Assembly: GCA_026874595.1 (NCBI GenBank) | Contig: CM049320.1 | Location: forward strand, 36,862,214-36,926,213 | Source: Sipunculus nudus | Taxonomy: Eukaryota > Annelida > Sipuncula > Golfingiida > Sipunculidae | DNA length: 64,000 nucleotides | Direction of reading: 5' to 3' | Part shown: positions 1 to 64,000 of the stretch, in pieces | How positions within the stretch are numbered: position 1 is the first letter of the stretch | Layout of the letters: each line of letters opens with the position of its first letter | Position numbers and translations under genes: made by a program | Notes under the pieces: generated by a model | Seen by the model: the letters and a program-made list of their open reading frames with translations, nothing else | What the model was told of the DNA's origin: nothing | The model's database searches: none

Positions 1-587
1 TTTCAGACAATGCTCGGATCTCTTTTCAACCTCATATTGAATGCAGTTGATCACTTAGGCATGATCCAATGTTAACAGTGTAACATTAAAATGCTGTTAA
101 TCTGACGAATTTCTTTTGTATTTTGTATTAATAAAATCTGAGATATGCCATTTGTACTAAAGTTTTCATGCTTAATATGGAATAATTTGAAACCGTATTA
201 TTATTTTTGTCATGTTTAACTCCGTCAGCCACCTTTTCTTAAGGGTGGATTTCATCACCACTGCCTACGGGGCAGTCTCGGTGCATAATAAAAAGCGGGA
301 AATAATTATTTTTTTTATAGGTGGGAACAAACATTTCGACAATGTATTTTGCTATTGTACATGATTGCTTGTGACCAACTAAAAGAATTTATCATGTATT
401 CAGAAATGAAATTGAATATATCATATTAATATCATGTCATGTTTACCTCCGTCAGCGATCTTTTTTTCAATGCAGACCTCTTTACTACTGTCCTGTCGTA
501 GAAAGCGATTGTGTTTATGACCTGATTTATTTTGTTTTAATATGAATAACGAAAACGTCATAATTTGATAAGAGGGTAGCTCCTCGA

Positions 588-1020
588 GGGTAAGAAAATG
601 TAAGGCTGAATTTAACTTTTAGTGCAGGCAGTATTTTTTTTTTTACGTTTGCACATGTGCATGGTATGTGTTGCGTCTACATGCACTTCTTAGAATATAT
701 TTAGGTACAATAGATTCTAGGATGGTTATAGGGTAAGGAAATATAAGGCTGGGTTCAACTTTCATTTAAGCCAATATTTTATTATTTTATTTCGATCATG
801 TGCATGGCATGTGTATTCGTCTACCCGTATTTCTTAGAATATCTGTAGGTATAACAGATTCTAGGGTGGTTATACGGTAAGGAAATGTAATGCTTAATTC
901 AACTCTTTGTGCAGCCAGTATTTTTGTATTTTACTTCGAACATAAGTATGGCATGTATATGTGCGTTCTACTAAATAGACATATAGAGAGGAACGTATGG
1001 CCCTCAATATTGAAAGACTT
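588..1020. repeat. Tandem repeat, three diverged 144-bp units
   Basis: Units begin near 588, 732 and 876 with a GGTAAGGAAATGTAAGGCT-like word. Each continues through an ACATGTGCATGGCATGTGT-like stretch to TTCTTAGAATAT and AGATTCTAGG. The spacing is regular and the units have diverged by many substitutions, so the array is old. No coding capacity is seen. A weaker duplication (a GTTTACCTCCGTCAGC-like word near 213 and 437) lies just upstream. Confidence 0.75.
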
Positions 1021-1598
1021 GTTAAGCTATTAAAAGAAGCAGAATAGAATATCATGTAGCAAATGTTAAAGGGGATGCAAAGGGGAACCTTCAGGTCATT
1101 GCTTCTATCAAGGACAAAATAAAAACAGTCGCCTGGTACAAAAAACAGCATACAAGCAACACATGGATGACTTTTTCAGGCTGCTCTATAAGTTACACAA
1201 TTCTTTGTACAACATGAAACCCCAAGCTAGAAAATAACATGTGTGATCACAGAGATTAAACTATGCAAGAAAGCCCAAGTTCAACCCCAAGCAACCACTG
1301 CTCAGCAAATATGGCACAACTTGCCGTTACAGGTGAGCTCAGCGTCGCATATGTGCACATGCCTTAACATTACATCACTCATTGCATTCAAAAGACAATC
1401 GACATATAGCAGAAATGCATATATACTGTTTGCTATCTATTTCTCACAATCAAATGTTAAACAAACACCAACCATTGTATTAGTATCCTGAAGTTCCTGA
1501 AGTACAACAACAAATGAAAATGATAAACTCTGATTTAAATTTCTTATACGGCACAAAGGAACGTCCCCATATTTGCACTATAAAATAAATAATAATAC
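1021..1598. other. No feature recognised
   Basis: AT-rich sequence with only short open frames that have no recognisable motif. Confidence 0.5.
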
Positions 1599-1672
1599 CA
1601 TGTTGATTGGGAATCGAACCAATGACCCACCGATTGCTCCAACAACCCAACACTGAGCTAACAGGGAACTCC
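1599..1672 (-). repeat. tRNA-like SINE head or tRNA pseudogene
   Basis: The minus strand reads CCCTGTTAGCTCAGTGTTGG, an A-box type sequence, followed about 40 nt later by GGTTCGATTCC, a canonical B box. The D-loop region is too long for a normal tRNA and the acceptor stem does not close, so this is not a functional tRNA gene. A second related head lies 296 bp away at 1905-1972 in the same orientation. Confidence 0.45.
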
Positions 1673-1904
1673 ATTTTTCCTCTTTGTATCAGCACACTTT
1701 TACAGGATCAGCGAAGTGACGTCACTACTGTGACTGGTATCATACATATTGCATGTGTCGACACAGCAACTTTGCATGCAGCAGTGATTACCTGATGGCC
1801 TTTTTATTGTGTACATTAAATAATGTATACAGAGATGTTTTATTGGCCAGGCTGGTCCATTGAGAAATAGAACAAGAATACACAGAAAAAGTCGGATCAC
1901 CCCG

Positions 1905-1972
1905 TATGGGAATCGAACCCATTCGATTGCCGATCGTCTGCTCTACCACTGAGCTAACAGGGATCCCCAACT
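1905..1972 (-). repeat. tRNA-like SINE head or tRNA pseudogene
   Basis: On the minus strand the D arm is perfect (GCTC, AGTGGTA, GAGC) and the T arm is perfect (ATGGG, TTCGATT, CCCAT). Six acceptor base pairs (CCCTGT with ACGGGG) can form. The anticodon and variable regions together are about six nucleotides short and no normal 7-nt anticodon loop is present. This is best read as a tRNA-derived repeat or decayed tRNA, related to the copy at 1599-1672. Confidence 0.5.
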
Positions 1973-2132
1973 TCCAGTGTGATAAAGGGTAATTATATAC
2001 CAAAATCAAATACAACATGTGTCAAAAATTGATCATCAGTTGTTATTGACAGTTCTTATTGACATAAATAAAATATACTTAAACTATTAATACATTAGTC
2101 ACTAAATTTGAGTGATAAAAAGAATATTATAA

Positions 2133-2136
<4 letters not shown>

Positions 2137-2169
<33 letters not shown>
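2137..2169. repeat. (TA)n microsatellite
   Basis: Uninterrupted AT dinucleotide run of about 33 bp. Confidence 0.95.
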
Positions 2170-2170
<1 letters not shown>

Positions 2171-4390
2171 CCACAGGTAGCTCTAACTGTTTATATATAC
2201 CAACACTTCCTTTAATGTTATAGAAAAATAGTTATACCCCTCCCCCCAATGACAGCATGTGTCGCTTTATCCTCTATGGAAGCAACATCTTTTACCTTGT
2301 CATTTTTAATTCTTTGTTAAAACTGTACTCTAAGTGATCACTAGTTTAATAACTGTTACATAGCTGATGATTCCGTCTCTGAGAGCGGCCATATCAGAAA
2401 CAGCCTCAAATTCATTATACTTCTAACATTTACATTTAAAACATCACTGTAGCCTCTATATGTACACCTAAGGGTGCGTTTCTTGATAAATTAATACTGT
2501 TTGAAAAATGGTGCCATGTACGGCTGGTTCCATGTGTATAAACAGCACGCTTTCTTGGTTTTATTTCCTACCTAGCAGGAGTATCCAAGAAACCACCATT
2601 ATGGGAACTAAGTGCTTTACATTGGACTGATTCACTTATTGTAAATTTACCACCAGGTGGCAGCACTAACATACATTGGCATGAACAACTTACTTTGCCA
2701 CGATGTAGCATGTTGCTATCTACCGAATAAATATAGAGCACCCAATAAAATACAAGTCATAAAAATTTACACTTTGTATCCATATAATATTTTATGGACC
2801 ACGCTTAAGTTATAACAACTGGTTCTCATCATAAGTCGTTTCTACTAAAATACATTTCGGTTTGGTACATGGGACGGCCGGGTCTACCTGTCTCAACTGT
2901 CAATCTTTAAAATACAAATTTGCTACATCACACATCCGGAGATGTGGACAGAATATCAGAACACATGGGACATGAACCAAAATGTTAAGCGCAAAGTAAC
3001 CAAGGAAATCATAGACTTTAAACGGGTTGTTACTGTCGCAAAAAAAAATACTTTGTTATTGCAGATTGTGACCTGCATGATGTGTTGAATAAACAAAAAC
3101 TGTGTGACCTCACAGCAATGCGAACATGCTAATGACCGTTTGAGCCTTTCTAGCCAAAACGGGTGCCGTTTAGGTTGAATACCCCCGGCAAGTTGATGAT
3201 GAGTTTCTACGCCTCGTTGAACAATCCTGTTCTCGAGGCGAAAGCGGTTTTTAGCCAGAAAGAAAAAAATATAAAATATATGTTGCCAATTGAGCCAAAC
3301 AGGTATACCTATCTGGCATAACAATAACAATATCTGGCAATAACATACAAACCCTTTTTACTCATTGAGCATGGCTATGCAAAGAAAACACATTTTCAAA
3401 TAATTAATAATCAATATAAATTACCTTGTGATTTTAAACATTGGACTTAAATACAAATAATTATGCTTTTACAATGACAGTTAATGTATAAATGAGAAGA
3501 TAAAGTGACAGTGCCACATAATATTCTTCATATCAAGCAATGTGACTCATGGCTCTGTGAGAAAGCCTTTTCACAATGTAACCTGCTGTTGGTACCTTCA
3601 TATGTCTCCAGGACCAAACTGTATTGTATGACACGTAAAGGACTGTGGCACTTATTTGACACATCTGACCTTTATCTCCCCCCCCCCCCCCCCCCCCCAA
3701 CCCCGTTTGTCGTCAGTCCGATGCGTTTATTAGCAACATACATCTTGCATTAGAACATTGTGTGAGACCAATTCCCTCTCAGGGCACTGCGGGCAAAGCC
3801 ACACACTGGTGGCTTGGTGGGATGGTGATCGCCCCTGTCCAAACAATACATCCCTGTTGTCAATACCCGTAATCTCATTTGGACAAAAACCTGTCGCATT
3901 TTTTTTTTACATTAGGATCCATATTGAGCAATGTACTCACTATAGCTCAGAAAAAAGCTTGTTTGAGGCACACAGATATTAAGCCGGCATGAATAACATT
4001 TGGGGTTCACCCTTACATGCATTTAACTTCAGCTCCAGCGGACCTCTTCCAGATCACAATGAATTAGCATGTAACACATTGACCCGTTAAAAATTAATAT
4101 ATTTTGCATTAACCGGGAATATTTTAAGGTAGAAAAATAATTCCTATTTATGTCGACACAAGGTTTTGTAATTTGAACTGGCACCGGCACTGTCAACTCT
4201 GCAGTGACGTCAGCCACAGGAAAACCCCATGTGATATTACTAAAAAAAGTTTAAAAATCTAATAACATAATGAGGAGTTTCAATAATGAGTGGTGTTGGC
4301 TAAAACGTGGATTAATACACCCACAAACACTCACCCACCCATCCACGCACACACGTATTTATACATATATAGGTATATGTATATTAACAT
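2170..4390. other. No gene recognised; one poly-C tract
   Basis: AT-rich intergenic DNA. A poly-C tract occupies about 3677-3699. Open frames of up to 124 codons on the minus strand near 2956-3330 show no domain signature or plausible codon pattern. Confidence 0.5.
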
Positions 4391-4600
4391 CGCTTAACGA
4401 CCACCTCATTTTAGTGAATACCTCAAAATTACGACCATTACTTTGCAGTCCAAATTCTTTATGTGCTCTTTATAATAGACCTTACCTAGACCACCTCGAA
4501 AATGCTATCACTTATCGAGGTCTTGACGGTGATCGTTATTTCGAGTGTTCACAATATATATTCATTCGACGGAGTTATTCAGTTAGGGGTATTTAACAAT
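4390..4600. mobile_element. Possible pogo/Tigger-type MITE remnant
   Basis: Contains repeated CGACCAC / ACGACCAT and TCGAGGTC-like words resembling the subterminal sequence of pogo/Tigger-like MITEs, and similar to 44235-44440. Termini are not clear. Confidence 0.25.
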
Positions 4601-4813
4601 GATGGGACCGGATATTTTGCGCGCAGTAAACAGGTGCCCTTAGTAGGGAGGTCATAGATTTCGAGACCTACTATCAAGAGACTGCCCATGAGTGAACGTA
4701 AATAGGAGATGCCATTAGTAAGGAGATGTTCAACTGTATATATGTATACACAGACATATATGCTCACTTTCTTTTTTACAAAATTACTTGTGAATATATG
4801 TATATACTTTCAG

Positions 4814-7800
4814 GTACGGGGCTTAATAATAACAAAAAAGTCACTTTCAAGGAGGCTTTACAAAACTGTTCAGGAAATCTTCTTCAGCCGGATGAGGTTC
4901 ATAATGTCGATTTGGAAAAGCACATCGTTTGGATTGCTTTGGCAGAAGAAGAATTGGACGCCTGGATTGGGATAAATAATTCTGAAGCTGGTAATGTTTC
5001 TGTATTTAGAAAGAGGAATACTGTGCATATTATTAATAAATTGAAAACACTTAGAAATGAATCTGATTAATGTTTTTTTTCTTATAGGGGATGCTAAAAA
5101 CATTGATTGAGAAGGTCATTGTGTTAAGCTTGACGATGACAAATCACTGGCAAAAGTTGAATGCTGGAATACAGACTATGAAAAAGATGTGATTTGTCAG
5201 ACAACTGGTTTGTGCCTTGTAAAAAGAGACATATTCGATGTGTGATCATTGCTTGCCGGACATTTTCGATTTCGGCAAGCATGTTGGTCAGTTGCGCATA
5301 TCTGTTTGTTTGATTGTCTGTCTGCCCCAAGCCTAAAATTCGATTGTTTTACAGCGAACACTTTCAAACTTACACAGGTGATATAGAACCAAAAGTCCCC
5401 AAAGCCTATTGATTTTTGACATATTGGTCAAATGTAAAGATCAAGATCACCAAAAAAATATTTTCGACATAACTTTGTCAATATTGGACCTATCGTCACT
5501 GACATAGGCTCAATTTCTTCCTTTAGGTCTTCTCCATTACCTAGTTAAGTCTTTTGGTCTTAATCTTGTGTCGCTTTGTCAGTATGACTGTCTGTTTGTC
5601 AGTTGTCCTCTAATTATCCTGCTTGCTGGTCCATGCGTCACACATATAACATTCTACAGGCCACCCTTTTACAGGAATCCTTTTGAAACTGGTATAACTT
5701 ATACGCTAATATCTCGAAGGTAATTTTTCATTTCCGGTTATGAACGCTGGGGGCGCTGCACTCGAACGACCCCAACATATTATTTTTGGCTATATCACAG
5801 AAACTATAAACCTCAATTACATTAACTATGGCTTATTTTTTTCCTCCGAGCCTTCTTCATACCTTGTTGAAGTCATCTGGTCCAAATCTTGTGTCACTTT
5901 GTCAATATGTCTGTCTGTTTTTCAGCTGTCTCAATTTCTAATGGTTGCTGGTTCATCGTCTTACATATAACATTCTTCATTCCTCAGTTTTCTTGTAATT
6001 AGTTTGTAACTTACACATATGTGTATTGTTTAAATAGGTCAAAGTCATCAAAACATGTCAAGATCTTATTTCCCCTCACAACGTTGACAATATTGATCCT
6101 GTCTTCACAAGCAATAGCTCATTTTCTTCCTCATCTTTCTTGCTCATTTATTTAACTATTTCTAGGTCATTTCCGGCAAGCGCTCGATCTCAGTTCATCT
6201 TGTTTATATATTTTGTCGATATGCTTCTACATATCTTGCGCTGAGTTTGATTGCGTATACTTTCTTACGAACGTTCTAATATATTTAATTTCAAACAAAT
6301 AAATATGTGATTATTCGTTTAACCTACCTAAGATTCGAGCTGCAGAGGAAATGTTAATAAGAAGGAATGTTATAGTGTACTGAACGGATCGATGGATTGG
6401 TACCAAGCTAAACAAGTCTGTAGGAGTCAGGGAATGACAATGGCGAGCACACGTCATGTCCCCGAATAAATAATTTTAAGAAGACGTACGTGGATTGGAT
6501 TGTCAAAGAGAAGTACTTAATTCAATCCTATATTTCATGTTTTATGAATTCGGTTGAAGAGACAAGCTGTGTTTGTGATAGGTTCTATCTTTTGCTTTAG
6601 ATATATTAGAAGAAAGAAATTTTCAGGGCTGTTTTGCGTTTACTTCTACTTTCCTGAGGATGAACATTACATGCAAACACTTTCATCAATTCTCTAAGAA
6701 CTGAAGATGTATACCAATCCTGAAGATTTCACAAACACAAGTATACCTAAGAGAGGGTGCATGGTAGCGTGGCGCTACAGTACAACCATAAACAAGAAAA
6801 TGGTAGGTTGCCAGAGCAGACATCATTTCTTCTGTCGACCTAAAGGTAAGGACTTTTATAATATTCCCTTATACTACCTAACAAATGTATTCACGTTCCC
6901 TCCTTCTCGTTTACTCATTTATTTATTTCAAAATTGAATGTTTTCACGATTAAGTGTATTTCAATTACTCCGATTTTTTGTTGCCTTTGTGTGACCACAA
7001 AGAGAAAGTAATAATTTTAATGGATATTCCATATAGACACAACTTCCCCCCTGCAGACATATAGAAAGACTTCTGCTTTTGCCACGTTAGGTCCTTCTGA
7101 GTTTTTAACCGAAATTGCACCTGCAATTCCGACTAACATGACAAGAATTGGTGGTAAGAATATGATTTTTATAATATTCCCACTCTCATTTAATTACGTT
7201 ATCTTACGTTACAACTAAGCCTTGCTTGTTTTACCATTCCGTGTTTCTGTGAATCCTCGAACCTTTTTTTTTTTGCAAGGAATGTTATGATTCATTGTGA
7301 TAGTTGAAACATATTACTAATGAAAAAGTAATCACAATGAATCAGTTCTGTATCAATGAGTTTCTATTTATCCCTACATATCGGATATGAAATTCACAAC
7401 CCACAATTTATTCAAGGCAAACTAATGGTCGAGTTGGTCACAGGTTTATTCTGAATTCACAAATAACATAATAATGCTAACATATAATATGTCCGGATGA
7501 AGATGGATCGGCGAGTGTCTTACTATTTTTGTCGGCAAAACTGTGCAGGAATTTCATACATATGTAATGATAAAGTCGATCAGTCATTATTTCTGTCCAC
7601 CAGGAAGATATGATCATGGCTACTAAGATTATTTTTTCTCAAAAGAAGAAGCAAAATATTCCAGGTTTCATGAATTTAGATTTCGTTTCTAGTTTACCTT
7701 TCGTTCATTACAGAAGACGAAAAACAAGTATTACCATTGAAACATGGTGTGCCTGTTTCACCGGTACATATCAAATGTATTTTAATCTTCTTAATACATC

Positions 7801-7931
7801 AAATTTCAGATATAGGGACTGGATATAATATGTATCAACTTGGAATTATCATGTCCTACACCGCGTCAGCCGTGCCGTTCTTGGCTTTTCTGTTATACAC
7901 CACACGATACCTAGTATGCATTTTCTCTTAA
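4814..7931 (+). pseudogene. Tandem C-type lectin domain membrane protein, disrupted
   Basis: At least eight candidate exons. The first C-type lectin-like domain (CTLD) lies in 4814-5070 (hallmarks FKEALQNCSGNLLQPDE, then WIGINN) and from 5088 (GHC, VECWN, VICQ). The second begins at 6333 (cysteines in SSCRGN and KKECYSV, then WYQAKQVCRSQGMTMAS) and ends at 6845 (CMVAW, CQSRHHFFCRP). Further candidate exons at 7037-7153, 7607-7662, 7714-7746 and from 7810 join in phase 1 and end in a hydrophobic segment (residues of 7830-7931), so a type I membrane protein is likely. Disruptions: an in-frame stop in the first domain (NID-stop-EGHC near 5107) with no clear donor after 5070, and a frameshift plus stop near 6455 in the second. 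Mollusc CTLD proteins commonly bind glycans in innate immunity; that role is family knowledge, not shown here. It is a pseudogene, or a gene with assembly errors. Confidence 0.65.
5340..6190. repeat. Diverged ~320-bp tandem repeat inside the lectin gene intron
   Basis: Two similar units begin near 5528 and 5850 (shared CTTGTGTC.CTTTGTCA.TATG.CTGTCTGT words and CACATATAACATTCT), with a partial third from about 6141. They contain scattered GTCAA.GATCA elements. They fill the intron between the two lectin domains. Confidence 0.6.
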
Positions 7932-9130
7932 TCTAATAATTCTGTATCGCTTAGTCTTGTATCAGTAGAGAGGGATACATGCAGGCGTAAAAAAATTTAA
8001 GGCGGGAGGCAAATGGTTTGTCCTGCAATTTTACTGACATGAAGTACATATTTTAAAACGACAGTAGAGAGATAATGCAAACACAGATGGTTTGTAATTT
8101 CTTATTTGACCCAATTTAACTAAAGAAAATCACTTTCTCAACAAGCATGGTTGAATGGTTGAATGGTGTTAAGAAAGCGAGATGTTAAGAAAACCACTAC
8201 AGAGATGGTCAATCTGTTCCTAGAGTCAACAATATAGATTTACCTAGATAGCTCATATATAATACATATTTGTAAATGTGTGCTTTCAGTGGCAGAGGTG
8301 CACCTGATATATTTCGGAGAAGAACCCCGACAATGTATTCTAACACGAACTTTGCTGCACTACCAAATTATTTTGGAGGTGTGCCATCTGTGACAATAAA
8401 TAACAGAACGGGCTAATAGTACTGACAATTGCTGCGGTCCCAGCAATATGTTAGTTTACACAATAGAGAAGTACTTATAGTCGAAATATATGTTTTTCGT
8501 ATAACCAACAATTGATCTACAAAACAAACATGTTTAATTTGTATTTGTACACACTCCTGTAATTATCGGAAATAATTGTATAATATGGACGAACCATGCT
8601 TGTATGGCACGCAATTTATCCGCAAGCATGGTTCTCTGTTCCAGTGTAAATAATTATTATAAGATATACCACACACACACACACACCCACACTCTATATA
8701 TAGGGAAAGAGAGTCCCACGACTGAAACTTAACAATCTCTTAGACCACAGAAAGAAACGTGCTGTGTCCTTATGTAAATAACGGAATAGGCTGCTCAATA
8801 GTTGAGGCTTCCTGTACCACGAACATAACTATAACCGTTCAAAAACCGATAATTACAAGAAAATATTACTCTTGTTATGTGGGTATACACCAGGAAGCAA
8901 AATTACTGAGGTTCATTGTTTAAGAAAAGGTTATACAGTACACTATTTATCTCAGTATATACCCTATTTATCAACTACAGGCATTTTTATAAAATTAATT
9001 GATTAATCAAGCAAAGATTAAACCTTTTCCTATCTGGCGAGTTTTTTATTGATTGCTTATGTGTGTGTTTTTTTCTAAAAAGTATGCATTACTTCAGTTA
9101 TACGTTATTAAAAAAAAAAGATACATGCCG
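7932..9130. other. No gene recognised; short (CA)n tract
   Basis: AT-rich. A short CA repeat lies near 8671-8688. A 3' exon of the lectin-like gene could be hidden here but none can be supported. Confidence 0.45.
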
Positions 9131-10221
9131 TGGGTAAGTGATCACCTTCCTCCCCTTGTCACCCCACGGGGGATGTGAACTTCCAGGTTCTTTTCAGTCA
9201 GTCAAAACAACAGGTAGACCTGAGATTACACACATGCAATTCAATGTTTACTCCAAAAATAATAAAATACAGTTGTATTTTAACAAAAAGTAATAATAAC
9301 AAATAAATGGTTAATAGGTTCTGACAGATCACGGGGGTGGGGGTGGGGTGGGGTGTCAACATCAAGAAAAAAATCACACAGTCCTATTCAACACTACACA
9401 TAAACCAAGTCCTCCTAACAACTTATTCACATCACGTGACTCCTCACAGACAAGTCCACAGTTCTAGCGTAATCCCTGTTAAATAGTAAACTCCAAATCA
9501 CTGACTCGCACGGTAGTTCACCTCTAGCGGAAGGCCTTCACCACGTTACCAGAAAGTTGATACAAACCAAGCGTTAATCCACAAATGTCCTGTGTTAGAG
9601 CCCTCTTTTTACGACTCTCTCTATCTCAGCTGCAATCAACTACCACTCTCCGGCTGTCGAATACTAAGAAAACTCTCACTAGCGAATCTCAGCACCGTTA
9701 CAACTCAGGGATACTCTCTACAATCGACCTTTGACCTTACGGTAAAGACCTCTCTTTCTCCATGTAGGGGGTCGTCGGACTATTTTCGATCTCGGTTACC
9801 TGAGAACAAGTCTCGCCTATCGTAACCAGCGTAAACAACATTGGTGTACCCGCATGTCACCATCAGTGCTTACACGAGATACCACATACGTCTTTAGGCG
9901 GGTGGTTATACTTTGTGCAGTTATCAGCAAGCATTTACTTTCTTGTTATGCAGAGTCGGCCCTCGAGCTGGTATTTCTGGAATGTCAAAGTATAATCAAC
10001 TTGTTCACAGCATGATGCACAAGTTACAACACAAGTGTTCATAGTTATAAATAAAACGATGTACTTAAATGGCATGACTTAATAATAATATAAACTATGG
10101 TAGTTCCCCGTTCTGAGATTTGTCGTTATACTCATTGCAGGTCAGGGAAGGCAAAATGATTTTATTATCGTATTATTCAAGAGCATTACTGCCATTGCGA
10201 CTTATCAGATGTTTTATCTCA

Positions 10222-10222
<1 letters not shown>
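9131..10222. other. Less AT-rich segment with G-quadruplex motif, no gene recognised
   Basis: 9333-9353 is a G-run array (runs of 5, 5, 4 and 4 G separated by single T), a textbook intramolecular G-quadruplex motif on the plus strand. 9400-9950 is richer in C than its surroundings and may be an old LTR-type repeat, but no termini were found. Confidence 0.4.

Positions 10223-10280
<58 letters not shown>
10223..10280. repeat. (TA)n microsatellite
   Basis: Uninterrupted TA run of about 58 bp. Confidence 0.95.
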
Positions 10281-10283
<3 letters not shown>

Positions 10284-11478
10284 CCTGTGTTATCAGTCTC
10301 TATGCAATGTTCAGAATATACCATGCCTATAGTACATCCCATCCAGGTAAGTGTGTATATCACAACAGTTTTTTTTCTGGTAGAATATGTTCTGACATTT
10401 TTTTTTATATAATACTTATTCTCTATCAGTTTTTGGGTTTTACATCTCTGTTAAATCATTTGTAAAAACTACCTTTCATTAACATATGAATATCTTAATT
10501 TTATATAAGCAATGAACAAAAGGTTAACAAAGGTGCAGAAAATTAACTATTTGTTTTTTGTGGCCTACACAAAACCTGCCCTTGCGCCAACAGCAGATTC
10601 GGGACATTAATCAATCAGAATATAATTCAACCATACATCAGTCAAAACAATCGCAGGAAATGTGTGTAACATCCAGGATTTGTTGATGGTGCATGCAGTT
10701 TTTTTAACCAAAGAGTACCTATAACATCAAAATGCCCTGTTAATTTTAAAAGAACTTTATTTTGAGATCATTGATAGATCAGGCACTTCTGTTGTTCTTT
10801 ATGCAACATTATGAAGAATAATAGTTTACAAATATAATGGGAAACTTTCAAGAAGTAGAAAGGAAGATTTTGTAAAAATGTTATATGATATTTACTGTTA
10901 ATGATGCATACTTTCAAAATATCAAATACAAATTAAGCAAACCTGAAACATCCTTAGTAAGTCAAATAATATATATAAATATATAATTATATGGTCAATA
11001 TTTTGCTTGCTCTTAGGCTCTGAGAACATGGTCAACATTAACTTATTAAAGGAAATAACATTAACTTATTAAAGATTTCCTTTGAGTTTTGTTTAGCTGT
11101 CATGATATCTTGGTTCATATTTGAGCCCTGCTTACTGATGGCTTGATACACAATGAACCAAGACCAGTGGCTACAATTTGAAATTCACATCAGTTACCAA
11201 TCTCTGTCTATAGGTGAACTTAATCATTAAAAGTATTTATATTCTTCTGAGTGTAATCCTGCCCTAATATCAAGCCATTTTCTTCCTTAAACCCCACCAT
11301 GACCTTTGCTGGACTGTAAGAGACTCGCACTTTTTCTGTAATCACAATACATTGATTTATCTGTTATGTATATGCACTAGTACAGCAGTTTGATCAGCCT
11401 GTAAATGGTCTAGGACTGATGTTAAGAGTCATCTACAGTAAAAAGAAAAATGTATGTACCAGTGATAACTAAATTAAT
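10281..11478. other. No feature recognised
   Basis: AT-rich; nothing coding is visible. It would correspond to the 3' side of the minus-strand helicase pseudogene. Confidence 0.5.
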
Positions 11479-12080
11479 CTACTTGGTTTCAGTGACAGCA
11501 GTTTGGCAAACACTACAACAAGCTGAAGCTGGCCCCTCAGACAACTGAATGTCAAAACCAAAATGTCTCACAAGGAATATCCTAAGACATCCTTTACTTT
11601 GGCAGTATTCTTTGATCTCAGGTGGCATATTATTTGACTTTAAGTGATCACTTTTGTAGTTAAGTACTGCTTTTGAATTTTGTCCCATCCTTCTAGCTCT
11701 GCCGGACTCTTGTACATATGCCTCCAGCATAAATGGGGGCTGAAATGTATAACTCTTTCCACTGCCGGAGCATTAACCCCCGTCCCGGAAGCTGTTGTAG
11801 CTAGTATCAGTCTGCAGCTTGGGTTTTCTTGTGATAGCTCTTTGATAATCCTATCTTTATCAGTTGCTGGATAACCATTCTGATATTGGGCATACATTGA
11901 GCTGCCACCAACAGCATCTTTCATCTTATCCTCATTGAAGTTCCAGCAGTATGCCATGTGATCACACCCTTCCATGTATGCAATAGTAACTGGAAAGTCC
12001 TTTTGCTTCTGAGAGCAGCTCCAGACAGAATGGTTCCATAATGGCATCAAGTTTGTCAAACTTATGCAGGTTCGGCAGCC
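11479..12080 (-). pseudogene. RecQ-like helicase, C-terminal helicase domain exon
   Basis: The minus strand encodes the second RecA-like lobe of a superfamily 2 RecQ-type DNA helicase. Motif V is seen as LILATTASGTGVNAPAVERV, followed by VIHFSP, then after a one-base frame break near 11733 by motif VI, AYVQESGRARRMGQ, where Q and the two arginines are the expected ATP-coupling residues. A cysteine-containing tail follows (EYCQSKGC). RecQ helicases unwind DNA 3'-5' in recombination and repair; many invertebrate genomes carry multiple divergent RecQ-like copies. The break inside the motif V-VI block means this copy cannot make a normal helicase unless it is a sequencing error. Upstream exons are at 12969-13065 and 13709-13866. 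Confidence 0.75.
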
Positions 12081-12139
12081 GAGTGTGAGCCTAGGGAGAA
12101 AAATATTGAAAAACACCCTCAGAATATACAGGGAAAACA

Positions 12140-12158
12140 TGGGGTGGGGGGGGGGGGG
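12140..12158. repeat. Poly-G tract
   Basis: GGGGT followed by a long G run; possible G-quadruplex or length-variable site. Confidence 0.85.
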
Positions 12159-12221
12159 CAGGGAGGTTAATGACTGTGGCAGCAGAAACAGTCTGTTTAC
12201 CAGACTATGCTGTCATGGGAA

Positions 12222-12324
<103 letters not shown>

Positions 12325-12968
12325 TTTATAATGTTGAAATCTGCAGTCCTTAAAATAAATGCAATAACAATGCACAATTATCATTATTAAGGGGGTAACT
12401 ATTTATCACCCAGGCTATTTCTCTTAATGGGGCAATTGATAATCCATATTATACTAGAAGTTCCAGGTGACAATTACACTGATGACATACAATAGTCATA
12501 CCAAAGCATAACAATGCAGACTGCTACATGTAGTTTGGAATAATTCTTGTCAGTGTTTAAAATATGACAAAATGCGATCAATGTATTGGCTTATACATCT
12601 GCAAGCCACTGGCCATATAAAATCCCACATAGGGTTACTTATTTGACAGTGTTATTGAATATCAAGAAGCAGAAATGTACTACTAAATACAGGAATTATA
12701 TTTTCATGCAAACATATCTATATCAACAGGGTAATATACATTTACAAGTAAACCTGTTCAATTACACTAAATGACATATTGAGGAGAATTAAAGATGCTA
12801 CCTATTAAAGTGAAATGTATAATATTTATTATTTATTAAGATAAGGCAGCAGTCAAGTGATTTATACAATAAACAAGTAACTATGATGCATTCTCTTTCA
12901 AGATGCATTATTTCAATATCTGTTTTAAAACACTAGAAAATGTTTGACCATAAATAAAATAAATTTAC

Positions 12969-13065
12969 CATTCAGCAATGCAGTGTACTTCAAAAATAGC
13001 CACACATCCCAGCTTTTTCGGACTTTGCAGAATAGTATGTATGGCAGGTTTGTGGGTTGTTTTAG
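12969..13065 (-). pseudogene. RecQ-like helicase, motif II exon
   Basis: The minus strand reads LQSPKKLGCVAIFEVHCIAEW and ends at a GT donor (TG/GTAAAT). This aligns with RecQ motif II, normally an I-D-E-A-H-C core. Here the aspartate of the Walker B box is F and the alanine is V, so the Mg-ATP site would be lost. It lies in order between the motif Ia exon and the C-terminal lobe exon, which supports one former gene. Confidence 0.55.
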
Positions 13066-13708
13066 GGTGCATATAAATTATTTGATTTTTTGGATGTCAG
13101 CCAAAGAGGTGTTGGTGAGAGCAAACTGGCTGAGTGCATCCTCATCCTCACTTGACTTGACTCCACTGTACATTCATTTGAGGACTCATCCTCACTAGAC
13201 CTCTCCTTGTCTTCTCATTGCTCCTGTGCTGCAACACAAGTCTAATATGGTAAAACAACAGGAAGCTTATATGGCCAACAGTTAAAAATTACCTTCTATG
13301 GCAAAACGTTTGGTGACAAATGACTTATGAAATAAATAGACTGATTGAATTTTTACACTTAAACCTTTTGTTGTATATATTGTATATACCAAATTTGAAT
13401 TCCTGTTTGTTGTTATTAAAAAATAAATCTGAGAGGCAGCTGTACATTACTCTTGTTCCATTTATAAAGTTACAACACAGCTTTAATTCAGGTAAAGTAA
13501 GCAGATGTGACTAAATTCCTGTGATACATGAAAACTGGTAATTTTTTTTTTACATCCGAAAGATAGTATTTTTTTTAGTAATTCATTATGCTTTTTTGAA
13601 TTTTTTAAACAGAGTTGAATAATTTTTATGAGCTGCATAAATTACCAGAAAATGAACATTGGCTAAGCACTGGTAATAAGCCAATTACCTTCAAATGAGT
13701 AACAAAAA

Positions 13709-13866
13709 GTACCTGCCATGTATACCCCACAAGCACTTATTCCATGCTGGCTATAAGACTTAGGAGCTGGTCCTTTATCAGACCAGTCAATGGGCTGACC
13801 ACCACCACAACTTTCTCAAGCAAAAATGGGACCATCTGGAATATTAGGCTTTTCCATATGTAAAAA
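13709..13866 (-). pseudogene. RecQ-like helicase, motif Ia exon
   Basis: The minus strand contains EKVVVVVSPLTGLIKDQLL, the RecQ motif Ia region, and in another frame immediately after it HGISACGVYMAG, corresponding to the G-I-S-A stretch that follows motif Ia. The change of frame indicates a frameshift. The exon ends at CAG/GTAC. The Walker A exon was not found upstream. Confidence 0.6.
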
Positions 13867-14159
13867 AAAATCAAGGGCACTTCAATACAAAAAGGTTAAA
13901 AATTAAGAATACTTATGTATCAAACTTCTAGTGTGCAAATGAGCTAAAATTTAAAAAAAAAAAAGAATTCAATAACATGATGCTGCTCCGACCCTTAATT
14001 AGCTTATTTATCTAAAAATCAAGCAATTGCCTTTACCTGACAGTGACAGGAGAAACTGTTGATACACACACGTGCACGTGGAAACTTTTTTCTTAATATG
14101 AGTTTGATGATTAGTTATTGCCCAAAGCCTGTATGTTATAGCAAGCCTCTTGTCTGGTG

Positions 14160-14500
14160 AAATGGCCCGCGGTAATCTGGTATCCTAATGCCGGATGTAG
14201 GGTTGTACCAAATCACCAGATCACCATCTTGAACGATAATCAAGGAGTTGGAACGTGCGGGTCGGTAAATGTGACACAGAAAGTCGGCCACCTAAATTGA
14301 AACAGATTTTGCAAAATCGGCGGTAAGAATAACCCGACGATGTCGCGTAAAGAGGCCGACACATATCAAAAACGGAGCCCGGCCGACTTCCCTGCGAGCT
14401 GAAAGGGCATTTTCGGCAGGGTACAGCCGGTGTTTGCTCGATCACTGCGGACTCCGCCGCGATTTTTAGTGGTCGGCCGACGATCGAAGGGCATTGAAAC
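14160..14500. other. CpG-rich patch
   Basis: About 340 bp with far more CG dinucleotides (for example CGACGATGTCGCG and GGTCGGCCGACGATCG) than the neighbouring AT-rich DNA. It lies upstream of the helicase remnants on their strand. It could be an old promoter or first exon, or a young GC-rich repeat; a 74-codon minus-strand frame inside shows no domain. Confidence 0.35.
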
Positions 14501-14742
14501 CTGTTCTTAATTCAGCGATTTTCTGATGGCGAATTTTGGTATGAAGATACTTATTTTAACAGGAATACAAAATGGCTAATAAACATGCTCTCCTGTAAAC
14601 ATGTAACATGTAAACAATGACGATAACAACATATATACATTTAAACATAAGGTGACATACAAGCATAAGGTGACATATAAGCACGTGATACAATATATTG
14701 TTACGGAACCTAGTATAAACAGATCACGCATGCGTGATGAAC

Positions 14743-15491
14743 TGTAACACTAGGCAGCGTAAAATGTATAGGGGAATGAATAAAGAAGTCAGTGTTTTTT
14801 TTTTTTGTTAACAAATAACCATAATTTATTCTTAAAACAACACTAACATTACAATACACTAAATCAATACAAAAATACAGTAAAAGAGCGGTATAACAAC
14901 AAATCAATACAATGGCACGGAAAATAAACAATGTGCACAGTACCTGGATACCACCATCGTCACAACGATAAGTTCTTTAAATGTATACTCTCGGAGAATG
15001 ACAGTCCAGTGTAAAGCTCTTGTAACAATCCAGAAAGTAAACTGAAGTCCAAATGTACAAAATCCAGGAGAAAGTCTTAGAAAATTTATAATTTCCCGCA
15101 TTCGTCGGATAAGGTCCCAGAAACTGACACACGCTTCAGCGTCCGCTAGAAAATCTTCTCTGCTGCTCTCTCCCGGCTCTAGAACACAACTCCTTCATAT
15201 ACCTTTTCACCTCAAGCCGAGAAGCCTCTTTATCTAGAACATTCGAAGAATAATACATTATACACGGTAAGCATGCGTCACAGGAATCATCTAGAAGAAC
15301 ATCGCTGTGTGTCTCTACACACTGTGTTTTTACACGTGATCCCCGCTAGGCAAGAAAGCCCCTAGCTAGCATGACAACGAGAGTTCAACCAGACCAGTAC
15401 AGATTAAACACAGAATGTAACCAACGGCAAGGCGAGGGTGTCACAACACGAGTTACGCCCGTGTCACACAATAAAAAGAGCACCTGTAACA
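14743..15491 (-). mobile_element. Solo LTR of the Gmr1-type Ty3/gypsy family
   Basis: Read on the minus strand it starts TGTTACAGGTG and ends CCTAGTGTTACA, matching the 5' LTR at 29120-29852 over its length (shared internal CTCGGAGAGTATACAT-like, CTGGATTGTTACAAG-like and poly-T/GTTAACA segments). No internal region flanks it, so it arose by LTR-LTR recombination or is a fragment. No target duplication is evident. Confidence 0.75.
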
Positions 15492-15651
15492 ATATACAGC
15501 ATAAAATAGACGACAAATATTCTTTCAGAATTACTAAACATAAACAGACGTGAAAACAATACATGGGAGATAACCGTTAACTATATACTGCTATAGTGGC
15601 GGGTTTCAAGGCAGTAATTAGTGAGGCACTGTGGTATATACATGAAGTCAT

Positions 15652-16964
15652 TTATAAACGCTTAGTTTGTGTAGTAAACCGTGTTAAGGCTATGCGTTTC
15701 TTATCTCTTATAAAGTCTGATGGGGCATTTCTCCCACGTAATATGAATACTTTTAACTTTTTGTTTTCAGTTTTAGTTGTAGGATCATGTTTGATAAAGA
15801 ATTTTACATCGTATTTTTCTTCGTCAAATGCTGTTTTTATGAACGTGAACATATCGGATCGACATCGGCTGTACCTTAAACATTGTAATAAATAGTGTTC
15901 CGTGCATTCTCCAGCTGATGTACAGTTACAAAATGGACTATCCTTTTCCCGATTTTAATTAAGTACTGATTCAAGGAACAAGCCCCGAATCTTTATCTAA
16001 CAATAATTATCACCTCATTTTCTGAAGGGAAAAGAGAAACATCTGTCTTCGGGTTTCTTTGTTTTGAATAAACGAACTTCAGGGCGCGCTTGAAAGATTC
16101 AAGACAATTAATATTTCTTATTTCAATCGGCGATTCATCCCATTTTTCACATGCATTAGGCAAAAAAGATCTTTTATATTTTTCTTTTCTCACAAGTGGT
16201 ATTTATATATTGTGTTTATTTTGTAGATTATTAGATCTGGAATCTCCGCGTCTCTGGATTTAGTTTCCTCAAATAAATTGGCGATAGGTTATTTACCATT
16301 TTGTAAAATGTGAGAAGTATTTGAAAATCTCTCTGGAAGGAGAGATGAGGCCAATGCAGCTCATTGTACTTTTTTTTGAGCTGGTTGCGATTAAAGCGCT
16401 GGTGCAGATAAGTGCGGCTCTTCTCTGGGTGCTTTCTAATTGATTACTTTGTTTCGCTGTGTAGATGTAAATACTTATGACCCGTATTCTAAAACTGGAA
16501 GAACCATTGAATTGTACAACCGTTCCAGTATTTTCATAGACATCTTGAATTTATAATATTTTAAAATAGCAATTTTTTTGGAAGCTTTAAGACATAAATT
16601 ATTAATTTGTTCGGACCATGACAAGTTTTTAGTCAGTATCACCCCGAGGTGTTTTACGCTGGTAACGTCAGATAGTTTGCCGTCGTCAAAATACAGCGGT
16701 GGATGCGTATTTTACGATCTTTTACTTGAAAAAAACATATAACTTGGGTTGAACTGTAAATGCCATTTATTATCCCTCTGTCTCAAGCGCTGCAAGTCAC
16801 GAACGAGAGACTCCGATGACTGGACTGGATTATCAGTAACAGAATATTCACAGGTGTCATCAGCATAATTAAATATTGTTCTCCAAGTGCAAGTCTATAT
16901 CGTTAACATAAACAAGAAACAATAGTGGTCCCAGTATAGAACCCTGTTGGACACCTGAATATAT
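15652..16964 (-). mobile_element. Jockey/CR1-type LINE, 3' part of reverse transcriptase
   Basis: The minus strand shows GVQQGSILGPLLFLVYVND (RT motif), then NYADDT with the catalytic aspartates, and a thumb region (KHLGVIL, LEYGS). The C-terminal segment follows (PNACEKWDESPIEIRN, ESFKRALKF), then CSLNQYLIK and a CNC...ECTEHYLLQC zinc-like motif near 15900. Several stops and at least two frameshifts make it inactive. The element is cut off abruptly at 16964, exactly where the miniature LTR element begins; everything 5' of the GVQQGS motif is missing. Confidence 0.75.
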
Positions 16965-17013
16965 TGTTACGTAAAAGCGGAACGATCTGTCTCGCTAGTG
17001 CAACATGCTTTTC

Positions 17014-17086
17014 TAGCATAGCGGTTGGTACGCTTGACTTGTGCGCCACCGACATGGGTTCGACTCCAGGATCGGCCCGATATTTT
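17014..17086 (+). promoter_or_regulatory. Pol III unit in the 5' LTR of copy A
   Basis: A box TAGCATAGCGG at 17014-17024 fits TRGYNNARNNG exactly. B box GGTTCGACTCC is at 17057-17067, 43 nt downstream as in a tRNA gene. A TTTT Pol III terminator is at 17083-17086. The A box overlaps the right arm of a hairpin (TCGCTAG with CTAGC) that lies just upstream. Confidence 0.65.
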
Positions 17087-17265
17087 CTCCAGAGCAATTT
17101 GTCTTCGTAACAAAATGGGGGCTCGTCCGGGATGACGGTAAACTTTGTGGCCCTGGGAATAAGCTCACCAAGTGTGACTCCTGGGAAAATTAGTCTTAAG
17201 AGGGTGTGTGTTACGGAGTGACATAAAAGCGGACCGAACTGTCTCGCTAGTGAAGCATGCTTTTC

Positions 17266-17338
17266 TAGCGAAGCGGTTGGTACGCTGGACTTGTGCACTA
17301 CCGACATGGGTTTGAATCCTGGATCGGCCCGATATTTT
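17266..17338 (+). promoter_or_regulatory. Pol III unit in the 3' LTR of copy A
   Basis: A box TAGCGAAGCGG at 17266-17276, B box GGTTTGAATCC at 17309-17319 (one substitution from the GGTTCGA form), TTTT at 17335-17338. The same order and spacing recurs in all six LTRs in the window. Confidence 0.65.
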
Positions 17339-17364
17339 CCCCTGTGCAATTTGTCTTCGTAACA

Positions 17365-17626
17365 ACAGCCTGACATGAGTTTAGGTATACTTTTCCTGTG
17401 CTCAACATGAAATAACTTTTTAATTTCTATTATATTAAATGTGTAATTAATTGTAACAGATATTGTCTTTCAATGTAGTGGATATGAACATACCAGAACT
17501 GGCTTTACATTGTACTGATCGTGGACTTAACGGAAATACATAATGCTGAACATTACTGAAATATACCCATGACTTGATTGAGAAAGCTCAATAATAATGG
17601 ATTTCAATTTCTAAGTTTATTTTTAG

Positions 17627-17687
<61 letters not shown>

Positions 17688-18900
17688 CAGTATGACCTCC
17701 TAAAATTTTTAATTGCCTGTAGAACCTTAAATATTAGTAAAAAAGAACAACTGCAATGGTTATTATGATATAAAACAATTTCGCATTGATATATTAGTAT
17801 TGTTTGCACCGTCTGTAAATAAAAACATATGCACCTGTTCAAACGTTAAAGCAGGGATTATATCCTAGTTACTTTCACGTTAACAATTTTAAGAATTGAG
17901 TTCCTATAATTAACTTCACCTTACTTTCTAAATGAGCAAGGTTTTGTGACGAAATATGATCAAGTAACCAAAATGAGACCTGTTTTTGCATAGAACGGAT
18001 TTTGTCAGGCTATAGGAAGGTACAAATATCTATGTGTTATCCAAGTGCAAGTCCAGAAAGCAAGGGCTTTATTACAATTATACATTAAGAAATATGTATA
18101 CCCATTGCCAATTTTGGCAACAAGGGCCAACCCGGAAAATGAGATGATAAGAATTTGGTGCTAATTTCATGTATCCAGAAAAATCATAGAAAAATTTACA
18201 TGCAAATGAAAAAAAATCATTATTTTGACCCAGTCAGAAATACAAAATTAATTGACAAGCTTGATAAATACCAAAACCTTCCTGCTGGTTATGTACTGAT
18301 AACAAATAAACCTTGTGCTGTTTCACCAATTTACGAATAACAAGATAATTCTTTACCAGGCAGTTAAGCTGATTAGAAATAATGACTGCGTAATAATAAC
18401 AAAAGGCCCTTTAAAAATATTCAGCAAGTAATGACTCATCACGCTCTTTTCCACGAAGTTGTCCAGAACTTTATATAAGGATATCATCACAGGCTCGGTA
18501 CTTTTGATGAAAGTCAGAATTGCCACCAAAAATAGAGGTAAGACAGTAATATATTAAGGGCCCAAAATAGGCAAGCTTCAATATTCCCAGGATTTCAGTA
18601 ATGATCTCTCTGTCACGCTCCTATCATGCGCTTTTTATTTTCAGACCCTACTGAAAATTGATCGCTTCAAGGCATCGAGAGGGTAGCACTATTGAATTTC
18701 AGACCAGTGGGAAATCATATATGGGAACAAAGGAAGGACCTGAGATTTTTTTTTGCGAGCAGTATGTAAACACCGCACGAGTATTGTATGGAATCTATCT
18801 TATTGCTCATGCGGTACGGCGGGCCTTTATTGAGGACAGCATGGTCGCATTAACTCTAGTTTAATTGACAAAACCACCGGGACAAATTGTAAAAGAAACA
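17365..18900. other. No gene recognised; contains (TA)n
   Basis: AT-rich; contains the microsatellite at 17630-17685. Short frames at 18155-18340 and 18658-18864 lack domain signatures. Confidence 0.45.
17630..17685. repeat. (TA)n microsatellite
   Basis: Uninterrupted run of about 56 bp. Confidence 0.95.
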
Positions 18901-18929
18901 TACTATTGCAAATGTTAACATAATATAAT

Positions 18930-21102
18930 GTTAACATTGGAAAGAGAAATGCAAAAGGCACAATGTCAGTATAAATTAACCTATAGCACTAAAGACAAAA
19001 TAAAATGGTAAATGGAAGAAACTACAGACGCCATTGTCAGATGTAGATGGATCTTTTATAATGAAGGTAATAAAACAACTAAATATTTTTTAAATTTGGA
19101 AAAGAGAAACTATGAATACAAATCTATCATTAGACTAAAAGACAATAATGGTAAAATTTTGACAAATACAAAAGACATCCTTCAGGAAAAAGTTATATTC
19201 TATCAATCTTTGTATACTTCTAAAGGTACAAATGAAAATCATGGAGAGGATTTTGTATCACTTGAGAACATTAAAACATTGTCTACTGATGACAAACAAG
19301 GTTGTGACCGTGAATTTACTTCTACAGAAATATTTACAACGCTAAAATCTCTTCAGCTCAATAAAACACCTGGACCTGACGGTCTCCCTGCAGAATTTTA
19401 CAGAGTTGTGGGAGGAAAAAAAGAATATTTTATAAGTGCAATAACTCATTTCTCAATATACGTATTCTACCATCTACTATCCGACAAGGCATTCCTTGTT
19501 TAATTCCAAAGAAAGTAAAAGATAAACTACTTTTAAGGAATTCGCATCCCCTTTTTATGTTAAATACTGATTATAAGATTATCGCGTAAACTCTATAGCT
19601 AACAGACTAAAAAATGTATAAGAAAATTTAATAAGTCCAGACCAAACTGGATTTATTAAAAACAAATACATTGGAGAAAATATTTTAAAATTTACAGACT
19701 TATTTGCCAATTAAAAAAAACACATTATAGAAAGCTATTTCATATCTTTTGATTGTGAAAAAGCTTCCGATTTTTTAGAATGGACCCATATTAAAAAAAA
19801 AACTTTAGATATATTTAATTTCGGAATTATATTAAAAAAAATGATAAATATTCTCTATTCTGATATCAGCAGTTGTATAATAAACAATGGTTGGGCAACT
19901 GATTATTTCACAATTACTCGTGGTGTTAGACAAGGATGTTCTTTGTCTCCATATTTATTTATTTGAGCTTTAGAAACATTAGCAATTAAAATTCGGAATA
20001 ATTAAAAAAAATAATGGGATAAATGTTGGAGGGTGAGAACCCAAATTAATTCAATATGTTGAAGATACCGCTCTTTTTTGACAGGGGGTTACCATTTAAT
20101 AAAGGAAGCTATTTCAACATTTAAACATTTTCAGGAAATATCAGGCCTTAAGATAAACTTAGACAAAACTGTAATTATTCCATTAATAGATGTTGAAATT
20201 AATAATGTACATCAGAATATATAAAATTTGGGACTGAAATGGTGTATAAATCCGATTAAAATTCTGGGTATTAACTTACATCCAGATTGGATAATGAAAG
20301 ATATCAAATACAAGGAAATTCTGAGTAAAATAAAAGCAACTGTAAATATATGGTCGACAAGATCAATGACACTATAAGGTAAAATAGCTATTATAAAAAC
20401 TCATATCTTGTCACAATTAACATATGCCTTACACGTTCTGCCAAATCCCCCATTAAGTTATGTTAAAGAAATTGAATATTTGTTGTATAAGTTTATATGG
20501 CGAAAGCAGGAAAAAATAAAAATATCAACCTTAATTGCACCAATAGATAAAGGGGGGCTAAGTATGACTCATTTAAAATCCAAAATGGCAGTATTAAAAC
20601 TTGGATATATCACAAGATTCGTTTCTGAACCAATTGATGATAGATGAAGACAAATAGTTAATGTGCAGCTAAAAAATTAGGCCCGTTCATATTCAAATGC
20701 ATCTTAAAATCACAAGATTTCAGTTATTTCAAGAATACATGCCACACATTCTTGAAAGAAGTACTTGAGATATGGGGATATAAAACATTAAATATTCTTT
20801 AATTCCAATATAAAAGTGGACAATAGTATTGTTTATAATCAACTTTGCATAAAGCAGGAATAACATGTATTGAAGACATCACGAAGCAAACTGGAAAAAA
20901 ATATATCCCACACTGAATTAAAAGAGAAGTTTCATAAAAAAAAAATAAAATGCAATACATGAGCATTATAGATGCAATTTCATGTCACTAGAGGAAACTG
21001 GTAACCATGAATGAACCTCACTCAAATCCAACACATAAATCAAGTCTTGAAAGAATCTTTGAGATGAAAGGGTTACATATACAATATACACATAATTTAT
21101 TC

Positions 21103-21164
<62 letters not shown>

Positions 21165-21950
21165 AAACCCTTGAAAATTATAGGAAAATGGAATAGAGAT
21201 ATGAACGGTGACTACCATGATCTTCTATTTGAGGCCTATAAGAACATAAATAATATAGCAAGATCAGAAGATTGAAGAATGTTCTAGTTTAAATTACTTC
21301 ACAGATGTATAGCCATTAACCCTTTTTTTATATCTTATCGGAAAAAATATATCACACTTTGCTCTTTATGTATGTCTGAAAAGGAAACTTTGTTACATAT
21401 GTTTTATGAGTGTAGAGAAACACAAAACCTAATTTCCAAAGTGAAGAATTTGCTGTCAAGATCTCATATCAGGGTGAATGGAGAAAAAAAATAATAAAAC
21501 AAATGTAATTTTTAACAAGACCAATAAGTGTTTGACTGATATGTTGTTCCTTCTAATAAAGAGATACATAATACACCTGTAAGTGTAATAATGCACTAGT
21601 TTAAAATTATATATTGAAAAGATCTATAACACTGAGAAAAAAATGCTGCCTAAAATAGTAAAACTGCCTCTCATAAGAAAAATGGGGCACACTAAATAAT
21701 TTGTTTATATTGGCTGACAATAACTAAAACCTCCAATCCATCTTCAATGAAATTTCTGCTGTGTGTAGATATGTAATTTAAGCACATTATGTCTATTAGG
21801 CTTGTAATTTATGCTTTGTATTCCAGCATTTCTGTTTATGCAAACATGTATAATTTACAAGCACCTGTGTATGTAATTGTATGTTTTTTATGTTTGTAAC
21901 TGTTAACCAGATGTATTATTATTGTTTCAATAAAAAACGTTTATAATACA
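18930..21950 (+). mobile_element. L1/Tx1-type LINE, 5'-truncated and decayed
   Basis: The best-preserved part (19012-19503) reads KYFLNLEKRNYEYKSI and then NKTPGPDGLPAEFYR, the RT entry block of L1/Tx1-type elements. Downstream, in shifting frames, come IPKKVKDK, LNTDYKI, SFDCEKA, TRGVRQGCSLSPYLF, the catalytic box as YVEDT (20055-20069, first Asp replaced by Glu), and YVKEIEYLLYKFIWRKQEKIK with GGLSM (20408-20647). A terminal LCSLCMSEKETLLHMFYEC motif lies near 21360-21415. The 3' end is an AT-rich tail with AATAAAAAACG near 21930. Numerous stops and frameshifts; the N-terminal endonuclease is absent. A (TA)n tract at 21107-21162 interrupts it. Confidence 0.8.
21107..21162. repeat. (TA)n microsatellite
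   Basis: Uninterrupted run of about 56 bp inside the LINE. Confidence 0.95.
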
Positions 21951-22464
21951 ACAGAGCGACTGGGTGTCATAAACGATGCTTAATTTCTTTAAACCTAGAG
22001 CATGGATTAAAAGTACACGTATACGTTTGTGTAGTGCACATGGGGAACATAGCACACTTTGTGTTTTACTCAAACAACTAAAAAATGGTATCAGTTTGAA
22101 CATACATAATTTCTTTATCAGACTAAAAATGATGTTTGTTCCCTGATTCATTCCCTCTTTTGCTCATTTTATTGCTACGTATTCTCGGGTTTGTTAACAT
22201 ATTTAAGTTATCATTAGTTTTTAAAACCCCTATATCAAAATTCAATCCAAAAGTAGTTTATATATTTAACCCCATTTAACCCCATATGTTATTTTGAACC
22301 TGGCACAGTGATCTTCCTGATGGTATAAATAATTTGAATTTTCACTTATTTTCACATGATTTTAAAAAATGCAAAAGGTACACCATTTATACACTTTTAT
22401 CTTTGAATAAAATCATATCCTTAAGATTTCGAGGCTAAGTATCCAGAGAGTATGTTCTTAACCG

Positions 22465-22507
<43 letters not shown>

Positions 22508-23440
22508 CATCTTGTTGATCTTTGCCACACAGACGGGTGAACGCAAAATCTGTATGCACAATGTTTCATTATGCAGAAAACTGACAATTAACTGAACCAA
22601 AGGACAAAAATAAGAATCAAAATTCCACTTTCCAACATATTCATGTCAATGAAAACATATATATTGACAAAAATATGAGATTCTTACAAAGCCTTTTTTA
22701 TCAAGTAACACTGTGGACTGTATAACGCTCCTACGATTTTCATGTCATTCAGTCGATTTGTACTGTGAAAATATATACACATTTATTTTTACAAAATGTA
22801 AAAACTTTTAAAATGATTGTAAAACCTCTCATCTAGAAGCACAGCATACTTTATTTGGATACATTGCGTTTCGGGATAACCATAAATCAAATCCCTAATA
22901 ATTCTGTTTGAGCTTGTATTTTATTAACATACTTGCTTCATTATTACGTGGTACAAAACTTCCTCGTAGAGTTAATATATAATTGCTTGTGGGACATTTA
23001 TGTAATTGTTATGTAGCCCATGATCAGATAATTATATTGATACAGAAAAGTCGTGTCTGTGTCACACACGTACTTATGCAAACATGCACATAAACATCCC
23101 AAATATAAATAAGGCAACTGTTATTATTACTGACTATCTCGGATAATTGTTCATCATTATCTTGTTGCCTGCATATAATAAAGAGACAACGGTCATAATA
23201 GCAGCTATAAATCATAACGGCAATGTGGGATACTTTGGAGGTATTGTAACAATATGTATTCTTTTGTAAATAAATAGATATACAGTATTTTAGGACAATT
23301 GTGATGAGCAGCAGTAGCTTCTACACTATGGATGAGAAAAAACATGTAATTAAAGAATTAAAAAATTACTATCAAATAGACTGTATCTTTATGATAATCT
23401 TGGGTGATTAACATATATTTATATATATATGTATATAAAT
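21951..23440. other. No gene recognised; contains (TA)n
   Basis: AT-rich, with (TA)n at 22467-22503. No coding signature. Confidence 0.5.
22467..22503. repeat. (TA)n microsatellite
   Basis: Run of about 37 bp. Confidence 0.95.
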
Positions 23441-23545
23441 TTATTACACTGAAGAAAAACAACCCTGTTAATTCACAATGCTTTTCTTCTGTGTTATATC
23501 GCTCTGGCCTTTTCTAAAGGCCATAGAGCACTTTACACCGGAGGG
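23441..23545 (-). repeat. Repeat family member ending in TA-rich tail, related to 28860-28930
   Basis: On the minus strand it ends GTGAATTAACAGGGTTGTT, then a TTCTTCAGTG word, and runs into a TA-rich tail (23409-23440). The same end block (GTGAATTTACAGTGTTGTT, TTCTTCAGCG, then TA repeats) follows the hammerhead candidate at 28882-28929. Instead of a hammerhead this copy carries a strong hairpin (GGCCTTT with AAAGGCC) flanked by GCTCT/AGAGC. Confidence 0.5.
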
Positions 23546-23637
23546 TAACTCTACAATATATTTATATATACGTATATACGTGCGTGTTTTATATTAACAC
23601 TGGTTCAGCTACTTAGATTATATTTAATATCAACATA

Positions 23638-24028
23638 TTATTTATTAGAAGTAGGTGGAAATGTATATACATCAACATACACGTTATATGCACCTGTTAG
23701 CGAAACCGATACCGCAAGGAGGCGCGAAATATGCATGGATCCCTTGTCAGTCCCAGGTGCCCAGATGCTGACATACCAAACGTCTTTGTTTACTGTTGCC
23801 CAGATAACCTTTCTGAACATTTTAACGAAACATGCCTCAAACACTTTGCTGTGGCCTAATTTCTTCAAAAGACATGACTGCCCGAGGGACCAAGAAATGT
23901 GTAAAAGTGGCTTCTCGCCGTTTGACGTCATCGGTAAAAAACCAAAAGAAAAAAAAAATTTCTTCGCGTTTCCCTCGCATTTAAACCAGCACGATTGCAT
24001 CTATGAGAACGGCTTGAGTAAGCTATAA
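23638..24028 (+). other. Unidentified region open on both strands
   Basis: The plus strand has a 97-codon frame (23735-24028) with a charged, Cys-containing C-terminal half (KRHDCPRDQEMCKSGF, then KKPKEKKNFF). The minus strand has a 120-codon frame over 23638-24000. Neither matches a family I recognise. The composition is less AT-rich than the neighbourhood, so it may be a coding remnant or a repeat. Confidence 0.3.
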
Positions 24029-24202
24029 GTACTGTCATTACCCCAAATCACGAAAGAATAATAAACATAAAGCAATCAATTAGATTTTGTGAATAATGTG
24101 TGTGTGTGTCATAGGCTATTAATAGATATATAAATTTATTACAGAAAAATATTTGAAAGTACAAAATGTGAATTTTATCTATACACTTCTAGTACATAAT
24201 AT

Positions 24203-25188
24203 TGTTAATATAGACATAAAAGCGGACCGAACTGTCTCGCAAGTAAAGCATGCTTTTCTAGCGAAGCGGTTGGAACGCCGGACATATGCGCTACCAACGT
24301 GGGTTCGAATCCCGGATCGGCCAAATGTTTTCCTTGAGCAATTTGTCTTCGTAACAAATGAGGGGTTCCAACGTGACGGTAAACGTTGTGGCCCAGGGAA
24401 TAATCTCACCAAGTGTGACTTCTGGAATAATTGGTCTTACTCTGATAGCAGAACGCTCTTAAGCCCCGGTCACAACACACCGTGCATGTTTTTAGTCAGT
24501 ACGTTTTTTGGGGGGAGACGACGGCCACCACGTGTTTCTGAAAACGTGGGAGGGAGTTGCAAGAGTAGGGAGGGAGTGCGTCAACGCACGGTTGGCAAGG
24601 TGTAAGTACGTGGCCCGTGAGCGTTTGCGTGCATCGTACGACGCGCACGTGGTAAGTGAGTTGTACGTGCTTACAACGTGCTTGCAACGTACGATCTCCG
24701 TGCAATTGCCAGGTTGTCGTACGGAGGCAGTACTTACACGTGCTGCTCACGTACGGTGCCCTTAACCACTCGCATGCTGTAAATGCGTGCAAGTGCGATG
24801 AACGTGAGTTTTTTTCGCCCGATGCCGGGGGTGAATCCGTAGCCCGGACGGAGCCTGAACGAAGCGAAAGTTCCTCCTGCACTAAAAGTGCTACGGCGTG
24901 TCTGCGTGCTCCCAAATCCGTACTGAGGCGGTACTCACTACGTGCGGATCCCCAAGTTTTGCCCACGTTTTTGCAAGTAGACATCATGCACTTGCAAATA
25001 CGGCGGGTTGGGACCACGGCTTTATGAGGGGGTATATTACGGGGTGACATAAAAGCGGACCGAACTGTCCTGCTAGTGAAGCTTGCTTTTTTAACGAAGC
25101 GGTTGGAATGCGGACATGTGCGCCACAGACATGGGTTCGAATCCAAGATCGGCCCAATGTTTTCCCTTAAGCATTTTTCTTCGTAACA
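24203..25188 (+). mobile_element. Miniature LTR retroelement, copy B, with nested MITE
   Basis: 5' LTR 24203-24356 and 3' LTR 25035-25188, 154 bp each. Both contain the hairpin, the A box (TAGCGAAGCGG in the 5' LTR, TAACGAAGCGG in the 3' LTR), the B box GGTTCGAATCC and the TTTT terminator. The primer-binding site is decayed (ATGAGGGGTTCC after 24357). The internal sequence matches the other copies up to CGCTCTTAA, is interrupted by a 560-bp insert, and resumes with the purine tract AGGGGGTAT. The element is flanked by ATAT on both sides (24199-24202 and 25189-25192; the fifth base also agrees), a target-site duplication. Confidence 0.8.
24462..25021. mobile_element. 560-bp MITE (PIF/Harbinger-like) inserted in copy B
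   Basis: Imperfect terminal inverted repeats: left AGCCCCGGTCACAACACACC, right (reverse complement) AGCCGTGGTCCCAACCCGCC, 15 of 20 identical. It is flanked by TTA on both sides (24459-24461 and 25022-25024), which fits the 3-bp TWA target of PIF/Harbinger elements. The interior is GC-rich and full of ACGT, GTACGT and CACGTG words, unlike the AT-rich flanks, and encodes no recognisable transposase. Family placement rests only on the target length and is tentative. Confidence 0.6.
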
Positions 25189-25514
25189 ATATTCACAAGT
25201 TCACAGGTGTTTGTCATTTAAAATAACATGATGTTTCTTTTATAAGTTAATAATAACATGATTTCATTTAATGTTAATTATGGAATTATCTGATAAATAA
25301 ATGACTAAGCATAGGATGACAAATTTCATAATAAATTAATAGGCATTCATATTTGCTGTGATTATCATGATATTTTAACTATATTAACATAATAAAATAT
25401 TACAAAATCATCAATAATAAATAAAAATATTATTTGTTGTAAAGGAGACTCCATAAAGATCGCTTCAGAAAACCAACACTGTGCCAACTGTTTTTTTTTC
25501 TGCTGCAAACAAAT

Positions 25515-25702
25515 TCAGGGCCTCCAGAAATTGTAAAGAAAGACCTGAACCAGCAAGCCAAAGGATTAAAGCGTTTGTATGACAGAGAGGTAGAAGCTCC
25601 TGAAGTTGGCAGTGAAGTTTTGGTTACAACCGCAGGGCCGATAACCCCCCACGCAGACACCTCACAGCCCACCATACAACATAGACAAATACACACACAA
25701 TG
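25515..25702 (+). pseudogene. Retroelement integrase C-terminal fragment
   Basis: The plus strand reads LNQQAKGLKRLYDREVEAPE and then VGSEVLV before a stop at 25702. The pattern (Q-x-K...YDR...F/x-x-G-x-x-V-L-V) resembles the region after the catalytic core in LTR-retrotransposon integrases, where a DNA-binding fold begins. No other domains are adjacent, so it is an isolated fragment, or a chance resemblance. Confidence 0.35.
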
Positions 25703-26199
25703 ACGATTCGGTACTTTTCATGACAAGACTTGAAACATATGATCTATTAATGTTCATCCTACGCACACCAGGCCCTGTTGTATATAATCTGCATTACATG
25801 TGGCGCTGTCAGTTATTTTTTCAGAGCCGAAACACTTTTTAACCTTGATCAGACACATGCTGTACAGCTCTAACAAGGACATGTATTTGATGTTTGATAT
25901 ATCTGATTTTTTTGTGGAAACATATTCTTTACATGGTTTAATTATATGTATTTTTGGTGGAAAGAAATTGAGAAACACCGCAAAAGTTGGCCCTCCTACC
26001 TACGGTGGCTCAACTGGTGATTGCCAGACAGATGACATTATGCGGCAAGGAGTATAGCATGGTGGAATAAGACATGAATGAGCATGTTTTGTACCTTCAG
26101 ATCTTTTGGTTAATATTCCTGCAATTTTACATTAGGGACCGATGGGTGTATACACCCAGTTGAATTTGTCTTTCAGGATATTTTATAAGTTTTTTTTTA

Positions 26200-27380
26200 A
26201 ATTGTTGGTCTTGTGACCTTGACCTTTGACCTAGTGACCTGAAAATCTGAGAACATTACTTTCCTTGAACTAACACCGCTGTGCTTTTTAAAACAATCCA
26301 TCAACTCCTTCTTGACGTAACTATGACACTGACGTGTTAGGATGAGCCCCACAAAAAAAGATCCATAGACTTCTAGTACGGGCTGTGTGATGTTGAAAGT
26401 TAAATTAAAGTACCTGTTAACATGCAGAGACAGAGGGAAATGACTCAAAATAGTATTAACATAACTCAACAAGACTTTTGAATCAGTACTAGTTGTGTAT
26501 AAAGATATAGGACTGCAGCATCCCAAGCATCAGAGCATAATTACATCTGATATTTTAAAGTGTAAGCCTAGCCAGCACTAATATCAGGATGGTCCTGTAC
26601 CTGACCTTGACCTTTGACCTTGTGATGTCAAAATCAATATGGTTCTTCCCTTACTTTTCAGGAAATCCATGCGTGAAAGTTAAATATTATGTGATGAAAA
26701 CTTAAAATGTGTCCACATGTCTTTTTTCAAGAAGGTGGTTTGTTGACCTTTGCCTTTTACCTGTAACCTAAAAGATAAAAGTATATATTATTTTTTCTTG
26801 GCGGGGAATCCATATGTGAAATATAGAAGGATCGGATGAAAACTTTGGCCAAAATGTGTCCACAACCTATTAGTAAGGTCGGTGCAGTGACCTTGTCTTT
26901 TGATACTGGGACCTCAAAATCGACTGCTTTCTTCCCCTATTGGTTGGCGAGCCATACATGAGAGATGGAAGATTTGGCAAAGAGTTTAGCTGAAAATGAG
27001 CCGACTAGTCTTTTTTTCAAAGTGGGTCCCCTGACCTTGTTCTTGCACTATCTGACCTCCACATCTACACATTTCACCATTTAGGTAAGACAAGCCATTG
27101 GTGAAAGTGAAAGATTTAAAATGAAACGTTTGTTTAAAATGCATTTACAGTCACTTTTAAGGTGTTTCCTATGACCTTGACAATTGAGCTCATGATCCCA
27201 AAATAAAACGGCTTTCACCTTATTGGTTGGTCTTGTATAAATCAGGTTTGAAACCAATGTGTTAAACCAAACTGGAGTTATTATCAGGAAGTAAATTTGT
27301 GGAAAGATGGCTGCTGTGATCTTGGCCTTAAACCTTTTGAACCTAAAATCAATTGAGTTCTAACCCCTACACTACACTGC
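26200..27380. repeat. Diverged ~146-bp tandem array with nuclear-receptor-like half-sites
   Basis: Related blocks of the form TGACCTTGACCTTTGACCT followed by (A)CCTCAAAATCAA recur near 26213, 26592, 26740, 26885, 27030, 27172 and 27318. Six consecutive intervals are 142-148 bp apart, and the first block is further away. The best units (26213 and 26592) contain TGACCTTTGACCT, which is a perfect DR1 (AGGTCA-A-AGGTCA) on the minus strand, and TGACCTTGA, an extended ERR/SF-1 type half-site. No coding potential is visible. Confidence 0.7.
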
Positions 27381-28778
27381 CTTGCACCCATCTGTCACCC
27401 GTTCTGAATAGCTGGGCATTTTAATTTAATAGGAACAATGTAATTTCGTGAAAGATCATCCTAATAAGTCTCGCATGTCCCCTTATAAATTATCCAAGAC
27501 TTTGACGATCGAAGCCTGTTTAGCCTCTCTTGCCTCCATAATGTGTTACTACTCTGAACTGGAGCTGTTCAAGCTTTTTGCATTTTTGTTGCTTATCGCT
27601 GTCACATTAAGATAATCCAGCAGTCTCTCAACCTATGGGTGAATATCCAGACCTTTAGGAGCGAAAAAAATAAAAGGCCCTGGTTATACTGAGATATAAC
27701 AATTGCAAGAATCAAAAAGACAGATCCTTTCCAATAATTTCCAGCTCAATCTTCGGATTTAATGTTTTTTTTTTCTTTTTCTATCCAATAGAACAAAAAT
27801 GTACATGTATAAAATGAAATCAGTTATCTTATCAGATATGTACCTATTTGCCTACAAGAACATTCGTTTGTGACCAAGCCACATAGTATAAATGTTTTAA
27901 CACATAAAAAACGAAAAAGGTCAGGTTAGAGTGACATGGTCTTTAATGCTTTTTTTCTCATTTGCATTGCTTTGTAGGTGAGAGCGAGTGTTGTTAAAGT
28001 GACAATGGCTGAAGCGTTAAAACAGCGAAGCAGGAATATGCAAAAGGTAAATAACAATAAACTCTGCTTCGGTAAATCAAAATGATAAATAGCAATTAAC
28101 TAAGCACCGGCAAATAACCATTATGAATACTACTTATAATGTTTATCCTAATAAGTGCACCTATCCAAAAGAAAGCTTCCAAATCATATTTATCCTTGCA
28201 AACTGACCATTGCTAGTAATCTATAATCGCCATTCAATTTAGTTTCAAGTGTTAAAATCAGTCATATATTCTTTTAGAAATGAAGAATATACCAATACAA
28301 AATACGAATTTGACATTACTGTGTGAGTGATCTTGCTCGGCATTATGGTCAGTCATCCAAGACAGCGATTTGACAAAGTCGGCTAATATATAAACATTAA
28401 GGCGCCCGAGATTCACATTTTTATCGAATACTGCACTTTGATGTATGTTATCAGTTCTTCAAATACTTATTTCCAATCTTAGAAATATTGACAGACAGAA
28501 TGAGAATGTGACATGGATACGTTTACCGGTCCATCGTGTTCATAGGGATCCGTGCGTTGTGTTTGTATTAAACCGCACTTCTTGTTATTCAAAATGTCAC
28601 GCTAATATAAATGTCATGATTTAGGATATCTGTATCAACAGCTTGCACTATAGTTATACATGCATGCGATATTATAATTTCCTAACTTAGGATTAAAATA
28701 ACGGCGTTTGACACAGTCCGTTCGTTCATAAGTAACTTGTGCAAAAGAATGGCCTGGTATAGTAGTTATAAATCTTGT

Positions 28779-28782
<4 letters not shown>
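27381..28782. other. No gene recognised
   Basis: AT-rich intergenic DNA. A possible small open stretch (GTGACAATGGCTGAAGCG near 28000, ending at a GTAAAT donor-like site) could be a first exon but has no recognisable product. Confidence 0.4.

Positions 28783-28855
<73 letters not shown>
28783..28855. repeat. (CA)n(TA)n compound microsatellite
   Basis: About 28 bp of CA followed by about 45 bp of TA. Confidence 0.95.
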
Positions 28856-28858
<3 letters not shown>

Positions 28859-28881
28859 GCTGAAGAATAACAACACTGTAA

Positions 28882-28929
28882 ATTCACAACAGTCTGTTTC
28901 ACGGGATGCGACCCGATCATCAGGTGAAT
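28882..28929 (-). ncRNA. Hammerhead ribozyme candidate (type I-like, minimal stem III)
   Basis: Minus strand 5'-3' from 28929: stem I strand ATTCAC; core CTGATGA; stem II (CGGG/CCCG, loop TCGCAT, with a U-U apposition at the base where G-C is usual); core GAAA; a 3-bp stem III (ACA/TGT) closed by loop GAC; U at 28888 as cleavage nucleotide; then GTGAAT, fully complementary to ATTCAC (6 bp). All conserved core residues and a GUU cleavage triplet are present. Short stem III hammerheads are known from Penelope-like elements and small metazoan retrozymes. The U-U pair may weaken activity. Confidence 0.6.
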
Positions 28930-29119
28930 GTGGTTAGAATGAAAATAACGGCGTGGTTTGAAAAACCGAGATTATGCTTTGTGGGATTCGGGGGGGGGGG
29001 CATGTGAAAGACTGACACTGATCCTATTGTCCTCGGGGGCACAATAGGATTGGTGGGGGAACACGTGCGATACTGGAACATAACAGGGCTAAGAGGTTTG
29101 TTGTTGTTTTAATGCTTAT

Positions 29120-29852
29120 TGTTACAGGTTCTCTTTTTATTATGTGACACCGGAATAACTCCTGTTGTGGCGCTCGTGTCTGGCCGCGTATTAAATTTTA
29201 TGTTTAATCCGTACTGGTTGAACTCTTGTTGTCATGTAAGCCTTGAGTTTCACGCCTGGTCTTGGGTCACGTGATGACCCTGGTGTGTGGAGATACACAT
29301 GGCTATGCTCTTCTCAAAAATTTCTGAAATGCGTGTTTACTGTGCAACATCTTATAGATTGTTCGAGAAGTGGAAAATTCGCGGCTTGAGGTTTGAAGGT
29401 ATATAAAGGAGCTCTGTTTAGAAAGGGCAGGGGCACAGAGCAGAGAATATTCCAGCGGACGCAGAAGCCTGTGTCAGATTCTAGAACCTGATCCGAATAA
29501 TCCGGCAATTATACATTTTCAAAGACTTTCTCCTGGATTTTATGCATTTGGACTTCAGTTTACTTTCTGGGTTGTTGCAAGAACTTTCCACTAGACTGTC
29601 ATTCTCCGAGAGTTTACATTTAAAGGACTTATCGTTGTGATGGTGTTGTTAACCAGGTACTGTGCACATACATTATTTTCACTGTAATTGTATTGACTTG
29701 TTGCTATACCGCTGCTTTACTGTATAATTGTATTGATTTATTGTATTGCAATGTTAGGGTAGTTTGATGAATATATTATAGTTATTTGTTAACAAAAAAA
29801 AAACACTGTCTTTATTCATTCCCCTAGACATTTCACGCTGCCTAGTGTTACA
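29120..29852 (+). mobile_element. 5' LTR of the Gmr1-type Ty3/gypsy element
   Basis: 733 bp, starting TGTTACAGG and ending AGTGTTACA. A TATATAAAGG promoter box is at about 29400. The first ~270 bp match the truncated 3' LTR at 34723-34992 with about 20 differences plus small indels (roughly 7 percent), so the insertion is old. The solo LTR at 14743-15491 is a second family member. Confidence 0.8.
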
Positions 29853-30019
29853 GAATCTGATTTTTTTTTATCTCCATTACAACATTTGTGTTCATCAGGC
29901 ATACGTGACCATTGTATAGGTAAGAAAGGGAAGAACATGAAAGGTTAAAAAGAAAATGAGTTAAAACGACTAGAGTTAGAAAGTAGAACATAGACTACGT
30001 GCTGCCTCAACTCACAGTT

Positions 30020-30924
30020 TTGATGTTACTAAACATATTAGACTTTTCCCACCTTTTGAAGAAAAAGAGGTTGATAAATATTTCTTACACTTTGAGAAGG
30101 TAGCTGAAAATTTAAAATGGCCCAAGGAAAATTGGACTATGCTGTTACAAAGTGTATTGACTGGCAAGGTCAGAGAAATTCATGCAGAGCTTTCAGTAGA
30201 AGCTGCTGCTGACTATGACCTGGTAAAACGGTTTATCCTAAAAGGCCATGAGCTAGTTCCATAGGCGTACCGCCAGAAATTCAGATACTGGGAAAAGCGT
30301 AAAAAACAGACCTACGTCGAATTTGCTAGGACAAAAGAGCAGATATTTGATCGCTGGTGTAGTTCTCAAAATGTAAAGAAAGATTATGACAATTTGCGCC
30401 AGTTGATTTAGCTTGAAGAATTTAAGCGCTGCATTAACGCAGCTGTTAAAACTTTTCTCAATGAGAAAAGCCCTGAAACACTTGACATTGCTGCGCAATT
30501 AGCTGATGATTATTCATTGACACACAAAATGTCCTTTACTGGCAAATCAAACCAGTCATTCACAAATAAGAATGTAAAACAGTATGGTCAAAAGAAGTTT
30601 ACAGCACAGTCACACAGTACTAGTAGTCCTGATAGTTCAGCAAAGCCCATAGCTACATCTCAGTCCACGTCCACTGTGTCTAAGTCCAACAAAGACCAGT
30701 CATTTTTAAAGAAAATCTGTAATAACTGCAAGAATAAAGGTCATCTAATATCTGACTGCTGGAAACTTGTGAATAAAACAAATAGCAAACCTTCTGGTTT
30801 TGTTTCAAAATCTATGCATAGCATAGCACAAGAGCCAGGCTCTTTTCATGTAAATAAGGGGTACAACTCCTTTATTGACTCTAATAAAGAGTTTGATGCC
30901 ACTGAGGCCCACGTGCCTTCTTAA
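30020..30924 (+). pseudogene. gag: Gag remnant: SCAN-like capsid and zinc knuckle
   Basis: The frame from about 30030 includes RLFPPFEEKEVDKYFLHFEK, then AYRQKFRYWEKRKKQTYVEF and CSSQNVKKDYDNLRQLI, a helical capsid region with the spacing of SCAN domains, which are thought to derive from Gmr1-like capsids. Two in-frame stops occur (near 30262 and 30411). A serine/threonine-rich linker leads to the zinc knuckle ICNNCKNKGHLISDCWKL (CX2CX4HX4C) near 30717-30770. Gag proteins assemble the virus-like particle and bind the element RNA; that is family knowledge. Confidence 0.7.
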
Positions 30925-30944
30925 TCAAAAGAATAATCCGTAGC

Positions 30945-31292
30945 TTGCGATGTAAAACCTCAGTTGATTCCTGCGAGGAATTAAATAAAGCTAGGTCCTT
31001 TCAAGACTCCTGCGAGGAGTATTCTCTAAATGAGGCTAAGTCCTTTTATGACTCTTGCGAGAGTATTTCAAATGAGGCCAGGTCCTCTGATGACACACAA
31101 AAGTTTGTTTCTGCTGAGGAAAATTCCTCTGTTGACTCCCATGAGGAGTTTGATGATAAGAAGGATGCAGATTACTTAGATGACTCTGAAACAGAGTTTA
31201 TGACCGACACTGTCAATGTCAGTTCTTTGTTTGATGAGGATGAGGTAGTAGATTCCTCTCTTGACTCTGAAATGGAGTTATTTGAGCAGTGA
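30945..31292 (+). pseudogene. Acidic repeat segment between gag and protease
   Basis: A 115-codon frame built from repeats of the form (D)SCEE followed by aspartate-rich runs (DSCEELNKARSF, DSCEEYSLNEAKSF, DSCESISNEARSS). Strongly acidic and low in complexity; five or more imperfect repeats of about 15-18 residues. It continues the gag reading frame region and has no enzyme motif. Its role is unknown. Confidence 0.5.
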
Positions 31293-31700
31293 TCAGCAGT
31301 GATGGTTTTGTATCACTTTCGAGTGATTTTACAGATTCTACCCCTCTTAGAATTTTGAGGGACACTGGTTCAGGCCAGACACTAATGTTAGCAAACACTT
31401 TGCCATTTTCTGGTAGGTCCTTTACTGGTGCACATGCATTTGTTAATGGTGTTTTTTTCAGACAGGCACATTTTAGTTCCGCTTCACAGTATCCTTTTGA
31501 AGTCAGATTTGATTTCTGAGAGTATTACTGTGGGCATAAGAACTACTTTACCCTTTAAGGGAATTCAATTGCTACAAGGCAATGATGTTGCAGGTGATAA
31601 AGTACAGCCTGTGCAAATAGTGACAGAAAAGCCATCACTTGATCAGGACACTGATCCGGAAAGTCAGGAAATTCCTGGTTTTATCTTTCATGTGCTGTAA
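31289..31700 (+). pseudogene. Retroviral-type aspartic protease remnant
   Basis: LRILRDTGSGQTLMLANTLPF near 31340-31400 carries the D-T-G active site. A frameshift near 31450-31490 moves the reading frame to the one seen at 31428-31700, which ends in ITVGIRTTLPFKGIQLLQGND, the typical C-terminal sheet region (I-x-x-x-L-L-G-x-D type). In active elements this enzyme cleaves Gag and Pol. Confidence 0.6.
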
Positions 31701-31776
31701 CTAGATCTATGGCCAAGAAAAACACACATGAGGATAATGGTCCAGGTAAGAACACTCTGGGAGTCACTATAGTGAC

Positions 31777-33150
31777 TTGTATAACGACTCGCCCGTACAG
31801 GATACAGCATTCTCAAGGTCAGAACTTATCGCGGAACACCATAAGGACCCTGATATTTCATGTTTGTTTCCCAGGGCCGTTTCTAAAGATGAGCTGTTAC
31901 AGAACCCAGTTTGTTTCTATGTTAAAAATGGAGTGCTCATGCGTAAATGGCGACCACCTGATGTATGCGCTGATGATGAGTGGGCCATCAAATATCAAAT
32001 AGTAATGCCCAAAAGCTTTTGCAGTAAAGTTCTGAGCATGGCACATGAGGCTCCTTTGTCTGGCTATTTAGGTATAAATAAAACGTATCAGAAAGTTAGT
32101 ACACACTTGTATCGGCCTTACCTCAGGAAAGATTTTGTACAATATTGTAAATCATGCCATACATGCCAGATGGTAGGCAAGCCCAATCAGGATCTTCCAA
32201 AGGCCCCACTTAGACTTATTCCTAAGGTACCATTCAGTAGGATTATTGTTGATTGTGTTGGACCACTGCCCAAAACAAAATCTGGACATGAATATTTGTT
32301 GACAATTATGTGCACATCTACCAGGTTCCCTGAGGCAATACCATTGCGCAAAATTAATGCCAAAAGTGTTGTCAAAGCTCTGATCAATTTTTTACAACTT
32401 TCGGATTGCCAATATCCGTCCAGTCTGCCCAAGGGTCTAATTTTATGCCTTGCTTATTCCAACAAGTTATGCTTGAGCTAGGTATAAAACAGTGCAGCTC
32501 TTCGCCATACCATCCTGAAAGTCAGGGCGACCTCGAGCGTTTTCACAAGACATTAAAAAACATGATCAGGACTTATTGCTATGACACACAGAAAAACTGG
32601 AATGAAAGAATCCACCTATTACTATTTGCTGTCAGAGAATCCTTTCAAGAGTCCTTGGGTTTCAGTCCCTTTGAACTAGTTTTTGGACGCTCCGTTCGAG
32701 GTCCATTGAAACTGCTTAAAGAAAAACTCTTGTGTGAAAATCCTGATTCTCTTAGTTTACCGCAGTATGTCTCAGACTTTCGCACTAAACTACACAATGC
32801 TTGTGAGATTGCAAAGTCAAATCTAAAATGTGCACGAAGTAAAATGAAAACAGAGTATGACAAGCACACTGTGAGTAGGACATTTGAGCCTGGTGAAAAG
32901 GTTCTTGCCTTACTTCCCATCCCTGGCAGACCTCTGCAAGCTAGGTATTTTGGTCCTTACATTGTTTACAAGAAAGTCAGTGATTTAAATTACATACTGT
33001 TGACACGAGATAGACGTAAGGAGAAACAACTCTGCCATGTTAACATGTTGAAACCATATCATGATAGAAATAGCACATCATATGTTGTACAAAATGTTAC
33101 TGCTGTTAAGTGTGAAAACACTGACCCTGACCCAGTTAAAATAGATAATG
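31777..33150 (+). pseudogene. Integrase of the Gmr1-type element
   Basis: The zinc-binding HHCC domain is near 32040-32175 (HEAPLSGYLG, YCKSCHTCQMVGKPNQD). The catalytic core starts with IIVDCVGPLPKTKSGHEY (first Asp). After a frame change near 32410-32450 the second catalytic position reads SAQGSNF, with Ala in place of the expected Asp (near 32425). The third position is intact in YHPESQGDLERFHKTLKNM (Glu). A C-terminal YFGPYIVYKKVSDLNYIL segment follows. The frame break and lost aspartate make it inactive. Confidence 0.75.
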
Positions 33151-33269
33151 ATTGTAAGTGTGATGTAGACATTCAGTGTGGTACAGTACCATTAAAAAAC
33201 TCAGACGTGCTTAAAAACCTGGATGGCAAACTGTCACAACAACAACAAGACCTAAAGAACCTGCTGCGG

Positions 33270-34080
33270 AATTATGAACATTTGTTTAGTGACATTACAA
33301 CGCGAACTAACATGTTGTGCCTTGACGTCGATGTTGGTGAGGCAAGCGCAGTCAAGCAACATCCATATAGACTGAATCCAGAAAAGCAAAAGTATCTACA
33401 GGATGAGATTCGATATTTGCTGGACAATGATTTTACTGATCTTAGTTACAGTAGCTGGAGATGACCATGTATTCTTGTGACAAAACCTGATTGAACTTAC
33501 CGTATGTGCACAAATTATCAAAAACTGAACTCTGTCACCAAGACTGACACGTTCCCGATTCGACGATCGATGATTGTATTGATATAGTCGGTAGCTCCAG
33601 ATGTGTCTCCAAGTGTGACTTGCTTAAAGGATTCTGGCAAGTTCCGCTGACACATCGAACGAAAGAAGTGTCCGCATTTGTGACGCCGCAAGGACTGTAC
33701 CAGTATAAAGTTATGCCGTTTGGCATGCAGAACTCGCCAGCAACGTTCCAGCGCCTCATCCATATGGTTGTCAAGGACATTCCGGGCTGCGACGCATATA
33801 TTGATGACCTCATCGTGTACAGCGACACATAGCAGAAACATCTCCAAACTCTTCGCGACCTCTTCGAAAGACTCAGTGAAGCACGTCTGACCGTCAACTA
33901 AGTAAAATCTGAGTTATTTTCATGCACAAGTAACCTTTTTGGTTCATTTTGTAGGGCAGGGTCAGGTAAAACCTGTTGATGCTACGATAAGTGCTGTTTC
34001 TGCATTTCCTAGACCAGAAAACAAAAAGCAAATCATGCGTTTTCTTGGTATGGTTGGATACTACAGGAAATTTTGTCCAA
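33270..34080 (+). pseudogene. Reverse transcriptase of the Gmr1-type element
   Basis: The RT begins with VKQHPYRLNPEKQKYLQDEI before a stop at 33462. After a frame change come LLKGFWQVPLTHRTKEVSAF, FGMQNSPATFQ and the catalytic box YIDDLIVYSDT (near 33798-33830), ending at a stop at 33830. RFLGMVGYYRKFCPNFS follows near 34035-34095. The portion 33540-33900 is about 50 percent GC and CpG-rich, whereas the flanks are about 34 percent GC. Confidence 0.75.
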
Positions 34081-34229
34081 ATTTTTCTGCTGATTCCTTG
34101 AACTAATTTTTAAAGAAAAAACAAATGTTTGTATGGAAAGTTCAGATTGAAAATGCATTTCAGAATTTGAAAGCAATTCTGCAAAGTTCACCAGTTTTAG
34201 AAGCTCCATACTTTTTTATACCTTTTAAG

Positions 34230-34596
34230 TAAGCTGTAGATGCTAGTGATGCTGCTGCAGGTGCTGTGTTGTTACAAGAAGGCAATGATGACATGGATCA
34301 TCCAATTTGTTATTTCTCAAGAAAGTTTAATGCAAACCAGAAAAACTACTCCACTATTGAAAAAGAATGTTTGGCTTCGATTTTGGCGTTGCAACATTTT
34401 GAAGTTTATGTTACTTCACCAGTCAGGCCTTTCATTGTCTTGTGATCACAATCCCCTCACGTTCATGGACAAGTTGAAGTGTAAAAATGAGAGATTGTTG
34501 AGATGGAATTTGTTCTTACAAGATTACAATCTTGTTATCATACTCATTAAAGGGAAAGACAATGTACTTGCTGATTGCTTATCTAGATGTTTATGA
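34230..34596 (+). pseudogene. RNase H of the Gmr1-type element
   Basis: AVDASDAAAGAVLLQEGNDD (first catalytic Asp), then FSRKFNANQKNYSTIEKECLA with the conserved Glu, then SLSCDHNPLTFMDKL and a C-terminal KGKDNVLADCLSR, the D-x-L-S-R ending typical of Ty3/gypsy RNase H. Two frames are needed (one change near 34330). This is the most 3' enzymatic domain, just before the LTR. Confidence 0.75.
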
Positions 34597-34722
34597 AATG
34601 TTGTAAACAGAATGTTTTTGTGATGTTGTAGATAAGATGATTTTTAAGATGTTGCAAGGATTTTTGATTGTGATCGCAAAAAGAAAGTTTTCCATGAAAA
34701 CTTTCTTTTTTCTTACAGGGAG

Positions 34723-34992
34723 TGTTACAAGTGCTGTTTTTATTATGTGACACGGGAGTAACTCCTGTTGTGGCGCTCGTGTCTGGCCGCGTATTACATT
34801 TTATTTAATCCGTACTGGTTGAACTCTCGTTGTCATGTAAGCCTTGGGTTTTCACGCCTGGTCATGGGTCACGTGATGACCCTGGTGTGTGGAGATACAC
34901 ATTGCTATGTTCTTCTCGATAATTCCTGAAATGCGTGTTTACTGTGCAAGATCTTGTAGACTGTTCGAGAAATGGAAAATTCGCGGCTTAAG
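34723..34992 (+). mobile_element. Truncated 3' LTR of the Gmr1-type element
   Basis: Matches the first ~270 bp of the LTR at 29120 and stops after GAAAATTCGCGGCTTAAG; the promoter and R/U5 part are missing. A purine-containing ACAGGGAG precedes it. The truncation point is followed within about 300 bp by Helentron sequence. Confidence 0.75.
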
Positions 34993-35229
34993 ATATCTGA
35001 ATATTTTTATATAAATCACCAGATATAAAAGCAAATGTTTGTTCTCATAATATGTGGATGTGTACCTGGATTTAGGATGGCTTTTTTTTATTACGATACT
35101 TTTAGTCATGCTTTCTGCATTTATTTTCTTTCAGGTTTTGCAGTTTATCTACCCTGCTGATCCCATTGAAAAGCAGAGTGATAATAAAAAAATATTGGAC
35201 TTACACTTTTTACATTTATCTATAAATCT

Positions 35230-36549
35230 AATATGAGGGCCTGAAAATGCCTTTTGAATGTGTGGGACTGAAGGTGAAAATCCTTTAGACTGCAAGATAC
35301 TGATTACTGCTCCTACAGGGACAGCTGCTTATAATGTACAAGGATCCAAATTACATAATACTTTTTGAATAGATTCAAACAAAGGATTTCCTTACAGAAA
35401 ATTATCATCAGATATACTAAACACACTGCGGACACAATATAGACATCTTGAAGTATTAATGATTGGGTCAGACACTAGGAGAAATTACGCTACGTTTTAC
35501 AATCCAGCAATACCAAAATCATGGACTCCACTGTTTGTGATAAAACGCACCTTCCATACAGGAAGGCGACATATACTGGTAACTCGTTCACAATTCCCAT
35601 TGAAGATAGGTGCTGCTAAAACAATATGGAAAGCACAAGGCAGTTCACTTGATCAAGTGGTTGTTTTCATGACAAGCACCAGAAAACTGATGCATGGACA
35701 TTATGTTGCATTCAGCAGGGCGAGAAAAATGGATGGTTTATACATATTAAATTTAAATGAAAGCAAAATAACAACTGATCCACAGGTGACAAATGAGATG
35801 GCAAGGCTACGTCACGAGGCCAAACTTACTCTAAATTTCATGTCACCAATAACAATACCAAATGATCTACTCAAAATAATATTCCATAATACACGATCTC
35901 TCCATTCGCATTTCAAAGATTTTACATCTGATTGCCATATCCTCAATACTCACATTATTGCTTAAGCTGAAACACGCCTATGCTCATCTGATACTGATGA
36001 TTTATATTTTATCCAACATTTCAGACTGATCAGAAATGACCATCTCAACACGGGTACGACACATGCAACCAAACGATCACCCTATGGATTAGCATTTTAT
36101 GTGCATGAACATCTATACCCATTTGTTGAAATGCATCACAGGTCAAGTGGCAAGACTGATGCATCGGTGTTATTAATAAATCAACCAACATCTACCTTGC
36201 AACTGATTAGTATATACAGATCACCACAATCTAAACAGACAGACCTTCTTTCAAAACTTGAAGAGCTTTTAACATTTGTGGACACACAAAAACCATTGTT
36301 AGTTATGGGAGATTTCAACATTGATGTCAGTGATAAAAAAATTATTGTGTATTGGATGATCTCTCACATCTTCTTCAGTGTCAGCAGCTTATGACGGAAT
36401 ACACAAATGATCATGGCAGTATTATTGATCTTGTGTTTTCAAACTTCCCTAATACATCAACTTCTGCAATAGAGAGTTCCTGGTCTGATCACAAAATCTT
36501 GTTTACTGTTGTTCCAAAAAATGTTTTCCAGTTTCACTCAGTTAATTGA
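35230..36549 (+). mobile_element. Helentron fragment: PIF1-type helicase C-terminus fused to AP-type endonuclease
   Basis: 35280-35375 reads GENPLDCKILITAPTGTAAY, the motif I/Ia region. After a stop (near 35367) and an internal deletion, 35459-35965 gives LVTRSQFPLKIGAAKTIWKA with QGSSLDQV and then HYVAFSRARKMDGLYIL, the last helicase motifs. In the same frame the protein runs into IIFHNTRSLHSHFKD, then past a stop at 35963-35965 to AETRL, YGLAFYVHEH, ISIYRSPQS and MGDFNID (near 36307), and after a frame change near 36345 into DHGSIIDLVFSN and SSWSDHKILF. The AP-endonuclease-like domain fused to the helicase is characteristic of Helentrons, rolling-circle elements. The Rep domain is absent. 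Confidence 0.7.
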
Positions 36550-38102
36550 TATAAGGCCTTCACTTAAATAGTAATCTAACAGTTCACATATAATGTTATA
36601 GTTATGCAATTATTGTTATGCTTGCCCTTTGATACCATAGCAGGACAGGTGTTGGGGAAGGCTTTAAATACAGGTCATGCTTGTCAACTGAGCGTCATGA
36701 CCCATGGGTCACTTGTTCGAATCTGTTAGAGATAGCTAAAAGAAAAGTGAGATGAGTGGGAACACCCAAGGGTATTAAATCAGGGGGGAGGGGTGGGATT
36801 TCAAGGTTTGGATCCGGGACTGTCGTATGACAATTACAAAAAAATCAAGTTTGTTTTATTTTTAATGGGCAGGTGCAGTTGTTGTCCTAGAGAATGAGGA
36901 GTACTTTGTTATTGGATTGCGAGTTGCGCGAGTTTTGGTCTGCCAGTGCCAGACCAACACTTGAGATATGCTGGTATAACCTTTATATGTTACAATGTTA
37001 TAAAGATAAAATTACCAGTATGGTTCATGTCAATATGATAAAAGTCTAGATTTCTTGGAGTGTTTCTGTTTGTTATAAAATAACAATGACTCTAGTGTAT
37101 TTTATTGATTCATTATGTAATTGTGAAAATATTTTGTTTGTTATATGATATGCTTTATTTATGTCTTCTAACACCCCTTGACCGAAAGTGTACATTACAT
37201 AATGGGACTATGTTTGTCTTGTGCGTGGTTGAAAGCAGTATACTTTTGCTGACATTTCCCGCCACATAAGCGACATCTGTTGGCGACTAGCAGTATAAAT
37301 GGCTGTAATTATTTTCCATATATAACATCTATGAAAACGTCTGGGCCTCTTCTGTACAGTTTTAAAAAATAAATTCTAATATTAAAACTTTTTTACCTGA
37401 GATTATGTTATTCTATAGTCGAACAAAGGCAATCTTGAGTCTCTTTTTTATGCTCCTGGCCGAATGCAGTTAAGCCAAAATTACCCTTTCATTTGCAAGC
37501 ATTTGGACATTTTTTTATTGGTCATAGACTAAAAAGAAATATTTCACTGATAATGACAATTTTGTATGAGATTATGACAAACATGCATATAAATCAATCA
37601 GTATTTTTTTTAAGACCATCTTTCATAATAGCTAGAGTCAAACCATTCACTACTCTACCCCGGGGCATTTGAATAAATATGACTATGTGATCTGACACTG
37701 AATTTTCAGGTCCATGGACTCAATAACGTAGGTGTCAATGGAGATACGTCCCCCACCCCTCCCCTTTCAACCAGGCGGGAATTACCATATTATCCCCCCC
37801 CCCCACACACACACACACATCTTGCACATTAGTGTAGATTAACCAAAATGTAGGCTCTAGCTGTAATCAATAAATAAATGTGTCATTAACAAAACTGTGT
37901 CACAGTGTGCAAAATTCCTTGACTGACAATGCAATGTAGTGATTCAATAATGGCAATAGCCAAAATTACATAAGATTGCATGATTCATCCATTTCCACGA
38001 CATGGTGTAACCAAGCCATTAAAAATACAAATTGATTAATTCATGCAGTTTTTAAAATAAAAAAAATGGCCAAGCAGATAAGCAAAAAATGTAAGAACGT
38101 CT

Positions 38103-38105
<3 letters not shown>
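36550..38105. other. No gene recognised; possible LTR-like or promoter segment
   Basis: A segment near 37160-37375 has a TATAAAT box (about 37290) and AATAAA (about 37366), as an LTR would, but no paired repeat or coding region was found. A poly-C/(CA) tract lies at 37795-37820. Confidence 0.35.

Positions 38106-38172
<67 letters not shown>
38106..38172. repeat. (TA)n microsatellite
   Basis: TA run of about 66 bp with one AA interruption near 38150. Confidence 0.95.
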
Positions 38173-38580
38173 GTTCTAGGTAGGTTTCAGTGCTTGCAGC
38201 ATTGTGCTCGATACACCTATGGTAGAGCAGGTAGGCTAACGTGAAACTCGGAGTAATAAATGGATGCTCCAACGTGCTACACGTACATAAATCGAACCCT
38301 GTGAAAAAAGGGGATGATTACTTTTATCATCTCCCTGGTCAAAATGTGGGAGGATATAAATTTCCATCTTCCGGTATTAACGTCCCTGATCACCATATTA
38401 TATTTGGAATTGGAAGGAATCATTTCCATTATTTTTGGCCATTCATGATATTAAGGAGTGTCTTTGTCCTTTCTTATCTGTGAACTGGTGAACAACGAAC
38501 CATGCAGATAAGAAAACAGGGGATTCCCAGGTGACAAAATAGTGAAGTAAAACTGCAGAAAAGATTTTGCAGTATTACTG

Positions 38581-38996
38581 TGTTAAGACAAATTGATCAG
38601 GGGAAAATACTAGGCCGATCCGGGATTCGAACCCTTAACGGTGGCGCACAAGTCTGGCGTACCAACCACTTTGCTAGCAAAGCAAGCTTCACTATAAAGA
38701 CAGTTCGGTCCGCTTTTATGTCACCCTGTAACACACCCCCTTTTAAGAGCGTTATGCTATCAGAACAAGACTAATTATCCCAGGAGTCACACTTATTCCC
38801 TGGGCCACAAAGTTTTACCGTCACGTCGGACGAGCCCCCTTTTTGTTCGAAGACAAATTGATCAAGGGAAAATAATGGGCCGATCCGGGATTCGAACCGA
38901 TAACGGTTGCCACAAGTCCGGCTACCAACCGCTTAGCTAGCAAAGCAAGCTTCACTAGCGAGACAGTTCGGTCCGCTTTAATGTCACCCCGTAACA
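38581..38996 (-). mobile_element. Complete miniature LTR retroelement, copy C
   Basis: In element orientation (minus strand): 5' LTR 38996-38844 (153 bp), internal 38843-38734 (110 bp), 3' LTR 38733-38581 (153 bp). The primer-binding site region reads AGGGGGCTCGTCCGACGT, still close to the tRNA-Pro site. A purine tract AAAAGGGGGTG precedes the 3' LTR. Both LTRs have exact A boxes (TAGCTAAGCGG and TAGCAAAGTGG), a GGTTCGAATCC B box and TTTT. ACTGT flanks the element on both sides (38577-38581 and 38997-39001, one T shared with the terminus), a target-site duplication. No protein is encoded. Confidence 0.85.
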
Positions 38997-38999
38997 ACT

Positions 39000-39553
39000 G
39001 TAATACAAGAGTGTTTTTGCGGGAGCAGTATATTTACTGCACTAGTTTAGTACTGCAGTAATACTGTAAAACTGCAGGAAAATACTGCAGTATATTACTG
39101 TAATATAGCAGTGTTTTGCAGGAGCAGTATATACACTGCAGTATTAGGTGAAAAATACTGCTGTATTAGGTGAAAAAAATACTGCTGTAAAACTGTAGAA
39201 TACAGCAGTGTTTTAGCGGGAGCAGTATAGTAATGCAGTATGAGGTTAAAAGTACAGCAGTATTTGGTGGAAAATACTGCAGTAAAAATGCAGCAAAATA
39301 ATGCAGTATATATATTGCACCCGCAAAAACACTGCAGTATGCAGAATAAACTGCAGTATGTTTCTGCAGTTTCTGCAGTATACTGCAGTATTCCATATAT
39401 GCACGCAGTACATTTGCAGTACAGTACTGCAGTTTATATCTGGAGTATACTGCAGTATACCAAATATGCACTGCAGTACACCACTGCAGTACACAGACCA
39501 ATTCATTTGCAGTATAGTACTGCAGTATATACCTGCAGTTGTACTGCAGTATC

Positions 39554-39554
<1 letters not shown>
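39000..39554. repeat. Cluster of palindromic TACTGCAGTA words, first block
   Basis: Dozens of CTGCAG and ACTGCAGTA occurrences spaced 8-40 bp apart, joined by TATACTGCAGTA-like spacers and variants such as ACTGTAAAACTGCAG. The unit is self-complementary, so no orientation can be given. It abuts copy C on the left and a (TA)n tract on the right. Confidence 0.8.

Positions 39555-39555
<1 letters not shown>

Positions 39556-39613
<58 letters not shown>
39556..39613. repeat. (TA)n microsatellite
   Basis: Uninterrupted run of about 58 bp; followed by a (TG)n tract. Confidence 0.95.
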
Positions 39614-39616
<3 letters not shown>

Positions 39617-39641
39617 TGTGTGTGTGTCTTAAATCAAACAT

Positions 39642-39664
39642 GAGCTGAACTCTCGGACCGTTTG

Positions 39665-39732
<68 letters not shown>
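39642..39732. repeat. (TA)n microsatellite with short inverted repeat at its left edge
   Basis: ATCAAAC (39634-39645 region) and GTTTGAT enclose about 20 bp just before a TA run to 39732. Confidence 0.8.
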
Positions 39733-39733
<1 letters not shown>

Positions 39734-39735
<2 letters not shown>

Positions 39736-39842
39736 CTGCAGTACAAATATAAAAGCAAAACATATTGCTTTGCAGCACTGCAGTCCAGTACTGCAGTAGT
39801 ACATATACCACAGAATACAATACTGCAGTATAATTGCATTAC
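39734..39842. repeat. TACTGCAGTA cluster, continuation
   Basis: CTGCAGTAC, CACTGCAGTCCAG, TACTGCAGTAG and TACTGCAGTA continue beyond the two TA tracts, so the TA tracts lie inside one larger palindrome-rich block. Confidence 0.75.
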
Positions 39843-40426
39843 AATACAAATTTGTGTGTTTCTCTCCTATTGTTTCGGCTTGAGGGTATTTGTCTTCATA
39901 ACATATATACACTTCTTTTTGGGCTGGGGATTCACAAAGGTTGTGTTCCTCAGCCATGCAGTTATTGTGAATCAACAAGTTACTAGGTGTTATACAATAA
40001 ACCAGGGCTTGTATAATTTATTTAAATCAAATAATTTAAATCACTGTAAAAAAGGTACTACAGTTGTCCAAACTGAAACAGATTTTTTAAAGCTAATATG
40101 CCAGTTATCTTTTAAGACTATACTATGCAATACAGAACGTAAACAAAAATCACCAACTACAACTTTGTACAAGATCCTTTGTGATAAAATGTCAAAATAA
40201 TCTGATATTATTGGCTAGAGCTACGCCCTGTATGAGCTACGCTCTGTATTTACACTGACCATGATACATATTCCTTTATGGCCAGTTTTCTACATTACCA
40301 GACAGGTTATTTATCATACAAATGTACCAGGGACCCATGGGTCTTGTTGCTCAGCTAGATTTTAAAAATTTTAGTAAATGCAACGAGTTTTATTTTACAA
40401 TTTTCAAATGAGTATCAATCAAATTT
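39843..40426. other. No feature recognised
   Basis: AT-rich; a 114-codon frame (39856-40200) has no domain signature. Confidence 0.45.
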
Positions 40427-40602
40427 GATAAGCGAGTTAAAACTTAAATCCTCTTATAGTTTGTCAAATATAACTGATTAATTGAGTGTCCCACTCCAGT
40501 GTTATTCATATCATGATAAGCGAGTTAAAACTTAAATCCTCTTATAGTTTGTCAAATATAACTGATTAATTGAGTGTCCCACTCCAGTTATATTCATATC
40601 TA
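40427..40602. repeat. Near-perfect 88-bp tandem duplication
   Basis: Two copies start at 40427 and 40515 with GATAAGCGAGTTAAAACTTA and run through GAGTGTCCCACTCCAG to TATTCATATC. Only a few differences lie near the junction, so the duplication is recent. Confidence 0.9.
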
Positions 40603-42250
40603 GCCAACTTTAATAGATAAAAATGAAAGGTTCCAAAGTATTACACCTTATTATATATTCAAACATGTAAATGGTAACTTATATTTGATCCCCATGTATA
40701 ATCACATTTGAATATAAAAAAAGTAGAGCTTTGGATTCATATCCGCATACTAAAAGTTTTGTTTAAAAAATCCAAAATTTTTTCAACTCTGAAAAAAAAT
40801 GAATTAAACATAAAAATTTTAATATTTATCTTGCTTATTCAACCTGTCAATTGTTACATAAACAGCCTTAGGTGGCCACACCACCTATGACATATAGGCT
40901 ATGTAGGCAGCAGTTATTTATATGACCCATTCTAAAAACTTGGATTTCAGATACAATTTTTTTTTATCAAATTTAAGATTTTAAAGCTTTTAATCTATAT
41001 ATGTGAATCCTATGAAACTAAATAAACAGTGCTTACAGGCAAAACTGTGCCACTGAGAGGAACTGAGACTCAGCTGGGGAAGCAGGAGCGACAGGTGAAG
41101 TGGATTATGTAATAGGCTGGGGAGGCCTGGCAGGGCTGCAGCTCTCTCTGTATACCAGGGTACTGGGATGGCCTGATGTAAACAATACTTGACAACATTG
41201 ACACTGGGGTTGAAACTTTGAATAAAAGTTACAATTTTTCTTATGAATTAATTCCAAAATTCAGATTATAAAAGATTTAGTCCTTGTTTGCACAAGCAGT
41301 GAAATTTAAAGTAACAGTGCTCAAAGGAGATTAAAATGTGTCATTGTCAAAGTTGGACAATATTTAAGGTAATGATTTCAAATTTATACCAATAAATAAG
41401 ATAAATATATTTCCTGATGTTTTGACAGGGCACATTATGTTTGGGTCCACCACTTCTACACTTATAAACGCCATATTGACCAATATTTTGGATGTATAGT
41501 CATCTGACCTAATAAAATTTCAAATGCTTCATTATTTTGTATGACAGAGAAAATTTTGTTTTATAAAACAGTAAAAAAATACATAAATATATAATAATGA
41601 TGCACAAATATTACAGAACATTCTTTTAAAAATCTTCACCAAAGTTCATAAATTCTGTGATGGTGTTGTTTATGTATATTTTTTATAGTAAAATATTGAT
41701 CTGGAGGAAAAAAATGAATCAGTCCACATATACATTGAAACATTAAAAATGTATAATTATAAGGTATATAATAATATATAAAAATATATATATATACACT
41801 GATACATATTTTAAAAGGTTATTCTCTGGTTATAAGACTGATCTGACCGAAACTTCCACACTTGCAAAAAGGCCTGTCCGAAGAGTCCTAGTACGGAAAA
41901 TACTAGTCTGGAATGTCCTAGTCCAGAACGTCCGTCCATCATAGTGATCAATCCAGTAATGTTGTATGTCAAACATTTTCCTTACAAACTTGAACTCAAT
42001 TTAAACACGTATTTTAATTTTTTTTCAATTCAACTAAATTATGTTTGACATGAAGAACATTTTGAAATAATTTGAAATATAATTTTTCAAATATTTAATT
42101 TACAAAGTTTAAACATATAATTCAAGTAATTAATACATTCAACTGCTCCCCTTTCCTGGGAAATGTATCAGTCTTCATGATTTTCTTAAAAGTTTACTAC
42201 ATAATGCATGTATTATTACAACAACGTATAATGTAGTGGATATAGTCATT
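40603..42250. other. No gene recognised
   Basis: AT-rich intergenic DNA. One less AT-rich patch (41040-41210) has no coding signature. Confidence 0.5.
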
Positions 42251-42253
42251 AAT

Positions 42254-42662
42254 ACTGCAATAGGTTTGCAACATACTGCGGTAATACCTCAGGAAGTGCA
42301 GCGAAACTGCAGTATACCTCGGATATACTGCAGTTCATCTGCCGATACGGTTGAATTAAAAATGCATAATCCAAGTTAACTGCAGTAAAATGTTGTATAC
42401 AGCAGTAAAATGTGGTATACTGCAGTAAAATGAAGCATACTGCAATATAACTGCAGTTTACTGCATGTAAACTGAAGTATATTGCAGTAAACTGTGGCAT
42501 CCTGCAGTTTACTGTGGCATATTGCAGGATTACTGCAGTCAGCTCTTTGCGTAGGCCTACTGAAAGTTTACACCAGTAAACTGTCTTATACTGCAGTAAA
42601 CTGTGGTATCTGCAGAATTACTGTAGTAAACTGCAGGATTACTGCGGTATACTGCAATATTT
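42254..42662. repeat. Second cluster of CTGCAGTA words
   Basis: The same palindrome-rich family as at 39.0-39.8 kb: ACTGCAGTA, TACTGCAGTAAA and CTGCAGTTTACTG recur every 10-30 bp over about 400 bp, with variants such as CTGCGGTA and CTGTGGTAT. Confidence 0.8.
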
Positions 42663-43386
42663 TGTTACCTGGGTTGTGATTAGGGTCTGGCGGAGGTATC
42701 AATGCAGGCTCTGACTACAGCTCTAGTGTTCCGATGGCATTCCGAAAATTGTCATCATAAGCAGGTACGGATGATAGTTGCAAATACAGATGGATAAAAT
42801 GGATAAGTGTGAACATCATTAAAGTGACGAGAGAAATGAACACAGATGGGCTTCAGGTAATACACATGAACAGATCCAACCGAACCATATTGGAAAACAA
42901 ATAACTCAGTAAATTTACGTATAACATAAACGTGTCCCCCGAACACCAGTGAATGAAGGACTGAATATTTTACCAGGTCAGCTTAGTGTTTAACACAACA
43001 GTTATAAATACACGTTTATGACCGAGTCTTTGCGTATTCTCGCTGAACTTCCGGGTTTAGAGTTCCAGTGTGGTTAAACAGTGATTCAATGTGTGTAAAC
43101 TGGCTGGAGCACTCTAAGTGAACTTGTAGTTCCAAAACAAGTGTGGAAACACACGTGTTTACAAAATTTCCTTCGATCCATAATCTTCACAGACTGAAGA
43201 GACACAAGGGAAAGTGACGTAAGAAGGTAAGGAAATTTCGCTTGTACTTTCTAAAACAAGTAGTTTATTCTGAAGGTTTCTTTTCTATATCTGATGACAA
43301 ATAATTTGGCATTATATCAAGAAAAGTAATAGTGATTTAAAGTTATAAAATATGATTTAATTATCAGAGATGTAGCACGATCATGA

Positions 43387-43402
43387 ACTATATATAAATA
43401 TA

Positions 43403-43442
<40 letters not shown>

Positions 43443-43470
43443 TGTGTGTGTGTTTGTGTATATGTGTGGG
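43387..43470. repeat. (TA)n(TG)n compound microsatellite
   Basis: TA-rich run with TAAA interruptions, then GTGTGTGTG. Confidence 0.9.
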
Positions 43471-44147
43471 TTGGGTTGGTGTTGGTGTGTGCGTGTCTCT
43501 ATTTGTGACGTTAATAATGCAACGTTTCTGTATGTCTTGTTATCTAAAATCCAAGCAATATGTTATGTATGCATACAGGGTTTATTACATTACAAAGTAC
43601 CATACATTCAGTTACCATAACACGTGTGTACACAGATATTCGTAATAGGTTTGCATGCTTGTTAGAATGTGTTAGTGGGGTTCAAAGTCCATGTGTGGCT
43701 TAAAGCAGTGTCAATGTGGCATATAAAACTTGATTTGGCATTACTCCTGATATGTTTACTATGCCGAAAGAACAGATTGATAAAATTAATCTGACGCGAA
43801 ATCCGAAAACACAAACGGCCCCTAATAAAATTAATCTTTGACCCCCCCCCCCCCCCATAAATACACAAAAAACATATTTGGATCTGATATGCAACATTAA
43901 GACTAATCGTAATCGACACCAATTGCAGTACCTATATACTGGTCTGTTTAAAATGATGCATTAATTAGTATATCACACCCAACTACACAACTACTCAGGC
44001 CCATGATGCAGTCTTTCCTCAGCGGTCACACAGCGCTCTATGTTCAGCAACATGTTCAGGTATGCGATAGACCTGATTCCACCTGTCGCCATGGATTAAG
44101 GACATTCAAAAAGAATGTATAAAAACCGACCCCGCAATGTTGAACTT

Positions 44148-44190
44148 CAGTCACCTGATGATCCGATGAGTCGGAACGGTGGTAGTGGCT
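44148..44190 (+). other. Degenerate hammerhead-like motif
   Basis: CACCTGATGA, then a stem-loop (CCGA, TGAG, TCGG) and AACGG. The left core is intact but the right core GAAA is AAC, and no partner for stem I was found. Like the better candidate at 28.9 kb it sits beside a (CA)n tract. Confidence 0.3.
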
Positions 44191-44231
44191 TCGACCTATC
44201 ACATACTACATATCAATACACACACACACAT

Positions 44232-44431
44232 ATATTTATATAAAGTGGAATCCCAGCTTGTGACCACCCCACAACTGCAACTTCCCCCACAATAACGACC
44301 ACTATTCTTTATCCTTAATACATGATACAGGTAATTAAGAATTTCACAAATACGACTACCCCCCCCCCCCACCCTTTACGACCACTTTGGTCAGTCCCAA
44401 GGTGTTCGTAATTGTGGGTTCCTTATATATA
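44232..44431. mobile_element. Small MITE, pogo/Tigger-like ends
   Basis: Imperfect inverted ends: left TATATAAAGTGGAATCCCAG and GTGACCACC, right (reverse complement) TATATAAGGAACCCACAATT and ACGAACACC. Internal ACGACCACT words repeat. About 200 bp, no coding. Confidence 0.4.
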
Positions 44432-45308
44432 AGGCATTAATTGTAGACAATCCGCATGATTACATACGTGCTTGTGTGTGAATTGATATAATTTGGGTGA
44501 CATAAGCAAAACTATGGTAACATAACTGTTTTTCGAGATAATCCAAAGCATTTTTTCACGAGACCAAAAAAAAGTCTTTAATAAGAATGACTGTTTGATT
44601 AAGGGAGGGAGCGCACGTTACAAAGTACATTTGAAATTATATGTGTGCGTGAACTAATTATCTCACGCCATTAGTTTGGCTGAATTCAAAAGTCTTCCAG
44701 CGAAACTTTCCCCTTTTAGAATAAACACAGTCCACGTGTGTCTGTTTACTATAACACGACCTCGTCAGTGACCCAGCGCATGCTCGACATTTCCACAAAA
44801 AATAAGAGAAGAAACAGGAACATACAATGTTGTGAAACACCCGTTGGAAGCTTCAAAAATCTGTATGCATTTTGTTTATATTTCGCGCCACTTGTTTCGC
44901 CCGGTGCGAGCTTATGTCAAATACTCTAGCGGGATAAGGCACACGAGTTTAAAAAACAATTGGCAGTAACTATAATATTTCGGTTAGAAATAAAGCAGTG
45001 CTATTGCTATAAACACTGTATTGTATGTGTAATATACCTGGTAACTGGACGGCTGTTGTGATGCGAGTGATAGCTAAGCACACCTATCACATTTATTCAA
45101 TGAATCAGTGGCATGATAAACAGGAAATACGGAGGGGGTAAAAGTTAACACGAAAGCATGATTTTCTACAGGCGTCTTCTGAGCTGACGGTGTGCCTGTT
45201 GACTGGGGAGGTCAGATTCAAGTGACGTGTATTATTATAATAATAAAGTGAACCTACGGGTGGGGGCCCTAACGCTTAATAAATTAATCAATTTATATGC
45301 ACGGTTGA

Positions 45309-45315
<7 letters not shown>

Positions 45316-45340
<25 letters not shown>
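45316..45340. repeat. (AT)n microsatellite
   Basis: Run of about 25 bp. Confidence 0.9.
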
Positions 45341-45635
45341 ACTGTTCCTGTTAACCATTTTTTTATCCTGGTATCAGATGGCATCTTAGGCGATGGGCGA
45401 GTCCTTTTCTCTGGTCTATTTTTCTAATCTTTCTCCGCAGGTGAATCATACCTCATCAAGCATTTCACATGCTAAAGCGTGGGCGCAATAATTCATTCGT
45501 ATGGATTAATACCCGGATGACGCAATTCGATTATGGATAAGGGCGAAACCCGGATGTCCGAAATCTCAAAACGGGGCGACGGAAGGGTATATCAATAGTA
45601 TAAATAAGTGAATAAATATATTCTATAATAATATA

Positions 45636-46660
45636 CAGTGAAACCTCGTTGTGTCGAATTCATGTTAAGTCGAATTCCCGCATGTGTCAAAGTCGAATGT
45701 GGGGTCCCTGCAAAAAACAGTTAAAGCCTTACTAATTTAACTCCGCTTGTGTCGAAGTCGGATGTGTCGAAAATCCTGATATGTCGAGGTGTTTCGTTGG
45801 TCCCTAGCTTATATTTTTATCGCTTAACTCGAATAATGTTTGGATAACAGTAGTGCACGGCCCGTCAATCATAATTGGGCCGTGATGTCTCGTCATAATT
45901 AATTAATACCTACAAGGCTCTCACTCATCAAGCGCGATGGGTCTGTCACTCGACTGGAGGTCATGCCTCTTTAATGTTTTGCAACGATGACCAGTTACAT
46001 AATTAATACCGGTAAGGATTCTACTCAACAAGCGCGATGGTTTACATACCTAGTCCGTTGTTTACCTATTTGGCCAATTAGTCACTCATGATCATGCCTT
46101 TCTTTTCTCGCCAACAAAGCATTAATGAGAAGTTTTTGATAAACTAAACTTAATCCAATCATTCCCTTTGATGTGTCTAGGATAAACATGCAGGACTCTA
46201 TATATAAGGAGAGGAAGATGAGATCTTTATCAGACTAATTCTTATTTACCATAGAATACGTTATACGGTATTACTGCTTCATTTTTATATTGTTCGTGTC
46301 CCGTTTGCTATGGCGTCGTAGCCTGCTAAGCGTAAGCTTGATGTATAAACCTCGTTCAATCTCTCTCTCTCTATCTCCACACACTATTTTTCTGTTTCAG
46401 TTTGAAATTCTATGACGCTAAAATATATCGTCTAAACTAAATAAAAGAAAGAAAAAAAAAATAATAATAAGATAAATCTAAAGGATTCATGCAAACATTT
46501 TTGAAAACTATATAATTATGTCCTATACATGTGCAGTGTTTATCGATAATAATCACGGCTGAAGACGGTTGAATATAATGAACACCGGTTGTCTCGAACT
46601 CCGGTTGTGTCGAAGTAAATTCACCAGTCCCTTCGACTTCGACACAACGAGGTTTCACTG
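45636..46660. mobile_element. Pogo/Tigger-like non-autonomous DNA transposon
   Basis: Perfect 23-bp terminal inverted repeats beginning CAGTGAAACCTCGTTGTGTC (45636-45658 and 46638-46660), flanked by TA on both sides, the target of the Tc1/mariner-pogo superfamily. Subterminal GTCGAA words repeat. Near 46310, ATGGCGTCGTAGCCTGCTAA followed by GCGTAAGCTTG reads M-A-S-stop-P-A-K-R-K-L, resembling the start of a pogo/CENP-B type transposase, just downstream of a TATATAAGG box (46200). The rest of the transposase is missing, so this is a deletion derivative. An internal ~103-bp spaced duplication (CAAGCGCGATGG) lies at 45896-46045. Confidence 0.75.
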
Positions 46661-47568
46661 TATATACATATTCATTCGATACTTTCAACACATAATTAAA
46701 ATACATACGCTGAGAAAATACATTTCTGCGTTTGGAGTTACCGAGTCTTAGGCTTAGATAGCCATCCAATTGTCATCAGATAGAAAAGTTGTCTTCTGCT
46801 AGAGCACATGATCTGATTTTGCACTTAATAAATTTACCTTCCTACATACTTAATAATGCATAATATATACACTTATATAATAAGGCACATTTAAATTAAT
46901 AATGCACATATATACATCATATAATAATTGTCTATTATAATTACAAATGCGTTCAAAATTTTATTTACATATATATAAATAAAACAATGTTTAGAAACCC
47001 ACATAATTGTTGTTATTTGAAGTATAAATTAAAAAATAAATAACAATTTTAAAACGGTATCGTCACAAGTCTTGTACAACTGATAAAAATATCAGTGTTA
47101 ATAACCATATCAATTTTCAGGATCATCCAGGTGCTCACTGATGGATGAAAACTTACACACAAATGTGATTTAAAAATGATTATTTATATTTTGCCATCCC
47201 CTAGTCGAATTGGCTTGGAACATTGACATATTTTTTGAGTCGCTGTTAATAAGGGAAGATTTAATAAGCCATTGCCGGTACAGAAAAAAACGCATAAAAA
47301 GCTTATGATATAATTCGGCTCATATTCCCAAGTACATTCGTGCACACGTGACTGTACGTTTGTGAATATTTCTTGATGACGTTACTGAATCCGGGTTATG
47401 TTCCGGATCCACACCAAAATCTATTCAGGTCTTCCCTTTCCCGAAATGCCCTAAACATTTCTTGAGATTTCGTCCATCACTGCGTGAGGTATATTGTGAA
47501 CAAGCACGCACACACGAACACACACACGAACGGGAGGCAGAAGGTAAAAGTCAGCAGATTGTTACAAA
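46661..47568. other. No feature recognised
   Basis: AT-rich intergenic DNA. Confidence 0.5.
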
Positions 47569-47743
47569 CAGACGCGGATGCAGGAGGTCTAGAGGGTCCG
47601 GACCGCCCCCCCCCCCCCCCTTTCAGCCACAGCAACATTTTTTTAAGGGATTCATACTTGCGACCTTTTTTAGCCTATGTCATGAGTCCTCATGGGTTGG
47701 AACCATCCCCCCCCCCCGTTCCTAAATCCTGGATCCGCCCCTG
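47569..47743. mobile_element. hAT-like MITE, 175 bp
   Basis: Ends CAGACGCGGATGCAGGA and (reverse complement) CAGGGGCGGATCCAGGA, 14 of 17 identical; CAGGGGCGGATCCAGG-type ends are widespread in hAT MITEs. Flanks GTTACAAA and GAACGAAA share five of eight bases, a decayed 8-bp target duplication. The interior has poly-C tracts. Confidence 0.55.
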
Positions 47744-49366
47744 GAACGAAAAACACAAGTTACCCATTTACCCTATGCAGTCCCTAAATAAAATGAAGGT
47801 AAAATTAATGGTAGTGAATGACAGAGTGAGTGCTTTATCAAATCAGCTGTCTTTAGTCCGCTTCACTGTGTATATAGACCATGTGCCTCAGTCTTTCTAT
47901 TGTTATCACACTTCCTCATTGAATGGACACGTGTGGTTAAACATAAGTTCTACGGGTGTTACTTCACTGTGCACTGTAATTTAACTTTATCATCACACTT
48001 AGGCACACAGCTAAAATTGAGAATAATAAACAGCTCGTCGACCCTAAATACCAAGTCTAAACATATGGAAGAGGCTTAAGAGAAGTCAGTGGGTAAGATA
48101 AAAGAGTATGCCAGTCTTCATCCGACCAGCTAGAAATTTATTTTGGTGATGTATAAGAAAACAGAAATTTCAAGTTAACACCAAAGCTCAAGTAACATTT
48201 ATTATTTACTGATATTGAATGACATTGTTCATAAAATGTGTCAAAATAATCAATTGTTCTAGCGATATATTCGTTAGTACACGGTTTCTTCAACTATTGT
48301 ACATGATATTATACAATGAGAGAGAAAGAGAAAGAGGATATAGAGATACATAGCTTGGTGATATGTGTGTGAGATAACACGATTAATCATACATGTGGTT
48401 ATAAACTCGACACCTACCCCGCACTCTTACGCAGTGGTATCATTACTTTATCCTACTAATCCATTTCTTTCAACCACTGCTTCCACTGGGGCAGACGTCT
48501 CACGTAGACAGTCATAGTGTAGCAGTTTATAACTGGCGTCATACCAATCATGCCAAAACCTGGGATTTAGCGCTTCCATTGGTCGTAACCAATGGACCAA
48601 TAATCTTGAGCAGCATATGGTGGCGGTCCACGGCCAATGCTGCGCTTGTAAGAAGTGCTTGGAGTAAATGAAAATGATAAGTAAAATTAATGTAAGGAGA
48701 CCGTTGCGTAAAGTGTGTACAACCATTCAAATCTAACATATTTCATTAACTAAATCGACACAGCTTAACACGTCTAATACGTACGGAGTTGTCCAGGATA
48801 TCCGATGTCCAGCCACAAAGGAATCAAGAGCGCGGAAAGTGAAATCAGTAAAGACATTACATTCTTCCGGGGTTTATAACTGGTTGCGTGTATCAGTTTG
48901 CTATCATAATTTAAAAAATCTATCAAATGTATTTTTTTGCGAAATTTTATCATTTTGTATATTGTACTGTGATTGATAAGAAAAAAACTTACGGTGCCAC
49001 TCGTAAAATCCCTGTTGATTCGTCCACCTCTATGTGGTACATAACATCCTGTTGTTGTTGTACAAATAATTTGTCAACATTCAGTAAATGTACATTTTAT
49101 TTAATTATTCAAGCTGTATTTTTAAGCTGCTACATCCCTGGTGCATGCACTGCTGCATAATGTTTAAACTTTACAGGATGTAAACAAAGAAAAACAATGG
49201 GGCCTTTCTCGTACATTTATCATTTAAGACAGGTGGTCTTGTGAAAAAGCCTCTCGACTTCTAGTTTATACCTTGGTGCAGATCATTTGTATTACATATT
49301 TCTTTCAGTCACGTCATTTCGGTTAATGACGGAGTAACAGAGTAACACTGGAACACACAGGTTACC
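47744..49366. other. Upstream region of the caspase gene
   Basis: No gene confirmed. A minus-strand stretch (48450-48740) is open in two frames but matches nothing I recognise. A pyrimidine-rich TTCTTTCAG acceptor-like site at about 49301-49309 suggests that the caspase 5' UTR exon may begin at about 49310, with a further upstream non-coding exon and promoter not located. Confidence 0.4.
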
Positions 49367-49715
49367 ATGGCCTGGAACCAAAATCATCTACCGATTTTAA
49401 AGAGAAACCGGCTCCACTTGGTGAAAACGCTTGACCTTAAGGATTCTACATTATGGGATGCCTTGGTAACGAATGAAGTTGTGTCCCAGACCCAGGCTGA
49501 CAACATACAGGTAAATACCGTGTCTTTATGACCACAGATCTAAGATTACATTGTACAATAAGTAAACCCAGATTTAGGCTGATATTAATATTTAAGATGA
49601 TAGGCCTCCAGCATACATAGGTGGCTCACCATTTAGACAGAACGACAGCTGAAATGATATACAGTGCACTTAGCGTTGAGACTGTAGATTCAGTCAGCGG
49701 GTTTGCAGGGATTTA

Positions 49716-49767
<52 letters not shown>

Positions 49768-52700
49768 CCACAAATCCGACCTGACAGTATACCGTGGTAG
49801 GCTTAATACATGCGAGGTTAACACTTCACTATTTTCACTTTTCATTTTTTCTGGAAGGTTTCGTTTTGGTCATCTCACAATATAATCACATACACATAGT
49901 ATACCCTTGATTATATGAATTATTTATAACCCGGGCGCACATTTGTATAAAGTGTAATGGTACCCAAGTGAATACATAACAATTATAAATTGTCGTTCTT
50001 TATTAGCAAATTATGTGAAAGATCTGATATAATATATAACAGGAATATTTCCTTTATACGAATAACATACATGTGATATTATTATTCATAATATCTTTAT
50101 TTCGAGTTTTGACTGGTCGTTTGCAATAGGGCCTCCTTCTCCGGTACCTGTAATATCCTACCAACCGACCTATTTACGGTAACTCCCGTTAATATATCAG
50201 CGCCATCGAGTATTCAAACTTCAACAGATTTAGAAGTTTAAGATATTTTTCTTTTCGAGTAAACGTTAACTTAATTCATATTTCCAATCTACGTAGTGAA
50301 GCTTTATTTATTCCTATTGGCCATCAATTCAAATGTATGAGAATAAACAATGGTATTATCGAGTTTTTATGCCTTATTTATACATTATGTGTTTCCCTAA
50401 ATGATGACAAGATGGCGCTGATAGGCAAATGCGGGAATAAGCCCTACCGTAAATAACAATAAGCTTGTTCAAAGGTACCCCATTGTTTCATGAATCTGTC
50501 ATGCAAGCATACATCATCACCACAGACAAAGGTAGAAACATGTTGTAGCCTTTACTTTCGTGCTGACTTACTGCAAACATATATCTGACAGCTGCACATA
50601 AATCACATGGAAAAAATTGCCTTGAATTTGTACAGCTAGTTGCATCAACTAGATCTTGACTAACAGTATACATAAAACGACATGACTAATCAATCTAATA
50701 CTGTATTAGTTGTTACTCATAATATAACATGAACCATCCGTGTACCAACCTGTGCGACCTCGGACGCCGGTTGATACTATTTTTATTATAGAGAAATGTT
50801 CAATAAATCAACAACTTATTTTTAAAATTACGAAACATTCGGGTTTTTGTTACTCTTAACTTTTAATGTACTGTAATGAAATTATATAAATGTATTACAC
50901 ACTAGTTTAGATTTATGTATCGTCTTTTCAAGTATAATATTACATATATATGAATATATACCTGTGCTGTGTGTTTTGTGTGTAAACGTGTTTAATCATG
51001 AAGAGTCACCATATCCTTTCAAAACTTACCAAAAATAATGAAATAAAACTATATTGATATTTTGACAGGGGAGACACGCCAGCAATCACAAACAGGCTTC
51101 TGCTCTGGTGACGCACCTTGAAAAGCGACCGGCTTCTGATTTCCTGGGATTCATTGATTCCCTGAAAGCTTCTGATCACGAGACGCTTGCCTCATACCTT
51201 GAAGGTAGGACCTATTGCCCCCCAGCGAAATAGGATGGAGGTTTTGATTTACTAAAGTCTTTTTTTGTGGGACAATCGGGAACATCAAATCTTACCTATC
51301 ACACAAGCGATAGGTGTTCGGGTCCGGTATATCGACAAGGAAATACGAATTGTGTTACACATAAAATAATAATCTATAATCCCTACTTTATCTTCAGTAA
51401 TGATGCTACTGTGGCAATTTCACCTGAGAATAACCGCAATGCGAGATTATTTGACCTAATTTTGACATGATATGTTATGTGGTATGAGTATGCTCGTGCA
51501 TGTCCAGCGCCGGTAATTAGCATATTACATATAATTTATCATTTGACACAAGAAATATAAATTCACATTACTGCTAGTATATACAACAAAAGTATAAGTA
51601 ACGTTCAGGTATTTTGCATTCTAATTTGATAATACATCTTTATGAATTAAACATCTTGTATTTCATCTCAGTAATTTCAACAATACTTGTTGATAAAAAG
51701 TCTTGCTATACCTTGCTGTTTGACGCTGTTCTTCCATTTCTGTAATCCAGTCTCCGAGATATGTCTCCATTTTGCATTCACATAATTTTATATAGATATT
51801 TTTCATATGGAGCGTAAGTAAGGTTAATGAATTCCTGGTAAACGCGGACAAATGAATATATGAGGTTTCCCGCGCAGAATGTTGACGTGTGATAAGCCTT
51901 TCCTTTCTCACTAGCACTACCTGCAGGCTTAAAAATTCCAGGTCTGCTATATTACAAAACAAAATATTTATAAAGACCAATTTTTTTTCCAAATGATAAT
52001 AATAATCATTCTACGATAAATGTTTTGTATCATTTCGAAGCCTCTGGCTTGAATTTGATTTCAAATAAAAAAAATTCTCACTCACTGGACCCGATATCGC
52101 GGCAGACGATCTTTACGTTTAATGCCGATGCTCTTTCGAAAGATGTTTGCCCTAAACGGATTCGATTGAATAGATTGACACATCAAGGTATATAATCAAG
52201 ATCAAGTCAACCTCGCGGCAACCTATCACATTGTATTATTTATTATTATTACGTCATAGAACGGCTATTAGCTGAATGGGAGAAGTGGTTTATGTGAAAA
52301 ATATGGAAAATTATATTAAAAAAGTAAACCATCAAAGCTTGCCTTTGGATTATATCGAGGGATTAAAACATCTGTATATATCCAATTTTGAATATATAAC
52401 ATTTTTCACAAACGGAGATATTTTGTGGCTTTACAAAGAGTGTTCTGGCATGGAACAACTTTTCAAATGAAAAATCATTCTTTTAATCAATAACCTATAA
52501 ATCAAGGCCTGTCACATTGTCCATAGTTTGATCTAGAAAGAAAAAGAACGTTACTTGAATGACTCAGTTAAGAACTGCTCTTAACATTAATGAAAATATT
52601 TCGATGTTTATCATATAAATTAAAGACTGTTTTTTACGTTAATGGTGACATTTCCAAATGAATCCTATAAATACGTTTGCAGATCAAATGGGATCGGACC

Positions 52701-55700
52701 GGTCCAAAACAAGTAAGTAGCGCTGGGTTTATATTAAAGTTCATTTCAGTGTACTTTGCCGATGAATAGGCCCTAACCTAAAGTAAAACAAAAATCAGAA
52801 ACAGAGACGTTAACAATAACACACGATTATGAATATTTCCAATATTTGTAATGTGATATTGTTTCGCATGTTAGGTTTCTGCGAAGTCAAATATTTTAGT
52901 AATTTTTCATGGGAACGGTTGATTTGGATAAATTGTACGTCTTCAGGTTCACATGCTACATGGTGGAAGTTAGAGTTTCTCAAACGACCTAGTCATATAC
53001 AATAACATCTTGCTTACTCTCGAATATGCATATCCTGAGGACTCGGTATAGGGTTACTGTGGTGCTACACATTTCTGTGTTCTCTGTTCTTACATGTTAA
53101 ATATACACCTGATTTAGGTTAAGACAAAAATAAATCTACCTCCGTCCGAAATATGTCAAACGAAATAGTATATGGAGGGACACCCCTCGCTTGGTTTACA
53201 TAGAGATAAGCTGATTTTTTTATGTTCGTTTTAGGACGTCAACCAGAGGATATTGCAGAGGGTGTTTCCAATGTGCAGATCGGCAATATTCCAAACACCC
53301 CGTACGAGTTCTACAGGCTCAACAAAATCAAGGTTAATATGCTACGGATATAAATTTTAATACCACAAAAATGGAAAACATCTTTAATTCAGGTCATTGT
53401 TTAAAGATATTTGTGAACTTTGGGTCAGAGGATAATGCCTATAAGCTTCGTAACAAGCCTCCCAGTAAAATGTAATTTGCAGATCACCTAAGCTCTCTTC
53501 ACATGCTGGCATTTACTGAGTATATATACACACGTTAGTAAATTTACTTATGTAAGTATGTTGTGTCATGTGAACTAATATTCATAAGGGAGCATAAATA
53601 CTGCCTGAGTAAATTGACATTAATTGCGTGTCCTTTACTTGTTAAGTATATTATGTCATTTGGAAAGATCTGTTATTTTCATACATGTATCAGCAAGTTT
53701 AATGTTTCTGTTTCAATTTAAGGGAACAGGGTTAAATATTCATTACTATTAATTAGAACTCTCATCGCTGTAATAAGGTCGGGATTTATATTATTGATCA
53801 TAAAAAAAGCAAAAAAAAAAACAAAAAAAAAAACAATTTAGACAAGCGGTATCTCATGGTCAAAGTCGAGAAAAGCCATTATTATCTACTTATTGTCCGA
53901 TTTTGAAACTTAAAATAAAAGAAAACATCAAACAAAATCCCATTAGACGTGTTAATGTCTTTGGGGATCATACAACTTCCTGATTATTCCATTTGAGGGA
54001 CAGGTGTAGATCAAACCGGTCCACGCCCAGCTCCGTGGTCCAACCCTTTATCTTCTAACCTATATACATCCTTCCCGATTATGTCATCCATTTATAATTA
54101 GATAGTGCATACATTACTGTTGCTGAAAACACAAAGGTTATTAGCGCGCCCATGAGCTATATAGCAATGGCGGACTCAGTGGGCCGTTTGTCTGGTAACA
54201 CCTTTTCATAGTAATGGCTACACGGATACTCTCATAATATTAATTCATTTTTATGTTGGACAAAGATTGTCTACACCAAATTTGATTGCAGCACCTACAG
54301 ATTTGCAAACAGTGTGTGCGGTTTTGTTGGCCAAGGACCAATCGGAATTTTTTTTTCATCAGTGTGGCCTGCTTTGAAATCGTGATAATAAAGAACAGGA
54401 AGTGGTTGGTATCATCCCAACACATGTCCCTGTCACCATGCAAATTTGAAAAAAAAAATTGGCCAAACCATTTTTTTCCAGGAATACCGCTGTAAATGTC
54501 TAAGATTTGTATCCATTTCCATTAAGTTTAGGTACAACTAATATCGTTTACTGAGCTTCGGCTTTATGGTAGGTTTAAACAATGATTGTATGTTTAATCT
54601 TAATCGGACTGAGCACATAAGAAAACTAGAAGTCGTGAAAGTGCATTAAAGCCTATTCACAGACATCTATAATTTTTAGATTATTCATTGGTTCATTGAT
54701 TATTTCAAGTTTAATTGTAATATATTTCTGCCATGAAGCAAAATTTAAACTAAATTCATTAAACCAGTTCATAATCATCAGACACCTATCTTTTTTTTTC
54801 AGAATTAGCCACTTATGTCCAGTAAGCCAGGTATTGTTCTAAATCCATTATGGGTCATTTTATATTCTAGTCACCAGAATGTAAGCTATAAACTAGTCCC
54901 TCCTGAACAAAGAGACATTTTTTTTTTCAAACAGTGAAGTGTAACACTGCTTTTGGATATTTAAGAGCTATGATCTTGTTGGGAAGGAGAAAGGCCGTGC
55001 GTTGATAGTGAATATGTCAGAAGACCGCACGGGATCTGCTGTAGATAAGTGGAATATGACTGACTTATTCAGGGACCTGGGTTACTCCGTGGAAATACTT
55101 GATGACCCGTCTTTCACGGTAAATAGTTTTAACTATTGTTCTTCAAGCCAGATTCCTATATGGTATGTTGAGACATGTTAAATGCCCGTACATGAATTAG
55201 AAAAATATATCAAGATTTACGTTGGATCAACACCTAAACGTATGTTTGTCATACTGCAAGTAAAATGTCACATATGAATCATTTCATAAGATTGGTTCAG
55301 CTGCACATATTTTTATATCGGATATTTAAAAAAATTCGGTTATGCAGTCCAGCAAAGGTGTTGTAAACGAAGAAATAACTGAAATATAGCCGTCTTAACG
55401 GATGTCTATTTAAATTAAAGATAATGCCCGAACCTTAACAGTTTCAGGCTCTCTGTATCTCCTGATTTATCAATATAGGAACTCGATAAAGCACTGGATG
55501 AATTTGCCAAAAGCGAAAAAAATATGAACGCTAAAAGCGTGTTCGTGGTTCTCATGGCACACGGTGGCATGGATAGTCATAACAAAGACTTATACATCTT
55601 CGCATCAGATAAATTCAAATACAAGTTTCAGGAGAGGATCGAAGATATTTTTAGCACTGCAAATGCGCCTCACTTGGTGAATAAACCAAAGGTTTTCATC

Positions 55701-57192
55701 GTACAAGCTTGCATGGGAAGTATGTACTAATTTATGTGCTTGAATTTCTTACCTCTGGCTGTAATAATTATGTGACATATTACATATAATTGTTTTGGTT
55801 ATGCGTCTCTTTTAAAATACTGCGCTCTGTCCCTTTATTTTATCAATCGTGCAATATATCGAAGCTGGTACTTCAATGCTTATAAACAGTTTAGCCATAA
55901 CTTCTTGTATATCACAAATCTGCATTGTTAACTAAATATATTACTTTGCATGAATATATTTTCCTTATACATGGTTCGGATATTTGAACTATGATATTTT
56001 TTGTGACTTCTTGTCACATGTCTAAATGGATAGCATTTATGTATATAATGTAGCATTACCAAACCATTTAATTTGAGAACATTTTTTTTAAATTTTTGTG
56101 TGATAAATATTTAGCAATATGATAATAACAACAACACTGATAAAGCTTGTCATGTGTTAGTAACTTTTTTCTAAGCTGAAAACAGCGGCATAGAAACTAA
56201 AATTATTTAATTTAAATCAAAGGCTGACTGACCAGCCAAAATAATTTGTACATGTGTGAAGCATTTATTTCAGAAATGATAGATGCAGGTACATTAGCCA
56301 AGACATTCGGCCCTTCAATACAAGTAACCGACACTGATGACCATCGAGTAGAAAGACAAGATTCAGTTGCGCCATCTTTCATTGACTACCTGTTTGCTTT
56401 TGCAACACGGCCACGTGAGTATTTTGGCAAACGTGTACAACCCTATGCAAAATTATTATGTGCATGACCGCTAAAGGGCTGGTATGTTAATTGTATTGTG
56501 TTCTACTCTGAAGTCTCAAAACACAAAGCAACAAAACTATTAACAAAAGCTGTGTGTTGTTAGTAAGAGATCATGAACCCCTGGATCATTAAGCGTTTCA
56601 CTTTAGGAGTGCAGACGTATTGGGTGTGATGAATTTATAACTATATTTGTTACACATTGTCATTTTCTTAGCAGAGGACTTTCTTCGAAATATTGGTGTA
56701 AAACAATAAAAAATATTATTATATTTGTATTCTTCTGTGTGCGCTAGATCTCCAATACGTTCGCTGTTCAAAACCTTTAGTAAGATTAGTACTCACATGT
56801 GACATGTTCGCAAAAAGGTATTAATTTCGACATTGTTCTATTGTGTTTCTACTTTGCCTGTTATTGCTCTGTTCAGGGCGACGGGGCATCTCTTTTGGAT
56901 CGCCTGACGACTGGAGACCCCTTTCGTCGATTGACCCTAATCGTTTTTGCTCTGTCATTTAGGACACAAGGCCGTGCGGGATACCAGAGACGGCTCCATG
57001 TTTCTAAATGAGATAAACGCAGTCTTCCGCCAAGAAGCGGCGACATCACATGTAGTTGACATGCTGACAACAGTAAATACACATATCTCTGTAATAATTA
57101 GCTTGTATAATATAAATCACATAATATAACGTATCTATCAAAATGCGGTAGAACTTAAATTCACACACACATGTATTAATATTAGCATTATT

Positions 57193-57241
<49 letters not shown>

Positions 57242-57735
57242 CACATTACGGACCAAAAAAATATTTATCTATTTATATTTATATTATATATCTATGTATA
57301 TATTTAGCTATCTACATATCCGCCTATCTGCCTATCTATCTCTTTATTTTTCTATTTATCTATATATCTGTCTATGTGCCTATCTACCTACCTACCTTTT
57401 TATCTATATAAGAACTTTTATTTATTTACTTATTCATTAGCAACGGTATTGTGATAGGTTATTCCAATATGTCGCACATACATTAAAGCTTCGAAGCACC
57501 AAATGGTAACATAAGTATGTAAGATGTACGCCATAACGTTACAGTTAATGCTTTACATATTTATCTGTCACAGGTGAGAAACAATGTCGCATCTAAGACG
57601 GCCAAAGCAGCTGAAAAAAAGGCCAAATCAAAGGATGACGCAGACGGAGAGAGGTCCGGAGTACAGTTCGTCCAGACTACGCATAATCAAGACTATCTGA
57701 CAAAAAGATTTTTCATTTTTCCAGGGATATGTTAA
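49367..57735 (+). CDS. CARD-containing initiator-type caspase, nine exons
   Basis: Exons: 49367-49510, 51069-51204, 52683-52712, 53235-53332, 54966-55118, 55479-55719, 56274-56414, 56963-57072, 57574-57735. All introns are GT-AG and phases agree; the total is 1215 nt (404 residues plus TAA). Residues 1-93 form a CARD (LPILKRNRLHLVKTLDL, ASALVTHLEKRP), most like caspase-2 type proteins. A ~45-residue linker leads to the p20 subunit: SYDLVGKEKGRALIVNMSED, RTGSAVDKWN (P1-binding Arg), catalytic His in VVLMAHGGMD and catalytic Cys in FIVQACMGK. The usual Arg after Cys is Met. The p10 subunit follows: FIDYLFAFATRP, KAVRDTRDGSMFL (W of the usual S-W-R is V, Arg kept) and YLTKRFFIF near the end. A TDTD site could be cut for maturation. 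Cysteine proteases of this type are activated by CARD-mediated dimerisation in apoptosis or immunity. The start codon is the first ATG of exon 1, in GTTACCATGG context. Confidence 0.88.
49721..49766. repeat. (TA)n microsatellite in caspase intron 1
   Basis: Uninterrupted run of about 46 bp. Confidence 0.95.
57197..57240. repeat. (TA)n microsatellite in the last caspase intron
   Basis: Uninterrupted run of about 44 bp. Confidence 0.95.
57262..57412. repeat. Degenerate TCTA/TTTA tetranucleotide repeat
   Basis: CTATCTAC, CTATCTGC, CTATCTATC and TTTATC words recur over about 150 bp in the last caspase intron. Confidence 0.75.
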
Positions 57736-59160
57736 TTAGATAAACCATGCTTTGTTCATTTCAGCAGCAAACCTTTATGCTTTTAGTGAAACGAGGCGGT
57801 ACAAAGCATAAAACTTGTTAAATGAAAATCATCTTAGAAGAGATGATATAGGTAGCATTTCGTTAACCTGGTAGAGTGTATTTCTGGAAAGAAAAAAAAC
57901 TAATGTTATATATGCATATTTATGAAATATGAATCCCATATTTCTAATGCATAAATAGACGTTCTATTTTAAGATGGTAGTCAACGAAGGCAGAAGTCAG
58001 GGAAACTTGCTTTTTACATATACCGACGTTTAAAGTATACAGGAATATAGGAACATAGGAACTTTGTTTGCATGATCGTATACATTATATAATATGGTTC
58101 ATTGTCATTTCCTACACCCACAGATTTATATGCATATTTACTGCATATTTACGCAGGACTACACATAAAACTACCCATGTTAAGAGTAGTTGCCATTTAT
58201 GGTACTCTAAGTGTTAAGAAAGGAAAACTGTACATATATGGATATCAAGATCAGAAGCCATTCGATTTTTTTGCAGTTAGTTGAGACCGCAACAAATGTT
58301 TAATGCTAGATTCCAACAAGTATAGGGAACGACTTCCTTTGACATGTCCTCATTGCACATCTCTTCATGCTATCGTGGGCATTGATAAAAACCTGAGAGC
58401 TGATCCTTTTAATTATTTATTTGGCGGTACACCTCACGTCTCGGCATCCATGTAGTTTATTTAGTACAGATTTCTTTAAAAGAGAGGAATGGACGGCATC
58501 TGTACTGTTGGTGGAACCACTATTACAGTACATCTGTACTCTATGTTGTACCACTATTAAACGTACCATTATGTTAGTTTCAAATGATTGGATTTACCTG
58601 GAGCGTTATATATTGTTCATACGTGTATAGTAATCTCACCTGTTACTTGATCATCAACACTAAACGTTTGTCAAATAAAATTTGTTTATAAGCCGACGTA
58701 TAACTGCTTCGTCGTATTTCACCATAAATCGACACTAGTGACAGCACAACAACTTTTAAGAGTTATAAATCCTATTATGATTGATTTGAAAGAGAACCTT
58801 CTTCAGAGAGTTGCATCATTTCATGAGAATGTTTAACACTCTTGAAAGAGATAATTACTCAATTTCCTGAAAATGCTCTGATTCCTACTGTGAATATTTA
58901 TAAATTAAAATATGCATCGAAGCCGAAGGTTCAATGTGTACACAAGGTGATTCCGGTGAGTTCCAATTTTTTTTTTTTTTTTTTTTTTAGCGAGTGGCTT
59001 CGTCCGTCGTCTGTACGTTAAACCATACTATGTTGAAAACGGCAGGAGTTAGCATCACCAAACTTAATGCAAAAATTAGCAATCTGAAAAACTCATTCGG
59101 ATTTTGCTTATTTTTGACTAACCGCATCTTCTTAGATTTTATAGGAAAAAGCTAAAAAAA
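57736..59160. other. Downstream region of the caspase gene
   Basis: Candidate polyadenylation signal AATAAA near 58674; no nearer canonical one was noticed. Short frames (58102-58284, 58421-58630) lack domains. A poly-T run lies at 58968-58988. Confidence 0.4.
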
Positions 59161-59860
59161 AAATTTTTAAATCTTCTCCTCTGAAAATGTTCGGCCAAAT
59201 TGTCCAATATTTTAGGTAAATGATTCCTGGAACAATCTGTCTCAAGTTTATTCGAATGATTTAATGATTTTAGGCCGAGTTACAGGAAGTTGAACTTAGG
59301 CATCTGTCCAAAAAAGCATACTAAGAATACAATTTCAGAAACGGCTGGAGCTATCATCACAAAATTTTATGCCAACGTTGGTCACATGAGTCATATCTGA
59401 AATTGAGGTGTTGGTGGCGCCACCTGTATCAGCTTTTTTTGTACGGGGGTCATCAGTGCCCGTATTATACTGACGGCTACAAAAAACTTCTTCTCTGAAA
59501 CCATATGGACAAATTGTTTATTATTGCATAGAAATGATCCTAGGGTAGTGCTTTCTAAAGTTTGTTCAGATGGTCTCAGTTCAGTGACTATTGGCCAAGT
59601 TATGGGAAGCTGTATTTAGCCCATTTTAGCTCAGTGGCTACAAAGATCTTCTTCTCAAAACCAATTGGCCACATTCTTAAAATTCACACATTAATTATCC
59701 TTAGATAATGATAATTCAAGTTTGTTCAAATGGTTTTGGTTCAGTGATTTTTGGATGAGTTACAGAAAACAGAACTTACACATTTTGCTGTATTTTTCTA
59801 TAACAGTTATAAACCTTTAAAACGTTTTCAACTGATGCCACTGAGGCCAATTTGTTTAAT
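59160..59860. repeat. Diverged ~160-bp tandem repeat
   Basis: Blocks of the form CTTCTTCTC.GAAACCAT..GGCCA(A)ATTGTT...CAAGTTTGTTCAAATGGT...GAGTTACAG recur near 59165, 59487, 59647 and 59822, about 160-175 bp apart (one unit between the first two is poorly conserved). Confidence 0.6.
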
Positions 59861-60039
59861 ATTTTACAAGAATAATCACCACAATAATTCTTATAATAAT
59901 TGTCTTTTATGGTTCCACATGAATGATTTTTGGCAGAAGTATTGAGATTGAATTGAGTCATTTTACCATATATTAGCTGTGTGAAGCAGTTACATCTAGC
60001 CTGGCACGATTTATCAGAATCTTTTACATCATGCCACTA

Positions 60040-60400
60040 GACATTTAGATTTGAGGTTAAATAGCTTTGCAGACTGCCAACTATTTCAGATTTAGCACAG
60101 GCTAAAGGTCAGCCTGGATCTATTGATAGCTTTGGTCTAGAGTTCATTAAGTGCAGTAGCTGCATTCTATTCATAGCTTTGCAAGACTGCCCACTGCATC
60201 AGATTTGGACCGAAAGGTCAGTCTGGATCTATTTATAGATTTGGCAGACTGCCAACTGTGTCAGATTATACAACAGGTCAAGAGTTCATTCAGTGCAGCC
60301 AGGTACAGGTCATAGGTTTTACTCAGTCTAGCCAGGTGTAGGTCAAGAGTTCACTCAGTGCAGTAGCTTGAGCCAGCAATTTGTCACAGGTCACTCGGCT
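60040..60400. repeat. Diverged ~115-bp tandem repeat
   Basis: GCAGACTGCC(A/C)ACT...TCAGATT...AGGTCAG.CTGGATCTATT.ATAG recurs near 60067, 60183 and 60248, then shorter CCAGGT(A/G)(C/T)AGGTCA.AG units follow. Confidence 0.6.
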
Positions 60401-60419
60401 CAATTTTGACCTGTCTATG

Positions 60420-60745
60420 CGTCATTGGTGGCCTTCTTGTTAACAAGACAGGTCTCAACACCTACAATGACTTTTGCGCAGTGTATGTGCCTGCTTATTT
60501 CTACGGAAGAATGTGATATATCAGCCTGAATTGTTCATATTTATACATATCGGATAGCTTTTTCGTGTACAAGACCGGTAGCGCCACCTACAATAGTTGC
60601 ACAGTGTATGTCCCTGCTTATTTCTCAGGAGGGAATTGACATGTCAGTCTGAAATTGGTCATATGTATATATCTCTGATAGCTTCGTCGTATACAAGACA
60701 GGCAGTGCTATCTACAATCATTTTTGTGTTGTGTGCACATATTCT
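60420..60745. repeat. Three-unit 127-bp tandem repeat
   Basis: Anchors (G)TTAACAAGACAGG, GTGTACAAGACCGG and GTATACAAGACAGG lie at about 60437, 60564 and 60690. Each is followed by a C(A)CCTACAAT and GTGTATGT(G/C)CCTGCTTATTTCT block. Confidence 0.75.
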
Positions 60746-61148
60746 AGAATTTCAGCAGTGATGTTTGTGTAATTGTTTCTTGTTCAAAATGTTTAGTACT
60801 TGCATTGTTCATATACATGTTACACATGTACTTGAAAAGGAATGGTACAGCATTATACCTGGTATATATCCGATTGCACAGGTTCGCATTAGACCGGTAG
60901 GACTTGTTTTGGCTTATTAGGTGACGGAGAAATGCAAGAGGTAAAGGTATCAAGATAGCTCATGAAATTTAATTTAACAGACCATGATGTGCCCCAGTGT
61001 AAAGATTTACCAGTGTCTCGGTGGTTTCTAAAATGAAATAATTTATAAGAAACAGCAATTTACATTCTTGGTTTGATTAAAAGCTTTAATTAATTCTCGG
61101 TGTCACAATACATGTTAACAAAAAGTTCAATGGAAAACTAGCTTCCCT

Positions 61149-61203
<55 letters not shown>

Positions 61204-64000
61204 CGCGATAAACTTAATTTATTAAATGTTAAATGTAATAATTAGTACTTGGAATATCACGTTCGTAATATTATTAGCTGTAGGAAGAACGCTGGTTAAC
61301 GCCAACCACAGAATACACTGATCGGCAGCCATTTGAAATTGAGTGTTGTTTCATCGAGAAATACAAAGCTTAACAAGATATGGAACACAAAAAGTATAAT
61401 CTGTATGGTTATCTGTTGATACTCTCTATTGATGTAAAGAATAACAACCAAAATGACCCACAAATACAAGGTACATGTATACCTAGATGAATGGATTAAC
61501 ATGCTCCTATCAGCATTTCATATAAATACAACAATGCTGTAGAAGAATGAACTAAGCTGACCATATCAGCACAGGATTATTGTATTGTGTGAATGCTAAG
61601 CTAAAACAATGCAATTGATTACATTTTCTCCTTTTCTGCGCTATGGATTTGAGATAAAAATTCAAGATCATATCAGGTGAACACGAGCTGACACAGATAT
61701 ATCAACTGGTACTTTGTATGAGCAAGTTCAAAAGTAAAGAGCTAGCAGCATGTTCACCCTGTATTTTAACTCATCAATAAAAGCAGTTATTATCATCACC
61801 ATAAACTAGTGTAATCTTTCAGTACAATGAAAATTGTAATGTGGTCCTGCTATTAAGTGATCTGCATCTTATTTGCATCAATTTTAAAAAGATATATTGC
61901 CATCAATAAAGACAGCTTTATCACAATCCCCTATAATATGAAGATAACTCAAGATACTAAACCCTTCTGAGGATGACACATACCCTTTTCTATTAAAGGA
62001 AGCCTCTTGTTCGTTAACTTAAATTTATTAAGGGCGGAGTTTGCGTCTTGCGGCTCTCCGTCATACCTCCCCTGCTTAATGTTTGTTTATGAATAGGATA
62101 ACGTTCATTTTATATTAAGTCAGTATCTTTCGTAATTGAATGTTATCGTTGGGTTATAGAGGCCGGAGAAAACAAAGTTTATTATCGAACATCATACAAC
62201 ATGGATGATAACGGGGGTCACACATATTATCTGTGGCATGAATTATGTTTTTCTAGAAATTCCATACCAAAAAGTAAGTATTCAAGACAGTACCCCTATT
62301 GTTTGAACCGATGTCATGGGTCATTGTAATACCCACGGAGCTATGGAGAGAAATAAGGTAGCGCCCTCTTGGCTGCAGGTATTGTGCAAGGTAGCATGAA
62401 AGACCTAAATTAAATACCTTATATATTTTAAATTATTTTTAATATATAATTTAATTACAATACGTATCACAATCACGTCCAAATTAGACATTAACAGTCA
62501 TTATCATTATCAGTTAATTTTTATTCAGTAGCAAATCAAAGATATGATGTGCATATGAACGTTTCTGCATCCAGGAGAAGTCATTTTCGTTGTACTGCCT
62601 ACTGATCAGAATCATTAAATATATATAAATATATATATTATATATACTTGCTTTTCTTTTTCTGTTCACCTTGTTTAAGTAAAATAAAAAATCAGAGGAA
62701 AAGGCTTTATATCAAAATTTAGTTTTGGAGTTGTTATAAAACAAATCATACGACGTTTTAGAGATTTAATATACTGCCTCCTGTTCTTAAATTATGATGA
62801 AATATTCTGAGCACAATCAATAGAAAACGTTCAGAAAACAAATGAAATATCATACATATGGCCTTTTTTAATTTTAATGGTGCATGCTAGTCATACTGAT
62901 GTTACTAAGGATTAAATGAACAAATATCAAGTTTGGACAAATCGCTTCAGCCTTGACCAGTATATAATTAAGTGGGTTAGCGTCAGTAAAACAACAAAAG
63001 TTGTCGACAAGAGGTCAAGCATTAGGCAATGATTATCATTTAATGAGAACATTGCCTATGTAAACATCAATTTCGGAAAAGCAAATCTGGAGCTATTGTC
63101 AGGCGATACTCTCCCGACATGAAAATGAATGGTGGTGTATTGAACATTACGGTGCAACTGAAATGCGAAATGAAGTAGGACTGTATCCTTTACCAAAGGA
63201 AGTACATTGTATTTACAGGAAAATGTAAATAAAAACGATGTGATCTGATAGAATCAGGGAAGTAGTTGAGTCAAAGCCATCTAGTCCTAAGGTGCAGGTG
63301 TGAGGCCACTCCATTCTGAGATCTTGAAATTAGTGTTCTAGTGCCTCTTTTTCCAGTCTGAGTCATTTGAAATCCGAGTCCAAGTCTCAGTCCAATACAT
63401 GTCTTCTGATCAAAAGAAATTAATATTGGAAATTTGAGATTATCAGGCCATGTTTGCAGATGCTAAATACAGGAATGTTTAATTAAATTTAGTTACAGAT
63501 GCGTAGCTAAGGCTGTGTATATATATATTTTTTTGTTGATATTCTGCTAGAAACTTTTCCAGAGTAAGGAAAATCTTCTTTATAACGTTGTTACACGTTT
63601 AGAAATGAAATGTATAAATCATGTTTTAATTTTTATTCACTTATAAAGGATCTTGTACTTATCGACACTGAAAGCAACTTTTTATTGTAAGATTTGATTC
63701 TAGGGTAACTGTCAAAATTTGTTTGATGTACCTGCTTCCCTCCACTTTTGATTGCCCCATGAAGGCATTAAAGTTAGTGATACACTACCTACGTCCTCAG
63801 GACAGAAGTATGGTTTTAAGATTAAAGAGAAAAATAAATGCACTTTCTCCAGAAAAGCGGTTTTTATTGTTCTGAATTGCAAGAAGATATCACATTTATG
63901 TAATGAGTAAACACCATGTATACCCTACGTAACATGTCTCTATGTATATTAATTCCAATTAATGTCATTTAAGGTTAGAAGATTTGTTATCTATTCCAGT
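60746..64000. other. No gene recognised; contains (TA)n
   Basis: AT-rich intergenic DNA to the end of the window. (TA)n at 61151-61200. A short GC-richer patch near 62030-62080 has no coding signature. Confidence 0.5.
61151..61200. repeat. (TA)n microsatellite
   Basis: Run of about 50 bp. Confidence 0.95.

Follow-up and report, generated by a model that had tools for sequence, protein, structure and literature searches.

TRIMs with tRNA-like sequences in their LTRs have been described under the name Helenus from bivalves and other animals, tRNA-Pro being among their primers (Kojima, 2024; PMC10886601). What moves TRIMs of the Pol III type is an open question: the partners of the plant element Cassandra are called unknown in the available account (PMC7215508), and for animal Helenus the corresponding text links the elements to Gypsy by PBS likeness only (PMC10886601). 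Genome copies that join a TRIM, its tRNA-Pro primer and one Gypsy family would name both a helper and a primer that can be tested. Here we describe such copies, starting from an element in a 64,000-nucleotide stretch of the Sipunculus nudus genome (hereafter the window; assembly GCA_026874595.1, contig CM049320.1, positions 36,862,214 to 36,926,213, forward strand). The preliminary description of this DNA knew of no animal LTR element built on a tRNA-like Pol III unit, a statement that the published Helenus families overturn. By its features the window element is a Helenus-type TRIM, likened to the named families by description, and it is in itself an ordinary member of a described group.

Results

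A miniature element with tRNA-like boxes in both LTRs

The element, TRIM copy 1, is 400 bp in total, with two short LTRs, under 1 kb and without coding capacity. Its parts, in window coordinates, are as follows.

16965–17112 (+): 5′ LTR, 148 bp
17014–17024 (+): A box TAGCATAGCGG of the 5′ LTR
17057–17067 (+): B box GGTTCGACTCC of the 5′ LTR
17083–17086 (+): TTTT, possible Pol III terminator, of the 5′ LTR
17113–17208 (+): internal region, 96 bp, non-coding
17116–17133 (+): PBS, 18 nt, complement of the tRNA-Pro 3′ end with CCA
17198–17204 (+): purine run AAGAGGG, PPT-like by inspection
17209–17364 (+): 3′ LTR, 156 bp
17266–17276 (+): A box TAGCGAAGCGG of the 3′ LTR
17309–17319 (+): B box GGTTTGAATCC of the 3′ LTR, one mismatch
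17335–17338 (+): TTTT of the 3′ LTR

This layout agrees with the preliminary description, which had proposed paired LTRs around a non-coding interval, a tRNA-Pro PBS, a purine tract ahead of the second LTR and, in each LTR, A and B boxes separated by 43 nt and followed by TTTT; the second B box has one mismatch. The two LTRs share 88.5% identity across 148 aligned nt, and the starts of the A and B boxes are 43 nt apart in both. The PBS (TGGGGGCTCGTCCGGGAT) begins 3 nt past the end of the 5′ LTR and pairs without mismatch with the 18 terminal nt of tRNA-Pro bearing its CCA tail. Genes for this tRNA are present in the same genome, and in the two that were read (TGG and AGG) the 3′ end is complementary to the body of the PBS. 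The purine run ends four nt upstream of the 3′ LTR. About 8 nt that follow TGTTAC in most copies are missing from the 5′ LTR, and the flanks (ATAT vs ACAG) form no target duplication.

A family of paired-LTR insertions

The window holds two further copies.

24203–25188 (+): TRIM copy 2, 5′ LTR 24203–24356, 3′ LTR 25035–25188, target duplication ATAT on both sides
38581–38996 (−): TRIM copy 3, 5′ LTR 38996–38844, degraded PBS, 3′ LTR 38733–38581, target duplication CAGT

The internal region of copy 2 is interrupted by an insertion of ~570 bp (24464–25034), whose ends resemble imperfect inverted repeats and are MITE-like. Elsewhere in the window, an 87–88 bp unit is duplicated in tandem with 98% identity (40426–40600).

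We searched the assembly from which the window is taken (1.43 Gb in 153 contigs) with the whole element, which gave 3201 first-look candidates, 40 of them scored, and with the internal region extended by 7 and 14 nt into the LTR edges, which gave 1423 candidates, again with 40 scored. The latter search yielded 30 loci, including the window copy itself and two near-copies of each other. Matches to the LTR model flank both sides at nearly constant spacing in 29 of them, so that the prospect raised in the preliminary description, that most copies might lack paired LTRs, is not borne out; in the remaining locus, L038, a Gypsy LTR takes the place of a TRIM LTR. A 26-mer spanning U5 and PBS has 419 exact matches in the genome and its reversed control 0. 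Both ends could be read for 42 insertions among 56 LTR clusters, and perfect 4-bp target duplications flank 24 of them, as against a mean of 2.6 and a maximum of 10 in 20,000 permutations of the pairs. Arrays of at least three LTRs account for 9 of 28 clusters in the whole-element set and 5 of 28 loci in the internal-region set; they reach 3–5 units, and six have perfect outer target duplications. The internal region measures ~122 bp in most copies, compared with 96 bp in copy 1. Paired LTRs across copies, the tRNA-Pro PBS and the 4-bp duplications uphold the earlier reading of a non-autonomous miniature LTR element.

For comparisons among LTRs, 128 were aligned and nine poor matches removed, leaving 119; L053, a near-copy of L052, was also removed. 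Two LTR subfamilies are present. Agreement at diagnostic sites within LTR pairs (0.73 and 0.69 vs 0.59 and 0.54 when permuted) had raised the suspicion that pairs are mixed between subfamilies, which linked sites rule against: the same subfamily occupies both ends in 32 of 33 typable two-LTR elements (36 elements, three untyped). Across the 36 elements, differences between the two LTRs cluster at alignment columns 110, 120–124 and 136–138, with rates of 0.28–0.44 against a mean of 0.13, and target duplications are perfect in some of the elements concerned (L036, L037, L015). The LTRs made by canonical reverse transcription are identical, and frequent U5 differences within one element are contrary to this prediction. 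Gene conversion or hypermutable sites are possible sources.

In the same assembly, nine contigs (C60, C61, C62, C66, C72, C74, C75, C89 and C123) carry bacterial cytochrome oxidase genes and are symbiont or contaminant DNA; a cytochrome oxidase from one of them was searched and shares 60% identity with a Spirochaetota protein, its best matches (unnamed) reaching 67%. A COX1 search brought up no animal mitochondrial gene.

The tRNA-like part of the LTR

An A box followed 25–60 nt on by an exact B box and by TTTT is found in 47 of 119 LTR copies, and in 71 when one B-box mismatch is allowed; neither set occurs in any of 5950 dinucleotide shuffles. The Rfam tRNA model gave no match at E ≤ 1 in 16900–17420, RF00005 gave none at E ≤ 1 in any of the 20 loci, out of 60, that were searched, and ARAGORN called no tRNA in the window. 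The tRNA-like part of the 3′ LTR of copy 1 folds into no cloverleaf and no better than shuffles (z +1.05). A functional tRNA gene inside the LTR was rejected on these results. The Rfam search likewise returned no 5S rRNA match at E ≤ 1. When aligned with host tRNA-Pro, the T-arm and acceptor end score 29, compared with a maximum of 26 in 1000 shuffles, in a comparison that took in only three tRNAs.

Differences between the LTRs of one element amount to 0.113 in the A and B boxes and 0.133 elsewhere, with no significant difference, and a small test for conservation of the whole boxes before insertion gave p = 0.22. At 17 box positions constrained by the consensus, between- minus within-element difference is −0.002, compared with 0.032 elsewhere (p = 0.007), in a test that was small, post hoc and run after the whole-box test had failed. 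A recurrent B-box variant sits at the free position of that box (LTR alignment column 106). Neutral decay of the boxes, which the preliminary description had listed as evidence against its reading, is what we see after insertion; before insertion, the constrained positions show no excess variation, and the whole-box test is not significant. The boxes would most likely act as a promoter for Pol III, whose transcription of the LTRs is plausible.

Elsewhere in the window, 1898–1963 (−) matches the Rfam tRNA model with 37.4 bits, over the gathering score, and is absent from the ARAGORN output; a second tRNA-like head lies near 1690 (−), ~290 bp away. Both are probably tRNA-type SINEs.

A candidate helper Gypsy family

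The preliminary description had suggested a search for an autonomous element sharing the PBS and LTR ends of the TRIM, and a candidate was found. Two loci (L062, L070) share the PBS, have a different LTR and brought to light a Gypsy family whose LTR is ~810 bp long (TGTTACAGG...CCGTAACA) and whose tRNA-Pro PBS follows TAAAAT. This PBS is present in L062, L070, L078, L090 and L092. The family is represented in the window by a solo LTR and a decayed copy.

14699–15491 (−): solo LTR of the candidate helper Gypsy (TGTTACAGG...CCGTAACA), target duplication ATAT
29120–29908 (+): 5′ LTR of the decayed copy; similarity ends before the LTR end, no PBS left
31777–34593 (+): decayed pol of this copy, with Integrase_H2C2, Integrase_p58_C, then RT_RNaseH
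34723–34989 (+): truncated 3′ LTR of this copy, covering positions 1–274 of the family LTR

In the decayed copy (29120–34989), the three named domains all exceed their Pfam cut-offs, zinc knuckles ahead of the integrase domains score below theirs, and the RT domain has no Pfam match. Having lost its LTR end and PBS, this copy was rejected as an intact helper. In the window, the Gypsy LTR is flanked by a 4-bp duplication and shares its TGTTAC...GTAACA ends with the TRIM. An order with integrase before RNase H is called Gmr1-like in the part of the literature available to us (PMC3587641), and the helper resembles Gmr1-like Gypsy elements in that its integrase domains lie upstream of RNase H, a likeness of domain order only.

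Probable copies of the tRNA-Pro primer

Three loci preserve what appears to be copied primer next to an LTR. In L074, a TRIM LTR and PBS continue into antisense tRNA-Pro, 38 nt in all and exact; L087 has a Gypsy LTR with 39 nt of exact antisense tRNA-Pro; and L083 has a TRIM LTR with antisense tRNA-Pro extending through the anticodon loop (61 of 66 aligned columns identical), which passes into Gypsy U5 at a CTAGAC common to both. The TGG at the start of the tRNA stretch derives from CCA, which is absent from the tRNA-Pro gene. Because CCA is not gene-encoded, the molecule that was copied must have been a mature tRNA. The stops in L074 and L087 are near tRNA position 37–39 in our own numbering. 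With tRNA-Lys3, plus-strand strong-stop DNA normally ends before m1A58, with minor products at 55, 54 and 37, according to the available part of a review (PMC13191261). Self-priming by the tRNA-like RNA of the LTR in place of tRNA-Pro was considered and rejected, since the 3′ part past ATCCCGGA mismatches the PBS and the fossils carry tRNA-Pro. In the open-licence PMC literature, as far as its texts could be consulted, we found no report of an LTR–PBS with copied antisense CCA-tailed tRNA-Pro (38 to ~60 nt).

A genome search for the last 22 nt of tRNA-Pro at its 3′ end gave 23 occurrences: six at TRIM or Gypsy junction loci, 16 on contig C14 and one on C5. The sixteen exact ends on C14 (19.08–19.32 Mb), many of them ~3.65 kb apart, form a tandem tRNA-Pro gene cluster. 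On C5, three tRNA-Pro PBS sites are spaced ~5.9 kb apart (7138936, 7144853, 7150771), which may mark tandem copies of an autonomous LTR element.

Chimeras and fold-back insertions

In three of the 30 internal-region loci (L038, L043, L047), a Gypsy LTR end adjoins the TRIM internal region; L038 has no matching target duplication. L026 contains a hybrid TRIM/Gypsy LTR, and L011 runs from a TRIM T-arm into antisense PBS and Gypsy U5 and on into the Gypsy leader. Chimeras of TRIM and Gypsy joined at the PBS point to the helper family that is also present in the window.

The end of the PBS, TCCGGGAT, is complementary to ATCCCGGA in the T-arm of the LTR. Exact LTR–PBS complements of at least 7 nt are found in 51 of 119 LTRs and in 173 of 2380 shuffles. 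Among the first 12 loci in which the PBS is not followed by G, three are T-arm fold-backs, two of them near-identical neighbours. The junction pattern TGGGGGCTCGTCCGGGATTYGAA has 25 exact genome matches (reversed control, 0), and all 25 loci were read; as the search itself selects T-arm junctions, the counts that follow are not shares of all rearrangements. TRIM and Gypsy are joined in five of the 25 (L073, L078, L083, L090, L092), with the order Gypsy LTR–PBS–antisense TRIM LTR in L078, L090 and L092. Seven are fold-backs in which a TRIM LTR (+) and PBS are followed by an antisense TRIM LTR that begins at the T-arm and stops exactly at the U3 end (L066, L067, L075, L076, L077, L081, L084). 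Twelve are compound or truncated (L069, L073, L079, L080, L082, L085, L086, L088, L089, L091, L097, L098), and the remaining loci are the primer fossils L074, L083 and L087.

Among the fold-backs, L066 and L067 are near-identical neighbours, L076 lies after another unit, L081 has an extra piece of U5 and L077 an internal deletion. Perfect target duplications flank L066/L067 (TGGC), L075 (CCTT), L077 (AGGA) and L081 (ATAT), and L084 matches at three of four positions. In six loci, the arms of one fold-back are 0.933 alike, compared with 0.900 between loci; the arms of L081, at 0.885, fall below that between-locus mean. At L063/L064 (1402–1582) we also noted a 60-bp tandem repeat of the U5 end and PBS, with the PBS end joined to the LTR sequence that follows the T-arm. 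Neither PBS-joined TRIM–Gypsy chimeras nor PBS/T-arm fold-backs were found reported in the open-licence PMC texts, as far as these were available.

Discussion

We consider it very probable that the window element is a Helenus-type TRIM with a tRNA-like promoter remnant in its LTRs that has been copied in trans by a Gypsy family with an integrase-before-RNase-H (Gmr1-like) pol. Chimeras with the Gypsy LTR or leader suggest, as far as genome sequence can, that this family mobilised the TRIM.

How might such copies form? TRIM RNA, made by Pol II, Pol III or both, would be packaged together with Gypsy RNA, and the minus strand would be primed by tRNA-Pro. Plus-strand strong-stop DNA would then copy U3-R-U5 and 18 nt of the primer, usually halting at m1A58 and occasionally reading further into the tRNA. 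Its 3′ end (TCCGGGAT, or longer after read-through) could anneal to the T-arm sequence ATCCCGGA in the tRNA-like part of the same LTR, giving a fold-back, or in trans to the T-arm of a TRIM LTR, and would be elongated as far as the U3 end of that strand. The products would be inserted by Gypsy integrase with 4-bp duplications. A more speculative idea, which we think has a small chance of being right, is that the tRNA-like part is more than a promoter: its T-arm mimics the primer tRNA-Pro and can anneal to the PBS-derived end of nascent cDNA, whether the TRIM's own or that of Gypsy, feeding TRIM strands into Gypsy replication by strand transfer. If so, fold-back and Gypsy–TRIM insertions would be by-products of Pol III-type TRIMs parasitising their helper, and such LTRs would have a reason to retain tRNA-like sequence.

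Other readings of the family were weighed. A and B boxes with TTTT resemble the head of a SINE, and arrays of 3–5 units occur, as might be expected of plain tRNA-derived SINEs lying in tandem by chance. tRNA SINEs have neither LTRs nor PBS, and their target duplications are made by LINEs and vary in length. We give this reading almost no credence: the LTRs lie on both sides of the internal region at nearly constant spacing in 29 of 30 loci, the PBS is an exact match to tRNA-Pro, and the copies read showed neither poly-A nor variable target duplications; paired LTRs within 4-bp duplications refute it. It is a stronger possibility, if still somewhat unlikely, that the boxes are relics in an element now transcribed by Pol II only, with no promoter role left to the tRNA-like part. 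The missing Rfam match and cloverleaf would fit, as would the weak conservation of the whole boxes (p = 0.22) and the 48 of 119 LTRs in which the set is incomplete even if one mismatch in the B box is tolerated. Against it stand the constrained positions, which carry no pre-insertion variation in the small, post hoc test (−0.002 vs 0.032, p = 0.007), and the recurrent B-box variant, which falls at a free position.

The relationship to Gypsy can be questioned in two ways. TGTTAC/GTAACA LTR ends, a tRNA-Pro PBS and 4-bp duplications are common to both families, and the TRIM could be a deletion derivative of the Gypsy element itself (LARD/TRIM), its LTR having no separate origin. However, beyond the chimeras neither the 810-bp Gypsy LTR nor the Gypsy leader has a BLAST match (E ≤ 1e-4) to TRIM LTRs or to the TRIM internal region, respectively, which makes this extremely unlikely. 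Chimeras and fold-backs could also have arisen by recombination or inversion after insertion and would then be uninformative on the helper. Both families are common and often neighbours, and the arrays show frequent rearrangement. Yet the junctions fall at the PBS and the T-arm (the latter selected by the pattern search), some carry the sequence of mature tRNA-Pro in antisense, for which genomic recombination offers no source, and simple fold-backs stop precisely at the U3 terminus and are bounded by perfect 4-bp duplications. We therefore regard recombination after insertion as very unlikely, and return to copying in trans by Gypsy as the preferred explanation.

Several known systems resemble the window family in part; the published accounts are compared here as far as they were available. 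Cassandra, a plant TRIM of the 5S type (PMC7215508), is likewise non-coding and found in tandem arrays, and its short LTRs also carry a promoter and a terminator for Pol III. Its promoter is that of 5S rRNA, made up of an A box, IE and a C box, whereas the window family has tRNA-type boxes, and its autonomous partner is called unknown, whereas here a candidate partner is seen. The biv-TRIM of bivalves (PMC6934838) is likewise a TRIM with arrays and solo LTRs. By description it differs, with repeats of 202–218 bp, 77–80 bp of internal sequence, a PPT of GGGGAGA, no clear PBS and no partner found; the window family has LTRs of 148–156 bp, an internal region of 96 bp (~122 bp in most copies) and an exact tRNA-Pro PBS. 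In Triticeae, abnormal template switching has given compound LTR insertions with target duplications (PMC1950507). Those are two cases, each of two fused elements, whereas the insertions described here have PBS/T-arm junctions and copied primer tRNA.

Helenus (PMC10886601) is closest. Both are TRIMs of less than 1 kb with tRNA-like A and B boxes in both LTRs, a PBS and a PPT; tRNA-Pro is used in some bivalve families, duplications are of 4 bp in animals, Gypsy is the supposed helper, tandem arrays occur and the LTRs are unlike those of the helper. In the available text of that account, no complementarity to the PBS was found for the tRNA-like part, whereas the window family has 7–8 nt of it and fold-backs that use it. 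What looks new is the presence of genomic fossils of a TRIM copied with its tRNA-Pro primer and a Gypsy element, which display, in animal genomes, intermediates of reverse transcription (primer read-through, T-arm fold-back) that are otherwise seen in test tubes. In the Helenus account, as available, the animal Gypsy helper is inferred from PBS likeness only; in the window family, the copied primer and direct chimeras add to that likeness.
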